Assembly: GCA_029209985.1 (NCBI GenBank)
Contig: JARGNZ010000016.1
Span: forward strand, 1 to 64,000
DNA: 64,000 nt
DNA from: Parvibaculaceae bacterium
Lineage (GTDB): Bacteria > Pseudomonadota > Alphaproteobacteria > Parvibaculales > Parvibaculaceae
Direction: 5' to 3'
Below the pieces are notes generated by a model. That model was not told where the DNA came from. It saw only the letters and a program-made list of their open reading frames with translations, and ran no database searches. The position numbers and the translations under genes were made by a program. This document shows positions 1 through 64,000 of this stretch, in pieces (position 1 is the stretch's first letter; each line of letters starts with the position of its first letter).

Positions 1-2
1 CA

Positions 3-209
3 GCAGAAGTGAAAAGCTATATCCGGTGGATCGCAAACCGCCGCCTCACTCAGCTTACGTTGTTGCCTATCTACCGAGTGGACAAAAACCCCCTCCCTTG
101 GATGGATGAAATGCTCAACGGCATTGAGCATGCGAACTTCTTTGAAAACCGGGCAACCGAATATTCCAAAGCTTCAACGCAAGGCTCATGGGAAGACGCG
201 TTCGATTGA
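3..209 (+). CDS. nrdB: Ribonucleotide reductase class I small subunit, C-terminal fragment
   Basis: This is the 3' end of a gene that begins before the window. The frame is open from base 3 and stops with TGA at 207-209. The visible ~68 residues contain YIRWIANRRL, NPLPWMDEML and HANFFENRATEYSKAS, which match the C-terminus of the class Ia R2 subunit. That subunit carries the di-iron/tyrosyl radical cofactor and makes deoxyribonucleotides with NrdA. The acidic, aromatic tail ending WEDAFD is the part that docks onto the large subunit in this family. The catalytic iron ligands lie upstream and cannot be seen. The GTG at base 9 is an internal Val codon, not a start. The next gene converges, with stops only 6 bases apart. 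Confidence 0.93.
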   Translation, partial: AEVKSYIRWIANRRLTQLTLLPIYRVDKNPLPWMDEMLNGIEHANFFENRATEYSKASTQGSWEDAFD

Positions 210-215
210 AAATGA

Positions 216-1466
216 CTAGGTGGTTGGGGCGTGCCGAATAAACCGAAGCATTCCCCAGCTCGCCAATATCAGGGTTAATTGTGCCAGCACAACAGTGATC
301 AAGCCTTGGTCCAGATAGAGCGCACTTAGGGCGACGCTGAGTGACGTGAGGCCCATCGAAAAGAAAATCATTAATGCGGATGCTCGTGTCTCAAAGCCCG
401 AAACGGCTTGAACAGCTTGGGCAAACCCAGCCCCTCCGCGCAACCCCATCCCAATACAATAAGGGATGAGCGAAAGCAGTAGGCCTTGCCACGAGAGCGA
501 GGGGGCAAGCAATGCGTAGGTAACGAAGGCCAGCGCGCTTACGACCTGCGCCCAAGTGCACACGTGAATAAGGTGGTCAGGTGAGAGCCATTTGGTAAGC
601 ATACCAGTGCAATTAGCGGCAAGCAGGTAGAGACCTACCCACACAACTTGGCAATAGACAAAGTGAATGGTCTGGCCGCCCAAATGGTCCACGATGAGAT
701 AGGGTGTAGAGAACCCAACCACAAACAAACCACTCAGTGCAAACCCGTGGCTTAGGGCATAACCCATGAATCGACTGTGTGTGAACAGCGTGCGATAGCC
801 CGCAATGACCGGCCAAAGCTGCGTATGGTGGGTGTCGGGTCGGTCTGTCGGAATGTAAACTAGAGCCGCAGCCAATATTGGTAGGCCAACCAAAACCACC
901 ACCCAAAAGACAGCGCCCACGCCAAATTGAGTAAATATCCAAGCCCCCAATAAGGGAGCAATGGCAGGAATGAGTGCGTCAATACTTCCAATAACAGAGA
1001 TGGCGCGCACAGATTGGCGCTCGGAAAAGAGCGGCAACAACATCGGCACCGTCAAAGCCGCCGACGCACTGGCTGATAAACCTTGAACAAACCGCGCGGC
1101 AATTAGGCTTTCCACCGTGGTGGCCATAGCGCACCACATGCTGGCAGGCACAAAAATAAGCAGCGACCCAATGAGGATCCAGCGCCGGTCGTAAAGATCG
1201 CCCATGGCCCCGATGAGTATTTGCGAGATGGCAAAGCCCGCGCTGAAACTGGCCAACGTAAATTGGATGCGTTGAATGTTTGTCTCAAACAGATTGGGCA
1301 ATGCAGGGATGGTGGGCAGATACAAGTCGGTGGCCGCCAAGCCCAACATATTGGCGGCAACAATGATGGTGACAATGGCCACGCGGTGGGCGGGGGCGGT
1401 AAAGGTTTTCTGGGACACGAGGGGCCTACGAGAAGCTGAATTTATGATGCTCCCAGTTGCACGCAA
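216..1466 (-). CDS. MFS multidrug efflux transporter, Bcr/CflA family
   Basis: A 416-residue inner-membrane protein with about twelve hydrophobic segments. TM1 carries DLYLPTIPAL (D47 onward), the hallmark of the Bcr/CflA drug:H+ antiporter subgroup. The loop between TM2 and TM3 has the MFS motif A variant GDLYDRR (residues 89-95). Families of this type expel drugs such as bicyclomycin or chloramphenicol, or sulfonamides; the substrate here cannot be told. The gene lies 58 bases downstream of a LysR regulator gene on the same strand, and a rhodanese gene precedes that, so the three may be co-transcribed and the LysR protein may control the pump. The first ~25 residues are polar, so a later start is possible, but the ATG at 1466 is the only good candidate before TM1. 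Confidence 0.88.
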   Translation of the reverse strand: MRATGSIINSASRRPLVSQKTFTAPAHRVAIVTIIVAANMLGLAATDLYLPTIPALPNLFETNIQRIQFTLASFSAGFAISQILIGAMGDLYDRRWILIGSLLIFVPASMWCAMATTVESLIAARFVQGLSASASAALTVPMLLPLFSERQSVRAISVIGSIDALIPAIAPLLGAWIFTQFGVGAVFWVVVLVGLPILAAALVYIPTDRPDTHHTQLWPVIAGYRTLFTHSRFMGYALSHGFALSGLFVVGFSTPYLIVDHLGGQTIHFVYCQVVWVGLYLLAANCTGMLTKWLSPDHLIHVCTWAQVVSALAFVTYALLAPSLSWQGLLLSLIPYCIGMGLRGGAGFAQAVQAVSGFETRASALMIFFSMGLTSLSVALSALYLDQGLITVVLAQLTLILASWGMLRFIRHAPTT

Positions 1467-1524
1467 AGGGGCAGCATGGGCAAGTGATTTCCGGTGTGGA
1501 ACGTATCATCTGGCGTGTTGAAAG

Positions 1525-2454
1525 CTACCGCACCTTTTCAACGTGGGACCACACGAGGCGTTGGATAGGGGTGAGAAGGTCGCGCAACCAAGTATGTCCG
1601 GGGTCATTGGCTTGGGAGCTGTGCCAGCTTTGATAAACCTCGCGGGTAAGCTCAAAGGGCAGCGCCTTCACAACAATACCGAAATCGTCTTGATAGGTGC
1701 GGGCAAAGTTTTCGGTCATCGTACACATGAGGTCCGTGGAGGCTGTGATCCGCATCATGGAGAGGAAACGGGGCACTTCCACCGAAAATTTGCGCTTGAT
1801 CCCCATCCGCCGAATTTGTTGGTCGGTGTCATGGGTGTAGCTGCTGGTGGCGCTGAGCTGCACATGTTCAGCCTGCGCATAGTCCTCAATGGTCAAAACA
1901 TCTTTGTGCGCGAGCGGATGGTTTTTGGCCATGACGCACACCATGTTGCTGCTTTCCACAACTTCGCTGACAAAGCCACTTTGCTCAACCGCCATGCCAT
2001 CCCAAACCAAATCCACCCGGCCTTCGCGCATCTCCTTAATAAGGGAACTGCCGGGATTGGACAGGAACTGGAAGTGGATGGTTTTGGATTGGGCGCGCAC
2101 TTCCCGAATTAAATAGGGGGCGATGGCCTGTTCTGAAAAGTCACCCAGAGCCAGCGTGAAAGTGCGGTTGGAGCGTTCGGGATTAAATGCCGCATCATCG
2201 CTTAAACTACGCCGAACAGTTTCCAGCGCAGACTGAATGGCCGGAGCAAGGGCTTGCGCGCGCGGGGTGGGGGTCATGCCGTCTGCTGTGCGCAAAAACA
2301 AAGGGTCGTCAATTTGCTGGCGCAGCCGGTTAAGCGCGTTTGAAATAGCCGGCTGGGTCATCCCTAAGCGTTTGGCGGCACGGGTCATCGAGCGTTCGGC
2401 AAGGATCGCTTCAAAAATAGTCAAAAGATTGAGGTCGAAATGACGCAAATTCAT
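1525..2454 (-). CDS. LysR-family transcriptional regulator
   Basis: A 309-residue LysR-type regulator. The N-terminal winged helix-turn-helix (about residues 5-65) has the usual pattern FEAILAERSMTRAAKRLGMT, then QPAISNALNRLR and DPLFLRT. The rest is the periplasmic-binding-protein-like effector domain. The frame is open further upstream to 2529, but the ATG at 2452-2454 (protein start MNLRHFDLNLL) fits the family alignment and leaves 38 bases after the rhodanese stop. It sits between the rhodanese gene and the efflux gene, all on the minus strand, so it may regulate this small operon. The effector is unknown. Confidence 0.9.
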   Translation of the reverse strand: MNLRHFDLNLLTIFEAILAERSMTRAAKRLGMTQPAISNALNRLRQQIDDPLFLRTADGMTPTPRAQALAPAIQSALETVRRSLSDDAAFNPERSNRTFTLALGDFSEQAIAPYLIREVRAQSKTIHFQFLSNPGSSLIKEMREGRVDLVWDGMAVEQSGFVSEVVESSNMVCVMAKNHPLAHKDVLTIEDYAQAEHVQLSATSSYTHDTDQQIRRMGIKRKFSVEVPRFLSMMRITASTDLMCTMTENFARTYQDDFGIVVKALPFELTREVYQSWHSSQANDPGHTWLRDLLTPIQRLVWSHVEKVR

Positions 2455-2492
2455 AGAGCGAAAGCTTTCGAGTGCAGGCGGCAGGGGATGCA

Positions 2493-2807
2493 TCACCCCT
2501 GAAGGGTTGCGTGCCCACATTCTTTCCAAGCCGCCAGCCCGCCTTCAAGGTGGGTGACTTCGGCCCATCCAGCCGCCAAGCATTTTTCAGCTGCCATGGC
2601 GGAGCGTTTGCCGACGCCACAATGGAGTACAATCCTTTTGCCCTCTTGGTTGGGCAAGCAAGCGGGGTCGAAAGTAGACAGAGGGCACAACAAGGCCCCA
2701 TGAATGCGTTCTGCGCCAAATTCAGCCGGTTCGCGCACATCAATAAGAACGATTTGTTGGTCTGCGAGAAGGCGTTGAACGTCTACAGGGGAGAGAATGT
2801 GGAGCAT
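2493..2807 (-). CDS. Single-domain rhodanese-like protein
   Basis: A 104-residue protein that is one complete rhodanese domain. The nucleophilic cysteine is C63 in the loop CGVGKRS (63-69). The first motif is VLIDVREPAEF and the C-terminal motif is LEGGLAAW. Such proteins (GlpE/PspE-like) move sulfane sulfur as a cysteine persulfide in the cytoplasm. I chose the ATG at 2807 because the domain starts there with MLHILSPVDV; an upstream in-frame start at 2867 would add 20 residues without family support. It is the first gene of the rhodanese - LysR - MFS cluster. Confidence 0.85.
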   Translation of the reverse strand: MLHILSPVDVQRLLADQQIVLIDVREPAEFGAERIHGALLCPLSTFDPACLPNQEGKRIVLHCGVGKRSAMAAEKCLAAGWAEVTHLEGGLAAWKECGHATLQG

Positions 2808-3258
2808 GACATGTCTTTCAGAGGGTGTGTGTGGAAGGACTATACCGCTACTCCCCGCTAAGACCAAAGCGATTACGGACAGGGGGCCGGGAAATGAGGC
2901 GGGTTTAGGGGATCAGATCGAAAGATCTAATGGGAATGGTCGGCCATGATTAAAACAACAGCCGTAACCCTTCCGTTAGATACGCAGACGGAGGGGCTAA
3001 ACCAGTTTCGTGAGTGCAGGGGATCGTGTGACTCACCACCATGACCGACCTCCAGAGCACGTTGGCATGCTCCAGATCGCAGTGACTCGTCGCCGACTCA
3101 CCGTTGGGAGTGAATAGTACAGACTAGCTATTAGATAAAAGGGTCTGTTTTGCAATCGTCTTTTGCGTATATGCAAAAGAAGGAACATCAGTGGTTTTAA
3201 TAAGAGACCAAAATGCATGGCATGCAGAAACTAGGCACTTAATGGTGCAGATAAATGG
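2808..3258. other. Gene-free interval with several hairpins
   Basis: There is no credible coding frame in these 450 bases. Inverted repeats seen: 9-base arms at 2968-2976 and 2988-2996 (one G-U pair), 6-base arms GTGAGT/ACTCAC at 3010-3015 and 3031-3036, 5-base arms GAGCA/TGCTC at 3055-3072, and a perfect 7-base stem CTTTTGC/GCAAAAG at 3160-3179. The last may end transcripts of the chemoreceptor gene, but no T-tract follows it. The promoter of the rhodanese cluster must lie in the left part. A small RNA is possible but not shown. Confidence 0.4.
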
Positions 3259-4674
3259 TTACATAGCAGCGATCAATTCATCGAGTTTCGCAACCACATC
3301 GCTTGAATGGCATTCAACTTCTTTTAAGCAAGCCAATGCTTGCTCAGTTTTGCCTTCATTGAAAAATTTAGCAGCTGCGATCCCGCGTTCGTGCACAAGT
3401 CTATGGGGCTGGTCTATATCGCGGAATGCAGGGCTGACAGCTTTATTCTCACGCAACTGCGCCTGATACCACTTACCTAGGCGGCAAGAGGTATGATCGG
3501 AGAGCTCTTCGGCGCGAAGCGTTTGGCGGCCACTAAACATGTCGGCCAATCTTTTTTTCCAAATAATGTGATCTGCTTTTGCCAGCCAAAGTGTACTGCC
3601 CACCAATTCCAGTTGAGCGATATCTGCAAGATTGCGGGAAACAATTGAAACAGCCCGGTCCATCGTGTCAGCCGATTTACTAACATCTGCCACCGTAAGG
3701 TTGGCATTTTGGGACACATCAATGATGCCAGACGAAACTTCTTGGGCAGCGTCTTTTTGCTGGAATAAAACATCAGAAACCGAATTAATGCGGCCTTTAA
3801 CTTGCCCCACTGCATTGTCAATCGCGTCCATGTTGAGTGCCAAGGCATTCATCGCATGATTGCCATTTTCAACCGCTGTGGCCCCGCCAGAAATCGTTTG
3901 CACAATGCCGCCCATTTTTTCTCTGAGGGCTTCAATTCGTGTCCGGATGTCATCTGTGGCTCTCGAGGTCTGGTTGGACAAAGCCTTCACTTCTGAAGCG
4001 ACAACGGAGAACCCTTTACCAGCTTCACCGGCTCTGGCAGCTTCAATGGTGGCATTCAGCGCCAACAAATTAGTTTGCTGAGCAATCGCCTCAATGGATT
4101 TTACAATTTCACCGATTTGCTCGCTTGCTTCAGACAGTGCCGAAACCTCTTCATTGGCAATCGTTACCGCTTCTGCAACAACCGCCATGGCCTTAACGGC
4201 TTGTGTTGAGGACTGGCGGCCTTTTTCAGAAATTTCGGAAACGTCGGTAATGCCTGTGTTTGCCCCGTCTACGGAGGCACTGATTTCTGCAATTGAGGCG
4301 GAGAGTTCTTCAGCCGCTGCCGACATGGATTGCGCACTGGTTTGGGTTTGGCTCGACGATACCAGCACACCAGCATTGCTGACGGATGCCTCATTGGCAG
4401 CAATAGAAATATTGACGAGTGTCTTGAGGCCTTCACGTTGGCAAGCTTCATAGACAGATATGAGGTCTGCTATTTTGGCAGATAGGTCATCTGTAACCGG
4501 TGGTCGTGCTGTTAGGTCACCTGCAAGAACAGCCTCAATAGCACTGATCACCGCTCTCGTTTGAGAGGGGGTGTCCGAACCCTTGCGTAAGTCGGTAGAA
4601 TCTATATGAGCTAAGTCCATGCTTGCGATTAGATCATTAGGTTTATTATTTTTGCTGAAAATTCCCGACAACAT
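3259..4674 (-). CDS. Soluble methyl-accepting chemotaxis protein with CZB zinc domain
   Basis: A 471-residue chemoreceptor without membrane segments or signal peptide, so it should be cytoplasmic. Residues ~90-350 are the long coiled-coil signalling hairpin; its tip is at about 195-235 and includes [20 protein letters not shown], the CheA/CheW contact region. The C-terminus (~355-460) is a chemoreceptor zinc-binding (CZB) domain with the 3-His/1-Cys set visible as H369, C397, H424 or H428, and H456. CZB receptors are known to sense zinc, hypochlorite or redox state through the zinc-thiolate. The N-terminal ~80 residues match no domain I recognise. No che or flagellar genes are nearby, so its partners are encoded elsewhere. 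Confidence 0.9.
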
Positions 4675-4813
4675 AGCTTAGTCTGCTCCTGAAAAATGAT
4701 GCTTCAGGCGTAACAAGCATTGATAAATATTCTCTAAAAGGGAGCCTCAAGGCCGTATCGTCAGGGCAAAACCCCAGACGTCGGACTAGCCAGATGTCGC
4801 ACTAAGAAGGAAA

Positions 4814-4888
4814 TGGTGCTGTTGGGGAGATTCGAACTCCCGGCCTCTTCATTACCAATGAAGTGCTCTACCCCTGAGCTACAACAGC
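4814..4888 (-). tRNA. tRNA-Thr (GGT)
   Basis: On the minus strand the sequence folds as a full cloverleaf. The acceptor stem is GCTGTTG/CAACAGC, the anticodon stem CTTCA/TGAAG with loop TTGGTAA gives anticodon GGT, and the T-loop is TTCGAAT. CCA is encoded after discriminator A. It reads ACC/ACT threonine codons. Confidence 0.96.
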
Positions 4889-5131
4889 CTGTTAAACCGC
4901 TCATGATCCTCGATCGAGGAGAGCTTGTCGAACGCGCGGGAAATTGGCATAGGCGATATGTAAGTGCAAGGAAACAATCGCAAAAAACTGGGGAGAAGCG
5001 TATTATTTACGAAAGCGTGAGGCGCTCGGGTTGACGAAGGCCATCCCCTCGCGCAGAAACAAGCTGGAGAACAGCGCCCTGCGCGCGCAATTTTCAATCA
5101 ATTCTGACGCCAGACCTGAAGAGAAACCCCT

Positions 5132-5353
5132 ATGAGCAATCCGATAGACCCCGACGACACCACAAAAGAAACTGCAGAAGACAGCGGGAAAAACACGGAA
5201 AATGCAGGCGGCGGTGAAGAGGGGCTGAAGCGGGGCGAGAAAGCAAAACGTCACCGGGTCGCGCGCCAAAGCGAGGCGTTGAGGGATAATCTACGTCGCC
5301 GCAAAGCCCAAACCCGAGGCCGCCGACAAAAGCCAAGCTTAATGGACGACTAG
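5132..5353 (+). CDS. Small conserved basic/acidic protein upstream of murA
   Basis: A 73-residue hydrophilic protein. The first half is acidic and low in complexity (DPDD, EDSGKN, GGGEEG). The second half is basic, with ARQSEALRDNLRRRKAQTRG. Short proteins ending in an LRxNLxRRKAQxR element are common just upstream of murA in alphaproteobacteria, which supports a real gene; the function is unknown. A nucleic-acid or ribosome contact would fit the basic tail, but that is inference. The ATG at 5132 gives the full pattern. Confidence 0.68.
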   Translation: MSNPIDPDDTTKETAEDSGKNTENAGGGEEGLKRGEKAKRHRVARQSEALRDNLRRRKAQTRGRRQKPSLMDD

Positions 5354-5645
5354 GGCAAAGGGCTGGCGTGTAGCAAGAGGCTGGCGCGTAAAGAGAATCA
5401 TCCCCTTTGCCTCACTCCGGCCAAGATTTTAGCCAATGGTGCGCTTTGTTCGGGGACCTGTCCGTCATTTTTAAGATAAAAACCGCTCGTTATCGGTGTT
5501 TTTGCCACTTCTCGGCCCCAAATGGGGCAAAGCGGCGACTTACACGCTTCTGATGCGCATCTTAAGTGACTCTTGGCACTCCCCTCCCTATAAGTATCGC
5601 GTAAATCCTGCTTGAAACAGCAGGACAGGTTTGAGAGTGGGCAAG

Positions 5646-6938
5646 ATGGATAAGATTAAGATTATCGGCGGACAACCGCTAAACGGTCGGATTTCAATCA
5701 GTGGCGCGAAAAACGCAGCCCTGCCGTTGATGACTGCGGGCATTTTGACCGAGGGCACCCTGCGGCTGGAACATGTGCCGCACTTAACCGATGTGCGTAC
5801 GTTAGGTACATTGCTCGGCAGCTTGGGCATTGACGTTGGATATGACGAGCGCCCGCTCAACGGCGACCTAGGTGCTGGCGATGTGTGGACCCTCAATGGG
5901 GCCAATATTAATTCCCAATTTGCCCCCTATGACCTTGTGTCCAAAATGCGTGCGAGCTTTTGGGTGCTGGGGCCTTTGCTGGCCCGTTTCGGCCAAGCCA
6001 AAGTATCCCTGCCCGGCGGTTGCGCGATCGGGGCGCGGCCTGTGGATCTTTACATTAAAGGTCTGCAAGCCATGGGTGCCGAAATTGAGATTGACGAAGG
6101 CTATGTCATTGCCAAAGCCCCTAAAGGCGGGCTGGTGGGCGCAACCGTGCGCTCTAAAATGGTATCCGTCGGCGTGACCCACACCTTGATGATGGCCGCC
6201 ACATTGGCAAACGGCGAAACAGTGTTGGAAAATTCAGCCAGTGAGCCAGAAGTCAAAGACTTGGCCGATTGCCTGATTAAGATGGGGGCGCGCATTGAAG
6301 GCGCTGGCACCTCAACCATCCGCATCCAAGGGGTCGATTCCCTGATGGGCGCGACGCACAGGGTATTGCCAGACCGCATTGAAGCCGGTTCCTTTGCGAT
6401 GGCTGCTGCCATGACCGGCGGCGAGTTGACCTTATGCGGCGTCAAACACGAAACCATTGAATCCGCTCTTTCTGTGCTGCGCGCCTGCGGTGTGCACTCG
6501 GAAGTGAATGAAGATGAGATCCTTATTCGGCGCAACGAAGAACGCTTGTTGGGCACAAATGTTGTGACGCAAGTTTATCCCGGTTTCCCAACCGACTTGC
6601 AGGCCCAATTCATGAGCTTGATGACGACGGCAAAGGGCGACTCTGACATTACAGAAACGATTTTTGAAAACCGCTTTATGCACGTACAAGAATTGGCCCG
6701 CTTTGGGGCTGATATTTCGTTGCACGGAGACAAGGCAATCGTACACGGGGTAGAACGCCTTAAAGGGGCCCCTGTGATGGCCAGCGATTTGCGCGCCTCA
6801 GCCGCTTTAATTATTGCCGGTTTGGCCGCAGAAGGCGAAACCACGATTAGCCGGGTTTACCACCTCGATCGTGGGTTTGACCGGATTGAAGAAAAACTGT
6901 CCCGATGCGGGGCCTTGATCACACGGGAAAAGGAATAG
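5646..6938 (+). CDS. murA: UDP-N-acetylglucosamine 1-carboxyvinyltransferase (MurA)
   Basis: A 430-residue enzyme that transfers enolpyruvate from PEP to UDP-GlcNAc, the first committed step of peptidoglycan synthesis in the cytoplasm. The start has the family signature [10 protein letters not shown] with K22 and N23. The catalytic/fosfomycin-binding cysteine is C126 in [14 protein letters not shown]. Length is normal. The ATG at 5646 is preferred over the TTG at 5631 because the family begins MDKIKI(I/V)GG. It heads a plus-strand run with the DUF2948 gene (27 bases on) and hisD. Cys at the active site predicts fosfomycin sensitivity at the target level. Confidence 0.97.
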
Positions 6939-6965
6939 GCCCACCCAAACGGCCTAAAGGAAACG

Positions 6966-7403
6966 ATGAAACCTTTACACCTGAATGCTTTTGACGTTGA
7001 AGACCTCACAGTCCTATCAGCGCAGCTACAAGACGCGGTGGGCATGGTCGCTGATTTTGCGTATCTGCCAGCGACACGGCGGTTTGCGGCTGTGGTGAAT
7101 CGGTTCCGTTGGGAAATGGCGGACGGCAAACGCAAAAACCAAGAGCGGGTGCGCGCCGGTCTGCATTTTGAGAACGTCCTATCCGTGAAAGCCCGCAACA
7201 TTGTGCAGGACCGGGCAGATGGTATCCTCAGTTTACTGAGCGTGCAGTTTGAAGAGGGCGAGGCCCCATCTGGCACCTTGGTGATGACTTTCTCAGGTGA
7301 CGGCGAGATTAGACTTGAAGTTGAGGCGCTAGAAGCCCAGTTACAAGACATTACCGAAGGCTGGAAAACTGATAACCAACCTTCTCACAATTTAGATGAC
7401 TGA
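6966..7403 (+). CDS. DUF2948 family protein
   Basis: A 145-residue soluble protein. It starts LHLNAFDVEDLTVLSAQLQD and contains FRWE and the C-terminal pattern SGDGEIRLEVEALEAQLQDI, which I associate with the alphaproteobacterial family DUF2948. It is conserved between murA and hisD in many genomes of the class. The function is unknown. It sits 27 bases after murA and 11 bases before hisD, so the three genes are very likely one operon. Confidence 0.85.
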   Translation: MKPLHLNAFDVEDLTVLSAQLQDAVGMVADFAYLPATRRFAAVVNRFRWEMADGKRKNQERVRAGLHFENVLSVKARNIVQDRADGILSLLSVQFEEGEAPSGTLVMTFSGDGEIRLEVEALEAQLQDITEGWKTDNQPSHNLDD

Positions 7404-7414
7404 TTGAGTATCCT

Positions 7415-8707
7415 ATGACCTATCGCATTGATCTGAATGATCCGGATTTTGACGCCCGCTTTGCTGAATTGCTCACCGCAAAACGCGAAGTGTCTCATGA
7501 TGTGAATGCGGTGGTTGCCGACATCATCGAGCAAGTGCGCACCCGTGGGGATGCTGCCGTTGTTGACTACACCAAACAGTTTGACCGGATCGATGATCTA
7601 ACCGCTGAGACAATGCGCATCCCGCAAGCAGATATCGATGCGGCACAAGACGCCTGTGACCCTGAAACATTGGCGGCACTCAAAGTTGCGTCCGAACGCA
7701 TTAAAGATTTTCACAAACGCCAAATGCCAGAAGATGAACGCTACACCGATGATGCCGGTGTTGAGCTTGGCCATCGCTGGACAGCGGTGGGCGCTGCAGG
7801 CCTTTACGTGCCCGGCGGAACAGCAGCCTATCCAAGTTCTGTCTTGATGAACGCCATTCCCGCAAAAGTGGCAGGCGTGGAGCGGATCGTTATGGTGGTG
7901 CCAACTCCTGATGGGGTGGTGAACCAATTGGTTTTAGCTGCTGCAAAACTGTCGGGTGTTTCCGAAATTTACCGTGTTGGCGGCGCACAAGGTGTGGCGG
8001 CGCTGGCATATGGAACGCAAACCATTGCCCCGGTTGATAAAATTGTCGGCCCCGGCAATGCCTATGTGGCGGCAGCCAAACGCCAAGTTTTTGGCACTGT
8101 CGGCATCGATATGATCGCTGGACCGTCTGAAATTTTGGTTCTTGCCGATGGACAAAACAATCCTGATTGGATTGCCGCCGATCTCCTCAGCCAAGCTGAG
8201 CATGACGCCTCATCGCAGTCGATCCTTATCACCGATGACGCCGCTTTTGCGACCCAAGTAGAAGAAGCGATTGAAGCGCACCTCAATACATTGCCACGCG
8301 GGGGCATTGCCCGTGAAAGCTGGGAAGAGTTTGGCGCTGTGATTACGGTGCCAAACTTAGACGACGCGGTTGCGTTGGTTGACCAGCTTGCGCCGGAACA
8401 CTTGGAAATTGCAGTGGACGACCCAGAGCCATTGGCGGCGAAAATTCGCAACGCTGGGGCTATGTTCCTAGGCCGTTATACGCCAGAAGCGATTGGGGAC
8501 TATGTGGCAGGGACAAATCACGTGCTGCCAACTGCCCGCTCAGCTCGGTTTTCCTCTGGACTGTCGGTGCTTGATTTCGTCAAACGCACCTCGATTGTGC
8601 GGTGTGACGCGGCTTCATTGCGCAAAATTGGTCCGGCCGCTGTTGCGTTGGCAGAGGCAGAAGGTCTTGGGGCGCACGGGCGCTCTGTGTCTGTGCGCTT
8701 GAATTAG
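7415..8707 (+). CDS. hisD: Histidinol dehydrogenase
   Basis: A 430-residue enzyme that performs the last two steps of histidine synthesis, L-histidinol to L-histidine with two NAD+. Visible family motifs include TAVGAAGLYVPGGTAAYPS, VDKIVGPGNAYV and the zinc/catalytic region DLLSQAEHD with its Gln and His. The conserved TNHVLPT and the C-terminal zinc His in AEGLGAHGRSV are also present. Length and ends are normal. Other his genes are not nearby; separation of hisD next to murA is usual in this class. Confidence 0.97.
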   Translation: MTYRIDLNDPDFDARFAELLTAKREVSHDVNAVVADIIEQVRTRGDAAVVDYTKQFDRIDDLTAETMRIPQADIDAAQDACDPETLAALKVASERIKDFHKRQMPEDERYTDDAGVELGHRWTAVGAAGLYVPGGTAAYPSSVLMNAIPAKVAGVERIVMVVPTPDGVVNQLVLAAAKLSGVSEIYRVGGAQGVAALAYGTQTIAPVDKIVGPGNAYVAAAKRQVFGTVGIDMIAGPSEILVLADGQNNPDWIAADLLSQAEHDASSQSILITDDAAFATQVEEAIEAHLNTLPRGGIARESWEEFGAVITVPNLDDAVALVDQLAPEHLEIAVDDPEPLAAKIRNAGAMFLGRYTPEAIGDYVAGTNHVLPTARSARFSSGLSVLDFVKRTSIVRCDAASLRKIGPAAVALAEAEGLGAHGRSVSVRLN

Positions 8708-8831
8708 GCGTGTACTTCTGAAAGCATAAGACCTGAAACGAAAGTTATAACGCTGGCTCGCAATCAAGCGCGCAGGCAGCTATGCTTTGCAGCAGAATAA
8801 CTGATAATTGATCAAGAGTAGGTAACCCAAG

Positions 8832-9332
8832 GTGGGCGGAGAGACGACAGCAGCTGACAATCCTTACCGGATTGTAGACCTGACCCTCGACGAAAAGATT
8901 GTTGTGCGCCGTGGTCCTGATGTGGAACACGAACGCAAAGTGGCGATCTATGACCTGTTGGAGGAGAACAGCTTCCAACCTGCTGGTGCGGAGCCGGGAC
9001 CCTACGACCTGCATCTATCCATCGAGGAAAACCGCTTGGTATTCGATGTGCGTTTGGCCAGCGCCACCGATGAAACATACGGCAAAATCATGCTGTCGCT
9101 GACGCCGTTCCGCAAGCTTATCAAGGACTACTTCTTGATTTGTGAAAGTTACTACGACGCCATCAAAACGGCGGCTCCCGCTCAAATTGAAGCCATCGAT
9201 ATGGGCCGACGCGGCTTGCACAATGAAGGGTCGGAGTTGTTGAAGAGCCGTCTCGAGGGAAAAATCGACATGGACTTCGATACGTCACGTAGATTGTTCA
9301 CACTGATTTGTGTTCTCCATATTAAAGGCTAA
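8832..9332 (+). CDS. UPF0262 family protein
   Basis: A 166-residue soluble protein of the uncharacterised alphaproteobacterial family UPF0262. The motifs I recognise are [53 protein letters not shown] and [12 protein letters not shown]. It starts with GTG at 8832; no earlier ATG keeps the family N-terminus. It precedes the LMW phosphatase-like gene by 44 bases, the usual neighbour. No enzyme motif is visible and the function is unknown. Confidence 0.85.
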
Positions 9333-9376
9333 ACGCACGCGCGTTGGGGCCTTCCACGAAGGGGTGATCGCAAGCG

Positions 9377-9838
9377 ATGGCCAAGGCAGCTAACCAAAAA
9401 CCAGATGCGGTTCTTTTTGCCTGCAATCTCAATGCAGTGCGCTCGCCTATGGCGGGTGCCTTGATGGCCAGCCTCTACGGGACATCTGTGTATGTGGATA
9501 CTGTAGGCGTTGAAGCCCGCGAGATTGATCCCTTTGTGGTCGCGGTCATGGGGGAACGCGGGATTGATTTAAGCAATCACATCCCCAAAAGCTTTGACAT
9601 GCTGACAGAGACAACTTTTGATCTGATCATTTGTCTGACCCCAGAGGCGCAAACCGTGGCAAATGAGCTGGCCCGGACGCACGCGCTGGATGTGGAGTAT
9701 TGGCCCGCAAGCGATCCCACCAATGGCACGGGCAGCCGTACCCAGCGTTTAGAGACGTACCGTCAATTGGCCAACGAACTAGAAGAACAGCTCAAAGCGA
9801 GATTCGGCGTGCCAGATTTAGCGGCGGGTGAGGGCTAG
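9377..9838 (+). CDS. Low-molecular-weight protein tyrosine phosphatase-like protein
   Basis: A 153-residue cytoplasmic protein with the phosphatase P-loop C-x5-R-S near the N-terminus (C16-N-L-N-A-V-R22-S23), followed by PMAGALM. This fold is shared by LMW-PTPs and thioredoxin-type arsenate reductases. The later segment [11 protein letters not shown] has the Asp-Pro that supplies the general acid. Context (UPF0262, infA) is the conserved alphaproteobacterial one and gives no arsenic link, so phosphatase is the better name. The substrate is unknown. Confidence 0.82.
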
Positions 9839-10002
9839 AGAGAGACCTGAGGTTTGCTCTAAAGGCACATCCGGGGGCGAAAAGCCGAAAAATCGGCTTA
9901 TTTTCACGACAAATCGTTGTTTTTTGCGGTTTCGGGCAGGAGGTGCTTGATTTTCCCAGCGTTCCTGCGCATTGTCCGCAAAATTCCAGAAAAAGGTTGA
10001 AG

Positions 10003-10221
10003 ATGGCGAAGGAAGAACTCCTAGAATTTCCCGGTGTGGTTATCGAACTCTTGCCCAACGCGACATTCCGCGTTGAGCTAGAAAATGGCCACGAAATTAT
10101 CGCGCACACTGCAGGCAAGATGCGGAAAAACCGTATTCGCGTTTTGGCAGGTGACAAGGTCCAGGTTGAAATGACCCCGTATGACCTAACCAAAGGCCGT
10201 ATCACATACCGCTTTAAGTAA
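10003..10221 (+). CDS. infA: Translation initiation factor IF-1
   Basis: A 72-residue S1-like OB-fold protein that binds the ribosomal A site with IF-2 and IF-3 during initiation. The sequence [19 protein letters not shown] and the end [15 protein letters not shown] are diagnostic. The ATG at 10003 gives exactly the usual 72 residues; the upstream in-frame start at 9943 would add 20 unsupported ones. The stop codon lies inside a strong hairpin (10203-10231). Confidence 0.97.
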
Positions 10222-10236
10222 GCGGTATGTGCTTTT
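10203..10236 (+). terminator. Intrinsic terminator overlapping the infA stop codon
   Basis: Perfect 12-base arms CACATACCGCTT (10203-10214) and AAGCGGTATGTG (10220-10231) flank a 5-base loop, followed by C and four Ts. The infA TAA (10219-10221) is at the loop edge, so a ribosome finishing infA would cover the left arm. That makes it a candidate stop-codon-coupled terminator or attenuator between infA and maf. The T-tract is short. Confidence 0.65.
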
Positions 10237-10282
10237 CACTGCCGATGGTGTGACACCAATGGCAGTGGGTGAGGGTGACCCC

Positions 10283-10948
10283 ATGTCTGTGCCCCCTACA
10301 AATTCCGAACACGTAAAGCAGCCCGGACCTGGGCCACACGCCAGCGATGCGGCAGCGCCTGAACTGGTGTTGGCCAGCGCCTCGCCACGCCGTGTGCAAT
10401 TGCTTGAGCAAATCGGTGTGGTGCCTGCCCAAATTGTGCCCGCTGATATTGACGAAACCCCACTCAAAGGCGAATTACCCCGGCAATTGGCTGAACGGTT
10501 GGCACGGCAAAAAGCCGAGGCCACGGCTAAGTTGGTAGGCGCTGAGCCTGCTCGCTTCATTTTGGCAGCAGATACGGTGGTGGCTGTTGGCAGGCGTATT
10601 TTGCCGAAGGCAGAAACAGAAGCCCAAGCCCGCGCCTGCTTGAAGCTGTTGAGCGGTCGGGCGCATAAAGTCTACACAGGCGTCGCCCTGCAAAAAGGCG
10701 ACTCGTTGCATAGTCGCCTTGTCGTGTCGCGGGTACATTTTAAGCGCCTGTCCTATGATGAAACTGAAGCCTATATCGCAAGCCAAGAATGGGATGGCAA
10801 AGCGGGTGGTTATGCCATTCAAGGCCGTGCCGGTGCCTATGTGCGCGATATATCAGGCTCATATAGCGCAATTGTTGGGCTTCCGTTGCATGAAACGGCA
10901 AATCTTTTGGCTGGTTTAGGGTTCCCTCTCTATTCATCAGCACAATAG
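10283..10948 (+). CDS. maf: Maf-like nucleoside triphosphate pyrophosphatase
   Basis: About 221 residues. The core has the Maf signature LASASPRRVQLLEQ, then LPRQLAERLARQKA, ILAADTVVAV and GYAIQGRAGAYV. Maf proteins hydrolyse non-canonical or methylated NTPs (dTTP, UTP, m5-UTP, m7-GTP) to monophosphates in the cytoplasm. The frame opens with GTG at 10229, but that codon lies within the hairpin after infA. The ATG at 10283 has GAGGGT 7 bases before it and is preferred, leaving a polar N-terminal tail of ~27 residues. The maf - RNase G - yacG order is the conserved one. Confidence 0.88.
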   Translation: MSVPPTNSEHVKQPGPGPHASDAAAPELVLASASPRRVQLLEQIGVVPAQIVPADIDETPLKGELPRQLAERLARQKAEATAKLVGAEPARFILAADTVVAVGRRILPKAETEAQARACLKLLSGRAHKVYTGVALQKGDSLHSRLVVSRVHFKRLSYDETEAYIASQEWDGKAGGYAIQGRAGAYVRDISGSYSAIVGLPLHETANLLAGLGFPLYSSAQ

Positions 10949-11041
10949 TGGTGTTAGTGTCTTAATATTGAAATTGTTGGCAGTGGTACTCAATCCGATA
11001 GCGCCTTGAGGGTGAGTGGATGAGAGCACCCGTGAGGATGT

Positions 11042-12556
11042 ATGTCGGAAGAAGTATTGATCAATGTTGGTCTTGGGGAGACCCGCATTGCCGTCGTTGA
11101 AGACGGTGTGCCCACCGACCTCGTGCTGGAGCGGACCAGTGAGGAAGACCTCACCGCTAAAACAGGGCGGGCGGGGCACTCACTTCTTGGAAATATTTTT
11201 CTAGGCCGGGTGCAGCGCGTTTTGCCCGGTATGCAAGCGGCCTTTGTGGACATCGGATTGGAGCGGGCAGGGTTTTTGGGTGCACGTGAAGCCAAATGCC
11301 TGTGCGAACTGATGAACCTAGACGAAGAATCCTTACCACCCATCGCCCAATGCGTACACGAAGGCCAAGCCATTTTGGTGCAAGCGGTGAAAGACCCGAT
11401 TGCCGATAAGGGAGCGCGTCTGTCTGCCAATGTCACGCTTGCCGGTCGCCAATTGGTGATGGTGCCCAACCAATCAGGCGTCGCCCTATCGCGCCGGATT
11501 GAGAACGAGGATGACCGTGCGCGTCTGACCACGATGGTGGAAGGCATTATCGAAAAACTAGGCACCCACGGTGTGACCGGTGCGCCCGCAGGCTATATTG
11601 TGCGCACCGCAGCCTTAGAGGCGACCGAGAGCGAGTTGATCGAAGACGCCCGTCGTTTGGCTGTGCAGTGGGAGAAGGTGCGGGAGGTGCAGAAGCTGAC
11701 CAAGCCCCCGGCTGTCGTGTATCATGACCTCGATCCGGTCGCAAAAACCATGCGCGACTATGCGGGGTTGGAAACGTCACGTGTGGTGATCGACGACCTA
11801 AACGCCTTTAACGAAGCCAAAGCTTACTGTGCCGCCACGATGCCAGCCATGTTGGAGCGCATCCACCTGCACAATGGCCCCGGTGCTTTGTTCGACATGT
11901 ACGACATCGACGGTGAGATTGAACGCGCCCTAGAAACGCGCGTAGAGCTGCCCTCAGGGGGCTGGATCATCATTGAAAACACAGAAGCCCTGACCGCAGT
12001 GGATGTAAACTCTGGTCGTTTCACAGCCTCGACAGGCTTGGAAGAAACCAGCGTCAAAACCAATCTTGAAGCCGCTGAAATGCTGGTCAAACAATTACGG
12101 TTGCGCGGCACGGGCGGCTTGATTGTCATTGATTTTATTCACATGAATGAACCAGAGAATAATCAAAAGATTGTCGATGCCCTCAATCATGGGTTTGAGC
12201 GCGACCGCGTGCCCACACAAATTTCCGGCATGTCGGAGTTTGGCCTGATCGAGATGACCCGCAAGCGGGTGCGGGAGCCGTTGGAAAAACTGCTCACCGA
12301 AGTGTCCAATCCGGGCACGCCATTGCGCATCAAAACCCGGGGCACTGTCGCCAATGAGTTGATGCGTGCGGTGGAAAAGGAAGCCTGTGCGGGCCGCCCG
12401 TTAGTGGTGCGCGCTTCTCCTGATGTGGAGCATTGGTTTAGGGCCCGCAATGCATTTCTGCTGGAGCGCATTCGCGAACGCCTGCCTGTGCGTGTGGTAT
12501 TGGAGGCTGACCCTTCTCTCACCCGTGAACGCTTCACCATTGGGTATCTCAAGTAG
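11042..12556 (+). CDS. rng: Ribonuclease E/G family endoribonuclease lacking the Zn-link cysteines
   Basis: A 504-residue RNase G-like protein. The N-terminal S1 domain (about 35-120) begins GNIFLGRVQRVLPGMQAAFV. The DNase I-like catalytic core has the two metal-binding aspartates, D321 in ALTAVDVNSGRF and D364 in LIVIDFIHM. In RNase E/G the core is followed by MTRKR and a CPxC zinc link that joins two subunits. Here MTRKRVREPLEKLL (405-418) is followed by TEVSNPGTPLRIKTRG with no cysteine. There is no C-terminal degradosome scaffold. It is probably a second, RNase G-type paralogue for rRNA/mRNA processing; a full RNase E should exist elsewhere. Confidence 0.85.
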   Translation: MSEEVLINVGLGETRIAVVEDGVPTDLVLERTSEEDLTAKTGRAGHSLLGNIFLGRVQRVLPGMQAAFVDIGLERAGFLGAREAKCLCELMNLDEESLPPIAQCVHEGQAILVQAVKDPIADKGARLSANVTLAGRQLVMVPNQSGVALSRRIENEDDRARLTTMVEGIIEKLGTHGVTGAPAGYIVRTAALEATESELIEDARRLAVQWEKVREVQKLTKPPAVVYHDLDPVAKTMRDYAGLETSRVVIDDLNAFNEAKAYCAATMPAMLERIHLHNGPGALFDMYDIDGEIERALETRVELPSGGWIIIENTEALTAVDVNSGRFTASTGLEETSVKTNLEAAEMLVKQLRLRGTGGLIVIDFIHMNEPENNQKIVDALNHGFERDRVPTQISGMSEFGLIEMTRKRVREPLEKLLTEVSNPGTPLRIKTRGTVANELMRAVEKEACAGRPLVVRASPDVEHWFRARNAFLLERIRERLPVRVVLEADPSLTRERFTIGYLK

Positions 12557-12561
12557 GAGGC

Positions 12562-12771
12562 ATGATGTCGGACCCTGTTTTTTTGCACCCTCGCCCCTGT
12601 CCCATTTGCTCGAAACCAGCCACACCTAAAATGCGGCCTTTTTGTTCCAAGCACTGCGCCGATGTGGATTTGAACCGCTGGCTCAAAGGCACCTACGCCA
12701 TTCCTGCGGTGGAACCTCAAGATGAATGGTCGCAAGGGGTAGAGGCGCTAGACGCCGATGAGCCGCAGTAA
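12562..12771 (+). CDS. yacG: DNA gyrase inhibitor / zinc-ribbon protein YacG
   Basis: A 69-residue protein with the YacG zinc site C13-x2-C16-x11-C28-x3-C32, and the sequence DLNRWLKGTYAIP after it. YacG of E. coli binds GyrB and inhibits gyrase. Two ATGs stand in tandem after AGGAGG (12562 and 12565); the second has the better spacing. It begins 5 bases after the RNase gene stop, so the two are translationally close. A perfect 7-base inverted repeat CCCAATA/TATTGGG lies 93 bases downstream at 12864-12886, without a T-tract. Confidence 0.9.
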   Translation: MMSDPVFLHPRPCPICSKPATPKMRPFCSKHCADVDLNRWLKGTYAIPAVEPQDEWSQGVEALDADEPQ

Positions 12772-13013
12772 GTGGGCCAAACTGATTCTGCAACAAAACC
12801 GGTGGGGGCGTAGGCTCTGAGCACCGACATGCGGCAAAGAGGCCCGTAAAAGGGGCGCAAAAGCCCAATATTTGAGATTTATTGGGAGGGCGTACAGTAT
12901 TTGTGGAGAAGTGGGCAACATATGTCATTCCTGCCTTTACAGGCCCGCTCTGATTGCCTATAAACCGCGAGCCTTGGCGGCGCACTTGATGCCCGCCCCA
13001 TATGAGGCCAAGT

Positions 13014-13089
13014 GCCCGAGTAGCTCAGTTGGTAGAGCATGCGACTGAAAATCGCAGTGTCGGTGGTTCGAATCCGCCCTCGGGCACCA
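13014..13089 (+). tRNA. tRNA-Phe (GAA)
   Basis: A full cloverleaf with acceptor stem GCCCGAG/CTCGGGC, anticodon stem TGCGA/TCGCA and loop CTGAAAA, giving anticodon GAA. The T-arm is GGTGG-TTCGAAT-CCGCC. Discriminator A and CCA are encoded. The position after yacG is conserved in alphaproteobacteria. Confidence 0.97.
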
Positions 13090-13189
13090 CTTCCAAAATA
13101 TTTAGTTATTTCAGCCCAGTAGATGCCAAAGACACCCTGCTTATTGCCGCCAATCGTATAGTGTTTGGCGCAAGTGAAAGCCGTGCGTC

Positions 13190-13327
13190 TTATTTCTTAT
13201 CCGAAGGGAGAAGCGCATTTAGCTCTGTCAGCAAGGCCGTGGCAATGCCTTCCTTCTTCCACGCATCCTCAATATTTGCATATCGATATTCAGTGCGATG
13301 GCTCTGGATAAAGTTAGCGCGTGGCAT
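13190..13327 (-). CDS. Possible 45-residue protein overlapping the end of the EamA gene
   Basis: An ATG at 13327 overlaps the 3' end of the EamA exporter gene by 14 bases and opens a 45-residue frame ending at 13190. The translation has protein-like composition: charged and amphipathic, with SHRTEYRYANIEDAWKKEG, then ATALLTELNALL. I do not recognise the family with certainty. It could be a small gene translated by coupling to the transporter, or the remnant of a larger gene. No independent ribosome site is obvious. Confidence 0.32.
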   Translation of the reverse strand: MPRANFIQSHRTEYRYANIEDAWKKEGIATALLTELNALLPSDKK

Positions 13328-14231
13328 TTGTAGGGCGGCTGACGGCGTACACCCCAAGACCCACGAATAGAATGGCCAAGTATCCCAGTGTGCTGGGTAT
13401 TTCTGCGAAAAAAGCATAGGCAAGGAGAGCGCCGATGACGGCGGATACAGATCCGATTTGGCTCAAATAGACGGGTCCTGCCAAGTGTTGCAGCCGGAAA
13501 TACAGATCGTAAAGCAGCGTGAAAACGAGGGTTTGTGCCAGCAACAGGCCCCCAGCATTTAAGGACCACACCGTGGGGGCGATCGGCATGCCTAAGATGC
13601 CGGTAAGGCACACAAGGGTGAGAAAGCCAAAGGCCATCATACTGAGCGATAGATGGGCCGGGGGCACGCCGTGAGGCCAGTAGCGACTGCGGAAAATATT
13701 GCCAATGGACAAAAGCACGGGGGCGCACAGGGAAGCAATGATCCAGAAATTGAGGTCGCCCTCTAAGAAATTTTTGCTCAGGCTCAATAAAACAGCCCCA
13801 ATGACACCGGACACAACACCGGCGCATTTAATCGCGTTGATTTTCTCCAGTCCCAGGCTCACCGCAAGGGCGTAGGTGATGACCAAGGGAAAGGCCATGC
13901 TAAGGGTGACAAAGCCAACGCCAATATGCTGAGCGGCGGCGAAACCAAGCGCATTTGGCAAAGCAAATAAGACCCCGCTCACAAGGGAGAAGCCGAGAAA
14001 TCGCGCGGATAACACAAGCGGTGGGCGGGTAAAGGCAACGCGGGCATACATGAGAACGGCACTGCCCAACATGGACCATTGCAGCAGACTTAAAGGATGC
14101 CACCCCACCGAGGGCGCGGCCTTCGCAATGAGAATTGAGACAGCCAACAACGCACCGACAATCAGCAAGAGGCCAACAGCACCGCTTTTGCGCGTGCTGG
14201 CAAGAAGAGACGAAGAGGAGGCATCAGGCAT
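13314..14231 (-). CDS. EamA/DMT-superfamily transporter
   Basis: A 305-residue inner-membrane protein with about ten hydrophobic helices in two homologous halves, the drug/metabolite transporter (EamA) architecture. The N-terminal ~15 residues are Ser-rich and cytoplasmic. These proteins usually export amino acids, nucleosides or other metabolites; the substrate cannot be seen. It is divergent from a MarR-family gene whose start is 88 bases away, with a near-perfect palindrome between them. Control of the exporter by the MarR protein is therefore likely. Confidence 0.85.
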   Translation of the reverse strand: MPDASSSSLLASTRKSGAVGLLLIVGALLAVSILIAKAAPSVGWHPLSLLQWSMLGSAVLMYARVAFTRPPLVLSARFLGFSLVSGVLFALPNALGFAAAQHIGVGFVTLSMAFPLVITYALAVSLGLEKINAIKCAGVVSGVIGAVLLSLSKNFLEGDLNFWIIASLCAPVLLSIGNIFRSRYWPHGVPPAHLSLSMMAFGFLTLVCLTGILGMPIAPTVWSLNAGGLLLAQTLVFTLLYDLYFRLQHLAGPVYLSQIGSVSAVIGALLAYAFFAEIPSTLGYLAILFVGLGVYAVSRPTNATR

Positions 14232-14290
14232 GAGATCGATCCATTGATTTGATAGGCGAAACTGGCGTAAGCTGGTATTTAGTCGTTAAG

Positions 14291-14308
14291 TATCTTAATA
14301 TCAAGATA
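14291..14308. promoter_or_regulatory. Candidate MarR operator palindrome
   Basis: The 18-base site TATCTTAATATCAAGATA is an inverted repeat with 16 of 18 symmetric positions (arms TATCTT/AAGATA). It ends 11 bases before the marR-like start codon, within the divergent promoter region of the EamA gene. Size and symmetry suit a MarR dimer. Binding is inferred from position only. Confidence 0.6.
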
Positions 14309-14319
14309 AAAGAGGGAAG

Positions 14320-14814
14320 ATGGATAGAGCTGCCCAAGCCAAGGCCCAATGGAAAAGGGAACTGCCACGCTTAGATATGGACCCGATGGTTCTGATAGGC
14401 CGTCTCGCCGAGGTGCAACATTTGATGGCGGAGAATTGGCTCGAACCGATTTTTAAGAGCAACGGCCTTAAACGAGGAGAGTTTGACGTATTGGCCACTC
14501 TGCGCCGGGCCGGGGCACCCTATGCGCTGACCCCAACGCAGTTGTATCAATCAACAATGGTCAGCTCTGGAGGCATGACAGCCCGCATCGACCGGCTGGA
14601 AAAAAACAGCTACATCGAGCGCAAGCCCCATCCCACGGATCGGCGGGCTTTGATGGTGGTGCTGTCGCCCAAGGGCAAAAACCTGATCGATCAAATGATG
14701 CCAGCCTATGTGCAAGCCCAGCACGACGCGGTGGGCAGTTTAACGTCCGCGCAACAACAGACACTGTCATCACTACTGGCAACCCTTGTGGAAAATTTGG
14801 AGGCACCGGACTGA
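14320..14814 (+). CDS. MarR-family transcriptional regulator
   Basis: A 164-residue winged-helix regulator. The recognition region reads ALTPTQLYQSTMVSSGGMTA, followed by RIDRLEKNSYIERKPHPTDR, where the DR wing motif of the family is visible, then VVLSPKGKNLIDQM. Dimerising helices lie at both ends. It stands divergent from the EamA exporter with a palindrome just before its own start, so autorepression and repression of the exporter are the simplest model. The ligand is unknown. Confidence 0.88.
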   Translation: MDRAAQAKAQWKRELPRLDMDPMVLIGRLAEVQHLMAENWLEPIFKSNGLKRGEFDVLATLRRAGAPYALTPTQLYQSTMVSSGGMTARIDRLEKNSYIERKPHPTDRRALMVVLSPKGKNLIDQMMPAYVQAQHDAVGSLTSAQQQTLSSLLATLVENLEAPD

Positions 14815-14934
14815 GGCAAGGTTAATGCTTTTCCAATCCCTATGCGCCAATCTGCGCCTTTAATTACAGAGAAGGGTGCGCATATAATCAACACTTCTTC
14901 GCGCCCCTATTATTATGAGATTAAAGGCCAACAC

Positions 14935-15804
14935 ATGAACAGCAAAACCCACTCACGGTTTGTCCTCACTATTTCTTGCCCGGATGCCCTTGGCATCGTG
15001 GCAGCCGTGTTTGGCACATTGGTGGATATGAAACTTTTCCTGATCGAAACCCACCACTATGGGGATGAGGAAACAGGGCGCTTTTTCTTGCGGACGGTTT
15101 TTCAACCAGAAGAGGGAGTGGCTTTTAATAAGTCAAAGTTTGAAGCGACGTTTGCCGACATCGCCAAGAAATTCGATATGGAATGGCAAGTGCACGACCG
15201 CGCGATCCCGCCATCGGTTCTTTTGCTGGTGTCTAAATTTGATCACTGTTTGCAAGACCTTCTGTACCGCACCCGCACTGGCGCGTTGAATATGAGCATC
15301 CCAGCCGTCGTATCGAACCACTTAGAAGTGGCTCCCTTGGTGCAACAACACGGCATCCCCTTCATTCACATTCCGATTTCTAAGGACAGCAAACAAGATT
15401 CCGAAGCGCGGTTGCGCGATGTGATTGATGAAACGCGCGCGGAGTTTGTCGTGCTCGCCCGCTACATGCAGGTGTTGAGCAAAGACTTATGTGATGACCT
15501 TGCGGGAAAAGCCGTCAACATTCACCACTCTTTCTTGCCCGGCTTTAAGGGGGCCAAGCCCTACCACCAAGCCCATGCACGCGGGGTGAAGTTGATCGGA
15601 GCCACAGCACACTTTGTCACGTCCGACCTAGATGAAGGCCCCATTATTGAACAACGGGTAGAGCGGGTGGACCATTCTTATACCGCTGAAAAAATGGTGG
15701 CGGCGGGACGCGATATTGAAAATGTGACCTTGGCGCGGGCCGTTGAAATGTTGACCGAGCGACGTGTTTTCCTACACGGGAACCGGACAGTGATTCTGCA
15801 ATAA
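14935..15804 (+). CDS. purU: Formyltetrahydrofolate deformylase
   Basis: A 289-residue enzyme that hydrolyses 10-formyl-THF to formate and THF, balancing one-carbon pools. Residues ~8-85 form the ACT regulatory domain (FVLTISCPDALGIVAAVFG). The rest is a formyltransferase-type domain with the catalytic Asn-His-Asp set: N195 and H197 in NIHHSFLPGFKG and the Asp in TSDLDEGPIIEQ. The ATG at 14935 follows AAAGG and gives the normal length; a start at 14842 would add 31 residues that do not fit. In this class purU often serves C1 or glycine-betaine catabolism, but no such genes are adjacent. Confidence 0.95.
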   Translation: MNSKTHSRFVLTISCPDALGIVAAVFGTLVDMKLFLIETHHYGDEETGRFFLRTVFQPEEGVAFNKSKFEATFADIAKKFDMEWQVHDRAIPPSVLLLVSKFDHCLQDLLYRTRTGALNMSIPAVVSNHLEVAPLVQQHGIPFIHIPISKDSKQDSEARLRDVIDETRAEFVVLARYMQVLSKDLCDDLAGKAVNIHHSFLPGFKGAKPYHQAHARGVKLIGATAHFVTSDLDEGPIIEQRVERVDHSYTAEKMVAAGRDIENVTLARAVEMLTERRVFLHGNRTVILQ

Positions 15805-15835
15805 GCAGACTTTTTTGAAAATCTGAACCTGTCAG

Positions 15836-15870
15836 CGGCGCTTTTTAAGGAAGGCGCCGTCGGTGTTTTT
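15836..15870 (+). terminator. Possible terminator after purU
   Basis: Arms CGGCGC (15836-15841) and GCGCCG (15854-15859) enclose a 12-base loop, and five Ts lie at 15866-15870. The stem is only 6 bases, and the T-tract starts 6 bases later than ideal, so the call is weak. Confidence 0.4.
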
Positions 15871-15928
15871 CCCGGAAAAAGGGTGATTTCCGCCGGGGCT
15901 TGCCAAATCTCTTTTTTTTCTCTAAAAA

Positions 15929-16714
15929 GTGAACATGGTTTACAAAAATGCTCTGCAAGAAGACTATACCCCCCGTGTTGCGGCCAAAAGGGCGCGCAAG
16001 ATGCAAGAGATTCTGGGCATTGCCTTAGACCTTGCCTGTGAAAACGGGTTGGGGAATATGACGCTGCACACATTGGCGCGCCGCATGGACCGCTCGGTCG
16101 CTGCGGTATATCGATATTTCCCATCAAAAGAGGCGGTCGTGCGCGAGTTGCAACGCCTTGTCGGGACGCACATAACGCTGCTTACGCAAGAGGCGACCCA
16201 AGCATTTGAGCAGAGTGCTGCACAACAAAATATTCCCGAAAGTATCTCTCTGCTCGCTCAAATCCTGCTTTCTGCAAAGGTTTATGAAACCTATGCCCGC
16301 ACCAAACCCGACGAATTTGATTTGATCACGCATCACCTCAGTACAGCATTTTACAAATTGCCTGAAAAAGACGCGGGCCTTGTGTTCGATGTGACGCGGA
16401 TCAACCTTGAAGCGCTGGCCAGCCGGTTTGATGCCGCTGCAGAGAAGGGCCTTTTGCACGCTGGAGATGCCAAGGGGCGCTCCATGATGTTTTGGGGAGC
16501 GCTGCAAGGAGTGCTTCAAGTGCAAAAAATGGAGCGGAGCGCACCAGACTTTTTTACGTCAAAAGAACTACCCAACACCACGCTAGATGCGTTGTTGATT
16601 GGTTGGGGAGCCAAGCCGTCATCGGTTGAAGCGACCCGAACATTGCTTGAGAAGCAACCCAGTACAAAGTCAAAAAGAGATCTTCGGCATTTACTCGAAG
16701 ACACATCACATTAA
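15929..16714 (+). CDS. TetR/AcrR-family transcriptional regulator
   Basis: A 261-residue regulator. The N-terminal helix-turn-helix reads MTLHTLARRMDRSVAAVYRYF then PSKEAVV, the TetR pattern. The larger C-terminal ligand domain is poorly conserved, as usual. The start is GTG at 15929 or ATG at 15935. It lies 23 bases upstream of the D-aminoacylase-like gene on the same strand, so it probably controls that gene and itself. The effector may be the amidohydrolase substrate, but that is inference. Confidence 0.87.
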   Translation: MNMVYKNALQEDYTPRVAAKRARKMQEILGIALDLACENGLGNMTLHTLARRMDRSVAAVYRYFPSKEAVVRELQRLVGTHITLLTQEATQAFEQSAAQQNIPESISLLAQILLSAKVYETYARTKPDEFDLITHHLSTAFYKLPEKDAGLVFDVTRINLEALASRFDAAAEKGLLHAGDAKGRSMMFWGALQGVLQVQKMERSAPDFFTSKELPNTTLDALLIGWGAKPSSVEATRTLLEKQPSTKSKRDLRHLLEDTSH

Positions 16715-16737
16715 ACCAAGGTTGAGGGAGAACCATC

Positions 16738-18465
16738 ATGCCGACATATGATTTGGTCATTCGAAACGGAAAAGTTGTTGATGGAACAGGCGCAAAGCCG
16801 TTCATCGCAGATGTCGCTCTTAAAGGCGACCGCATTGCTGCTATTGGGGAAAATCTAGAAGCTGGTGAACGCGAAATTGACGCGAAGGGCCTGTTGGTGA
16901 CACCCGGCTTCGTGGACATTCACACCCACTATGACGCGCAAGCTACATGGGACCCTTACTTGACGCCGTCATCTCAACATGGCGTCACCACAGTCGTGAT
17001 GGGCAATTGCGGGGTTGGCTTTGCACCAGTGCGCCAAGAGCAACGCTCAGACTTGATCGACCTTATGGAAGCGGTCGAAGATATTCCGGGCGCGGCCATG
17101 CACGAAGGCATTAAGTGGGAATGGGAAAGCTTCCCAGAGTTTATGGACTCAATCGACAAACGCACCTACGCCGTTGATATTGGCGCACAGATGCCACACT
17201 GCGCCTTGCGGGTTTATGTGATGGGGGAGCGCGGTGTAAAGAACGACTTTGCGACCCAAGAAGACATTGATCAAATGCGGAATTTGACATTGGAAAGCAT
17301 CCAAGCCGGCGCCTTGGGTTTTTCAACCTCTCGTACCGAATTGCACAACACCCTAACAGGTGACCCGGTGCCGGGCACTTTTGCGGCGCAAGATGAATTG
17401 GTCGGCATTGCCTCAGCTTTGAAAGAAGCAGGTGCAGGCGTATTCCAAATTTCTGCAACCCATAGAGACATGGCAAAAGAATTTAAGTGGATGCGCGAAA
17501 TTGCTGAAGATACGGGTCGGATGGTGACGTTTAATCTGCAGCAAGTTGATGAAGCACCCAACCTCTATAAAGAAATGTTCACCTTATTGGAAGAAGCCAA
17601 GAAGGACGGGGTTACCAACATTCGCGGGCAACACTCTGGCCGCCCAGTGGGCATTTTGATGGGTTGGCAAACATCCGCGCACCCATTCTTGGCGACAAAG
17701 GAATACGGACTTTACGGGATGATGCCGTTTGAAGAACGCATTGTGGAATTGCGCAAACCGGAAGTGCGGGAAAAAATACTCAACGGGTCAGATGTGGACT
17801 TGGGTGATTTTGTCAAAATGATCACCACCAGTTACCACAAAATGTACCCAATGGGCGAAGAGCAAGACTATGAGCCGTCCCAAGAGAAATCTGCGGCTTC
17901 CATCGCAGAGCGCGAAGGCAAGGACCCTCGGGCAGTTGTCTATGACGCAATGCTGGAACAAGATGGCACCGGGCTGGTGTACTTCCCACTCTTTGGCTAT
18001 TCCACCAATGATCTGTCAGCCATTGAAGCTTCTCTCAAACATCCACAAGTCGGCTTGAGCTTGGCCGATGGCGGGGCGCATGTGGGCGCTATTTGTGACG
18101 GGGGCACACCAACCTTCATGTTGACCCACTGGGTGCGCGACAGAGAGCGGGGCGCAAAATTTGCGATTGAAGACATTGTAAAGGTGCAAACGAAAGATAC
18201 TGCCGAACAATATGGTTTGTTTGACCGGGGCGTGTTGGAAGTGGGCATGAAAGCCGACGTCAATGTGATCGACCTTGAAAAACTCTCCTTGCCGCACCCT
18301 AAAATGGTTTTTGATCTGCCGGCTAATGGGCGCAGGTTGTATCAAGGGGCGACCGGATATCGCGCAACTATTTTGAGCGGTCAAATTGTGGCTGAAAATG
18401 ATAAGGCGACCGGTGTTTTGCCGGGCCACCTTATTCGCGGCGCACAGCAAAAACCAGCGGCTTAA
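16738..18465 (+). CDS. N-acyl-D-amino acid deacylase family amidohydrolase
   Basis: A 575-residue amidohydrolase. The N-terminal beta-sandwich and metal site show PGFVDIHTHYDAQATWDP with H62 and H64, then HGVTTVVMGNCGVGFAP with C91, the zinc-ligand cysteine typical of D-aminoacylases. A conserved late segment has SLADGGAHVGAICDGGTP. The family removes acyl groups from N-acyl-D-amino acids or related amides. It is longer than classical D-aminoacylase (~480), matching the large subgroup common in marine alphaproteobacteria. A strong terminator follows at 18484-18518, separating it from the TauE gene. Confidence 0.88.
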   Translation: MPTYDLVIRNGKVVDGTGAKPFIADVALKGDRIAAIGENLEAGEREIDAKGLLVTPGFVDIHTHYDAQATWDPYLTPSSQHGVTTVVMGNCGVGFAPVRQEQRSDLIDLMEAVEDIPGAAMHEGIKWEWESFPEFMDSIDKRTYAVDIGAQMPHCALRVYVMGERGVKNDFATQEDIDQMRNLTLESIQAGALGFSTSRTELHNTLTGDPVPGTFAAQDELVGIASALKEAGAGVFQISATHRDMAKEFKWMREIAEDTGRMVTFNLQQVDEAPNLYKEMFTLLEEAKKDGVTNIRGQHSGRPVGILMGWQTSAHPFLATKEYGLYGMMPFEERIVELRKPEVREKILNGSDVDLGDFVKMITTSYHKMYPMGEEQDYEPSQEKSAASIAEREGKDPRAVVYDAMLEQDGTGLVYFPLFGYSTNDLSAIEASLKHPQVGLSLADGGAHVGAICDGGTPTFMLTHWVRDRERGAKFAIEDIVKVQTKDTAEQYGLFDRGVLEVGMKADVNVIDLEKLSLPHPKMVFDLPANGRRLYQGATGYRATILSGQIVAENDKATGVLPGHLIRGAQQKPAA

Positions 18466-18483
18466 ACTTTACACATCGTCAGG

Positions 18484-18518
18484 CAGGCAGGGCATGTAGA
18501 TATGCTCTGCCTGTTTTT
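18484..18518 (+). terminator. Intrinsic terminator after the deacylase gene
   Basis: A 12-base stem (18484-18495 with 18502-18513, one G-U pair), a 6-base loop and a run of five Ts make a textbook rho-independent terminator 18 bases after the stop codon. Confidence 0.88.
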
Positions 18519-18545
18519 ATGCGTTCTACATTTTAGGAAATCAGC

Positions 18546-19316
18546 GTGACTGTTTTGCTCAACGATCTTTTTGGCCTCACGCCTTTTTATTGTCTTATGG
18601 GGTTTTTGGCAGTCGCCTTTGCGGGCGGCTTGCGTGCCTTTAGCGGCTTTGGCTTTGCACTGGCCGGTGTGCCCTTGTTGGCTTTGATCTTTGGTCCAGC
18701 CCAAGCTGTTCCGATTGTCTTGGTGCTGGAAGTTATCGGCGGGCTGCAGATGGTGCCCATGATCCGTAAGCAAGTTGATTGGGGGGCTGTGGGGTTGTTG
18801 ATCCCAGCGGCCTTGGTGGGCGCACCGCTTGGGGTTTGGGCCTTGAGTGTTTTATCGCCAGACTGGTTGCGCTTGGTGATTGCGGTGGCTTTGGCCGGTG
18901 CGGTTATTGTGATTGCAACGGGGGCACGGTTGCCAGCCAATACACCGCGTAAATGGGTCCTCACGGTCGGCGGGCTTTCAGGCTTAATGGCAGGTAGTAC
19001 CGCCATGTCGGGTCCCCCGGTGTTGGTCTATTTTATGGCGCGGGCAGATGAGGCCAGTCGTAACCGGGCATCGATGATGATGTATTTTCTCTTCATCTCC
19101 ACAGCCACAGTGGCGGTGGGTATTCTTTCTGGGGTGGTGACATGGCAAACCGTGGCCGTGGGCGCGTTATTTTCTCCGGCACTGATTGCGAGCAATTTGG
19201 TGGGGCATTGGCTTTTCGGGTTAACCCGTGATGATATTTATCGCCGCATTAGCTTTGCCTTGTTGTGCATCATTGCTGCCGCCACGCTCTTCAAAGCCAT
19301 CATCGATTTAATCTAA
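18546..19316 (+). CDS. TauE/SafE-family membrane permease
   Basis: A 256-residue protein with about eight hydrophobic helices and the TauE/SafE pattern: AFSGFGFALAGVPLLALIFG early, and GLSGLMAGSTAMSGPPVLVY in the second half. Members move sulfite, sulfoacetate or other organic anions across the inner membrane. The substrate here is unknown. The preceding gene is ended by a terminator, so this one has its own promoter in a ~30-base gap or depends on read-through. Its stop overlaps the convergent mnmC stop by 4 bases. Confidence 0.87.
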   Translation: MTVLLNDLFGLTPFYCLMGFLAVAFAGGLRAFSGFGFALAGVPLLALIFGPAQAVPIVLVLEVIGGLQMVPMIRKQVDWGAVGLLIPAALVGAPLGVWALSVLSPDWLRLVIAVALAGAVIVIATGARLPANTPRKWVLTVGGLSGLMAGSTAMSGPPVLVYFMARADEASRNRASMMMYFLFISTATVAVGILSGVVTWQTVAVGALFSPALIASNLVGHWLFGLTRDDIYRRISFALLCIIAAATLFKAIIDLI

Positions 19317-21316
19317 GATCCGCGAATGAGCTGGCGAATGAGATAGCGTTGTGGGCACACCATTTCGCTCATCTCTCGGCTCATAGGCTGGGGGCTTCCA
19401 GCAATCGAGGCGGCTAAAGAGGCGCTGAGTAGGGGAGCTGTAAGAAACCCGTATGAGCCTAAGCCCCCCAACATATAAAGCCCGTCTTCAAAGGTTGGAT
19501 CAGGGTAGGGATGGAATTTGTCCCCATGGGTAAGCTGGCTATAGCTCTCCATAAAGGCCGCTTTGTTGGGCACGGCACCCACAATAGGCATGTGGTCAGG
19601 GGTGGCCGCCCGAATGGAGCGACGGGCAGAGAGCGGGAGGCCGCCTTCCATGCCTAAGGTAGAGAGAGCCGCAAGGTTTGCCGCATCATCATCCGCGCTG
19701 AGGGTTAAGTCGTGGACATCCTTATGATAGCTCGCACCAGTTAAATGGGACCCACCGTCCTGCGGCATGAGATAATGCCCGAAGGCCACCACACATTTCA
19801 GCATCCGACTGGCCGCATCCCCTTCAAACCGGGTGACTTGTCCCAACATCGAAACAAGCGGCAACCAATCGGTTTGAGCAAGGTTTTGCATGTGTGCCCC
19901 CATCGCCAGCACGACATTTTCTGCCCGGTGCAGAACATCGCCTTGGGCATTCATTGTCACCCACGCCGTTCCATCTTTGACGAGTGTTTCAACCTGCCCA
20001 ACACTGGTGGAAAAATGTTCGGCAGCGCCGGTTTGGAATCGATGCCGCATCATCGACATCAAAGCAGCGGGGCGGATATAGCCTGCGTCGGGATAGAAAG
20101 CGCCCCCCGTAACCGTATCAGGCAGATCAAGTCCGCTCAGCTCTTGTGCGCTTGCGTGGTCCAGAGTTTGCACCATATCGCCGGGCAAAACCCCACTGCC
20201 TCCCAAGGCCATCAACCGGTCGGGACTAAGGTCGCCTTTCGCTAAATGCATCACGCCGCACGGGGTGAAACAGTCCGGCGCATTGAGCTGGGTGTAATAC
20301 CGGAGCGCATGAAGATAGGTTGCGCGGTAAAACCGCCCCTCAATGCTGGGGCCGGTAGAGAGACGCGGCATTAAAATCGCTTGCTCATTGCCGGAAGCTT
20401 CGCTGCCATAGGTGGCGTGACGGTCGAGAAAATGAACGCGGGCACCCGTGCGCAACAGGGCATCTGTGGCGCATACGCCGCCAATGCCAGCACCGACAAC
20501 GAGAACGTCGCTGCTTTGTGTGCTCGGGGCTAAATTGTACCATGGGGCAGAGGTATAAAGGTGCTGAGGTGAGAGAGGTACGGGCACTGCCTGTGCCTCA
20601 TCATAGTACCCGGTAAGCATATGGCGTTTGCGTCCATGGCCCGGTGTTTTCTCAACAACAAACCCAGCTTCTAATAGCCCCCGCCGAACCGCTCCCGCCA
20701 CGGTGAAGGTCGCCAGCCGCGCCCCCTGTTTGGACAGCCGAGCCATTTGTTGAAAAACGCTGGGCGACCACATGTCTTCATTGTCGCGGGGGGCAAAGCC
20801 ATCGAGAAACCAATAATCCACTTCCGCTTGGAAGCTGGGCAGAATGTCATCTGCCATGCCAAAGCCAAGAGTGAGGCTGATGCCATCATCGGGGAAATCT
20901 AATTGATGAATGCCCGGCACCAGTTTTGGGTATTGGGCAAGAAGGTGTTGGGTAAGGGGGGCTAACTCAGGCCACGGCGCAAGGGCGCGAGCCATTTCTT
21001 CAGGTGTGAGAGGGAAGCCCTCAAAGGACAGAAAATGCAATCGTTGGTCTGGTGTGCGGTGGGCGCGCCATGCGTCCCATGTGGCCAAAAAGTTTAACCC
21101 TGTGCCAAAACCGGTTTCGCCAATTGTTGAATGGGCGCGTCCCGTCCAGGCGTCGGGCAGGCCATTGCCGGTTAGAAAGACATGCCGGGTTTCTGCAAGC
21201 CCGCCTTCAGCCGAATAATAAATGTCGTCATAACGAGTAGAGGCGGGAACTGCGTCCCGCCACTCAAGGTCTGCTCGTGGCAACTGGGGCCAACGCGGAG
21301 AGGGGTTGTGTGTCAC
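19313..21316 (-). CDS. mnmC: Bifunctional tRNA wobble-uridine modification enzyme MnmC
   Basis: A 667-residue two-domain enzyme. The N-terminal MnmD methyltransferase (about 1-240) begins DLEWRDAVPASTRYDDIYYS and contains GETGFGTGLNFLATWDAW, the SAM site, and DYWFLDGFAPRDNEDMWS. The C-terminal FAD oxidase starts VLVVGAGIGGVCATDALL (about 274-291) and has GSEASGNEQAILMPRLS. It converts cmnm5(s2)U34 to nm5 and then to mnm5(s2)U34 in tRNA. Both halves look intact. It is convergent with the TauE gene. Confidence 0.93.
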   Translation of the reverse strand: MTHNPSPRWPQLPRADLEWRDAVPASTRYDDIYYSAEGGLAETRHVFLTGNGLPDAWTGRAHSTIGETGFGTGLNFLATWDAWRAHRTPDQRLHFLSFEGFPLTPEEMARALAPWPELAPLTQHLLAQYPKLVPGIHQLDFPDDGISLTLGFGMADDILPSFQAEVDYWFLDGFAPRDNEDMWSPSVFQQMARLSKQGARLATFTVAGAVRRGLLEAGFVVEKTPGHGRKRHMLTGYYDEAQAVPVPLSPQHLYTSAPWYNLAPSTQSSDVLVVGAGIGGVCATDALLRTGARVHFLDRHATYGSEASGNEQAILMPRLSTGPSIEGRFYRATYLHALRYYTQLNAPDCFTPCGVMHLAKGDLSPDRLMALGGSGVLPGDMVQTLDHASAQELSGLDLPDTVTGGAFYPDAGYIRPAALMSMMRHRFQTGAAEHFSTSVGQVETLVKDGTAWVTMNAQGDVLHRAENVVLAMGAHMQNLAQTDWLPLVSMLGQVTRFEGDAASRMLKCVVAFGHYLMPQDGGSHLTGASYHKDVHDLTLSADDDAANLAALSTLGMEGGLPLSARRSIRAATPDHMPIVGAVPNKAAFMESYSQLTHGDKFHPYPDPTFEDGLYMLGGLGSYGFLTAPLLSASLAASIAGSPQPMSREMSEMVCPQRYLIRQLIRGS

Positions 21317-21349
21317 GTCTGTCTCTCTTCGATGAGCGCCAGTTGAAGG

Positions 21350-21412
21350 TTTCCGTGTACGGAAAAATGGCTTCCGTAAAGGGAAAACCTACTTCCGTAA
21401 AGGAAAAGGATG
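21350..21412. repeat. Three tandem copies of a 21-base repeat over the SDR stop codon
   Basis: Units start at 21350, 21371 and 21392 and share the core TTCCGTnnAnGGnAAAA. Read on the minus strand, the third copy encodes the last residues FPLRK of the SDR protein. The stop codon (21389-21391) falls between copies, and in-frame read-through of the other two would repeat FPLRK-like peptides. The unit looks like a recent slippage or duplication product. Confidence 0.75.
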
Positions 21413-22174
21413 CGTGCTGGTAAGCCCGCCATCAACTGGATACGCCTGACCATTTACATATGAAGCTTCGTCGCTGGCAAGGAACATCGCGACGCGGGCA
21501 ATCTCTTCTGGCAAGCCATACCGCGCGGTTGGGTTCAATTGACCGATTTTATCTTCTGTCCCCCGTTGACGCGCCCCATCAAAAATGGGTTTGGTCATGC
21601 CGGTTTCAATAAGACCGGGACACACCGCATTGACGCGCACGCCTGTACCAAACAATGAATTGGCTGTTGTTTGCACCAAGCTGATCACACCAGCTTTAGA
21701 GGCGCTATAAGGCGAACCGCCCGCATTGGCACGCAAGGCGGCAACCGATGCCGTACACACAATAGCGCCTTTGCCTTGGGCAATCATAATGGGGCTTGCA
21801 TGTTTGATCGCCAAGAACGGTCCGAGCAAGTTCACCCGAAGAACTTCCATCCAATGGGCTGGGGTTTGTTCAGCAAGAGGCACAAGACCGCCACTGATGC
21901 CCGCATTGGCATAGAACACATCAAGGCCGCCAAATTTGTTGACCGCAAGATCAACAAGACCATGCACGGCATCTTCGTCACCGGCATCAGCAGCAACCGT
22001 TGTGACGTCGCCGCCATTGTCTCGAATGATTTTTGCTGTTTGGTCTACGCTGTCTTCAACCAAATCGACAGCAATAACCGATGCGCCTTCACTGACGGCA
22101 AGCAAAGCACTTGCACGTCCAATGCCGCTGCCAGCGCCTGTGATAATCGCGCGTTTTCCGCTCAGTCGTCCCAT
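21389..22174 (-). CDS. SDR-family NAD(P)-dependent oxidoreductase
   Basis: A 261-residue classical short-chain dehydrogenase. The dinucleotide site is TGAGSGIG (12-19), NAG is at 90-92, and the catalytic residues are S143, Y156 and K160 in SPYSASK. Asp37 after the second strand (VIAVDLVED) favours NAD over NADP. The C-terminus has the usual YVNGQAYPVDGG. The substrate is not evident and no pathway partner is adjacent. The last residues after VDGGLTSTH are encoded by a tandem repeat unit and look like a recent extension. Confidence 0.9.
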   Translation of the reverse strand: MGRLSGKRAIITGAGSGIGRASALLAVSEGASVIAVDLVEDSVDQTAKIIRDNGGDVTTVAADAGDEDAVHGLVDLAVNKFGGLDVFYANAGISGGLVPLAEQTPAHWMEVLRVNLLGPFLAIKHASPIMIAQGKGAIVCTASVAALRANAGGSPYSASKAGVISLVQTTANSLFGTGVRVNAVCPGLIETGMTKPIFDGARQRGTEDKIGQLNPTARYGLPEEIARVAMFLASDEASYVNGQAYPVDGGLTSTHPFPLRK

Positions 22175-22290
22175 GGTGGCCTCTCATGTAAGAATCAATG
22201 TCATGGCTCATCATAGGCCAAGTCTTCCTTTTCTCAACCACGCCAAAAAGGATGAATAGCCTGCGACAGCGGGGAGAGGCAAACAGCCTG

Positions 22291-22322
22291 CAAACAAAAG
22301 GAGAGGGCAAAGCCCTCTCCTT
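22291..22322 (-). terminator. Terminator of the small exported-protein gene
   Basis: Perfect 11-base arms (22298-22308 and 22312-22322; core GGAGAGGGC/GCCCTCTCC) with loop AAA. On the minus strand the stem is followed by TTGTTTG. It lies 57 bases after the stop codon of the gene at 22379-22732. Confidence 0.8.
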
Positions 22323-22378
22323 AAACGCATTCTTTTAAGTCCGTACCATAAGCCTGTACGGGACCTTAGGCCGTTGGC

Positions 22379-22732
22379 TTAGTAGCCTTTACCGGCGACC
22401 ACATGCCATTCAATCGGCTTGCCGTCTTCATCTTGAAGGGTGCCGCTGCTGCCTACAACCGCTGGCTCTTTAATGGGCGGGGTGCAATTTTCAGGTGTAT
22501 CCCCAAAAGTGGAGCAAATTTTGTCGCCCAATAGACGCCATTTACCCTGAGTGAGGTGCCCGTCAGGGCCTTGCACTTCCATTGTTTTTTTCGTGCTGTA
22601 ATAGACTTTGCTGACGTCGCCCTCTTCATTCTTGAGCACAACAGTATTACCCACAAGGCCAGCGCCATTGTCGGCGATTGCAACACTTGCAGAGCCGATG
22701 AGCAATGCGGTTGCCAGAATAACTTTTTTCAT
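22379..22732 (-). CDS. Small exported protein of unknown function
   Basis: 117 residues. The start MKKVILATALLIGSASVAIA is a clear Sec signal peptide with a cleavage site after the last Ala, so the mature ~97-residue protein should be periplasmic. The mature part has GKWRLLGDKICSTFGDTPEN followed by Cys; the two cysteines could form a disulfide. The pattern resembles small proteins with a 'G-x-W--GdxiC' element found in several alphaproteobacteria, but I cannot name the family. The ATG at 22732 was chosen because it gives the signal peptide directly. The gene has its own terminator and appears monocistronic. Confidence 0.75.
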   Translation of the reverse strand: MKKVILATALLIGSASVAIADNGAGLVGNTVVLKNEEGDVSKVYYSTKKTMEVQGPDGHLTQGKWRLLGDKICSTFGDTPENCTPPIKEPAVVGSSGTLQDEDGKPIEWHVVAGKGY

Positions 22733-22940
22733 GATTGAGGTCCCTTTTAGTCCGTCTCGCCAGACCATCCGTGAAGCCAGACCCGCCCGGAGGGAAGTGG
22801 TCGGATCAGCCACATGATGCCTGTGTTAAAAATTGTCAGGTAAATATGGCTGCAATATGGTTAACGGAAGGTGCACGCAGGGGGTGATCAGGGGCTTTCG
22901 TGCCGGGAAAAGCCGAAATGAGGCGAGGGAAGGCTTTGGG

Positions 22941-23201
22941 TTACTTTTTCATACCCGGTGGGCGCAGCAAATAAATCACAACCCATACGGGAATGATGAC
23001 AATCGCCCCTAAGACGAAATGAGGCAGCGCCCACTCAAACGCACCGGAAACCAATTTAGAGACATTATCGACTGTCAGCCCCATATCTTTGAGCACGCTG
23101 GCCGCCGAAATGTCGAACGCGTTGAGGACTGCCCCCAAAATAACGGAGACAATGGCAAACTTAAAAAGGGTGGAGATCACACTCTGCATATTATTTCCCA
23201 C
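22941..23201 (-). CDS. Small two-helix membrane protein, DUF6460-like
   Basis: An 86-residue protein with two hydrophobic helices: about 10-28 (FKFAIVSVILGAVLNAF) and about 60-80 (HFVLGAIVIIPVWVVIYLLR). It ends with a basic tail, RPPGMKK. The pattern EWALPHFVLGAIVIIPVWVV fits the alphaproteobacterial family I know as DUF6460, of unknown function. The start may also be the internal Met5. It is monocistronic and divergent from the cupin gene. Confidence 0.65.
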   Translation of the reverse strand: MGNNMQSVISTLFKFAIVSVILGAVLNAFDISAASVLKDMGLTVDNVSKLVSGAFEWALPHFVLGAIVIIPVWVVIYLLRPPGMKK

Positions 23202-23344
23202 TCACAACAGCCCAAAGCGCAGATCAGTTCTGCCGATATTGGACCTTGTTTTACCTCGTGCTTCCATCACTTATGTACTGATTAACACCATATGCCGCTC
23301 AATTTGTCTATGCGGGCGGCTTTCGCACTTATTGGAGCAAACTG

Positions 23345-23827
23345 ATGACGAAATCCGACCTCGATCAGTGTTTTTATCCCGCGTCTCGCCTCGCCCAGTT
23401 ACCCGAAAAACAAGTTGTGCACCAATATAACGACAATGCAGTGCGCCTGACACGGTCAATTGGCGATTTTGCCGGGCTTGTGGATATGGGGTTACACATT
23501 GTCCGCGTTGAACCGGGCCACGATACGACCGAACACCACTCACATGGCCAAGATGAAGAGTTTGTGCACCTAATCTCAGGTCGCGCAGTGGCGTATTTAG
23601 GCGATGAAGAGGTTCATATGGAAAGCGGGGACACGATGGTATTCCCTAAAAACTCTCCGGCCCATTCCATGCACAACCCATTTGCCGAAGACCTTGTCTA
23701 TTTAATGGGCGGCACACGTTCCCCCATCGATGTCTGCACCTACCCTAAATTAGACCGGCGCCAATACCGCGTGGACGGCGAAAAAGAATATGTCGCGATC
23801 AAGGATGTCACCAAAGTCCAGCGATAG
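23345..23827 (+). CDS. Cupin-domain protein
   Basis: A 160-residue protein with one cupin barrel. Metal-ligand motif 1 is EHHSHGQDEEFVHLISG (His-x-His, later Glu) and motif 2 is MVFPKNSPAHSMHNP with its His. Such small cupins bind a metal and act as dioxygenases, isomerases or sensors; the substrate cannot be told. The sequence STHPF-like repeats of the SDR are not present here. It starts at the ATG at 23345 and is followed by a strong bidirectional terminator. Confidence 0.82.
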   Translation: MTKSDLDQCFYPASRLAQLPEKQVVHQYNDNAVRLTRSIGDFAGLVDMGLHIVRVEPGHDTTEHHSHGQDEEFVHLISGRAVAYLGDEEVHMESGDTMVFPKNSPAHSMHNPFAEDLVYLMGGTRSPIDVCTYPKLDRRQYRVDGEKEYVAIKDVTKVQR

Positions 23828-23845
23828 GCGACCCGCTGCCAAAGA

Positions 23846-23879
23846 AAAGCCCGGACCTCTTATCAGAGATCCGGGCTTT
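23846..23879. terminator. Bidirectional terminator between cupin and AsmA genes
   Basis: Arms AAAGCCCGGA (23846-23855) and TCCGGGCTTT (23870-23879) are perfect complements. The inner bases CTCT/AGAG extend the stem past one mismatch to a TATC loop. The A-rich left and T-rich right flanks let it end the cupin transcript from the left and the AsmA transcript from the right. Confidence 0.85.
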
Positions 23880-23901
23880 GATGTGAGCAGATACGCCGAG
23901 C

Positions 23902-25926
23902 TTAGCGGCCAAAGAGGCCTTTCAGGGCTTTACCAGCACCGCTCTCCTTGTCAGAAGAACCGCCGCCGAGCAAACCGTCTACCAGGTCGCTGGCCCCGCC
24001 ACTCTTGCCGCCTAGGTTTTTCACGGCATCGACAATAGCGTCAGGGTTGTTAGAGAGGGCAGCTGCAAGGTCAGGGGAGAACGATGGATCGCTCCACGGA
24101 CCAGAAATAACCACAGGCACTTCAATGCCAGAAGCACTGCTGCCGCCTTGGCCTTCAAGTGAGCCAACAAGCTTTGGCTCTACCCGGTAATTGAGGGTTT
24201 GCTTGGGCATGTCCACAGTCCCCTTGCCTGCAATGCGGATCAACGGGCTCAGCATTTTTAAGTCTGAGTTTGTCAAAATGCCTCGGGCAATTGTGAAGGA
24301 GCCATTGAGCTCTGAGAAGTCAGTGCTCTGCGTGCCGCCTGCGCCCCAACCAGAAAGCGGGTTGCTAAAGACATTCCGCATGAGCTGGGCAATGTTGATG
24401 CCGCGAATGGCCCCATTTTGGAAGTCAAACTTGCCTTTGCCCGATAGCGCCGAAACCATTGCTTTTTGGCTCTTGCCACTTGTGTTGATGGCAAAGTCAA
24501 ACAAGGTGGTTCCTTCAAGACGGGTGAAATCTGCCGCATCCGTCAACAACGGCTGGGCTTGCAAACCGGACAGATCAAAATCGGCGCTGATTTTTGGTGT
24601 AGACCGTGAACCGTCCAATGTCAGGCTGCCTTTACCAGCCCCTTCATATAAGGCCAATTTGGCGAGGTTGGCGGTCATTACGCCATTGCGCAATTTGAGC
24701 TTGAGCTTGCTTTCACCAATCTTGATTTTTTGGATCAAGATGGCACCCGCAGACAAATCAAGGTCTGCATTGATGGCCCGCAAGCCTGTCATATCAATCG
24801 GGTCCGTGCTCCACCCAGCTGAGCTGGTCGTCGCAGCGCTGCTGCTTGATCCGCCAGAACCAGAACCAGACGCATCTGCATCACCGCCCATATAGACATT
24901 CGCGTCAATCTTATCGACTGCCAAAGCGCCTTTAATGTAGGGAACTTGACCCGCCACATTGGCACTTACAAAACCCTCCATAGCCATGCCATCAAAGTTG
25001 ATGACGGCATCGCTGAAGGAAAACTCAGTGCTATTGCCAGCAACCGTGCCTTTCAGGTCAAGCTCACCAAAGCCGTCGGTGCCTGCCATGGGCGACCCTG
25101 CCCATGCAGCCAAGGCGCGCACGGATGGGACGTTCAGAGTTAAGTTGCCGTTGAACGCAGGCGTATCTCCCATAACCAACGACCCTTCAAAGTCTTTGGT
25201 TACTTTGGGCGTGGACGCATCAGCTGTGATGGCCGTTGTGCCGCCTTCAAGCAATACCCGTGGCTTCTCAACCATCATGGCAATTGTCATCTTATCGCCG
25301 TTCCAAACAGCTGACCCATCGACGTTAAGCGGATCATCTAGGCTAGGCAGGGAAACGCCCAAATTAATCTCGGTGATTTCATATGACGCACCAGCCTGCG
25401 CATCTTTGTAGCTGGCGGTGCCATCGCTGATGCGAATGTCACCAAGCCGGATATCTTTAATGGGGTTTCCAACGCTAGAGCCAGCTTGGCTGTCGGTCTC
25501 ACCGCTTGCAGCTACTTCTTCACCCTCGGTTTGAGTTTGGGGCGTGAACTCCCAATTCGCATTACCTTGACGATTGATTTCTAAATGAATTTGCGGGCGT
25601 ACCAACGTGAAGCTATCCAGCTCAACACTGCCGGTCAAAAGCGGCAAAATCTTGAGAGAAACATTCAGCTCTTCCATCGACATCATGTCAGGTGTGCTGC
25701 CCCAGTCGGCGTTTGCAAAGCGGACCTTCTGCGCATTCACCCCAAGCGACGGCAAAATAGTAAGACCGACATCACCATCAATGGTGAGCGTTCTACCCGT
25801 TTGTTCTTGAGCGAGCGCTTCAAATTTTTCTTTATACGTCTCTGACGGAATGAAGGAGGCGATTGCAACGAGCGCTCCCAATGCGACGACGACGACGCCA
25901 AATATGATTACGATGATGCGGGTCAT
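23902..25926 (-). CDS. AsmA-family envelope protein
   Basis: A 674-residue protein anchored by one N-terminal helix (about 2-24, IIVIIFGVVVVALGALVAIA), with the rest in the periplasm. The AsmA N-terminal domain follows: GRTLTIDGDVGLTILPSLG, then NADWGSTPDMMSMEELNVSL. The C-terminal AsmA-like repeat region has DFDLSGLQAQPLL, KGKFDFQNGAIRGINIAQLM and GKGTVDMPKQTLNYRVEPK. A Gly/Ser-rich linker lies around residues 345-365. The family is linked to lipid transport and outer-membrane homeostasis. The start at 25926 has GAGGAGGT 5 bases upstream; an upstream in-frame start at 25962 has no such support. Confidence 0.9.
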   Translation of the reverse strand: MTRIIVIIFGVVVVALGALVAIASFIPSETYKEKFEALAQEQTGRTLTIDGDVGLTILPSLGVNAQKVRFANADWGSTPDMMSMEELNVSLKILPLLTGSVELDSFTLVRPQIHLEINRQGNANWEFTPQTQTEGEEVAASGETDSQAGSSVGNPIKDIRLGDIRISDGTASYKDAQAGASYEITEINLGVSLPSLDDPLNVDGSAVWNGDKMTIAMMVEKPRVLLEGGTTAITADASTPKVTKDFEGSLVMGDTPAFNGNLTLNVPSVRALAAWAGSPMAGTDGFGELDLKGTVAGNSTEFSFSDAVINFDGMAMEGFVSANVAGQVPYIKGALAVDKIDANVYMGGDADASGSGSGGSSSSAATTSSAGWSTDPIDMTGLRAINADLDLSAGAILIQKIKIGESKLKLKLRNGVMTANLAKLALYEGAGKGSLTLDGSRSTPKISADFDLSGLQAQPLLTDAADFTRLEGTTLFDFAINTSGKSQKAMVSALSGKGKFDFQNGAIRGINIAQLMRNVFSNPLSGWGAGGTQSTDFSELNGSFTIARGILTNSDLKMLSPLIRIAGKGTVDMPKQTLNYRVEPKLVGSLEGQGGSSASGIEVPVVISGPWSDPSFSPDLAAALSNNPDAIVDAVKNLGGKSGGASDLVDGLLGGGSSDKESGAGKALKGLFGR

Positions 25927-26114
25927 TTTGACCTCCTCAGTGATGCGTACCCCCGGTAGCAACGGGGCCTTCAGATAGAACTGAAGAAAGAAATAGCGGA
26001 GAAACGAGTCATCCGCGCGTTGAGAAACATTCTAACGTGAAACGATGCGAACTTCTTTATGTGCTTTAGCAACACCTGTCGCCCTAAAGTCACGCTTTCA
26101 ATGAAAGTACAAAG

Positions 26115-26165
26115 TGTCGCACCTTAGGTCTTGGCTAAGCGAGAGGACTCTCTTAATGTGCGACA
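26115..26165. ncRNA. Candidate three-way-junction RNA element
   Basis: Outer arms TGTCGCAC (26115-26122) and GTGCGACA (26158-26165) pair perfectly. Inside are two side hairpins, CTTAG-(7)-CTAAG (26123-26139) and GAGA-(4)-TCTC (26141-26152). The whole would fold as a compact three-way junction on either strand. I recognise no known RNA family. It may belong to a longer leader of the ABC exporter (plus) or of the AsmA gene (minus). Confidence 0.3.
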
Positions 26166-26287
26166 GCAACTTGAACACTGTTCTAGCAAAACTGTGTGAC
26201 AGTTGATCCGTTCTGCGATGCTTGGCAAGGCATCGGGAACACACTCAAACGCAACCGATTAAACCGCAACAAAAACAGGAGACACCC

Positions 26288-26392
26288 ATGGATTTTGTGG
26301 GAACATTCTGCTTTTCAAATGTGACGACAATGTGCCATGTGGCCAAAGTCTCCATCTCGAAGAGCACCGTCTCTGGGACGCTGGTACGATGA
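26288..26392 (+). CDS. Candidate 34-residue small protein or leader peptide
   Basis: An ATG at 26288 is preceded by AGGAGA (26277-26282) with a 5-base spacer, one of the best ribosome sites in the window. The frame gives 34 residues, starting MDFVGTFCFSNVTTM and ending SGTLVR, with two Cys and no clear helix or signal. The stop TGA overlaps the next ATG (ATGA, 26389-26392). It could be a leader peptide that controls downstream translation, a small protein, or chance. No family is recognised. Confidence 0.4.
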   Translation: MDFVGTFCFSNVTTMCHVAKVSISKSTVSGTLVR

Positions 26393-26526
26393 CCGCGCGC
26401 CCGGGACTTAACAACCGGGCTCACGCTCTCATACTAGCCACAAACATCAATTTAAGATGGTTTTTGCGGTCAGCGGTTTTCCTCCAAAGCACAGAAATGT
26501 GCGAGGACCAAAACCTTCCGATATGA
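26389..26526 (+). CDS. Candidate 45-residue small protein coupled to the 34-residue ORF
   Basis: The frame starts with the ATG that overlaps the preceding TGA (ATGA) and encodes 45 residues. A mildly hydrophobic centre (ALILATNINLRWFLRSAVFL) is followed by a polar end. It has no ribosome site of its own, so it would depend on re-initiation. The hairpin GCCCGG/CCGGGC lies within its first codons. Weak support on its own; reported because of the exact overlap. Confidence 0.28.
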   Translation: MTARPGLNNRAHALILATNINLRWFLRSAVFLQSTEMCEDQNLPI

Positions 26527-26670
26527 GCTAAAGACTGTTTTAACACATCGTGTTGAAACGCGTCTGCGTGACCCAGGTTCCAAGTAATGCGTATCTGTTC
26601 TGCCTTTGAGTTAAGGCAGAGCCGCCGTGCCCGCGCGTGTGCGTTGGTCTCGGCATGCATGAGGCTTGAA

Positions 26671-28458
26671 ATGACTGAGAAAGAAAGAAAAGACGTGACG
26701 TCTTGGCAGGTAGTCACGTTCATTTGGCATCGTTGGTGCCGATATCCAAAACGCATGAGTCTTTTGTTGGGAGCGATATCGCTTTTGGCATTTGTCGAGG
26801 CTCTCTTCCCCTTGCTGGCTTCCAAGTTAATGGACGCGGTGGCAGCGGGGGGGCAGGTTCCAACTCGTGAGAATTTTGATGCGGCAATGGCGGTGGTTAT
26901 CCTAATGGCCGTACAAAGCGGCCTTTATATCGTGTTCTCGCAAATCTCGTTTCGATTGTTGATCCGGCAATCAACCGACTGTATGCGCGATATAGTGACG
27001 GAAGCATTTGACCGTGTGCAAAGTTTTTCGTCGTCTTGGCACGCCGATCACTTTGCAGGGGCGACCATGCGTAAAATTAGTCGCGGCATGTGGGGGTATG
27101 ATCTCTATACGGATATGGTGGTGACTGGGTTTTTACCAGCCATGATCCATATGTCGACGGTGATTGCCGTTGTCGCTTTCGTGTGGCCGATCATGGGCTT
27201 TGTGATGTTGTTTTTTGTTGTGGCCTACATTGGTTTGACCATATGGGCGCTTCAACATTATCTCTTGGCCCCCAACCGGGAACATGTGGGGGCCGATACG
27301 GAACTGGGTGCCTCTGTGGCTGACAGTGTGACATGCAACAGCGTTGTCAAAGCCTTTGGGGCTGAATGGAGAGAAAGTTGGAAGGTCTACGAAACAGTGA
27401 CCAATTGGCGAGGCAAGGCGCGTAGGGCATGGCTACGGGGTGAAGACTTGCGTCTCATACAATCGGTCATTGTGCAGGGGATGAAACTTGCCATGATTTC
27501 ATTGGTCGCTTGGTTGTGGTTCAACGGGCAAGCCAATGTAAGTTTGGTAACGCTTGTCCTCACCAGTTATATTGGACTTGCAAACCGCTTGTGGGAAATG
27601 GCCTATCAGTTGCAACACTTGCAAAAAAGTATCAACGATGTGGAAGATGTTGTCGCGTTTGGAAAAGCACCGGCAGAAATAGTTGATCATGCAGTTGCTC
27701 AACCTTTGCAAGTGCGCAAAGGCAAGGTCAGTTTTGATCAGGTGTCTTTCCGTTATGCCAATCAGGCCGAGCGAATTTATGAGGACTTCAACCTCACCAT
27801 TCGGCCCGGTGAGCGGATTGCGTTGGTGGGTAAATCAGGGAGTGGTAAAAGCACGTTCTTGAAATTACTCCAGCGGCTTTATGATGTGGAGGAGGGGCGT
27901 ATTTTGATCGATGATCAAGATATTGCTCATGTGACCCAAAGCTCATTGCGCCAAGCGGTTTCCGTGGTGCAACAGGAACCTATCCTGTTTCACCGTTCAT
28001 TGGCAGACAACATCGCCTATGCGCAACCTGAAGCCTCGCGTCGCGAAATTATTCGGGCTGCCAAACGGGCACAGGCTCACGATTTCATTCGGGCCTTGCC
28101 AGACGGCTATGACACGATGGTTGGCGAGCGCGGTGTAAAACTGTCTGGTGGAGAGCGTCAGCGCGTTGCAATCGCGCGGGCCATTTTGGCGGATGCCCCT
28201 TTGTTGGTTCTCGATGAGGCCACATCAAGCTTGGACTCGGTGACAGAAGCCGAAGTGCAAACGGCTGTGGATGAACTGATCCGAGGCCGTACCGCCATCA
28301 TCATTGCGCACCGTCTATCAACAGTGCGTAATGTAGACCGCATTTTGGTCTTTGAAGATGGGGTTGTCGTGGAAGAGGGCGAGTATGATGCGCTGGCTTC
28401 CAAATTAGATGGCCACTTCCATACCTTACATCAACGACAAGTTGTTGGTTTGGTGTAA
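26671..28458 (+). CDS. ABC exporter half-transporter (ATP-binding/permease)
   Basis: About 595 residues. The N-terminal membrane domain has six helices (first near SLLLGAISLLAFVEALFPLL). The nucleotide-binding domain has Walker A GKSGSGKST (387-395), signature LSGGERQR (from 491), Walker B LLVLDEATSSLD (from ~511) and the switch His in IIIAHRLST. It works as a homodimer or pairs with an unknown half. It resembles MsbA/ATM1-like exporters of lipids or peptides; the substrate is unknown. The ATG at 26671 follows GAGG and starts MTEKERKDVTSW. The frame is open to 26587, but that stretch contains a perfect hairpin and unlikely residues. Next on the right is a convergent sulfotransferase. Confidence 0.9.
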   Translation: MTEKERKDVTSWQVVTFIWHRWCRYPKRMSLLLGAISLLAFVEALFPLLASKLMDAVAAGGQVPTRENFDAAMAVVILMAVQSGLYIVFSQISFRLLIRQSTDCMRDIVTEAFDRVQSFSSSWHADHFAGATMRKISRGMWGYDLYTDMVVTGFLPAMIHMSTVIAVVAFVWPIMGFVMLFFVVAYIGLTIWALQHYLLAPNREHVGADTELGASVADSVTCNSVVKAFGAEWRESWKVYETVTNWRGKARRAWLRGEDLRLIQSVIVQGMKLAMISLVAWLWFNGQANVSLVTLVLTSYIGLANRLWEMAYQLQHLQKSINDVEDVVAFGKAPAEIVDHAVAQPLQVRKGKVSFDQVSFRYANQAERIYEDFNLTIRPGERIALVGKSGSGKSTFLKLLQRLYDVEEGRILIDDQDIAHVTQSSLRQAVSVVQQEPILFHRSLADNIAYAQPEASRREIIRAAKRAQAHDFIRALPDGYDTMVGERGVKLSGGERQRVAIARAILADAPLLVLDEATSSLDSVTEAEVQTAVDELIRGRTAIIIAHRLSTVRNVDRILVFEDGVVVEEGEYDALASKLDGHFHTLHQRQVVGLV

Positions 28459-28463
28459 GGCAA

Positions 28464-28480
28464 CAGCATTCAAAATGCTG
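28464..28480. terminator. Short hairpin between convergent genes
   Basis: A perfect 7-base stem CAGCATT/AATGCTG with a 3-base loop sits between the ABC exporter stop and the sulfotransferase, and covers the latter's stop codon. No T-tract follows on either strand, so termination is possible but weak. Confidence 0.35.
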
Positions 28481-29180
28481 AACGCAGAAGCCTTTGATAG
28501 AGCGTGGACAAATCTTTGAGGTCGTCATCGACGACTGTGTCTGCGCTCATATCAGAGGCTTTTTCTTTAACAACACCCGTATGGACATAGCGTGAGTTTA
28601 ACGCCGCACCGTCTAGCATAGACTCACGATAGTCCAAGTCAGCCCATGCAGCCAGCGCCCGACTTTGTCCTTCAGTGTCGGCCAAATAGCGATCAAATGA
28701 AATGATGCCACAGTTGAAGTCAGGTTGATCCATGAGGGTTTCGAAGAGAGAATAGGCTTTGGTTAAATGGTCCAAAGCCTGCGCGCGTTTCATGTTCTCG
28801 CGATTGATGAGCGCATCTAATGAACGGCTCGGATCGCGCAAAATCACAATGAACTTGGCATCAAAGATTTGGTTGTAATCTGTAGCACTGAGGCGAGATC
28901 GAATAAGGTGGTGACGGAGCCTTTTGCGAAGGAAACCATTTTTTTGCAGTATCTTAAAGTAAGGCCGCCACTTTTGTGTGAGCTGAATTTGACTGGGCGT
29001 ACATAGCTTTACGGCAGGAATTTTATTGCCAATGATAAATCGAGCCGCCCCGTGAAACTCTTCATCAAACATCGCAATGCGAGGATGGGCGCCCAGAACA
29101 TTGGCAAGCAAGGTGGTGCCAGTACGCGGCGCGCCGACCATAATAAAACAGGGTTTCTTGGCATCGCTTGAGGAATCCAT
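28470..29180 (-). CDS. Sulfotransferase-family protein
   Basis: About 236 residues. Near the N-terminus is CFIMVGAPRTGTTLLANVLG, the PAPS 5'-phosphosulfate loop of sulfotransferases. Later, FIVILRDPSRSLDALINRE fits the 3'-phosphate-binding element (RDP---S). The enzyme would sulfate a carbohydrate, lipid or peptide in the cytoplasm; the acceptor is unknown. The frame extends to 29252, but MDSSSDAKKPCF at 29180 places the P-loop at a normal distance. No ribosome site is strong at either start. It is convergent with the ABC exporter. Confidence 0.8.
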   Translation of the reverse strand: MDSSSDAKKPCFIMVGAPRTGTTLLANVLGAHPRIAMFDEEFHGAARFIIGNKIPAVKLCTPSQIQLTQKWRPYFKILQKNGFLRKRLRHHLIRSRLSATDYNQIFDAKFIVILRDPSRSLDALINRENMKRAQALDHLTKAYSLFETLMDQPDFNCGIISFDRYLADTEGQSRALAAWADLDYRESMLDGAALNSRYVHTGVVKEKASDMSADTVVDDDLKDLSTLYQRLLRSAF

Positions 29181-29503
29181 ATTTTTCTGCGTATCCGCCA
29201 AGCTCTCGCCCCCTAGTATTGTAATGGGCAAATATCCCCTACCCAGCTGCATCTATTTAAGCAGAATCTATTCGTTTAGCAAAATTTAGATCCTTGAATT
29301 TGATAAACGCTTTGCACGGTAAATCAAATAGCTGACCAAATTTAAGTGAGAAAAAATGGAAATGATTCTGAGCTAACGTTGGGGAAACAATAGGATAGGG
29401 GGCTGTGACTTGCATCGCCCAATTCAGATGTTTAGAACCCAATCGTGTCTATTTGCTGCTGTGATCCAAACAGGGGCGTCCAAATCAGAGAAAAGAAAAC
29501 CTC

Positions 29504-31447
29504 ATGAGCACTCCATTATGGCAACCGACCCAATCACAGATTGAAACGTCCCGAATGGATATTTTTCGCCGGAAAATGGAAGCGGAACACAATATTTCGC
29601 TGCCCACCTACGATGATTTGCACGCGTGGTCTGTGACTCAGCCAGAGGCATTTTGGTCAGCACTCTGGGACTATGCAGAGATTATCGGGACAAAAGGCAG
29701 TCGCATTATTTTAGATGGTCATAAAATGCCGGGAGCGGCGTTCTTTCCAGATGCCAATATCAATTTTGCCGAAAACATGCTGCGCAAAAACGATGACACA
29801 GTTGCGTTGCATTTCAACAATGAGGGCAGCCAGAAACCGAGCATGAGCTGGCGAGAGCTTAATCAATCGGTTTCAAAAATGCGGCAGTTCTTTCGTGCGC
29901 AAGGCATCCACAAGGGCGACCGTGTTGCGGCTGTCATGCCAAACATGCCGGAGACAATTGTGGCGATGTTGGCAGCGGCCAGCATTGGGGCAATCTGGTC
30001 TTCTTGCTCCCCAGATTTCGGCGTGAAGGGTGTCCTAGACCGGTTTGGTCAAATTGAACCCAAGTTGCTCATTACCTGCGATGGCTACCGTTACAACGGC
30101 AAAGAGCTAGGCTTGGCCCAAAAGATTGGGGAGATCGCGGCTGCTTTGCCAACACTTGTCGGCGTCGTCACTGTGCCCCTTATCGAAGCAGGGGCATTGG
30201 GTGTGGACAATGAGAGCTTGTGGCCCGACGTGATGGCTGCCTTCGACGCAGCCCCGATCTTTTTTGAGCGCCTGCCTTTTGATCATCCTCTCTATATTAT
30301 GTTTTCGAGCGGCACCACCGGTGCACCAAAATGTATCGTGCATTCCGCTGGCGGGGTGCTACTGAACCAGTTGAAAGAACATTGTTTGCATGTGTCGCTC
30401 ACCCCAGACGACACGCTGTTCTATTTCACCACTTGCGGGTGGATGATGTGGAATTGGTTGGTCGCAGGTCTCGGCGTCGGCGCGAGCTTGGCGCTCTATG
30501 ATGGCTCCCCGTTTTATCCCGATGGCAATGTGTTGTTTGATTATGCGGACGCCGTGGACGTCAATATATTCGGCACATCGGCTAAATTTATTGATGCGCT
30601 GAACAAACAAGGGTTTGAACCCGCCAAGACACATCAGTTATCAAACTTACGCATGATCCTATCAACTGGTTCCCCGCTCGTGGGGGAGGGGTTTGATTAT
30701 GTCTATCGCTCTATTAAACAAGACGTTGCTTTATGCTCCATCTCAGGCGGCACAGATATTCTGAGTTGTTTTGTGTTGGGTGCGCCGATCTTGCCGGTGT
30801 GGCGCGGAGAGATTCAATGCAAAGGGCTTGGCATGGCTGTGGACATTTGGGATGACGCAGGTCACTCCATCACCGAAGAAAAGGGAGAGCTGGTCTGCAC
30901 AACAAGCTTCCCGTCAATGCCCATTGGGTTTTGGAACGACCCAGCCAATGAAAAATACCATGACGCTTATTTCAATCGCTTTGACAATGTGTGGTGCCAT
31001 GGGGACTTTGCCGAAATCACAAGCCATGGAGGCTTGATCATTCATGGGCGCTCTGACGCGACATTGAACCCGGGCGGCGTGCGCATTGGGACGGCTGAAA
31101 TTTATGCGCAAGTAGAACCCCTGCCGCAAATTGTGGAAGCCTTAGCCATTGGACAGGACTTTGAAGAAGATGTCCGAGTTGTCCTGTTTGTGGTGCTCTC
31201 AGAGGGTGTCGTATTGGATGAGGCTTTGGAAAAAGAACTGAGAAGCAAGATCAGGTCTGGTGCCTCGCCGCGCCATGTGCCCGCGCGCATTGTGGATGTT
31301 GCTGATATTCCACGGACAAAATCTGGCAAGATCACAGAACTGGCTGTGCGCGATATTGTGCACGGGCGCGATGTGAAAAACAAAGAAGCCTTGGCCAATC
31401 CCGAAGCACTCGATTTGTTTCGGGACCTGCCAAAGCTACAAAGCTAA
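29504..31447 (+). CDS. Acetoacetyl-CoA synthetase
   Basis: A 647-residue member of the acyl-adenylate ligases. It starts with the acetoacetyl-CoA synthetase pattern PLWQPTQSQIETSRMDIFR and has INFAENMLR. The AMP-binding loop is YIMFSSGTTGAPKCIVH (264-280). The adenylation core ends with SDATLNPGGVRIGTAEIY, and the catalytic C-terminal Lys is K609 in PRTKSGKITE. It activates acetoacetate to acetoacetyl-CoA with ATP, feeding ketone-body or PHB carbon back into acetyl-CoA. Length is typical. Its stop abuts the convergent histidine kinase stop with no gap. Confidence 0.92.
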   Translation: MSTPLWQPTQSQIETSRMDIFRRKMEAEHNISLPTYDDLHAWSVTQPEAFWSALWDYAEIIGTKGSRIILDGHKMPGAAFFPDANINFAENMLRKNDDTVALHFNNEGSQKPSMSWRELNQSVSKMRQFFRAQGIHKGDRVAAVMPNMPETIVAMLAAASIGAIWSSCSPDFGVKGVLDRFGQIEPKLLITCDGYRYNGKELGLAQKIGEIAAALPTLVGVVTVPLIEAGALGVDNESLWPDVMAAFDAAPIFFERLPFDHPLYIMFSSGTTGAPKCIVHSAGGVLLNQLKEHCLHVSLTPDDTLFYFTTCGWMMWNWLVAGLGVGASLALYDGSPFYPDGNVLFDYADAVDVNIFGTSAKFIDALNKQGFEPAKTHQLSNLRMILSTGSPLVGEGFDYVYRSIKQDVALCSISGGTDILSCFVLGAPILPVWRGEIQCKGLGMAVDIWDDAGHSITEEKGELVCTTSFPSMPIGFWNDPANEKYHDAYFNRFDNVWCHGDFAEITSHGGLIIHGRSDATLNPGGVRIGTAEIYAQVEPLPQIVEALAIGQDFEEDVRVVLFVVLSEGVVLDEALEKELRSKIRSGASPRHVPARIVDVADIPRTKSGKITELAVRDIVHGRDVKNKEALANPEALDLFRDLPKLQS

Positions 31448-33385
31448 TCAGTCCATGAGCACCTGAGTGACGGGGAATGTAATGCGCACATGTGTGCCAA
31501 CACCCGGTTCGGAGCTGAGGTCAAAGTCTGCGTGATTGGCTTCACACAAAGCCTTGGCAATTGGTAAGCCAAGGCCGGAGCCTTTCGCATTTTTGTCCGC
31601 CACCTGAGAGGCTTTCACCCCGGTTGGTGTTGTGATGCCTAAGCCATTGATGGCCCGTTTGCCTGCTTGCATGAACGGCTGCAGGGCGATGGCAATGTCT
31701 TCAGTACTCATGCCGTAGCCTGTGTCTTGGACTTCAATGGTAAGCCCACCACCAGGCGCAGCCTGTGCCCGCAAGGTGATCTCACCCCCCTCAGCCGTAA
31801 ATTTGACGGCATTCGAGAGCAGGTTGAGCATAATCTGTTTGACACTGCGCGGGTCCGCGACCAATGCTGGCAATGTGTCAGGAAGGTCTAGGGTAAGGGA
31901 AAGCCCATTGCGCTGGGCTTCTACTGAAAGCAGGTCCACGCACTCGCGCAAAATAGCAGACAGGTCAATGCGCTCGAAGGCAGGCGTGAAACGCCCAGCT
32001 TCCATTTTGTTCAGGTCCAAAAAGTCGCGCACCAGATCAAGTAAATATTCACCGCTGCGATGAATGTGCCCGGCATAGGTCACGTATCGCTCATCACCCA
32101 ATGCGCCAAATCTTTCGGTTTGCATGATTTCAGAAAACCCCAAAATCGCATTAAGCGGTGTCTTCAATTCATGAGTGACGGTGCTAAGTAAGTTTGACTT
32201 TTGCTTCAGCTCATCTTCGGCGAGTGTCAGCTTACGGTTGAGTTCTTCTTGTTTGGCAAAATCCGGCACCACCACTTCGCGTACCACTTCTTTTTCAATG
32301 ATGGTCTCAACGGGGTCCAGTGCTTTACGTGCGATCCCAAGCCAGCCGCGCGGCATCATGCCGTGGGCAGGTGTGGGCACACCGCTCAACAAATAAGGCT
32401 TCACACCTTCCGGGGTGGCCAGCTCAAAGGGAAGGTCATGGAAGCTCTTACGCTCTGACAATAATTGCGTGAGTGCAGGCGGCAGGGTGGTGTCCATGAC
32501 ACGAGCCATTTCAGCAAAAGTCAACCCAATCAACGTATGCGGCGCAAGGCCGCTGATGTCCTTAAACTCCGGGCTTAGTCCGGTAAGGCGTTCAGCATGG
32601 TCAAGCTGCCACTGGAAATCAGAGACTTGCGCCAACAAGGAGGCTTGTGTCGTCACGGCATTGGTTTGTTCAGCTTCGCGGGCACGCCGGTCGGCAATGT
32701 CACGCAGGAGGACAACAAGGGCGGGGGCTTTGCGTTGAGGGTCTTGAATTTTGCGCACCGTTAAGCGATGCATACGAAAGCCAGCCTTCGTGCGTAAAGA
32801 TACCGTGCGACTGGCGGAATTGTCTGAGAGAGCAAGCGCCAACAAAGGTGCCATGCGGCGTGTGTTTTCAAATAAATTTTCAAATGGCGTGTCAATGGCA
32901 CATTGGGGCAAAGTGCGACGGGCATCTTCGTTGCGGTAGAGGATGGTCCCTTCTGGGGAGATCAACAGCAACGGCGCGGGCGCGGCATCGGCAATTTCTT
33001 CAAACCGAGTGCGCGGGTGTGTGCGACTGCTTGGAACAATCATAACCGTCACCCCTGCACGGCCATCGTCTAGGGGGGCGGGGAAACAATGACAGGCAAC
33101 AGCTTGGCGCGCCAAAGCCCCGTCAAATGCGAGACGGGTTTCCACCATGGGTTCTGACATAAAGCGGCTGGCAATATCTGTGAGTTCGCACACGGTTGGA
33201 TCTGTGGGGGTGAAGTCACGCTCGATCAGGTCGAGCATACTTGTCTCATCAAAAAAAACCAAAGCCGCCCGGTTGCCCCACGATATGCGGCCACGGGTGA
33301 CATCCCAGACAAAAGACGGAAAAGAACTTTCGCGCAATTGGTCCAGCGTTGGGGAGGTCAGGTCAGGGATGAGATTCTTGGCCAT
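31448..33385 (-). CDS. Cytoplasmic PAS-domain sensor histidine kinase
   Basis: About 645 residues with no membrane helix. A degenerate N-terminal PAS-like region (15-125) is followed by a PAS domain (about 128-230, FEEIADAAPAPLLLISPEG), a second PAS-like region (250-355) and a short coiled coil (365-400). The HisKA domain has the phospho-acceptor His at about 405 in STVTHELKTPLNAILGFSE. The ATPase domain has N-box NLLSNAVKF, DTGYGMS and GSGLGLPIAKALC. It resembles the PleC/DivJ-type kinases of alphaproteobacteria. There is no response regulator nearby, so it is an orphan. The ATG at 33385 is preferred to the TTG at 33397. Confidence 0.9.
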   Translation of the reverse strand: MAKNLIPDLTSPTLDQLRESSFPSFVWDVTRGRISWGNRAALVFFDETSMLDLIERDFTPTDPTVCELTDIASRFMSEPMVETRLAFDGALARQAVACHCFPAPLDDGRAGVTVMIVPSSRTHPRTRFEEIADAAPAPLLLISPEGTILYRNEDARRTLPQCAIDTPFENLFENTRRMAPLLALALSDNSASRTVSLRTKAGFRMHRLTVRKIQDPQRKAPALVVLLRDIADRRAREAEQTNAVTTQASLLAQVSDFQWQLDHAERLTGLSPEFKDISGLAPHTLIGLTFAEMARVMDTTLPPALTQLLSERKSFHDLPFELATPEGVKPYLLSGVPTPAHGMMPRGWLGIARKALDPVETIIEKEVVREVVVPDFAKQEELNRKLTLAEDELKQKSNLLSTVTHELKTPLNAILGFSEIMQTERFGALGDERYVTYAGHIHRSGEYLLDLVRDFLDLNKMEAGRFTPAFERIDLSAILRECVDLLSVEAQRNGLSLTLDLPDTLPALVADPRSVKQIMLNLLSNAVKFTAEGGEITLRAQAAPGGGLTIEVQDTGYGMSTEDIAIALQPFMQAGKRAINGLGITTPTGVKASQVADKNAKGSGLGLPIAKALCEANHADFDLSSEPGVGTHVRITFPVTQVLMD

Positions 33386-33748
33386 AGATCTATTCAAACT
33401 TGTTGACGCATAGAAGCGCTTGGCTCAAATGAGCTGACGCTAAAGTAACAATAACTTAGACAGGTGGCCTCCCTTCTAAGCTCTTGCCATATGACCTCAA
33501 ACATCACGCCAGCACATCCTCAAGTGAGGACGCGGGCGGGAGCGAATGAGATTGTTTTCATGCTTCCGAGCCCCGCACAGACCAACCAGAAGCATCGCTA
33601 ACCTATCGCTGACCGATGCGCAGGTCTAGCGCCGCAACTCATTTCGCCCAACAAGGGTGTTTTATGGTTAACGTGGCTTCAAGAAAACAGTCAGGAGAAA
33701 CCTGACACGCGTAAGGGGGGCGTGTTAGCGCGAGGAGCACATAAAGAG
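33386..33748. other. Gene-free interval with kinase promoter region
   Basis: There is no plausible ORF in these 360 bases. The right end carries the DUF6324 terminator (33681-33706). A GC-rich imperfect repeat ACACGC/GCGTGT lies at about 33704-33726. The rest must include the promoter of the histidine kinase gene, which I cannot pinpoint. Confidence 0.5.
33681..33706 (-). terminator. Terminator of the DUF6324 gene
   Basis: On the minus strand a perfect 6-base stem GTCAGG/CCTGAC with a 5-base loop (33690-33706) is followed by TGTTTTCTT. It lies 43 bases after the stop codon at 33749. Confidence 0.6.
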
Positions 33749-33958
33749 CTATTTCTTACGGCCCTTATTAGCACCTGTGATGCTTTCTGCTGCTTCAACA
33801 AGTTCTGCTGCAATTTCCAGAGCTTCATCAGGCAGAAAGTCCATCGGCAATTCGAAGTCTTCGCCCCGCACAAACAAGCGCACCATGCCTTTATCTGTTG
33901 GGCCAATTTGGATTTCGCCTGATTGGTCCGTTTCTTGATTAATACCGCCGTTACTCAT
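33749..33958 (-). CDS. DUF6324-family small protein
   Basis: 69 residues, acidic, no membrane helix. The sequence IQIGPTDKGMVRLFVRGEDF, then ELPMDFLPDEALEIAAELVE, matches the small alphaproteobacterial family I know as DUF6324. The function is unknown. The Lys-rich tail is GANKGRKK. The ATG at 33958 (MSNGG) is preferred over the TTG at 33964. It is monocistronic with its own terminator. Confidence 0.72.
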   Translation of the reverse strand: MSNGGINQETDQSGEIQIGPTDKGMVRLFVRGEDFELPMDFLPDEALEIAAELVEAAESITGANKGRKK

Positions 33959-34022
33959 GCCCAATTCCGATCATTGTGGATGCGCCGCGTGTGCACGGCA
34001 CCTGGCGAATCTATTGATATGT

Positions 34023-35039
34023 CTACGTGCCTGTTGTTTCTGCTGTGTCGTTTGCCAAGCCCTCAGATTGAGCCGGTGCTTGGTTCTCAACGGTCATTTG
34101 GTCGGCAGTCGAAACAGGTTCGATAATGCCTCCATAAGAAGCCTCTGGCACCGGTTTTCCGGTAAGCCATGCTTCAAGCATTGCGTTCACAGCATCTGGT
34201 GCTTCTTGTTGAACCCAATGAGAGACCCCCGGTAGATAGCGCAAAGTGAAGTTCTGTACCAGCGTATCAGTGCCGTAGGTGAGTTCTTTCCCCAGAGCTG
34301 TGTCTTCTTCTCCCCAGAGCATTAAAGTGGGGACCTCAACAAGGGGCGGGTTCTCCCATGTATCCGTATTGTCTTTGTCACCAAACGCCGCGCGATAATA
34401 ATTGATCATAGCGGTCATGGCGCCGGGCAACAGCGCGTTTTTGCGGTAATGGGAAAGGACCTCGTCTGTGAACCGCTCTTTATTGACGGCCATATTGTAA
34501 AATGCATCGCCGATGGCTTTTGCGCCCTTACGCGTCATCACCCATTCAGGGAGTTTAGGAATTTGAAAGAAGAGGACATACCAACTTTTTTTAAGCTGCG
34601 CCCAGCCTTTGACGGCCTGCACAAATTTGTTGGGATGGGGCAGGTTCATAACAATGAACCGCTCAAGGGGACGCACTTTTTTCAGAACAAAGGACCAGGC
34701 AATCGCTCCGCCCCAATCATGGGCCATCAATGTGGTGGGGCCTGTGTGGCCACGCGCAGCAGCCGCATCGATTAAACCGGCAACATCATCGAGTAGGTGC
34801 GCCATTTTATAGGCTGCCTTACCGAGTGGCCGCGAGCTCATGCCGTACCCCCGCAAATTTGGCGCCCAGACTGTGTAGCCCAAGGAGGCGAGCAACGGCA
34901 TTTGCGCACGCCAAGAATATTTGCTTTCAGGAAAGCCGTGCAACAACAAAGCGAATTTGTCGCCATCGCCACAAATGTCTACTTCAAATTGAAGCCCGTT
35001 GGCTTCGATCATGGCTGTCTTGATGGGTGCTTCTACCAT
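34023..35039 (-). CDS. Alpha/beta hydrolase, epoxide-hydrolase-like
   Basis: A 338-residue alpha/beta-fold enzyme. The oxyanion motif HGFPESKYSWRAQMP is followed by RGYGMSSRP. The nucleophile elbow is AHDWGGAIAW, with Asp as nucleophile as in epoxide hydrolases and haloalkane dehalogenases. The catalytic His is in GVSHWVQQEAPD. The HGFPES motif with an Asp elbow favours epoxide hydrolase over dehalogenase. The C-terminal ~35 residues are an unusual polar extension (TADQMTVENQAPAQSE). The gene is divergent from the NSS symporter. Confidence 0.85.
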   Translation of the reverse strand: MVEAPIKTAMIEANGLQFEVDICGDGDKFALLLHGFPESKYSWRAQMPLLASLGYTVWAPNLRGYGMSSRPLGKAAYKMAHLLDDVAGLIDAAAARGHTGPTTLMAHDWGGAIAWSFVLKKVRPLERFIVMNLPHPNKFVQAVKGWAQLKKSWYVLFFQIPKLPEWVMTRKGAKAIGDAFYNMAVNKERFTDEVLSHYRKNALLPGAMTAMINYYRAAFGDKDNTDTWENPPLVEVPTLMLWGEEDTALGKELTYGTDTLVQNFTLRYLPGVSHWVQQEAPDAVNAMLEAWLTGKPVPEASYGGIIEPVSTADQMTVENQAPAQSEGLANDTAETTGT

Positions 35040-35307
35040 GGCACATTCCTATCTATCCGCTCTTATCCGCCGACAACGTCTTAACGTATTGAGGGTTGAA
35101 TATAGGGGGAGGAAGGTGCTTTCAAAAGAACCAACTGACATTAAACGCTGGTTTTATATAAACTCAGCGGACCGCTGCGGAACATATGAGGGCCTAACGC
35201 CAAAGGATTGGGACGCTTGCGAACAGTAAAGTGTGACTCAGCCCCATTTTGGGCTAAGTTCATACCAGCCCAAAACTGTGGGGTTTGGGAAAATAATGAG
35301 GGGAAAA

Positions 35308-36702
35308 ATGGCGGCAACAGCGTTACGAGAACATTGGTCATCCAGATTTGCATTTTTGATGGCCGCGATTGGCAGTGCTGTTGGGCTTGGCAATATTTGG
35401 CGGTTTCCCTTTATCGCCGGTGAAAATGGAGGTGGTGCCTTCGTTCTCATCTACCTCGTCACAACCGCCCTCATTGCCCTACCCATTTTGATTGCTGAAA
35501 TCATGGTGGGCCGTATGGGGGGGCAAAGCCCGGTAAACTCCATTTACAGCTTGGTGCGCACACACAATAAATCCAAACTCTGGGTGTGGATGGGCATCGG
35601 GGGCACAGTTGGCGCTTTTATTGTGCTCTCTTATTATAGTGTGATTGGGGGCTGGGCACTCAATTATACCACCATCGCTTTGGGAACAGGTTTTGATGGC
35701 CTCACTGGGGAGAGTTCCGGCGCTCTCTTTAGCGGGATGATCAGTGCCCCTGTAAGTCTGATGCTCTGGCATACACTTTTCATGGGTATCAACATCATCA
35801 TCGTGATGGGGGGCTTGCATAAAGGCATTGAGCGGGCGGTGGTCTTTTTGATGCCTTTGCTATTTCTCCTGCTTCTGTTCATGGTGAGCCACGCCATTGG
35901 TACGGAAGGCTTTAGTGCTGCATGGACGTTCCTTTTTGAGCCAGACTTTAGCAAGGTGACATCCAAAACGTATCTGGTGGCCATTGGGCAAGGTTTCTTT
36001 TCGGTTTCCATCGCCCTTGGTGCGATGATGATGTATGGCTCTTATCTGGATAAAAGCACCTCCATTCCTCAATCTGCCGTCATCATTGCAATCGCTGATA
36101 CAGCTGTAGCGCTTTTGGCTGGCCTCGCCATTTTCCCGTTGGTTTTTACTTTTAATCTGGCTCCTGCAGAAGGGCCCGGACTGGTGTTTGTCACCGTGCC
36201 GATTGCCTTTGGGGAAATGGAAAATGGATACCTGCTCGGCGTCGCCTTCTTTCTCTTATTGTCTGTGGCGGCCATTACATCTGCCATCTCCCTCTTGGCA
36301 CCAGCCGTTGCATGGGCAGAGGAAAAGTATGGGGCCACGCGCAGAAAAATAGCTTTGATTATTGGTGGTTCAGCTTGGATTTTGGGCATCGCCAGTGTGC
36401 TGTCCTTTAGCGATTGGAGTGAGTTTTACCCGTTGGGCTTCTTTGGCCTTTACGAGGGAAAAACAATTTTCGACACATTCGATTTTTCAGTCACCAGCTT
36501 TGTGCAGCCGATGGTCGGCATCATGATGGCGCTGTTTGTCGGGTGGTCCTTGTCGCGAGAGGTTGTGCTTGATGCTCTCAACATTACCGAAGGTGAAAAC
36601 CGGGTGCTTTGGGTGAGTGTCTGGCTGATTCTCTTGCGCTTTTTGGTGCCCATCGCGATTGTTGGCATATTTGTGCGCGCTCTTTGGCCGAATTTATTGT
36701 GA
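35308..36702 (+). CDS. Sodium-dependent transporter, NSS/SNF family
   Basis: About 464 residues with about eleven or twelve hydrophobic helices. The N-terminal helix has the NSS signature WSSRFAFLMAAIGSAVGLGN then IWRFPFIAGENGGGAF, which binds Na+ and substrate in LeuT-type proteins. The family imports amino acids or related amines with sodium. The ATG at 35308 has GAGGGG 4 bases upstream; in-frame starts at 35296 and 35233 are less supported. It is probably monocistronic. A weak hairpin AGCGCG/CGCGCT lies at 36761-36784. Confidence 0.9.
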   Translation: MAATALREHWSSRFAFLMAAIGSAVGLGNIWRFPFIAGENGGGAFVLIYLVTTALIALPILIAEIMVGRMGGQSPVNSIYSLVRTHNKSKLWVWMGIGGTVGAFIVLSYYSVIGGWALNYTTIALGTGFDGLTGESSGALFSGMISAPVSLMLWHTLFMGINIIIVMGGLHKGIERAVVFLMPLLFLLLLFMVSHAIGTEGFSAAWTFLFEPDFSKVTSKTYLVAIGQGFFSVSIALGAMMMYGSYLDKSTSIPQSAVIIAIADTAVALLAGLAIFPLVFTFNLAPAEGPGLVFVTVPIAFGEMENGYLLGVAFFLLLSVAAITSAISLLAPAVAWAEEKYGATRRKIALIIGGSAWILGIASVLSFSDWSEFYPLGFFGLYEGKTIFDTFDFSVTSFVQPMVGIMMALFVGWSLSREVVLDALNITEGENRVLWVSVWLILLRFLVPIAIVGIFVRALWPNLL

Positions 36703-37030
36703 TGAGGGGTGGCATTGGGATCAAACCACAGTAAAACTGCCAAAAATTGAAAGATGTGGAAGCGCGAACAAAAACTTACGCGCTTTGGTGAAATCGGGTG
36801 ATTCCGGGGTGGGCAGCCTTGCTTCCTTAGGTTAACATCGCCCGCATTATCAAATTAGACACGTGGAAACGTAAGGTTTGCTCTTGTCGGGGAAGTCGAA
36901 AGCGCCTCATTCGGGGATAATTTTGGATTTATCGCTGGAATTGAACTCTTTCGACGTTAGAAGCTTGGGATGAGGTCAATCATTCCGTCGTATAGCAGGG
37001 CCCACCGAGGCCGGTCGCAGGGGATCATCT
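36703..37030. other. Promoter region of the autotransporter gene
   Basis: 328 bases without an ORF. It contains a 6-base hairpin (36761-36784; AGCGCG/CGCGCT, loop 12), which may end the symporter transcript, and the short repeat ACGT-GGAA-ACGT near 36860. The autotransporter promoter should lie here, but I see no convincing -35/-10 pair. No ribosome site is strong either (AGGGGA 8 bases before the ATG). Confidence 0.5.
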
Positions 37031-39871
37031 ATGAGTAGAGAATTAGTCAACAAACGCCGGAGCCTGACCCATGTTTTGGCGTGTGGAGTTTCTCTGATTG
37101 CGATGACATGCCATATCGGCACCGCATCCGCTGACCATGATATTTCCAGCACAACAGCCGGCCCAATTGCGACGTCGGATTTTCTGGATAACATTGTCAT
37201 TAAAAGCGGTGGCACGATCACGACCGATGACGGTGTTGTCGCAGTCACCATTGACACAGACAACTCAGTCACAATCGACGACAACGGCACTATTGATGCT
37301 GATGACGTTGGCGCGATTGGTGTATTGGTGAGTTCAGATACGACAGGCGCGATCACAAACCAAGGCACCATCATAAGTGGTGCATCGGAAGTGAGTGATG
37401 ACGGAGGCGAAGCCGGGGGCGGCGCTATCGTCGTCAATGCAGACCTTGATGGTGGTATTTCAAATGAACTTCTCGAAGATGAGTATGCGGGGACCATTAC
37501 AAGCTACGGTGAATACGGTATTTTGATCCATGCGGATGCCGGTACGGGCGACGTGGCTGTGGGGGCCGTTGGAGCAGGCGACAAAGCATTTAGCATCTAC
37601 AATCAGTCGATAATTAAAGGTAACTCGAATGTCACCGACGCGATTGATGGTGATGGCATTACCGTTACCGCCATTCGGGTTGAAGGCGATGGACTGGGCA
37701 ATACAGCCACGCTAACGGATGGCATCCACAATGATGGAGAAAACGCTTCCATCAGCGGCGTGGCTTATATGGCCGACAGTCTTCATGTTATTTCCATTGG
37801 TGATGAAGGGGTCGTTTCCGAATTGACCAACAGCGGGACAATTCTTGCAACACACATCGGGTCTGATGACGATGATGAGGTTACAGAAGCCAATGTCGAG
37901 GTCATTGCGGTGAAAGTAGAGGCGGGCGGGAGCCTAGCCTCCATTACCAATGAATTAGATACCGACGCAGACGATCCCTTAGAGGATTCTGGCATAATTA
38001 GAGCTGTCTCAAGCTTGGAGGGCGTTGACGTTATTGCCATCCAAGACCTGTCGGGATCGCTGGTCCTCATCGATAATGAGGGGACGATTGAAGCTGAATC
38101 CGCAGATGAGGATGATGACACAGTCATTACCAAAGGCGCTGAGATCGCGATTGACGTAAGTGCAAATACGGCAGGCTTTACACTGAATAACTCCGGTGAA
38201 ATCACGGGGGATATTTTATTGGGGTCTGGTGATGACGCGATTAACATCACAGGCGGTTTCATCGATGGGCTCATCGATTTTGGCGATGGCGCAAATACAT
38301 TAGGCATCAGCGGTGGCGGGTCTTTCACCACGGCCACAGACATTACCACCACCATTGGCACGCTTGATGTTGTCGTCGATGGGGGCACGTTGGTTGTTGA
38401 AGAGGCAGGCTTTACGGCCACGAATGTGACCATCACTGACTCAAATACGCTTGATGCTTTCGATTCCACTGTAGAAGTTCAATGGGACCCAACGAACCCA
38501 GCAACCGACGCGTTGTTGATTGCCGATGATGTCACCATCGACAATGGAACCATCATTGATGTTGAGCTTATGGCTTACACAGCGACCACTCAAATTATTG
38601 ATGTTGCTGAAGCCAATACGACTTTAACAACCAGCGACGTGGACTTGGTTGTTGGCGGCATTGCGGCAGGCTACAACACATCAATCGATGAAGTTGGCAA
38701 CGTTCTGCAAGTTACCATTGAACGTAAATCAGCTGCAGATCTCGGTTTGAATGCAAACCAAACAGCTCTATACAATGCAGCCCCAACAGCACTTGAATCT
38801 GAAACAACCTTTGGGGCAGCGGTTGGTAATCTGCAAACAGAAGCTGAAGTTGTGGCCGCGTACCAAGACATGCTACCTGACCTGACCGGTGCTAATGAAG
38901 ATTTGGCGATGATGTTGCAAGATACGTCTAGCGGCATGATCCAAGACCGTTTGAAGCAGCTGCGTCCGCTCTTTGCGACAGCCTCTACATCCAAAAGTAC
39001 CTATCGCACGGGGTATGAGTGGGGCACGAGCCAGCCACGTCAACAGACAGGCTTCTGGGGACAAGAAGGGTACGGCGCCATCGAATCGACTGCGGGTGCA
39101 GCGGGCGACGATTATGAAGGCACTCTTTATTCATTCGCTTTTGGTTTGGATAGTCGGGCAAAAGACGGATCAATTTTCGGTCTGTCCTTTAATTATGGCG
39201 TCCTCGATTACGAACCAGATGACGCAGTGGACGACGCAAATAAAGCGTCCAGCTATCTTTTAAGTGCTTATTACTCTGATAACATGGGCGTTTTGTTCTG
39301 GGATACCGTCGCAACCATCGGCGTGAACGAATATAATCAAACCCGTCGCGTGAGCGTTGCAGACGAGGAACGCCTGCCCTCTGCTACGTGGCTTGGCTAC
39401 CAAGCAGGCTTGCAAGCGCAAGTTGGATATGTTGCCAAAATGGGCCGCACAGCTATTACCCCCACAATCGGCGCGTCTTACACCTATTTGGGACAAGATT
39501 CCTATGACGAGGAGGACGGTCAGAGCATGAATCTTGCTTATGATAGCCGTACCTTCAATTCGATGCGCAGTAATGTTGGGATGCGGGTTGAACACGCATT
39601 TGGCTCTGGCGATATTCTCTTTATTCCAAGCCTACATGCCGCATGGTCTCATGAATTCATTGGGGATGCGCCGGAAATCTCAGCCGCCTTCGTTTCTGGC
39701 GGGAACAAGTTTACCGTCACCGGGGATGAGGTCGATTCTGATACCATTTATGCGGGCGCTGGTGTGACGATGGTCTTTGAGATTGGTCAATTGGACTTTT
39801 CTTACGAAATGCAAAACAGCGATACGCTCACAAATCACGCGCTTATGGCGACGCTAGGTGTGGCTCTTTAA
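37031..39871 (+). CDS. Autotransporter (type Va) with acidic beta-helical passenger
   Basis: 946 residues. A basic N-terminus with a hydrophobic core ending TASA gives a signal peptide of ~34 residues. The passenger (about 35-600) is built of degenerate short repeats of the type NxGTI---, for example ITNQGTIISG, LTNSGTILAT, IDNEGTIEAE and LNNSGEITGD, which should coil as a beta-helix. It is very rich in Asp/Glu, poor in Lys/Arg and has no Cys after the signal peptide. One stretch (GSGDDAINITGG, then DFGDGANTLGI) resembles RTX-type calcium repeats. The last ~280 residues are the outer-membrane autotransporter barrel, ending ALMATLGVAL rather than in Phe. Adhesion or a calcium-bound surface layer is plausible; the ligand is unknown. 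It ends with a strong terminator. Confidence 0.87.
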   Translation: MSRELVNKRRSLTHVLACGVSLIAMTCHIGTASADHDISSTTAGPIATSDFLDNIVIKSGGTITTDDGVVAVTIDTDNSVTIDDNGTIDADDVGAIGVLVSSDTTGAITNQGTIISGASEVSDDGGEAGGGAIVVNADLDGGISNELLEDEYAGTITSYGEYGILIHADAGTGDVAVGAVGAGDKAFSIYNQSIIKGNSNVTDAIDGDGITVTAIRVEGDGLGNTATLTDGIHNDGENASISGVAYMADSLHVISIGDEGVVSELTNSGTILATHIGSDDDDEVTEANVEVIAVKVEAGGSLASITNELDTDADDPLEDSGIIRAVSSLEGVDVIAIQDLSGSLVLIDNEGTIEAESADEDDDTVITKGAEIAIDVSANTAGFTLNNSGEITGDILLGSGDDAINITGGFIDGLIDFGDGANTLGISGGGSFTTATDITTTIGTLDVVVDGGTLVVEEAGFTATNVTITDSNTLDAFDSTVEVQWDPTNPATDALLIADDVTIDNGTIIDVELMAYTATTQIIDVAEANTTLTTSDVDLVVGGIAAGYNTSIDEVGNVLQVTIERKSAADLGLNANQTALYNAAPTALESETTFGAAVGNLQTEAEVVAAYQDMLPDLTGANEDLAMMLQDTSSGMIQDRLKQLRPLFATASTSKSTYRTGYEWGTSQPRQQTGFWGQEGYGAIESTAGAAGDDYEGTLYSFAFGLDSRAKDGSIFGLSFNYGVLDYEPDDAVDDANKASSYLLSAYYSDNMGVLFWDTVATIGVNEYNQTRRVSVADEERLPSATWLGYQAGLQAQVGYVAKMGRTAITPTIGASYTYLGQDSYDEEDGQSMNLAYDSRTFNSMRSNVGMRVEHAFGSGDILFIPSLHAAWSHEFIGDAPEISAAFVSGGNKFTVTGDEVDSDTIYAGAGVTMVFEIGQLDFSYEMQNSDTLTNHALMATLGVAL

Positions 39872-39891
39872 GGCTCAAACAGTATGTTTTT

Positions 39892-39930
39892 GGGGCGCAG
39901 AGGACATTTGGTCCGCTGCGCCCCTTTTTT
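39892..39930 (+). terminator. Intrinsic terminator of the autotransporter gene
   Basis: A GC-rich stem GGGGCGCAG--GGAC paired with GTCC--CTGCGCCCC (39892-39924), with a small internal mismatch, is followed by six Ts. It lies 20 bases after the stop. Confidence 0.9.
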
Positions 39931-40055
39931 GTCCCCAAAAGCTTTACCACAAAGCAAATCAAGGGCTTGCCAAGCCGCTCAGAGATAAGTAGATTGCGGC
40001 GCATTCAATGAGGTCACGAAGCTCACCGCTTCCACTATGGTCTTGTTTTGAGTAT

Positions 40056-40132
40056 GCCGTCTTAGCTCAGTTGGTTAGAGCGCTAGATTGTGGATCTAGA
40101 GGTCCCCTGTTCGATTCAGGGAGACGGTACCA
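40056..40132 (+). tRNA. tRNA-His (GTG), alphaproteobacterial type
   Basis: A full cloverleaf: acceptor GCCGTCT/AGACGGT, anticodon stem CTAGA/TCTAG with loop TTGTGGA, anticodon GTG, T-loop TTCGATT, CCA encoded. The base before G1 is T and the discriminator is A73, so the usual G-1:C73 identity pair is missing, and the first pair is G1:U72. This derived form is known from a large group of alphaproteobacteria. Confidence 0.96.
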
Positions 40133-40257
40133 TCTCTCCTCTTTAAAGACATTGAGACCCAGCGCTTCGTCCGGCATGTGCTATGGACCGAGACGATCTA
40201 TGTGCGAATAGTGTAGTGTCGCATGGTCTAATCGCGATGATGTGCAGGAGTGAGAGT

Positions 40258-41355
40258 ATGGCAGATTGGTTCACATTAGCAGCGCCTCTGCCAGATCAAG
40301 AGGCCGCCGCTGCTGCCCGCGCCCGGCAAGCTATCCTGACCAAGCCCACCGGCTCTTTGGGGCAATTAGAAGAGGTTGCCATTCAATTAGCGGCCTGTCA
40401 GAAGACAGAAACCCCGCAGATCAATACTCCCCACATTCTTATTTTTGCAGCAGACCACGGTATTGTCGCAGAGGGAGTTTCGCTTTTCCCTCAAGAAGTG
40501 ACGGGCCAAATGATGGCAAATTTTGTCGCCGGAGGGGCGGCCATATCTGTCTTAGCTCGGGAGAGCGGTGCTCATCTTTCAATCATTGATGTGGGCTCTA
40601 TTTTGGAAGAGCCGCTTGATCGCGTCGTGACGGACAAGGTGACGCGGGGAAGTGCAAATTTTAGACGCCAAGATGCCTTGAGTGCCACTGACCTCAGCCA
40701 CGCTTTAGCCGCCGGACAAAGAGCGGTGGAACGCGCCTTGACCGCCAAGACAGACCTTTTGATCTTGGGCGAAATGGGAATTGGGAACACCAGTGCCGCA
40801 ACCGCGATCGCCGCAGCCCTCACCCAAACGGCCCCCGCCCAGATTACGGGGGCAGGCACGGGTATCAACCCTGCAGGCCTAAGCCATAAGCGCCAGGTGT
40901 TGGAAGAGAGCCTTGTGTTCCATGGCCTTACGGCAGACCCTCAAAAGGCCCCTCCCGAGCCGTTGGAGGTGTTGCGAAAAGTAGGAGGGCACGACCTTGC
41001 GGCCGTCACAGGCGCTTATATCGCGGCGGCGCAGAACCAAATGCCTGTATTGGTAGACGGTTTCATTTGTACCGCCGCAGCCCTTGCCGCTGTGCGTCTC
41101 AACCCAAGCTGTCGGCCTTGGATGATTTTTACACATCAGTCGGCAGAACAAGGGCATGGTCATATTTTAGGCGAACTTGAAGCGCGCCCGTTGCTTAACA
41201 TCGGCTTGCGACTAGGAGAGGGCAGTGGGGCGGCGGTCGCGTTACCTCTTATTCGCCTTGCCTGCTCATTACACAACAAAATGGCAACTTTTGAGGATGC
41301 GGGTGTCAGTGATAAGACGCGTGCATCCAAGGAGCAGAGCAATGACACAGCCTGA
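40258..41355 (+). CDS. cobT: Nicotinate-nucleotide--dimethylbenzimidazole phosphoribosyltransferase
   Basis: A 365-residue enzyme that makes alpha-ribazole phosphate from nicotinate mononucleotide and dimethylbenzimidazole, activating the lower ligand of cobalamin. Motifs: ARQAILTKPTGSLGQLEEVA, ILIFAADHGIVAEGVS, LLILGEMGIGNTSAATAIAA and the catalytic Glu region GLRLGEGSGAAVALPLI. The ATG at 40258 has AGGAG about 8 bases upstream; the open frame to 40183 adds unsupported residues. First gene of the plus-strand cobalamin operon. No riboswitch is visible in the 125 bases between tRNA-His and this start. Confidence 0.95.
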   Translation: MADWFTLAAPLPDQEAAAAARARQAILTKPTGSLGQLEEVAIQLAACQKTETPQINTPHILIFAADHGIVAEGVSLFPQEVTGQMMANFVAGGAAISVLARESGAHLSIIDVGSILEEPLDRVVTDKVTRGSANFRRQDALSATDLSHALAAGQRAVERALTAKTDLLILGEMGIGNTSAATAIAAALTQTAPAQITGAGTGINPAGLSHKRQVLEESLVFHGLTADPQKAPPEPLEVLRKVGGHDLAAVTGAYIAAAQNQMPVLVDGFICTAAALAAVRLNPSCRPWMIFTHQSAEQGHGHILGELEARPLLNIGLRLGEGSGAAVALPLIRLACSLHNKMATFEDAGVSDKTRASKEQSNDTA

Positions 41356-41947
41356 CCGCACGCGGAAAATCTCGCTCACCCTTTTGCGGCACGGCGAAAA
41401 CCCATTGGCCGGAACATTTTGCGGCAGTTCTGATCCTGAACTGACAGAGGCCGGATGGGACATGATGCGCCGACGTGTTGAGGGGCGCTCGTGGGACCAG
41501 GTCATCACCTCCCCCTTAAAACGCTGCAAGCTATTTGCCCAAGAGCATTTTGAGCCTCAAATTGAACCAAGGTTTCGAGAGCTAGACTTTGGGGAGTGGG
41601 AAGCCAAAACCACCGAGCAAGTGATGGCAGTGGCTGAAACACATTTGCGGGCCTTTTGGGAAAACCCGATAGACAATCCCCCACCCGGCGGCGAGAGCTG
41701 GGGAACGTTGCGCGCACGGGTGCATGAAGGTCTGTCTGATCTCTTTGATCACAGCGAGGGACAATCGGTCTTGATCGTCAGTCACGCAGGCGCAATCCGC
41801 GCCATGCTGTGTGAAACCATGGGCGTATCCTATGAAGCAAGCTGGAGCTTTTCCCTCCCGCTGGCGGTGCTGCTACAGCTCACCATCTATTTAGAAGACG
41901 ATGGCAAAGTACGGGCGCAATTACATGCCCTTGAGGGGGCACCGTGA
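41342..41947 (+). CDS. cobC: Histidine phosphatase, probable alpha-ribazole phosphatase
   Basis: A 201-residue phosphoglycerate-mutase-fold phosphatase. The phosphohistidine motif is TLLRHGENPLAGTFCGSSD; a second basic motif is TSPLKRCKLFAQ. The acid FRELDFGEWE and the second His in LIVSHAGAIRAM complete the site. Position inside the cobT-cobS-cobP operon indicates dephosphorylation of alpha-ribazole phosphate or cobalamin 5'-phosphate. The ATG at 41342 overlaps the 3' end of cobT by 14 bases. Confidence 0.9.
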   Translation: MTQPDRTRKISLTLLRHGENPLAGTFCGSSDPELTEAGWDMMRRRVEGRSWDQVITSPLKRCKLFAQEHFEPQIEPRFRELDFGEWEAKTTEQVMAVAETHLRAFWENPIDNPPPGGESWGTLRARVHEGLSDLFDHSEGQSVLIVSHAGAIRAMLCETMGVSYEASWSFSLPLAVLLQLTIYLEDDGKVRAQLHALEGAP

Positions 41948-42720
41948 AATCCCCGGTGAAACACTTTATTCTGGCTCTTCAATTTTTAACCCGGCTGCCC
42001 ACACCGCAGATCAAAAATTTTGTGCCAGATGATCTCGCGCATTCAGCACCCTACTTTCCACTTGTGGGGTGCGTGCTCGGGGTGTTGGTTGCCGGGGCTG
42101 CTTATGTGGGCCAATTGGTGGACCCTTGGGCGGGCGCATTTCTGGGCGTCCTGTTTTGGACCGCCTTGACGGGCGCATTGCATCTTGATGGGCTAGGCGA
42201 CTTGGCCGATGCCTTGGGGGCGAGCCATGCAAACCCGGACCGCTTTCATGAGGTGATGAAAGACCCGCACATGGGGGCATTCGGCGCGATTTCAGTTTTA
42301 TTGCAAGTGATGGCAAAGCTCATCTTTTTGATGCTGCTCTGTAAAACCGATTACATATGGCTCCTCATTCCGTTGATCGCCGCCGCACGGTTGGGGCCTC
42401 TTGTCTGGACAGCCTGTCTGCCTGTTCTCAAGTCTAGGGCACCCGGAGAAATCGGATCAGGTGAACGCTTCTCATGGGCGACCAGCCCCGTGCCTATTCT
42501 GTTTTGGGCGCTCAGCTTGGTGGCGTTCTCGCTTTGGTTGGCACCCGTACTCCTCTCTATGGTCGTCATCATTGCAGGCTGGTGGCTGTATTTGAAAATA
42601 CGTCTGGGCGGCCAAACGGGTGACTGCCTTGGGGCAGGCATAGAAATTTGCGAAAGTGCAGGCTTGGCAAGCTGCGTTATGCTGCTGCCATTGGTATCCA
42701 TTGTGGGAGCTTCCCTGTGA
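41944..42720 (+). CDS. cobS: Adenosylcobinamide-GDP ribazoletransferase (cobalamin synthase)
   Basis: A 258-residue inner-membrane enzyme that joins adenosylcobinamide-GDP and alpha-ribazole (phosphate), the final assembly step. Motifs: ALQFLTRLPTP at the start, ALHLDGLGDLADALGA and MKDPHMGAFGAISVLLQVMA (metal/GDP site), and a late RLGGQTGDCLGAG. Several membrane helices are visible. It starts with GTG at 41944, overlapping the phosphatase stop by 4 bases, which fits translational coupling. Confidence 0.95.
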   Translation: MKSPVKHFILALQFLTRLPTPQIKNFVPDDLAHSAPYFPLVGCVLGVLVAGAAYVGQLVDPWAGAFLGVLFWTALTGALHLDGLGDLADALGASHANPDRFHEVMKDPHMGAFGAISVLLQVMAKLIFLMLLCKTDYIWLLIPLIAAARLGPLVWTACLPVLKSRAPGEIGSGERFSWATSPVPILFWALSLVAFSLWLAPVLLSMVVIIAGWWLYLKIRLGGQTGDCLGAGIEICESAGLASCVMLLPLVSIVGASL

Positions 42721-43265
42721 CACAAGCTACTTTTTCACTTCCGGCGCAAGGGCCATTTTCAACATTAGTGTTAGGCGGTGCGAGATCGGGAAAAAGCCGA
42801 TACGGCGAACAATTGGTTGAGTGTGCAGAAGGGGAGCACATTTATATTGCCACGGCCCAAGCTTGGGATGGCGAAATGCGTGACCGCATTTCCCATCACC
42901 AAAAGCGGCGCGGCGATAATTGGTCTTTGATTGAAGAGCCGTTGGCCCTTGCTGATGTTCTGCGTTCCCAGATTACATCGAACCAAATAGTGCTTGTCGA
43001 TTGCCTCACACTTTGGCTATCCAATCTGATGGGGGCTGAAAAGAATATTGACGCCAACGTCGATGATTTGATTGACGCGTTAGGGGCGTGCAAAGGGCGG
43101 GTTGTTTTCATTTCCAATGAAGTGGGACAGGGGATTGTGCCAGATAACGCACTGGCGCGGCTCTTTCGTGATGAAGCTGGCCGAATGCACCAACGCCTTG
43201 CAGGCGTGTGCGATGCAGCTGTGATGATTGTGGCAGGCCTGCCGCTGGTGCTCAAACAGCCTTAG
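42717..43265 (+). CDS. cobP: Bifunctional adenosylcobinamide kinase / guanylyltransferase
   Basis: About 182 residues. The kinase P-loop is LVLGGARSGKSRYGEQL, followed by YIATAQAWDGEMRDRISHHQ with the guanylylated His region, then VLVDCLTLWLSNL and FISNEVGQGIVPDNALARLF. It phosphorylates adenosylcobinamide and then adds GMP (CobU of Salmonella). The start is GTG at 42717, overlapping the cobS stop (GTGA). It is the last gene of the plus-strand operon and runs convergently into cobQ with a 4-base gap. Confidence 0.94.
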   Translation: MTQATFSLPAQGPFSTLVLGGARSGKSRYGEQLVECAEGEHIYIATAQAWDGEMRDRISHHQKRRGDNWSLIEEPLALADVLRSQITSNQIVLVDCLTLWLSNLMGAEKNIDANVDDLIDALGACKGRVVFISNEVGQGIVPDNALARLFRDEAGRMHQRLAGVCDAAVMIVAGLPLVLKQP

Positions 43266-43269
43266 CCTG

Positions 43270-44730
43270 TCATGCGCCAGACATTTTAAGCATGGCGTCA
43301 AGGTTTAAGTCCTTTTCCATCGCAATGGCAATATCATCAAGGGCCTTTTCTACGCGCACAATATGATCGCGTGGATCCGTTGAGGACACCTTGAAGCGCT
43401 CAAGGAAGGCAGTGCGAAATGCGCCACTTTCAAAAAGCCCGTGCACATAAGCCCCCATCACATTGCCCTCAAGGGCGCATGCCCCATGTGGCTGCTGGCC
43501 TTCTTTCATCAACCAAGGCCGTGTGAGGGCAGGCCCTTGGCTCACACCGTTGTGGATTTCATAACCTTCAAAGGGAACCGGCGATCCGTGGAGCGTGCCG
43601 CGCACGCGCCGCACTTCTTTTTGGGGGTTGAGCCGTGTCTCCATATCAAGAAGCCCTAGCCCCACAACAGTGCCAGCTGTGCCCTCCAAGCCTTCCGGGT
43701 CGGTTATGTGGTTTCCCAGCATTTGGAAACCGCCACAAATACCCAGAACGGAGCCACCACGCCGCAGGTGTGCCCGCAGGTCGATATCCCACCCTTGTGC
43801 ACAAAGGAATTGGTAGTCAGCAAGCGTTGATTTTGTGCCCGGCAAAATGATGAGGTCTGCCGTGCCTCGAATGGCTTCACCGGGGGGAACAAACCGCAGA
43901 TCAACAGAACCTTCGCGGGCCAGAGGGTCAAATTCATCAAAGTTGGCAATACGCGACAACATCGGAATGTCGATGGTGAGCGCCGCGCCGTTGCCTGTGG
44001 CGGCTCGTTCCAGCACCACGCCGTCTTCTGCTGGCAGGTCCCGCATCGCGGGAAGCCACCCAAGAACACCAAGCCCAGCCCAGCCTGTGCGTGTTTCGAT
44101 TTCGGTGAGGCCCTCGTCAAAGAGAGTAACATCGCCGCGAAACTTGTTGATGAGAAACCCTTTAATCAACGCGCGATCGGTATGAGATAAAACTTCATGG
44201 GTGCCGACCAGTGAGGCAATAACCCCGCCGCGATCAATATCACCGATCAAAACCACTGGCGTGTCTGTCGCTGTTGCAAAACCCATGTTGGCAATATCGC
44301 CAGCCCGCAAGTTCGTTTCCGCTGGACTGCCAGCCCCTTCCACAAGCACAAGGTCTGCTTGTACCCGCAAAATATCAAAGCTGGAGAGCACGCCCGCCAG
44401 TAAATGTTGTTTGCGGCGCTGGTAGTCGGCGGCTTGCGCTGTACCGATCACTTTTCCATGCAAGACGACCTGCGCCCCGACATCGCTTTGGGGTTTCAGC
44501 AAAACAGGGTTCATGTGGATGGATGGCTCCACGCCCGCTGCAATGGCTTGTAACCACTGGGCGCGGCCAATCTCGCCCCCATCAAGCGTAACGGCTGCAT
44601 TGTTGGACATGTTTTGAGGTTTGAACGGGTGTACGCTCAGGCCACGGCGCACAAAAGCCCGCGCCAACCCGGCAACCAAAACAGATTTGCCAACGTCAGA
44701 CCCCGTTCCCTGAAACATCAATGCAGTCAT
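43270..44730 (-). CDS. cobQ: Cobyric acid synthase
   Basis: A 486-residue glutamine amidotransferase that amidates adenosylcobyrinic acid a,c-diamide at four side chains. The N-terminal ATP-binding domain has MFQGTGSDVGKSVLVAGLAR and PFKPQNMSNNAAVT. The C-terminal class I glutaminase domain has the nucleophile Cys in VLGICGGFQMLG and the catalytic His in GAYVHGLFE. Length is normal. The ATG lies 3 bases after the btuD stop. Its presence implies de novo late synthesis or use of cobyrinate-level intermediates, not only cobinamide salvage. Confidence 0.95.
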   Translation of the reverse strand: MTALMFQGTGSDVGKSVLVAGLARAFVRRGLSVHPFKPQNMSNNAAVTLDGGEIGRAQWLQAIAAGVEPSIHMNPVLLKPQSDVGAQVVLHGKVIGTAQAADYQRRKQHLLAGVLSSFDILRVQADLVLVEGAGSPAETNLRAGDIANMGFATATDTPVVLIGDIDRGGVIASLVGTHEVLSHTDRALIKGFLINKFRGDVTLFDEGLTEIETRTGWAGLGVLGWLPAMRDLPAEDGVVLERAATGNGAALTIDIPMLSRIANFDEFDPLAREGSVDLRFVPPGEAIRGTADLIILPGTKSTLADYQFLCAQGWDIDLRAHLRRGGSVLGICGGFQMLGNHITDPEGLEGTAGTVVGLGLLDMETRLNPQKEVRRVRGTLHGSPVPFEGYEIHNGVSQGPALTRPWLMKEGQQPHGACALEGNVMGAYVHGLFESGAFRTAFLERFKVSSTDPRDHIVRVEKALDDIAIAMEKDLNLDAMLKMSGA

Positions 44731-44733
44731 GCT

Positions 44734-45498
44734 TTATCCCAACAAGTGATGAGAGACGATCAGGCCGCTCTGAGCATCACGGGCAACATCAACGTGATAG
44801 ACCGCTTTCAGGTTTGCATCATTCAAAACGTCATGGGGCTGACCTTCAGCCACAAGTCCCCCTTGGTTGAGCAAGTAGAGGCGGTCGCAATAGCGCATGG
44901 CGAGATTGAGGTCATGCAAGATAACGCAAACCGATGTGCCTTGTTGAGTGGCCGTTTTAAGGGCTTCCATCGCGGTGAGTTGAAAATAAGGGTCTAAAGC
45001 AGCGGTCGGCTCATCAACCAATAATGTATCCGCCCCAACAGCGAGGGCGCGGGCCAGCAAAATGCGTGCGCGTTCGCCACCAGAAAGTTGGCGCACTGGG
45101 CGGTTGGCAAAATCTGTCGCTTTGGCCAGCTCCATCGCCGCATCAATGGCGGCGTCGTCTGCTGCGCTGAGGTGGCTCCAGCTCGTTTGGTGTGGCACTC
45201 GACCAAGCGCCACCAAGCGCCGCCCGGTGAGCGGCCATGCAATGTCCTGCCCCTGCGGTAAATAGGAAATATCGCCCGCATGGAAATGGGCTGGGTCGTG
45301 CGTGATTTCTTGGCCGTCTAAAAAGATTTGGCCCTCATCGCTTGGTATCAAGCGCAGGAGTGCCCGCATCAACGTGGTCTTCCCGGCACCATTGGGGCCG
45401 ATCAAGCCAACCAGTTCACCGGAGTTGAGTTTCATCGATAAATCACGCACAGCAGCGTGCTCGCCCAACGAGACGGAAAGAGAGCGTGTTTCAATCAT
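44734..45498 (-). CDS. btuD: Cobalamin/iron-type ABC transporter ATP-binding protein
   Basis: A 254-residue ABC ATPase of the FecE/BtuD type. Walker A is LIGPNGAGKTTLMRALL, the signature LSGGERARILLARAL, Walker B LLVDEPTAALD, and the H-loop VCVILHDLNLAMRY. It powers import through the BtuC homologue. The ATG at 45498 overlaps the permease stop (ATGA); the open frame to 45531 lies inside the permease gene and is unlikely. Riboswitch-linked context gives the cobalamin assignment. Confidence 0.93.
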   Translation of the reverse strand: MIETRSLSVSLGEHAAVRDLSMKLNSGELVGLIGPNGAGKTTLMRALLRLIPSDEGQIFLDGQEITHDPAHFHAGDISYLPQGQDIAWPLTGRRLVALGRVPHQTSWSHLSAADDAAIDAAMELAKATDFANRPVRQLSGGERARILLARALAVGADTLLVDEPTAALDPYFQLTAMEALKTATQQGTSVCVILHDLNLAMRYCDRLYLLNQGGLVAEGQPHDVLNDANLKAVYHVDVARDAQSGLIVSHHLLG

Positions 45499-46508
45499 CT
45501 CATCGACCTCCGAGTGTAAATGATAAGCCATAGGAAGAAGGGCGCACCCAGCAAGGCAGTGACAACACCCAATTTAAGCTCGATCGCGCCGGGGGCAATG
45601 CGCACGGCGATATCTGCCAGCACCAATATTAAAGCGCCGAGCAACCCACTCGGCAAGAGCAAACGGCCGGGGTCGTGTTGCGTAAGAGGGCGCACCAGAT
45701 GGGGTGCGATCAAGCCGATAAAACTGACAGTGCCGCAAATGGCAACGCTTGCACCGACACTCAGCGCCGCGCCAAAAATCACCTGCAACCGCAAGCGTTT
45801 CAAATTAACCCCCATAGAAGCTGCTGTGTCCTCGCCAAGGGTGAGGGCGGGCAGGTCGCGTGCGGCAGCAAATAACAAGGTAAGGCCCACAGCCATGAAA
45901 GGACCAGACAAGGCAAGGTCAGAATAGGACCGGTTGGAAAGCGACCCGAGAAGCCACATGACAATATCACTGAGAGAATAGGGGTTGGGTGCAAGGTTCA
46001 TTGCCAAGGATGTGAGAGCAACAGCTAAGCTGGAGATAGCCACACCCGCTAAAATTAATGTCAAGATACTGGTGTCACGGCCCGCCAACCAAATCAGAAT
46101 AAACATCGCACCAATGGCAAAGATGATCGCCAATGCCGGAACGGAAAAAGCATAGACCGAACTTAACCCAAAGTAGATGGCGATGACGGCACCCAGTCCG
46201 GCACTTGAGGAAATACCAATGACACCGGGGTCGGCAAGGGGGTTGCGCAGCAAACCCTGTAAGGCAGCCCCCGCAGTGCCCAGGCACCCACCGACTAATG
46301 CACCTAGCACAATACGCGGCAGGCGGATGTCTTGAATGATATAGATATACCGTTGATCCCCAATGCCCAGCAGGCCTTGCGTAGCATCAGCCACTCCCAA
46401 AGGAGCATAGCCCAAGAACAACCCCACAAACATCATCAGCCCCAAGCAGGTGGCGAGCGTGAGATTGAGCCCGTAAGGGTGGGTTCGTAGGAAAGAGAGG
46501 AAAGCCAT
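45495..46508 (-). CDS. btuC: Cobalamin-type ABC transporter permease
   Basis: A 337-residue FecCD/BtuC-family permease with about ten helices. The family motif RLPRIVLGALVGGCLGTAGA continues as ALQGLLRNPLADPGVIGIS, and late SFIGLIAPHLVRPLTQHDPG is the coupling-helix region that contacts BtuD. It carries cobalamin or cobinamide from the periplasmic BtuF homologue into the cytoplasm. It starts 35 bases after cobO. Confidence 0.93.
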   Translation of the reverse strand: MAFLSFLRTHPYGLNLTLATCLGLMMFVGLFLGYAPLGVADATQGLLGIGDQRYIYIIQDIRLPRIVLGALVGGCLGTAGAALQGLLRNPLADPGVIGISSSAGLGAVIAIYFGLSSVYAFSVPALAIIFAIGAMFILIWLAGRDTSILTLILAGVAISSLAVALTSLAMNLAPNPYSLSDIVMWLLGSLSNRSYSDLALSGPFMAVGLTLLFAAARDLPALTLGEDTAASMGVNLKRLRLQVIFGAALSVGASVAICGTVSFIGLIAPHLVRPLTQHDPGRLLLPSGLLGALILVLADIAVRIAPGAIELKLGVVTALLGAPFFLWLIIYTRRSMR

Positions 46509-46542
46509 GAATGCTGCCTTTGCCGATTAAAATCAATATCGT

Positions 46543-47160
46543 TTAAAAATCAATGCCGCGTCGTGCTTTGAAACCCGCTTCAAAAGGATGCTTCGTCGCT
46601 TCCATCTGTGTCACCAAATCGGCCTGTTCTAGCAGCTCTGGTTTGGCATTTCGCCCGGTGATCAAAACGGAGGTCCGTTTGTCACGCTGGCTTAGCCCGT
46701 CCATGACCTCTGCAATGTCGAGGTAATCATACCGCAAAACGATATTCAGCTCATCTAGAACCACAAGGTCGTAGTCTCCCGACGCCATTAGGTCGAGGGA
46801 CACAGCCCACGCCGCACGGGCCGCTTCAATGTCTTGAGACTTATCCTGTGTATCCCAAGTAAAGCCTTTGCCCATTGTATGCCATGTCACAAGGTCTGAA
46901 TTTTTTTCAAAGAACATGCGTTCTCCGGTTTTCCAGTTTCCTTTGACATATTGCACAACGGCGACTTTATGCCCCCACCCGAGCGCCCGAATAACAGTGC
47001 CAAGAGCGGAAGTGGACTTGCCTTTACCATCACCTGTGTTGACCAAGATGAACCCTCGGTCGGCTTCTTTCTTTTCAGAGATTTTTTTACGTTGGGCGGC
47101 TTGAACGTCTTTCATCCGCGCGGTGTGCGCCTCATTGCCTGAGGGGGTATCTTGTGTCAT
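46543..47160 (-). CDS. cobO: Cob(I)yrinic acid a,c-diamide adenosyltransferase
   Basis: A 205-residue CobA/CobO-type corrinoid adenosyltransferase. It has the P-loop ILVNTGDGKGKSTSALGTVI, GWGHKVAVVQYVKGNWKTGE, and DLVVLDELNIVLRYDYLD. It adds the 5'-deoxyadenosyl group from ATP to cobalt. The ATG at 47160 overlaps the preceding stop (ATGA); the longer frame to 47241 lies inside that gene. The C-terminus HPFEAGFKARRGIDF is typical. Confidence 0.95.
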   Translation of the reverse strand: MTQDTPSGNEAHTARMKDVQAAQRKKISEKKEADRGFILVNTGDGKGKSTSALGTVIRALGWGHKVAVVQYVKGNWKTGERMFFEKNSDLVTWHTMGKGFTWDTQDKSQDIEAARAAWAVSLDLMASGDYDLVVLDELNIVLRYDYLDIAEVMDGLSQRDKRTSVLITGRNAKPELLEQADLVTQMEATKHPFEAGFKARRGIDF

Positions 47161-48167
47161 TCGATGTCTCCAAAAGTTGAAAGAGCCTGCTTCAATCGTG
47201 CAAGGCTTGTCATGTCGGCAGGCAGGCCAAAACGAAGCCAAGTCGGGTGTTTCTCAAATCGGCGCACATAAAGCCCAACGCGTGCAAGGTGGGTAAAGAG
47301 GGCGGGGGCGTGGGCGTGTTGCGCGAGGCAAAAGAGGTTGGTGCCACCGACCAAGTCTAAGCCAGCATAACGCAATAGGGTCTCAAGCTCGTGCATCCGG
47401 GATTTATGTTGATCTCGGATGCGGTCAATCCATACCGTGTCTTGATAGGCCGCGGCACCAATACGCAACGCCTGCGTACTAACGGCCCATGGCCCTATGG
47501 CCTGTGTAATCAGGCGGCCAAGCGGATGGGGGCTTAATATGCCCCCAAGGCGCACCCCAGCGAGGCCAAAAAACTTGCCAAAGCTCCGCAAGATAATCAA
47601 CCCATCGGCGCCTGCGTGGGAAGCAAAACTTGTGCTCGGAGAAATATCTCCAAAAGCCTCATCAATAATCAGCCAGCCTCCTTTTGCCGCTTGGCGCTGG
47701 CGCAAGCGTTCTAGTTCAGCTTGCGCAACGAGGGTGCCGTCTGGATTGTTCGGATTGACAAGGACCAAGACGTCAGCTTGCGCTGTGATCGCGTCTGACA
47801 AAGGAAGCGTGGTCACGTCGTGTCCCCCACTGTGCCAAGCATGCGCATGTTCTTCATAGGTTGGTCCAGCAATAACAATGCGGGAGCGCGGCAGCACGCG
47901 CGGCAATAGGGATATCCCAATCTGAGAGCCGGGCATAAGAGTCACCGTGTCAGGGGCGCAGCCAAGGTAGTGGGCCATGCTCTCCCGGCAAGCTTGTTCG
48001 TCAGCGTGGCTTGGAAGAGCGGTTAAATCCAACGGAAGCGAGTCATACGGATAAGGCCAAGGACTAATGCCTGTGCTCAGGTCAATCCAAGGGGTGGGGG
48101 CGTTTGGATAGGCTTGGATAATTGCCCCAAGGTCGCCCCCATGGGCGATGTCATGCGTGTTAGTCAA
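47157..48167 (-). CDS. cobD: Threonine-phosphate decarboxylase (CobD/CobC, PLP enzyme)
   Basis: About 336 residues of the aminotransferase fold I. Motifs: PWIDLSTGISPWPYP, LVLVNPNNPDGTLVAQAEL, WLIIDEAFGD and the PLP lysine in LRSFGKFFGLAGVRLG. It decarboxylates L-threonine phosphate to aminopropanol phosphate, the linker between the corrin ring and nucleotide loop (CobD of Salmonella, CobC of Pseudomonas). The start is uncertain: a TTG at 48167 overlaps the cbiB stop by 8 bases and gives the family length, while an ATG at 48224 lies inside cbiB. I chose the TTG. Confidence 0.88.
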   Translation of the reverse strand: MTNTHDIAHGGDLGAIIQAYPNAPTPWIDLSTGISPWPYPYDSLPLDLTALPSHADEQACRESMAHYLGCAPDTVTLMPGSQIGISLLPRVLPRSRIVIAGPTYEEHAHAWHSGGHDVTTLPLSDAITAQADVLVLVNPNNPDGTLVAQAELERLRQRQAAKGGWLIIDEAFGDISPSTSFASHAGADGLIILRSFGKFFGLAGVRLGGILSPHPLGRLITQAIGPWAVSTQALRIGAAAYQDTVWIDRIRDQHKSRMHELETLLRYAGLDLVGGTNLFCLAQHAHAPALFTHLARVGLYVRRFEKHPTWLRFGLPADMTSLARLKQALSTFGDIE

Positions 48168-49164
48168 GGAGCACCGTCCCCAACCATGCGGCTGACATAA
48201 ACCCAAAAAGAAGGGCGCAGGCATAACCCGCCCGCACATAGACACACAGGCCGCGTTTAATATCACCTGCGTTTACATCTGTGCGTCCGTCACCAAGCCA
48301 AGCCCCTTCCACATGGCGTGCCCCATAGTGGCGAGGTCCGCCGAGGCGAACATCCAGTGCGCCTGCCATGGCAGCTTCCGGCCAGCCAGCATTCCATGAA
48401 AGATGCAGGGGGGCATCGCGCCGAACAATTTTATAAATACGATTTTGGTGAGAAGACGGCAGCGCGACAAGATAAAGGAAGGCCGCGGCCAATCGTGCAG
48501 GAATGTAGTTTAGGACATCATCAAGACGGGCAGCGCATTTGCCGAAATATTCATATTGTGCGTTGCGGTGTCCGATCATGCTATCGGCTGTGTTGACGGC
48601 TTTATAAAGTGCAATGCCGGGCAGGCCAAAAACCACGCCCCAAAACAGAGGAGCAACCACACCGTCAGAAAAGTTTTCAGCCAAGCTTTCAAGGGCAGCA
48701 CGGGCAACACCTGCTTCATCTAATTGGGCAGGGTCGCGCCCCACCAAAAGGGAAATGGCGTGGCGACCCCCCTCCAAGCCCTGTTCTGCCAAGGCGTGGG
48801 CGACCATGGCCACATGCTCATAAAGGCTCCGGCCCGCCAATAAGGTGGCGGCAGCGATACAAAGGCCGATGATCCCGTAGGGCAGGTGAAGCAAGAGTGT
48901 TTGCACAAAATAGCTCGTCCCCCCCACAACCATGAGCAAGAAACCCAGCGCCAAGCCACCGCTTAAAAACTGTACCTTGTTTGAGGAGTCGGGTTTGTTG
49001 AAGGTACGCTCCAACAAAGACAGCAAAGCCCCCATCCAACTAACCGGGTGGCCGATGGCTTTGAAAAGTGCAGGTGGATAGCCAATCATGGCCTCTAACA
49101 GCAGGCCAGCAACTATAATAAGGCCCGAGCCAAATGGATGGACGACGAAATCACTGGCGGTCAT
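48160..49164 (-). CDS. cbiB: Adenosylcobinamide-phosphate synthase (CbiB)
   Basis: About 334 residues, an integral membrane protein with several helices. Motifs: EAMIGYPPALFKAIGHPVSW near the start, AARAALESLAENFSDGVVAPLFW in the middle (written here in two overlapping parts, ARAALESLAENFSDG and GVVAPLFW), and KAVNTADSMIGHRN. It attaches aminopropanol phosphate to adenosylcobyric acid. The ATG at 49164 has GAGGAA 7 bases upstream and overlaps the btuF 3' end by 14 bases. Homologues are named cobD in the aerobic pathway. Confidence 0.92.
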   Translation of the reverse strand: MTASDFVVHPFGSGLIIVAGLLLEAMIGYPPALFKAIGHPVSWMGALLSLLERTFNKPDSSNKVQFLSGGLALGFLLMVVGGTSYFVQTLLLHLPYGIIGLCIAAATLLAGRSLYEHVAMVAHALAEQGLEGGRHAISLLVGRDPAQLDEAGVARAALESLAENFSDGVVAPLFWGVVFGLPGIALYKAVNTADSMIGHRNAQYEYFGKCAARLDDVLNYIPARLAAAFLYLVALPSSHQNRIYKIVRRDAPLHLSWNAGWPEAAMAGALDVRLGGPRHYGARHVEGAWLGDGRTDVNAGDIKRGLCVYVRAGYACALLFGFMSAAWLGTVLLD

Positions 49165-50062
49165 CTGCGCTTTCCTCATGTGAGGGCGCAAGCAGCTTGT
49201 GCCGCGCATCCAAAATACGTTCAGCTGCAAACAAGTTAAACCAAGCCGAACACGATAGCTCATCACTGGGGATGTGAACCGTAGGTGTATTTTTGAGGAT
49301 TTGGCGTAGAAAATTATGACGGGCGATTGACCAATGATTTTGGTGATTGGTCTTGAGATCGAAATACCCGGTCACAACAAGTTCTGGTGGGGTGAGGACC
49401 ATGGCTTCTAGGTTGAGCGGCACCCAGCCAGTACGGCCCGTGTGCGCCATGAGATTGTCAACGCCCCCTAGGTTCAAAAGTTGATCCACATAAGTTTCCC
49501 CGCCAGTTGTGGAGCTGGAGGGCGTAATGTAAATCGCAGAAGGGTTGTGCGTATGCGCATATTCTTTGAGCCGCGCATGGCGGGCATCAAATTCATCAAT
49601 CAACGCGTGCGCGCGGTCCATCTGGTCTAAGGCCTCACCTGCAATCAGCAAGTTATTGCGCATGATTTCAATGGAGTGACCGTTTTCTATTTTAGCAACC
49701 GGCAGGCCAAAGCGCGCCAGAACTTCCGTCGCTTCATAGCCGCCCCCCCATTGGCGTATCACCTTGTCGGGGCCAAGCATAAGCACTTCTTCTGCGGTGG
49801 AGCGCACAGTAGGCACCCCAACCGCTTTATCGCGCATATAAGAATATTCTGACTGAGCAGCAGGCGAGAGCGCAAGGATTTGCGACCGATCTGCCAAGGC
49901 CAGAACATACTGATCCGCACAATGATCTAAAGAAACAACACGTGGTTTTACAGAAGAGGGAGAGGGGTTGCTGGGTGAGCTCTCCAAAGCCCCAGCCCCA
50001 GACGCTGCCCCAAAAAGGGCAGTGCCGACAAAAAGGGCCAGAGCTTTGGAGAAATATGTCAT
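49151..50062 (-). CDS. btuF: Periplasmic corrinoid-binding protein
   Basis: A 303-residue class III substrate-binding protein. The first ~25 residues form a signal peptide (LALFVGTALFGAASGAGA). The core begins PRVVSLDHCADQYVLALADR and has VGVPTVRSTAEEVLMLGPD and a long linking helix, the BtuF/FhuD architecture. It delivers the corrinoid from the TonB receptor to BtuCD. Its ATG shares one base with the btuB stop (TGATG), a sign of tight coupling. Confidence 0.9.
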   Translation of the reverse strand: MTYFSKALALFVGTALFGAASGAGALESSPSNPSPSSVKPRVVSLDHCADQYVLALADRSQILALSPAAQSEYSYMRDKAVGVPTVRSTAEEVLMLGPDKVIRQWGGGYEATEVLARFGLPVAKIENGHSIEIMRNNLLIAGEALDQMDRAHALIDEFDARHARLKEYAHTHNPSAIYITPSSSTTGGETYVDQLLNLGGVDNLMAHTGRTGWVPLNLEAMVLTPPELVVTGYFDLKTNHQNHWSIARHNFLRQILKNTPTVHIPSDELSCSAWFNLFAAERILDARHKLLAPSHEESADDRQ

Positions 50063-51903
50063 CAGTGGAAACGAATGCCTACGTAGCCGGAAAGGTCAGG
50101 CGTACCATACCGGTAAATGTCCTGATATTCCTCGTTAAAGAGGTTTTCAACGCGTGCATATACCTCGAAGTTCTCATTGACCCGGTATGAACCACGCAAG
50201 TCAACGCGGGTCCAGCTGTCCAATGTCACACTTGCGGACTCATATTCTTCGCCGTTGTAGACAACATCAGCACCCAGAACAATGTCGTCTGTGGCAAAGA
50301 CTGTCAGGTGAGCCGAGCCGAGTTGTTCTGGTGTGCGGCGCAATTGAGTAGACGCATTGTTTTCATGCGTGTCTTGGAAAGTATAATTCGCAGAGACCTC
50401 AACCCAATCTAATGGACGTGCAGTGGTGATGACTTCCCACCCTTTACTTTTCACCCGGTCAAGGTTTTCATATCGGCCACCTTGATAATCAATTTGATTG
50501 CGAATGCGCTGATTGAAGTAATTCACTTCAACCGACAAACGGTCATCAAGCAAACGCTGTTCGATGCCGGCATCCCAGCCGATGGATTCTTCAGGAAGCA
50601 AATCTTCGTTCGGTCCTGTTAAGCAGCCGTAGCCAGTGTAGCAAGCCGTCAACTGGAAAGGTGTTGGCGTTTTGAAGCCTTCACCCCAGCTTGCTCGGAA
50701 GGTCGTGCCCGTTGTGTCCAAGTGGTAAGCACCGGTGAAGCGCATTGTATTGGCGGTGCCGGTTAGGTCGTGGTTGTCGTGGCGCAGACCGCCAACAAGG
50801 GAAAGCCCTTCAAAAGGCACCACTTGAGCTTGCCCATAAAAACTGTTTGTCGTGCCGGAATAGCCCGTGCCCGTTTCAGTTTTTTCCGTTTCAGCCCCAC
50901 CAACCAAGGTGACAAAGTCATGCGGGGTTACCGTTGCCTGATAGCTGAAGTTTGTGCGCTTGCCCATAAAGGGGCTGACAAATCCACCAGAATGAGAGTC
51001 GCGGTTGATTTTGCTGTAGCCGGCTTCAAATGTGTTGAGAAGGACGCCGTTAAAAACAGACCAATCAATTTTGCCGGACGCTGTGATTTCACGATTTTCG
51101 CCAAATGAGTCGTAGGAGTCGCTGGTGGAGTTATCGAACTCATTTTCAGACAGAGCGTATTGGAATGACCCTTGTGCCCGCAAGTTGGATAAAATGTCGA
51201 TGCCTGCTGCTGCGCTGAAGATTTGGTTTTCGTAGCTATCAGCTTCATCGCCGCCAAGGTTTTCGTCATACTTGGAAATGCCGCTGCTGCGTACGGTAGA
51301 GAGAGACAGGCGATAATCGACCTTTTCGTCGCTGCCCGCAGCCGTTCCGCCAAAGCGAGAAGTGCCGTAAGAGCCTGTTTCCGCAAAACCTGAAAAGGTA
51401 AGGGGACCTTTGCCGCGTTTTGTGGTGATGCTGACAACACCGCCAAGGGCATCAGACCCGTAGAGGGTGGATTGGGGGCCGCGCAATACTTCGATACGCT
51501 CAATGCTATAAACATCAAGGTTGGCGAAGTTGAACGAGTTCGACGTGCCCGCAGGGTCGTTGACTTCAACGCCATCAATCAAAACCATCGTCTGGCCACT
51601 TGCCGCACCGCGAATGCGAATGCTGGCGGTGCCACCGAATGCCCCATTTTGACTGATTTGAACACCGGGCATGGCGCGCAAAACATCAAGCGCAAATTGA
51701 TACTGGCGCTCTTCAATTTCAGCGGCTGTGATAACAGATACGCTGCTACCCACCTGCTCAATAGGTGTTTCTGTTTTTGTTGCCGTCACGACGATTTCGT
51801 CGAGCTTAATCGTGGAAGTTGTTTCAGAATCTGCAGCAATAGCGGTTGATGTTAGCGCAAATGCAGATGCTGATATGAGAAGTCCGTATTTTACAAACGT
51901 CAT
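50062..51903 (-). CDS. btuB: TonB-dependent cobalamin receptor
   Basis: A 613-residue outer-membrane receptor. A signal peptide (~23 residues, ending TAIAA) is followed by the Ton box DEIVVTATKT (about 34-43). The plug domain has SVSVITAAEIEERQ, MVLIDGVEVNDPAG, and IERIEVLRGPQSTLYGSDAL. The barrel ends YVGIRFH; the terminal His after Phe is slightly unusual. A cobalamin riboswitch upstream on the same strand defines the ligand class. The ribosome site AGAGGG lies 7 bases before the ATG. Confidence 0.94.
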   Translation of the reverse strand: MTFVKYGLLISASAFALTSTAIAADSETTSTIKLDEIVVTATKTETPIEQVGSSVSVITAAEIEERQYQFALDVLRAMPGVQISQNGAFGGTASIRIRGAASGQTMVLIDGVEVNDPAGTSNSFNFANLDVYSIERIEVLRGPQSTLYGSDALGGVVSITTKRGKGPLTFSGFAETGSYGTSRFGGTAAGSDEKVDYRLSLSTVRSSGISKYDENLGGDEADSYENQIFSAAAGIDILSNLRAQGSFQYALSENEFDNSTSDSYDSFGENREITASGKIDWSVFNGVLLNTFEAGYSKINRDSHSGGFVSPFMGKRTNFSYQATVTPHDFVTLVGGAETEKTETGTGYSGTTNSFYGQAQVVPFEGLSLVGGLRHDNHDLTGTANTMRFTGAYHLDTTGTTFRASWGEGFKTPTPFQLTACYTGYGCLTGPNEDLLPEESIGWDAGIEQRLLDDRLSVEVNYFNQRIRNQIDYQGGRYENLDRVKSKGWEVITTARPLDWVEVSANYTFQDTHENNASTQLRRTPEQLGSAHLTVFATDDIVLGADVVYNGEEYESASVTLDSWTRVDLRGSYRVNENFEVYARVENLFNEEYQDIYRYGTPDLSGYVGIRFH

Positions 51904-52083
51904 AGCAAGGCCCTCTGACCAAAATTTAAGAGGACAGCAGACGCATGGATGCAGGAGATTAAAACATCACCGAAGACGCCCATAACCTATCTAGATCCAG
52001 CAAAGCTGATCCTCAACCAAGTTATGTCGTCGCAACGGAAGGCCGTGCCCGTGAACTCACCCGGTTCTGGGACGGACGACACG
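51904..52083 (-). promoter_or_regulatory. Leader between riboswitch and btuB
   Basis: A 180-base untranslated leader. I find no strong terminator hairpin with a T-tract, so the riboswitch more likely acts on btuB translation or uses Rho. A seven-codon mini-ORF (ATG at 51946 to TAA at 51926) ends 23 bases before the btuB start; it may be chance. The btuB ribosome site AGAGGG is at its 3' end. Confidence 0.5.
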
Positions 52084-52250
52084 ATGGCAGGTTTCCTGGC
52101 TTGTGCTTCATCGCCCTGTATCACCTTCCCGATGCCCTTCAAAAGGCCTCAGTGGTATGGGTTTCCCCAAGATACAGCGCTCGTCACATACAGTTGCGGG
52201 TACAGCTTCGGGTTTAAACCGAATTCCCTTTTACCCCCGAGGGGCACCAT
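52084..52250 (-). promoter_or_regulatory. Cobalamin riboswitch
   Basis: On the minus strand all conserved blocks of the cobalamin riboswitch class are present in order: GGTGCC with a C/G-rich hairpin, TAAAAGGGAA, a CCGAAGCTGTACCCGCAACTG segment (written GAAGCTG, CCCGCAACTG), GGGGAAACCCATACCACTG with the ACCACTG element, CGGGAAGG, and finally the B12 box AGCCAGGAAACCTGCC (rc of 52085-52101). It should bind adenosyl- or hydroxocobalamin and shut down the downstream uptake and synthesis operon. Confidence 0.95.
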
Positions 52251-52374
52251 CTGGAGCTTTTCTAGCGGAATTGTTGCAGTGCGACAAGGAGATTCAGCCG
52301 CTCCCTGCGATCAGGCATCCACGAACACGTGAAGCCCGTGTCCTCCTCGCAACGGTTGTCAGCACCCGGCGGAG

Positions 52375-53577
52375 TTAACTCGCGAGCCACTGGGCGAGGG
52401 CAACACCGATAAATGTCGCGGAGGCATAACCGAGCACCCCAAGCATAACCGCCGGGGTGACAAGCGTGCGCCATCCTTGTGCGGCGGCTTGGGCCGCTGC
52501 TGTGGCAGGGCCAAGGGCAACCGCATTAGACACGAGCATGGCTTCGGCCAAATCAACTTTGAAAATTTTGGTGGCGATCAACACAACGATAAGGTGCACG
52601 CTGGCCATGATGCCAACAAAGCCGAACACCGGCAGGGCTGTGCCGATCATTAAGACAACATCTGCACCCGCGCCCATAACACCAAAGAACAAATACATGA
52701 AGACCATGCCCAGTTGGAAATCCCCCTGCAGGCGTTCCATCGGCTTGGCAAAAGCATTTGCAATGATCAACGCATAGAGGGTGAGAAAGAGCATGCCATA
52801 GGAGGAGAAGTTGGCAAGCCATTCGATTTCAGCGCGCGCGCCGATACCGCCGAGAAAATTAGCGGTGAGAAAGCCGAGAAAACAACACAGGGCTGATAGA
52901 CCAAGCAATAGGGCCAAATCAAACATATGGATTTGATACCCCTCTTCTTTTTCTGCTTCAGTTTGAGCCGGCGCAGCATCTGCGGCATCCATAATCGGCG
53001 AGGGAAAAAATTTCCGTACAGCGGCCATCATGGGCAGGGTGACAATGAGAAGAAGAAAGAGCGTCGCGCCCACATTGTCTGCAGCTGCCATGGCCGAGAC
53101 AAGTGTCCCGTCATTCAGCTCCAAGGCACGTGAGGTCGCGGCAAAATTCATTGACCCCCCAATCCAGCTTGCCCCTAAAATACTGGCGATTTTGGCAGCT
53201 TGAGGGCCTAAGTCGATGAGGTGATACCCCGCCACGACACCGGCGATGGTGCCCAAGGTGGCAATGACAAAGGTAATGAGCATCGGCCCCGCCACAGGCA
53301 AAATGCGGCGCAGGTCAGCGCGGAATAAAAGGAGGGGAATGGCCAAGGGAACCGCATAAGACCACACCATATCATAAAACGAAGAGGCAAAAGGAATGAT
53401 GCGTAGGTTGGAAAGGGCCAACCCAATCAGAATGACAAGGATGACACCGGAGATTAATTGACCCAGTTTGGTTTTTTCAGACCAAAACCCAAAGGCCGTA
53501 AGCCCCAAAAATAAAGCCAAGAGACCATATGTTTGATCTGGTGCAATCAATGAAAAAGCAGCGGTGTCCATACCCAT
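52375..53577 (-). CDS. DUF819-family membrane protein
   Basis: A 400-residue integral membrane protein with about eleven helices. GASWIGGSMNFAATSRALEL and MAAADNVGATLFLLLIVTLP are the conserved segments of DUF819 (YjcL-like), a family of presumed transporters with an inverted-repeat fold. A polar loop around 195-215 (DAADAAPAQTEAEKEEG) separates two halves. Substrate unknown. It lies upstream of the riboswitch on the same strand, but the 120-base gap must hold the promoter of the cobalamin operon, so they are separate units. Confidence 0.85.
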   Translation of the reverse strand: MGMDTAAFSLIAPDQTYGLLALFLGLTAFGFWSEKTKLGQLISGVILVILIGLALSNLRIIPFASSFYDMVWSYAVPLAIPLLLFRADLRRILPVAGPMLITFVIATLGTIAGVVAGYHLIDLGPQAAKIASILGASWIGGSMNFAATSRALELNDGTLVSAMAAADNVGATLFLLLIVTLPMMAAVRKFFPSPIMDAADAAPAQTEAEKEEGYQIHMFDLALLLGLSALCCFLGFLTANFLGGIGARAEIEWLANFSSYGMLFLTLYALIIANAFAKPMERLQGDFQLGMVFMYLFFGVMGAGADVVLMIGTALPVFGFVGIMASVHLIVVLIATKIFKVDLAEAMLVSNAVALGPATAAAQAAAQGWRTLVTPAVMLGVLGYASATFIGVALAQWLAS

Positions 53578-53633
53578 CCCCTATAAATAGCTAGTAAGGG
53601 AATGTGTCTTGATTGGAGACGCAACGCAAGCGC

Positions 53634-54755
53634 CTAAAGCGCAAAACTGAGCGTCAACGACCCAAATTGATCCGGTTCTGGCTGCTGTCTAAATTCTTTT
53701 GAGCGAAAAATATGCGTGTAGGAAATCCGCGCGGTCTTGGCAACGACGGCAACAATGCCCACCCGCCCCTCAGCAACAAAGGGGTATTTGTCGACGGAAT
53801 GACTGTCGCGGAAGCTATTGCCATCTAAGAAAATATTATGTGCAACAGCGCGCCCTTCCACGCCCGCAAAGAGATACCAATCAAAGTTATCATTGGGTAT
53901 GAAAACATCAGACCCGCCAATGCCGGGGTAAATCCGGGGAGGGCCAAAGTCTTCAGGAATATCTGGTCCAATACGGAAGATACCCCCAAGTCCTGCGTGG
54001 GTCTGTACATTCCCCAGAGACACAACCCCGTAAGGGACAAAGTCGGTTTCTAGCCCAAGCAGGGCTGGGGTCTCGAAAACAGGCGAGCGTATGGAGCGTT
54101 CGAAAGTAAGGTTGATCCCAATTTCATCCTTTAACTGATTATCCCAGCCATTGGACTCTGCGACGCCGATCAGTCCGTGGTAGTCATTCTGTATCTGCTC
54201 CCCAAGGGCCGACGGCCCTACGATCCCAACATCTAATTTCCAATGATCCTGCAACGCCATGCCGCTGTCCTCATGGGTCCAAACCGACTGTAAGGCAAAG
54301 GTCAGGTGCAACCATGCGGCATAGGGGCGATCATCCACCACAAGGGCGGAAGTATCCGTATCATCAGGGGTGAACAGTTCTTGCCCCAACGCGACCGCAT
54401 ATCGATGGGAAGCACAGGAAGATTTTTTATCGATCCCAAACATGGGGACACGCGTCAGACTGTCGAGCGGGCGTGCAACGGATGCTTTGGGCGACGTGAG
54501 GTAGGAGAACTGGATGCCATTTGTATAATGTTCGTCTGAATTGGACGCCCGCGCAAAAAAGTCATTTTCCAAGGCAAAGCCAATAAAGCCATTGTCATCG
54601 GCAAGGGCAGCGGTGCATTTGGAGGCGGGGCGTTCTGGTTCTGCGTGGGCGGCAGGGACATCAGCAAAAATGCCGAGCGCCACAACAGCGCTTAAAAGCC
54701 CGTTGCGAATAGCCGCCGTAGTAAAGTAGGGCGTGAAGGAGGTATTCAGGAACAT
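53634..54755 (-). CDS. LpxR-family lipid A 3'-O-deacylase-like outer-membrane protein
   Basis: 373 residues with a signal peptide of ~38 residues ending AHA. The mature part has the LpxR pattern GFALENDFFARASNSDEHYT then NGIQFSYL, with the Asn-Asp pair and TNG motif, and GQELFTPDDT followed by DDRPYAAWLH. The rest is a 12-strand-type barrel ending FGSLTLSFAL. LpxR in Salmonella removes the 3'-acyloxyacyl group of lipid A in a calcium-dependent way. Enzyme activity here is inferred from the family. It stands alone on the minus strand. Confidence 0.82.
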   Translation of the reverse strand: MFLNTSFTPYFTTAAIRNGLLSAVVALGIFADVPAAHAEPERPASKCTAALADDNGFIGFALENDFFARASNSDEHYTNGIQFSYLTSPKASVARPLDSLTRVPMFGIDKKSSCASHRYAVALGQELFTPDDTDTSALVVDDRPYAAWLHLTFALQSVWTHEDSGMALQDHWKLDVGIVGPSALGEQIQNDYHGLIGVAESNGWDNQLKDEIGINLTFERSIRSPVFETPALLGLETDFVPYGVVSLGNVQTHAGLGGIFRIGPDIPEDFGPPRIYPGIGGSDVFIPNDNFDWYLFAGVEGRAVAHNIFLDGNSFRDSHSVDKYPFVAEGRVGIVAVVAKTARISYTHIFRSKEFRQQPEPDQFGSLTLSFAL

Positions 54756-54868
54756 CGCGCATCTTTCTGACGGTTTACGGGAAACGCATTCGAGAGAGAT
54801 TTAACACCCTGCCGCGTGAGGGTCTACATACGAAATCCAAAAGGCAACCTCTGAGACGCAAAACACAC

Positions 54869-55825
54869 TTAACGCGCTTGTCGTTCTGCCTGTTGATCCA
54901 ACTGCCACTGAATAAAATCAAGGGATTTAGCAGCCACATCTTCCCAACCGGGTTCGGAAATCAACCAGTGAGCGCGCCCGTCAATAGCTTCAAATGCAGC
55001 AGTATTGCCAAAGTGTTGAGCGGTGCATTTGCCAATATAGGGTGGGGTGAGCCGGTCATGTGTGCCGGTTAGAAAAAGCTGGGGCGTGTTAATTTCAGAT
55101 GGATAAATGTGCACAGAGCGATGGGGGTCGTACATGTGGAAACAAACCTCCCAAATGGCCCGTCCTGATTCCCACACAATCTGATCATACATTTGGCGGC
55201 TGTTACGTTCGCTCAACTCGTTAAACAAGCCGTATCGCATGGCCCGGTACGTCGGTTTGCGTGGTTTGCGCCATGAAAAAGGATGCACAACTTGGCGCCC
55301 AAGAATAAGCCAACTATCCAGAGAGAAAACGCGTGCCGTACCTGCTATGGGAGCAGAGGCAAGCAAGACACTTGCCCGCACCGGCGTTCGGGCACTCACG
55401 AGCTGGGCAATGAGGGCCCCCATAGAGTGGCCCATCAAAATGGGAGGGTGCTTTAACCCTCTCACCATCGCCAGAATATCATCGACATAATGGCGGATGC
55501 TGGTTTGACCCAGTTCTGCATCGGGTTCTTCGTGATGTAAGCAGTGATGATGGCGAAGTTGTGGGGTGAGAACGCGAAAGCCTTTCGATTCAAAAAAGGT
55601 TTTGAAGGGATGCCATACAACGGGTTGGCTCCACATACCGTGTATCATCACAATGACCGGGCGCTCGTCATGCGTACGAGGTGCCTTGATCGTGACGTTT
55701 TGGCATGCGTCTTTCGGTGCATCACACTTGATCCCGAAAGTATCCGCTGTTTGCTTGCTCAACATTCTATCTAAACTCTGTGCCTGCATGAGAAAGTGAC
55801 AAACAATATGACGTTGAGTTTCCAC
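54869..55825 (-). CDS. Alpha/beta hydrolase (serine type)
   Basis: 318 residues at most. Motifs: VIVMIHGMWSQPVVWHPFKT for the oxyanion hole, nucleophile Ser in PILMGHSMGALIAQLV, the acid in LFLTGTHDRLTPPYIG and the His in DGRAHWLISEPGW. It may be a lipase, esterase or lysophospholipase. The N-terminal ~45 residues before the first strand lack family support; a start at Met21 (55765) is also possible. No partner gene suggests a substrate. Confidence 0.82.
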   Translation of the reverse strand: METQRHIVCHFLMQAQSLDRMLSKQTADTFGIKCDAPKDACQNVTIKAPRTHDERPVIVMIHGMWSQPVVWHPFKTFFESKGFRVLTPQLRHHHCLHHEEPDAELGQTSIRHYVDDILAMVRGLKHPPILMGHSMGALIAQLVSARTPVRASVLLASAPIAGTARVFSLDSWLILGRQVVHPFSWRKPRKPTYRAMRYGLFNELSERNSRQMYDQIVWESGRAIWEVCFHMYDPHRSVHIYPSEINTPQLFLTGTHDRLTPPYIGKCTAQHFGNTAAFEAIDGRAHWLISEPGWEDVAAKSLDFIQWQLDQQAERQAR

Positions 55826-56220
55826 GCGCCAACATTCTACATGTTGAGGACCTGAGAAACCCTGACATATCGCATGTCTAAAATATTCAATTTCACCGAG
55901 GGCAAGTCTGCGCCGAAAGTATTTAAAAAGCTAAAAGGTCTAGGCAAAAACCAGAACAAATATGTGTATAGACACGCCTTTGGTGTGGGGTGGGGAGGCA
56001 TTTTATCTATAGGCGTTGGGAAAGTGGCAGAAACCGGGAGGTTTTTTCGAAGTATAGTCATGAGGCACTTTTGAAAAAAGTAGCCCCTTCAACTAAATGT
56101 CGGGCGCTTTGACCAACGGTAAGGCGTGAGTGTCAACAGATGCTGCGCCTTGAAAGAAAATACACAGCAGGGTTTACTGCGCCCATAGACATTCAAACCA
56201 AATTTGTGAAGGACCCAAAG
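55826..56220. other. Interval with one doubtful small ORF
   Basis: About 395 bases, A/T-richer than the surroundings. It has a perfect 6-base inverted repeat CAACAT/ATGTTG (55831-55847) next to the hydrolase start and one cationic 66-residue frame (55874-56074). The promoter of the nitronate monooxygenase gene should lie in the right third. Confidence 0.45.
55874..56074 (+). CDS. Doubtful 66-residue cationic small protein
   Basis: The frame encodes a Lys/Arg-rich protein (KVFKKLKGLGKNQNKYVYR) with a Gly-rich middle (GVGWGGILSIGVGK). It uses codons such as AGA, AGG, ATA and CTA that are rare in the neighbouring genes. No ribosome site is visible. It could be a transferred small gene, a cationic peptide or chance in an AT-rich spacer. 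No family recognised. Confidence 0.25.
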   Translation: MSKIFNFTEGKSAPKVFKKLKGLGKNQNKYVYRHAFGVGWGGILSIGVGKVAETGRFFRSIVMRHF

Positions 56221-57162
56221 ATGACCAATCGTTTTTTAGAACACACCGGCGCGAAATATCCGATCATTCAAGCCCCCATGGGGTGGATCGCACGTTCGCA
56301 ATTAGCGTCTGCTGTGTGTGAGGCAGGTGGACTAGGCATTATTGAAACTTCATCTGGCGAAACGGAAGCATGTCAGGCTGAAATCAAAAAGATGCAAGAA
56401 ATGACGGACAAACCTTTCGGCGTGAATTTGCCGATTATGTTTCTTCATGATCCAGCCATTCTTGATTTCGTGTGTAACAGCGGCGTCAAATTTGTGACGA
56501 CATCTGCTGGCAGCCCAAAGAAGTTTTTGGAACCGTTGAAGGCTGCCGGGATTGTAGTCTATCACGCTGTGCCCACTGTTGCGGCGGCTCTTAAATGCGT
56601 TGAAGCAGGGGTTGATGGCCTAGTTATTGAGGGCGGCGAAGGGGGAGGTTTCAAGAACCCAGAAGAAGTGTCGAGCATGATTTTGCTACAAGCCATTCGT
56701 GAAAAGGTGGATGTGCCATTGGTGCTTGCTGGCGGCGTATGCGATGGGCGCGGCATGGCGGCCGCCTTTGCAATGGGGGCAGAGGCGGTGCAGATGGGCA
56801 CGCGGTTTGTGAGCGCCCAAGAAAGCCCGGTCCATGAAAACTATAAGAACGCCATTATCGATGCAGGTACGGACGGCACCTATGTGCTGAACAAAAAAGC
56901 ATCGCCTTGTATTCGTGCGCTTAAAACCGAACGGACTGCCCAAATCTTTGAAGAGGGTGTGATGCCAAAAGATCTGTTTGTAAAACTCAAAGACCTTTAT
57001 TTTGGGGGCGACATGGAAGCAGCGGCGGGCTTGGCAGGCCAAAGTGCTGGTTTGATCCACGAAGTAAAACCTGTGAAACAGATCATTGATGAAACGGTGG
57101 CGGAGTTCCATCAAATTTCAGCGCGTATGGGGGCATTGGCAACCGCCCATAACTTCGGCTAA
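56221..57162 (+). CDS. Nitronate monooxygenase-family FMN oxidoreductase
   Basis: 313 residues, TIM-barrel of the NMO/2-nitropropane dioxygenase type. Motifs: AKYPIIQAPMGWIARSQLAS, EAGGLGIIETSS, VDGLVIEGGEGGGF with the FMN phosphate site, LVLAGGVCDGRGMAAAFAMG and AEAVQMGTRFVSAQES. It oxidises alkyl nitronates such as propionate-3-nitronate, or may be an enoyl-reductase-like relative. The ATG at 56221 has GAAGGA 7 bases upstream; the open frame to 56140 is unsupported. Its stop overlaps the convergent TetR gene by 4 bases. Confidence 0.9.
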   Translation: MTNRFLEHTGAKYPIIQAPMGWIARSQLASAVCEAGGLGIIETSSGETEACQAEIKKMQEMTDKPFGVNLPIMFLHDPAILDFVCNSGVKFVTTSAGSPKKFLEPLKAAGIVVYHAVPTVAAALKCVEAGVDGLVIEGGEGGGFKNPEEVSSMILLQAIREKVDVPLVLAGGVCDGRGMAAAFAMGAEAVQMGTRFVSAQESPVHENYKNAIIDAGTDGTYVLNKKASPCIRALKTERTAQIFEEGVMPKDLFVKLKDLYFGGDMEAAAGLAGQSAGLIHEVKPVKQIIDETVAEFHQISARMGALATAHNFG

Positions 57163-57854
57163 GCACCATTCAAGCAAAAGTCTGCGGGGGCACCCAGCCC
57201 CCGCAGAACAATCTCTACAGTGGTGCTGCCTAATTGGTGCGGTTCGCTCCATGAATACTCTGGGATAGTAATCACATTCAGCAGCGCCCCTTGTAGGGCG
57301 CTAAATAAAATGTCACGCACGAGAAGCGGATCATTTTGGGGGAGAGAACCCTCCTGGCGCGCTTGTTCAATGGCGTGCGAAAAAATGCGCAGCTCCCCAA
57401 CCGCTGCTGAGGTTTGGGCGAAATACCCCGCAGCCTCCGTATCCGCCTGATCCTGAATGAGAAAAATAGCGCGAAAATCTTCCGGTCGTTCTAGCCAGAA
57501 ATGATAATAGGCGAGGGATAGATCTCTAAGACGCACGAGCGGTGGGGATGATGGGCTGACCGAGCGATGAAGATGGGCCGCTAAATCAGCAAAGACTTCC
57601 TCCCAAATAAATCTCAGTAAGGCGCGTTTTGAGGGGAAATAGCGGTAGAGCGCCGACGGGGCGCAGCCTGCTTGTTCTGCCACCCGTCGCATCGAAACTC
57701 CTTCGTAGCCATTTTCAGCAAAGAGTGTGCGCGCCACGCGAATGATGTCGCCTTGAACCGTCGACCGGTGCGCCGAGGACTGCTTTGGGCGCCCGCGTGG
57801 ACGGGCGGTTTCTGGAGTTTTGGAGGAAGAATGAGACGACACAGATTTTTCCAT
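57159..57854 (-). CDS. TetR-family transcriptional regulator
   Basis: 231 residues. The HTH reads GVSMRRVAEQAGCAPSALYR then YFPSKRALL, preceded by a basic arm GRPKQSSAHRSTVQ. The C-terminal domain is a TetR_C type helix bundle. It is divergent from the flavin amine oxidase gene across an 88-base spacer that carries two inverted repeats, so it probably represses that gene and itself. Confidence 0.88.
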   Translation of the reverse strand: MEKSVSSHSSSKTPETARPRGRPKQSSAHRSTVQGDIIRVARTLFAENGYEGVSMRRVAEQAGCAPSALYRYFPSKRALLRFIWEEVFADLAAHLHRSVSPSSPPLVRLRDLSLAYYHFWLERPEDFRAIFLIQDQADTEAAGYFAQTSAAVGELRIFSHAIEQARQEGSLPQNDPLLVRDILFSALQGALLNVITIPEYSWSEPHQLGSTTVEIVLRGLGAPADFCLNGA

Positions 57855-57865
57855 TGATTTTAGAG

Positions 57866-57918
57866 AACGCGTTTACAATAATAGCACAAAAATAACCCGC
57901 CATACAGTTTTAAGCGGG
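57866..57918. promoter_or_regulatory. Two candidate TetR operator repeats
   Basis: AACGCGTT (57866-57873) is a perfect 8-base palindrome 12 bases upstream of the tetR start. CCCGC/GCGGG (57896-57900 and 57914-57918) are 5-base arms 13 bases apart. Both lie in the divergent spacer. Either may be an operator; this is inference from position. Confidence 0.4.
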
Positions 57919-57942
57919 ATAATCATTTTGAGGGGACGTGTC

Positions 57943-59289
57943 ATGACTAAGGTTGATGTGCTCATCGTTGGCGCTGGGTTTGCGGGCATTAAAGCAGCGT
58001 GCGAGTTGAAGGCCGCAGGCCGTACCGTCAAAGTGCTCGAGGCGCGTGACCGAGTGGGCGGACGCTCAATGCCGGGCGAAATTGCCGGCAATACAATTGA
58101 TCTTGGGGGGCAATGGGTTGGTCCCGATCAAAGGTTGCTGATGGCCGAAGCTGCACAACAGGACGTTGAGACTTATGCGCAATACACAACAGGTCAATCG
58201 GTCTTGGAAATGAAGGGGACACGGAAGTCTTATCGCGGTGACGTGCCAAAACTGCCTTTTCTTTCTTTGTTGGAATTGAGCCGACTGGAAAAACGCTGGA
58301 ACCGAGAAATGGACACCCTGCCAGAGCAGGCCCCATGGACGGCCGCCTTAGCCCAGCAATGGGATAGCCAAACATTGGAAAGCTGGATTGGGGATAATCT
58401 TTGGACAGAAGGTGCGAAAGATTTTGCCCGGATTGTCGCACGGGCGGTGGTCTGCGCGGAGCCGAGCCAATTATCCTACCTGTACTTTCTGGAATATTTG
58501 CGTTCCGGCCACGGCATGGAAAAACTGATCGGAGTTGAGGGCGGCGCGCAGCAGGACAAGTTTAGAGGTGGGGCTTGGTCAATCGTCAAATCTATGGCCG
58601 ACACTTTGGGAGACGACATTGTCTTAGAAGCGCCGGTACGCTCTCTCACTCAATCTGAAACCGGTGTCAGTGTCGATACAGACAAAGGTCGCTTTGAAAG
58701 TGACTATGTGATTGTCGCCATTCCCCCAGCCTTGGCCGGGCGCATTTTCTATAATGCCCCAATGCCCGCCTCCCGCGACGCCTTAACCCAGCGCATGCCA
58801 ATGGGCTCAGTCATTAAACTTCACGTTGCCTATGAGACCCCATTTTGGCGCAAGAAAGGACTGAGTGGGGCTGCCACAAGTGACAAGCGAGCATTCAATG
58901 TGGTTTTTGATCAGACCCCAGAGGATGAGAATTGCGGTATTTTGGTCGGTTTTATCGATGCCAATCACGCCGTAGAGGCAACCAAGCGCGGCGCAAATGC
59001 TCGGCGTGCAGAAGCCATTGAAGACCTCATGGCTTACTTCGGCCCAGAGGCAGGGCAACCAATTGATTTTGTCGAACAAAACTGGACACAGGAAGAGTGG
59101 AGCCGGGGGTGCTATGTGGGGCATATGGCACCGGGTGTGATGACAACATATGGGGAGGCATTGCGCGCCACATGTGGCCGGGTGCACTGGGCGGGAACGG
59201 AAACGGCGACTGAATGGCTGGGTTATCTTGATGGGGCCTTGCAATCAGGCATCCGAGCTGCACAGGAGGTGCAACAACGGCTGGGCTAG
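57943..59289 (+). CDS. Flavin-containing monoamine oxidase-family protein
   Basis: 448 residues. The FAD Rossmann motif is VLIVGAGFAGIKAACELKA followed by VKVLEARDRVGGRSM. Then IDLGGQWVGPDQ and the C-terminal CGRVHWAGTETATEWLGYLD are diagnostic of the MAO/PAO family. No signal peptide is seen, so it is cytoplasmic. It would oxidise a primary amine, polyamine or similar substrate with O2. The ATG at 57943 follows AGGGG; the TTG at 57928 is less likely. Divergent TetR control is likely. Confidence 0.9.
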   Translation: MTKVDVLIVGAGFAGIKAACELKAAGRTVKVLEARDRVGGRSMPGEIAGNTIDLGGQWVGPDQRLLMAEAAQQDVETYAQYTTGQSVLEMKGTRKSYRGDVPKLPFLSLLELSRLEKRWNREMDTLPEQAPWTAALAQQWDSQTLESWIGDNLWTEGAKDFARIVARAVVCAEPSQLSYLYFLEYLRSGHGMEKLIGVEGGAQQDKFRGGAWSIVKSMADTLGDDIVLEAPVRSLTQSETGVSVDTDKGRFESDYVIVAIPPALAGRIFYNAPMPASRDALTQRMPMGSVIKLHVAYETPFWRKKGLSGAATSDKRAFNVVFDQTPEDENCGILVGFIDANHAVEATKRGANARRAEAIEDLMAYFGPEAGQPIDFVEQNWTQEEWSRGCYVGHMAPGVMTTYGEALRATCGRVHWAGTETATEWLGYLDGALQSGIRAAQEVQQRLG

Positions 59290-59524
59290 AGCATCAGCGT
59301 GTAATGCGTATGAATTATTCGGGTGTCATAAAGACTGGTTTAAGGAGTTAATGTGGCGTTCTGCCTCAATCCTTTACTGTAAAAGTGGTTCATTTCCTAA
59401 GATATAGAGCCTTTCCCCAGCCAATGTGTGCGAAATACTTTCCTTTGGTTATGAATCTGTCATGATTCACGCGGGAAGACTTTCTCAAGGGTGATTCGAG
59501 AAAGCACATGGAGAGGAAAGACAG
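59290..59524. other. Spacer with stem-loop before the small membrane protein
   Basis: Contains GAATC/GATTC arms around 59451-59466 and a perfect 7-base stem CTTTCTC/GAGAAAG (59480-59486 and 59498-59504) shortly before the ribosome site of the next ORF. No larger ORF. Confidence 0.4.
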
Positions 59525-59707
59525 ATGGATTTCGCAACAGCGCGAATGGAAAGCCATCAGTCTGCACAAAATGATACGCACATGGGCCCAGTGGAGACGG
59601 ACGGCTTAAGCCTAAAAGGCAAGCTCCTTCTTCTGGGCGTTAGTTTTGTATCAGCAGGACTGATGAGCATTGGGGCTATTACCGTCGTGCAATTTCTGTT
59701 GAGTTAA
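59525..59707 (+). CDS. Small single-helix membrane protein
   Basis: 60 residues. The N-terminal ~30 are polar; the C-terminal ~27 form one hydrophobic helix (LLLLGVSFVSAGLMSIGAIT). A purine-rich GGAGAGGAAAG lies about 5-15 bases before the ATG. No family is recognised. A tail-anchored regulator or subunit of a membrane complex is possible. It is convergent with the GT39 gene. Confidence 0.5.
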   Translation: MDFATARMESHQSAQNDTHMGPVETDGLSLKGKLLLLGVSFVSAGLMSIGAITVVQFLLS

Positions 59708-59764
59708 CACAGCAATGCGGCACATTGAGGCGAAGACATAAAGCAGGCCAGTGCGTCCGCTTGC

Positions 59765-61348
59765 CTATTCTTCTGGACGGTCGTACCCCTGAAAGCCTTC
59801 AACGCGATAGAGCGAAAACCGCAGCGCGTAGTCAGGGGCCGTTTGCACAACAATATCTTCCAGCAGAGTGACGCCTTTAAAATACATTTGTAGATGCGCA
59901 TCAATATGCCCATGGGCGAGGAACAAGAAGTCGTCCCCAATTTTGTCATTCAATGTGGTGACCAGATCATAATGATCGCCCACAATTTGGCGCGGATTCC
60001 ATTTAATAGCCTCACGACCAACCGGCCCGCCATAATATTTCATTTCCGCAATGCTTTTGCGAGAATTGGTAATCAGTCCATATCCCGGATGCTCATTTAA
60101 TTTGGCGACAATTTTATCGCCCAAAATATCCCAGCCCCGCACGCGCTTGAACGGATCAAGCTTGGAGGAAACCTGCGTGCCTGTGAGGTTCAAAATGGCG
60201 TCGTAATTATAGACAAAAATGGATGCGACCAAGTGCAGAATGAGCGAGGCGTAAATTAAGATCATGCGCCCGTTGAGGTGCGCCCAAGCGACCACAGCAA
60301 TGCTCGCACCGACATATGTCACCGCTGCCCAATTGGGGTGCGCCCGTGAGAGCAGGCTTTGGCCAAGCATCATGGCCAACACCGGCAAGGAAAGAATAAG
60401 GAGCACACGCAAATTAGGGTGGGCAAATGTCGTGCGCCATCGCACCAGCATCCACATCAATCCGATCATCATGAACGGACCGAAGACCCCAAATTGAGAC
60501 CCGAAAAATTCAGCAAACTTATCAGGGTTGATCAGCTGGCCACCCAAGTTCGCATTCTCGGCTGTATGCTGAAAACTGATGAAATCGTTTGAGGCGTTCC
60601 ACAGCAGGTTCGGAAGATAGATCAGAAATGCGAGCGCCAAGCTGACATATAGCCAGGGGGAGCGTAGCCAGTGCCATCGGTCTTTGTGAAGGATGATGTA
60701 AAGCCCCGCACATCCAACAAACAAAACCATCGTGTATTTGCTGAGCAACCCAAGCCCCAACATGAGACCGAGAGCAAGCCACCACTTAGCGGGGGCGCCG
60801 CCTTCTATCAGACGAACGAAGCAATAGATCGCGCCCGCCCAGAAGAAAAGCAGCTGCACATCGGTTGAAACAATGCCCGCAGAAAAAGCCACGCCGGGAA
60901 GCAGAACATAAGACAGCCCTGACCAAAAGGCGGCTTCGTCATTAAACAATCGCCGCGCAATGGCCCAGACAAAAATCGCTGTCCCCGAGTGAATGAGAGG
61001 AGAGCCGAGCCGGACCGCCCATTCGTCGTGGCCGAACACGCTGGTGGTGAGCCAAATGACCCATGCGACCATGGGGGGTTTAGAGAAATACCCAAAGTCA
61101 GGATCAAGCGCCCAACTCCAATACTGTGCTTCATCAAAAAACAGGGTATGCGGCGCCGTCATAAGCTGGACCACACGCCAGAGAGTGATCAGGCCTAGCA
61201 CACAGAAAAACAGGCGGTGAGTGCTCGTGATTCCCACTGCCCGCAGAAGGCCAGCCAAAGACCGAAACCCGGCAGGCAAACCATCAAGGGCGCGCGGGCT
61301 TTGGGAAGCGGAGGTGGAAGCTTGCGAATTTGGTGTGTCCGATGTCAA
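59765..61348 (-). CDS. GT39/GT83-type membrane glycosyltransferase (ArnT/PMT-like)
   Basis: 527 residues with about ten to twelve helices. The first periplasmic loop has LFFDEAQYWSWALDPDFGYF then SKPPMVAWVIW, the DE-plus-aromatic pattern of polyprenyl-phosphate-sugar transferases of the PMT_2 family. It would transfer a sugar from an undecaprenyl-phosphate donor to lipid A, a glycan or protein at the periplasmic face. The gene order GT2 - LAB_N - GT39 suggests the GT2 makes the lipid-linked donor. A ~200-residue soluble C-terminal domain follows the helices. Confidence 0.88.
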   Translation of the reverse strand: MTSDTPNSQASTSASQSPRALDGLPAGFRSLAGLLRAVGITSTHRLFFCVLGLITLWRVVQLMTAPHTLFFDEAQYWSWALDPDFGYFSKPPMVAWVIWLTTSVFGHDEWAVRLGSPLIHSGTAIFVWAIARRLFNDEAAFWSGLSYVLLPGVAFSAGIVSTDVQLLFFWAGAIYCFVRLIEGGAPAKWWLALGLMLGLGLLSKYTMVLFVGCAGLYIILHKDRWHWLRSPWLYVSLALAFLIYLPNLLWNASNDFISFQHTAENANLGGQLINPDKFAEFFGSQFGVFGPFMMIGLMWMLVRWRTTFAHPNLRVLLILSLPVLAMMLGQSLLSRAHPNWAAVTYVGASIAVVAWAHLNGRMILIYASLILHLVASIFVYNYDAILNLTGTQVSSKLDPFKRVRGWDILGDKIVAKLNEHPGYGLITNSRKSIAEMKYYGGPVGREAIKWNPRQIVGDHYDLVTTLNDKIGDDFLFLAHGHIDAHLQMYFKGVTLLEDIVVQTAPDYALRFSLYRVEGFQGYDRPEE

Positions 61349-61417
61349 AGCAGACCTCTTTGGTAGGAGCTATTCAACAAGCAATGGCTGGTGGCGCTTG
61401 GAGTGCAAATGAGAGCC

Positions 61418-61747
61418 TTAGGCGTCTGGTCCGTCTACCCCATTCCTTTTGCCGTGCGGAAAAAGGATGAAGTATAGGTTGCGCAAATAAATGACCATGC
61501 CCAAGGCCTGTCCCGCAATGAAAACGGGATCTTCGCGGTGGATGGCGTAGGCCAGCATCAGCAGGCCGCCGAATATGGAGAAATACCAAAAGCCAACAGG
61601 AACAATAGATTCAGACGCCCGTTCACTGGCAATCCATTGCACCATAAATCGCATCATAAACATGAATTGGGCGAAAAATCCGAGCCCAATCCAAGCCAAT
61701 TCGTACATGTTCTCAGCGCCCAAAAAGGCTGCGATTTGCTCAAGCAC
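61418..61747 (-). CDS. Lipid A biosynthesis N-terminal (LAB_N) domain protein
   Basis: 109 residues with three hydrophobic helices. The pattern FFAQFMFMMRFMVQWIASER, then VPVGFWYFSIFGGLLMLAYA and GMVIYLRNLYFIL is the LAB_N domain, first seen fused to LpxB. As a stand-alone protein it is common beside GT2/GT39 genes, where it may act as a small flippase or partner for lipid-linked sugars. That role is inferred. Confidence 0.88.
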   Translation of the reverse strand: MLEQIAAFLGAENMYELAWIGLGFFAQFMFMMRFMVQWIASERASESIVPVGFWYFSIFGGLLMLAYAIHREDPVFIAGQALGMVIYLRNLYFILFPHGKRNGVDGPDA

Positions 61748-61816
61748 TGTCGGTCTCTTTCACTGTGTTAAGGGCCAACGGTGGGCGACCCTGCATATTA
61801 TTATGCCCATGAATAG

Positions 61817-62584
61817 TTATGAAGGCCGGGGCGCATTGCCCTCTGATGTCTGTGGCACAATTTCATCAACACCCGGCACGGCCGCGCGAGATTGCAACCA
61901 GCGCACGCCGCGAATATCTACAATGCCAACCCAAAGGCGGTTGAGGACACCGTATTTAGATTGCCCAACTTCCCGGTTGCGGTGGTGAACACGCACTGAA
62001 TGTGTTTGCCCCCCGTCCCGTTGAACCAGCGCGGGCATAAAGCGGTGCATGTGATTGAAATAGGGCATGTCCAAATACAGCGAGCGGGCATAAAGCTTCA
62101 AGCCGCAACCAGAGTCGGGTGTGGCGTCACGTAGCAATCGCGCGCGCACACCATTGCCAACCTTTGAGGACAGACGGCGAATGAATGTATCTAACCGTTT
62201 TTGTCTGTGGCCATTGATGAGGGTGCGGGGTGCAAGGTCGCCTTGTTCTTGCAGCTTGGCCCATAGAGCCGGAATATCGGCCGGATCGTTTTGGCGATCA
62301 CCATCAAGGGTGGCAATCCAAGTGCCCTTAGCCGCTTTAACACCCGAACGGATCCCAGCGCTTTGCCCCGAGCAAATACGGTGACGCAATACGCGAAGTG
62401 TAGGGAAACGGGCCTGAGCGTCGTTTAGGTCTTGGGCGGTTTCGTCGGTGCTTCCGTCATCCACAAAAATGGCCTCATAGGCAAATTTGCCATCAAGGGC
62501 GGCATGTATCTCTTCCATCAAGGGAATGACATTGCCATGTTCATTGTGCATGGGGACGACGACTGATAATTCGATGCGCTCCAA
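61817..62584 (-). CDS. GT2 glycosyltransferase, polyprenyl/dolichyl-phosphate sugar synthase type
   Basis: 255 residues. The GT-A fold begins LSVVVPMHNEHGNVIPLMEE, the first Asp is in AIFVDDGSTDETAQDL, and the metal motif is ATLDGDRQNDPADIP. Then TPDSGCGLKLYARSLYLDMP and FNHMHRFMPALVQRDGG follow, as in Dpm1/ArnC-like proteins. No C-terminal membrane helices are present, so it resembles the soluble Dpm1 type. It likely charges undecaprenyl phosphate with a hexose for the GT39 enzyme two genes on. Confidence 0.88.
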   Translation of the reverse strand: MERIELSVVVPMHNEHGNVIPLMEEIHAALDGKFAYEAIFVDDGSTDETAQDLNDAQARFPTLRVLRHRICSGQSAGIRSGVKAAKGTWIATLDGDRQNDPADIPALWAKLQEQGDLAPRTLINGHRQKRLDTFIRRLSSKVGNGVRARLLRDATPDSGCGLKLYARSLYLDMPYFNHMHRFMPALVQRDGGQTHSVRVHHRNREVGQSKYGVLNRLWVGIVDIRGVRWLQSRAAVPGVDEIVPQTSEGNAPRPS

Positions 62585-62642
62585 GAGCCCACTCCATAGC
62601 TAATGAGGACGGAGCTGGGACAGCCCAGCAGGGTCCATTTCT

Positions 62643-62705
62643 ACATGGTTTTGACTCAGAAAACCATGTCCCGTCAAATGGTTAATCCCAATATGGTTAG
62701 GATTA
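62643..62705. promoter_or_regulatory. Two inverted repeats upstream of the GT2 operon
   Basis: A perfect 10-base stem ACATGGTTTT/AAAACCATGT (62643-62669, loop 7) is followed by TAATCC/GGATTA (62683-62705). ATGGTT recurs three times in this stretch. It lies between rraA-like and GT2 genes, both minus. The first repeat may end the rraA-like transcript or bind a regulator of the GT operon. Confidence 0.5.
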
Positions 62706-62715
62706 GTGATTTTGA

Positions 62716-63201
62716 TCAGTCAGGGAGCTTATTTGAGGAAACCACGATGCCGTCGCGGTCGCCGTAAAGCCAGTCGCCCGGATTGATCGTGATGCCTGCA
62801 AAAGTGACGGGAACATCAAATTCACCTAAGTCGCGCTTAACGCTTTTGCGCGGGTGCGCCCCGAGTGCTTTGATGCCCACGGCCTCTGCGGCCAATTCAT
62901 CCCCATCACGGATGCATCCGTTGACCACTACACCGGCCCAGCCATTTTTGGCCGCGAGCACGGCCAAATTGCCGCCAAAAAGGGCGCAACGCAGCGAGCC
63001 CCCGCCATCGATCACAAGCACACGCCCCTTGCCCGGCTGCTCAACTGCCGCCCGAACCTTTGTATTGTCTTCAAAAGTTTTGAGCGTGAGAACCGGGCCG
63101 TGAAAGGCCAATAGGCCCCCAAAGTCCCGAAAAATAGGGTCAGGGTATTTGAGTTTCTCTTCGTGGGCGTCCGAAAGATCGGTTGTGGCGAGCTGAGTCA
63201 T
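62716..63201 (-). CDS. RraA-like protein / HMG aldolase family
   Basis: 161 residues. The RraA fold shows [37 protein letters not shown] with the catalytic-type Arg-Asp pair, and [17 protein letters not shown]. Members either bind RNase E and inhibit it (RraA) or act as 4-hydroxy-4-methyl-2-oxoglutarate aldolase. The conserved G-x-IRD and DRDG residues fit the aldolase metal site as well, so both remain possible. Divergent from the symporter gene. Confidence 0.88.
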
Positions 63202-63369
63202 GAGTGTCCTTATCTGTCAGAAGACCTTCTTTGTGCCTTCCTCTGCGCGTAATTTCAAGTGTCGTGAAGGGGCTGGCTTGGAATGATGCCAAGGCACGGC
63301 GGAATGTTTCCATACTGGGCAAACCGTGCGGCGTCTGTTACCGCTTAGGGTGCAAACGGGGGATGAACC

Positions 63370-64000
63370 ATGAGCCAATCAACAAAACCAACCACATCAG
63401 TCAATATGGCTTACGGGGCAGGAGATTTAGCCATAAATCTCCATTTTAACTCCGTCCTTTTGATGCTGCTGTTTTTTTACACCGATGTGGTCGGCATTTC
63501 CCCCGCCACGGCTGGCACCATCTTTGTGGTCGCACGTATTGTCGATGCTGTGACCGACCCAATGATGGGCTGGATTGCGGACAGAACACGCACATCAATG
63601 GGCCGGTTTCGCCCCTATATATTGCTGGGGGCTTTCTTGACCGGCGTGTTGCTTGTGGCAACCTTTTCGGCTCCTTTTGAAGAGCAATCGGCAAAAGTTT
63701 TATGGGCATACGGAACATATATTTTGTTTGGTGTCGCCTATACGGTGATGTCCATTCCCTATTCGGCCTTAACAGCCGCCATTACCGATGACGCAGGTGC
63801 GCGCACGGTTCTGTCTTCTTTTCGAATGGTCTTTGCAACCATCGGCACTTTGATTGTCTACTTGTCCATGCGTCCAATCATTGAGGCAACCGGTGGCGGC
63901 GTGGCAGGTTTCCAATATGCAGCGCTGTTCTTGGCGGTGCTGGCGTTTCTGGTGTTGGTGTGGACAGTGCGAGGGACAAAGGAAAACGTCACGCTTCCAA
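63370..64000 (+). CDS. GPH-family sugar:cation symporter, N-terminal part
   Basis: The frame runs off the window; 210 residues are visible. It has the glycoside-pentoside-hexuronide pattern MAYGAGDLAINLHFN, LLFFYTDVVGIS, RIVDAVTDPMMGWIADRTRT and GRFRPYILLGA, with about six of twelve helices seen. It should import a sugar or related solute with Na+ or H+. The ATG at 63370 is the start; the overlapping ATG at 63363 is out of frame. Confidence 0.88.
   Translation, partial: MSQSTKPTTSVNMAYGAGDLAINLHFNSVLLMLLFFYTDVVGISPATAGTIFVVARIVDAVTDPMMGWIADRTRTSMGRFRPYILLGAFLTGVLLVATFSAPFEEQSAKVLWAYGTYILFGVAYTVMSIPYSALTAAITDDAGARTVLSSFRMVFATIGTLIVYLSMRPIIEATGGGVAGFQYAALFLAVLAFLVLVWTVRGTKENVTLP

Follow-up and report, generated by a model that had tools for sequence, protein, structure and literature searches.

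A short open reading frame (ORF) with a Shine-Dalgarno (SD) sequence precedes an ABC exporter gene in the window (the whole 64,000-nucleotide stretch of Parvibaculaceae bacterium DNA analyzed here). Judged by sequence comparison, this leader ORF is a recurrent feature of the orthologs of the exporter across alphaproteobacteria, and the pairing between the end of the ORF and the segment after its stop codon is maintained across lineages. With moderate confidence, we read the gap between the exporter and a divergent AsmA-family gene as the leader at the 5' end of the exporter mRNA and as a putative ribosome-controlled attenuator built around the short ORF (Table 1).

Folding and conservation of the gap

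The original prediction described the gap as dense in hairpins and suggested a leader of the exporter, a leader of the AsmA gene or a small RNA. The three stems that it named were found (26536-26546/26550-26560, 26599-26606/26613-26620 and 26115-26126/26154-26165). Further, its view that the long stems together are less expected by chance agreed with the folding of the plus strand of 25927-26670 as RNA (-258.2 kcal/mol, z = -6.63), which none of 20 shuffled sequences equaled; the minus strand showed a weaker excess (z = -3.14). The strong local folds of the gap were concentrated in 26375-26660 of the plus strand (26375-26520, z = -4.1; 26472-26520, z = -3.5; 26525-26570, z = -3.2; 26590-26660, z = -3.7). 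The proposed three-way junction at 26115-26165 was at chance level (26105-26175, z = -1.19; 24 of 200 shuffles folded as well), and its counterpart in the genome G001 had a shorter outer stem and two broken inner hairpins.

G001 is the only genome of the same genus (~90% identical) and the sole one that matched the gap at the DNA level. The downstream stems are retained there, which leaves the prediction, vulnerable to their loss in close relatives, unrefuted. The hairpin at 26532-26565 carried a one-sided change from U-A to U-G, and the stem at 26597-26622 gained an extra pair by insertion of opposed C and G and showed two changes from U-A to U-G. In the hairpin at 26624-26654, a G-C pair was replaced with A-U by a double change.

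Table 1. Features of the exporter leader and adjacent genes in the window
Feature	Position	Strand	Basis or remark
AsmA-family gene, divergent; neighbor outside the system	23902-25926	-	Own SD right at gap edge
Leader ORF SD, AGGAG-AC, 6 nt before ATG	26277-26283	+	Sequence
Leader ORF, 34 codons, MDFVGTFCFSNVTTMCHVAKVSISKSTVSGTLVR, stop TGA	26288-26392	+	AGGAG 6 nt upstream; counterparts before orthologous exporters
Element 1, CTGGG, near leader ORF end; can pair with element 2, CCCGG (26400-26404), as alternative 1:2	26373-26377	+	Fold with ribosome placed early or mid ORF
Elements 2 and 3, hairpin just past leader stop, GCCCGG (26399-26404)/CCGGGC (26415-26420), alternative 2:3	26399-26420	+	Folds
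Alternative closing stem CGATGACCGC/GCGGTCAGCG over leader stop codon	26387-26475	+	Second fold, z = -3.8
Hairpin GGTTTTCCTCC...GAGGACCAAAACC	26475-26515	+	Local fold, z = -3.5
Long hairpin (10-base stem of the original prediction)	26532-26565	+	z = -3.2
Hairpin GTTCTGCCTT/AAGGCAGAGC (8-base stem of the original prediction)	26597-26622	+	Local fold
Hairpin directly 5' of exporter start	26624-26654	+	Local fold
Exporter SD, GAGG, 6 nt before ATG, ordinary type	26661-26664	+	Sequence
ABC exporter, 595 aa, ABC_membrane and ABC_tran	26671-28458	+	Start 26671 or in-frame ATG 26659

The gap was said to hold no large ORF; the 34-codon leader ORF with its AGGAG SD had been overlooked. The leader ORF of G001 has the same frame and length, with several amino-acid changes within the first two thirds. 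The interval 26359-26451, comprising the ORF end, the stop codon and the post-stop hairpin, showed zero differences from G001, compared with ~10% in the region overall (permutation p = 0.0017). In the ribosome-free state, the leader SD is predicted to pair with GTCTCC inside the ORF (26348-26353). Pairing of the leader ribosome-binding site (RBS) with its own ORF was rejected as a general feature, being weakly supported across lineages (p = 0.013). The sole consensus match to a promoter for the leader falls within the leader region. The exporter start was assigned to 26671 (or 26659) and not to 26587, because an indel in G001 between 26587 and 26671 breaks the latter frame.

The original prediction recognized no known RNA signature, and Rfam likewise gave no match for the region of the window or for relatives at gathering or relaxed thresholds, other than microRNA-type false hits. 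Two long near-palindromes in L138 (936-1062 and 3324-3446) scored as microRNA precursors under false Rfam family names; these are probably repeat or mobile palindromes. A ligand-binding aptamer within the leader would suit a region so strongly folded, but the lack of an Rfam match in the window or relatives at either threshold and a primary sequence that, unlike that of aptamers, is not common to different genera make a riboswitch extremely unlikely.

Leader ORFs upstream of orthologous exporters

Of 40 genomes of the family, 26 encoded an ortholog of the exporter (42-53% identity), as did 29 of 385 genomes sampled across the class. A short ORF with an SD precedes the exporter in nearly all family genomes having complete upstream DNA; examples of leaders upstream of orthologs are MAGHVTPSHMSPGIW, MQIVAMPSYPHLFPDRC, MEPVVKIPNHLYVGL, MTYMLQDAIPGLSSMRSFH, and MKNDTPRVIAFSKPCRHRHRV. 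The leaders are 12-34 codons long, and in 24 lineages 117-278 nt separate the leader stop codon from the start of the exporter. When a strict automatic ORF rule was applied to one genome per lineage without hand selection, 19 of the 31 lineages were positive and 12 failed, compared with 1.8 positives expected from dinucleotide shuffles. A covariance model built from a genus that we take to be Parvibaculum-like (the group of G011) found the leader in G041, G009, and G020, and missed the window.

The leader ORF was absent before all 13 paralogous ABC exporters and before all 10 more distant exporters checked. Upstream regions of AsmA contained a leader-type ORF in one of 15 cases, and none was present at three AsmA loci that have no exporter. 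Thus, from its presence at orthologs and its near-absence at paralogs and AsmA genes, the leader ORF belongs to the exporter. Further, in G027, in which AsmA and the exporter lie on separate contigs, the leader accompanies the exporter, and in other families it is also found at exporters away from AsmA. The cis-acting exporter leader envisaged by the original prediction was therefore supported, since the ORF and the folded region go with the exporter in unrelated families. Its AsmA alternative was unsupported, since the leader features are missing where AsmA has no adjacent exporter. The gap is common to both genes and its minus strand folds somewhat beyond shuffles (z = -3.1), as a leader or operator of AsmA or an independent small RNA would allow. 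Against this, the leader features follow the exporter in G027 and in other families, and AsmA has its own SD at the gap edge; we consider this explanation highly improbable, and the gap can be explained without invoking a separate small RNA.

Several observations concern the exporter and its surroundings. Searches for the exporter substrate with family models returned only matches far below cut-offs. In the window, a sulfotransferase-family gene (28470-29252, minus strand) lies between the exporter and an acetoacetate-CoA ligase gene, and in G005 and G013, which lack an exporter ortholog, the gene beside AsmA resembles acetoacetate-CoA ligase. A Cobalamin riboswitch is located at 52069-52266 of the window (minus strand, 93.6 bits). 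The exporter start of G004 (L029) reads ACG, and that of its sister genome G008 reads ATG; the ACG reflects a sequencing error, a non-standard start or decay.

The leader peptides are unrelated between genera. Within genera, the leader frame is preserved through 3-nt indels and amino-acid changes are common. Some groups share a partly conserved peptide (MQxVAxPSYPHLxPDRC; DTPRVIAFS; MTYML..PGL). The third codon positions of the leaders are also constrained, and because of this constraint the dN/dS ratio exceeded 1 in some groups; simple dN/dS was accordingly rejected as evidence of selection on the peptide. Among the leaders of 24 lineages, cysteine was ~7-fold enriched relative to the composition of the exporter and acidic residues were ~3-fold depleted. 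In four genomes of one genus (G003, G007, G010, and G016), the leader ORF DNA was identical despite differing flanks, which suggests constraint on the RNA as well as the peptide. The small ORF might encode a functional peptide, such as a cargo of the exporter or a trans regulator, as the partial conservation inside some groups and the enrichment of cysteine would permit. However, the peptides are unrelated between genera, and the constraint on third positions together with the several amino-acid changes between the window and G001 points to selection on RNA rather than peptide, so a functional peptide is barely credible.

Pairing around the leader stop codon and the exporter start

The arm-swap test compared each segment paired with its own partner or with partners from other lineages (each lineage represented by one genome; 20,000 permutations); this reduces the effects of relatedness, which persist in part, and the exporter starts, like some of the leaders, were set by eye. 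The 3' end of the leader ORF paired with the 42-nt segment downstream of the stop at -25.4 kcal/mol with its own partner and at -21.3 kcal/mol with swapped partners (p = 5e-5, the permutation floor). The largest difference among 40 controls inside or with the exporter was -2.0.

In the window, pairings 1:2 and 2:3 are the predicted alternatives (Table 1), and a lower stem (26380-26386/26432-26438) spans the last leader codons and the stop. When the ribosome was placed at the stop codon, the model flipped from 1:2 to 2:3 for the Parvibaculum-like genomes G011, G021, and G023 and for G020; in the window model, the mean pairing of the post-stop hairpin barely shifted with ribosome position. Mutual exclusivity of the stem-loops was clear in some relatives and weak in the window. 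No intrinsic terminator was found in the window, in which no T run follows element 3. Most relatives also lack one; terminators were found at 2:3 in G011, G017, G023, and G048 (and by eye in G042), and a T run follows element 3 in a few Parvibaculum-like genomes. A switch that sequesters the exporter SD was rejected, as modeled SD accessibility stayed flat across ribosome positions (means 0.31, 0.30, and 0.29).

We propose that a ribosome on the leader ORF would govern the choice of downstream helix. With the ribosome early in the ORF, the 3' end of the ORF would pair with the post-stop segment (1:2). A ribosome at the stop codon would mask the end of the ORF, with formation of the post-stop hairpin (2:3). 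This choice would set the amount of exporter mRNA that is continued or translated. We infer that the leader ORF is translated, that ribosome position acts as the switch, and that slow or stalled translation would most likely raise exporter expression. Because an intrinsic terminator is absent, the window species probably uses either Rho-dependent termination or control of translation as its output.

By analogy, the likeliest cue is translation that is slowed or inhibited by drugs, because no amino acid is repeatedly encoded across the leaders; among 24 lineages, no codon run for any amino acid was shared. A short leader ORF with alternative hairpins is also the classic layout of an attenuator that responds, through cognate codons, when one amino acid runs short. 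Proline was 3.2-fold enriched, occurring in 22 of 24 leaders, and PG was found in nine of 24 compared with ~0.9 expected. However, apart from the lack of repeated codons, the window leader contains no proline, PG often falls at the site of the CCCGG pairing element, and an exporter would be an odd target for a starvation response. An amino-acid attenuator is therefore very unlikely.

Alternatively, the leader ORF might merely keep the 5' region translated or untangled (standby or coupling, mRNA stability) with no regulated switch. The lack of peptide conservation between genera, the lack of switching in the SD-access model and the lack of a terminator in the window are as this explanation would have it. 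Yet simple coupling would require neither that pairing across the stop codon of the leader be maintained between lineages nor that the ORF end and post-stop segment be the stretch best conserved against G001, and 117-278 nt between leader and exporter is too far for direct coupling. We regard this explanation as unlikely, though worth keeping in view, and prefer the ribosome-controlled attenuator.

Most relatives carry a further hairpin, also maintained, that separates the exporter SD from the AUG. The SD is 24-46 nt from the AUG in 31 of the 32 relatives inspected (16 nt in G347); an SD closer to the AUG was seen in none of the 32, and 28 lack an alternative in-frame start in the intervening stretch. 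In the arm-swap test, the segment after the SD paired with the segment before the AUG at -12.7 with its own partner and at -6.9 with swapped partners (p = 5e-5), and control differences were within 1. Further, folding of the SD-AUG stretch had a mean z of -1.39 in orthologs (n = 43), compared with +0.15 at AsmA starts and +0.07 at paralogous exporter starts. The window species is the exception, with GAGG 6 nt before ATG. Thus the layout of a split RBS, defined as an SD at least 20 nt from the AUG with a stable intervening hairpin, is found in most relatives and not in the window.

Comparison with known systems and significance

E. coli leaders of the TnaC/SpeFL type act via Rho: no intrinsic terminator is involved, and downstream expression depends on a ribosome positioned at the stop codon of a small ORF or close to it. 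The window likewise combines a small ORF with the lack of an intrinsic terminator, but no arrest motif in common was seen in the leaders.

The BmrC/BmrD multidrug ABC exporter of Bacillus subtilis is preceded by the bmrB leader, an ORF of 53 amino acids whose coding region contains an intrinsic terminator (PMC4191407). An attenuator of this type would also be expected to depend on translation of the leader and to be induced by ribosome-targeting antibiotics. The best reading by analogy is that the gap would work like BmrB/BmrCD. Here too, a short co-directional leader ORF with an SD lies just 5' of an ABC exporter, predicted alternative stem-loops are tied to the ORF, and ribosome position is the proposed sensor in both. 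In contrast to bmrB, the leaders have 12-34 codons and the hairpin follows the stop rather than forming a terminator inside the ORF. Further, the exporter is a single-polypeptide half-transporter in another phylum. We did not assign the leader to the BmrB type, because the window lacks the intrinsic terminator that provides the off state.

In Sinorhizobium meliloti, the attenuator leader peptide peTrpL (of rnTrpL/peTrpL) acts in trans on smeR mRNA (PMC7298713). Both cases link an alphaproteobacterial leader peptide to control of multidrug efflux, in the present one putatively, but the present leader lies in cis before the exporter. Genes 25 and 38 of phage T4 have a split RBS with the SD 22-27 nt from the AUG (PMC3014915). 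In the relatives, the SD is similarly distant (mostly 24-46 nt) and an intervening hairpin would shorten the effective distance; unlike in T4, the gene is a chromosomal exporter gene of many alphaproteobacteria, the arrangement is not retained in the window species, and its function is predicted.

Tentatively, and as a possibility rather than an expectation, the leader may represent a class-wide alphaproteobacterial module of two serial RNA devices, a leader-ORF attenuator and a hairpin-bridged split RBS. In such a module, the nascent leader or stalled ribosome would sense drugs or translation stress, the SD-AUG hairpin would itself be regulated, and the window would be a derived form in which the second device was replaced.

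In a limited literature search, the SD-AUG hairpin arrangement was described solely for T4 phage genes; with its maintained hairpin, the exporter start in the relatives would add a case of split RBS that is chromosomal and conserved widely. Control of a drug-type ABC exporter by a leader peptide is already documented in Bacillus. With a comparable element that alphaproteobacterial families conserve and Rfam does not contain, such control would reach Gram-negatives as well, and the leader would give a cue to what induces this uncharacterized exporter.
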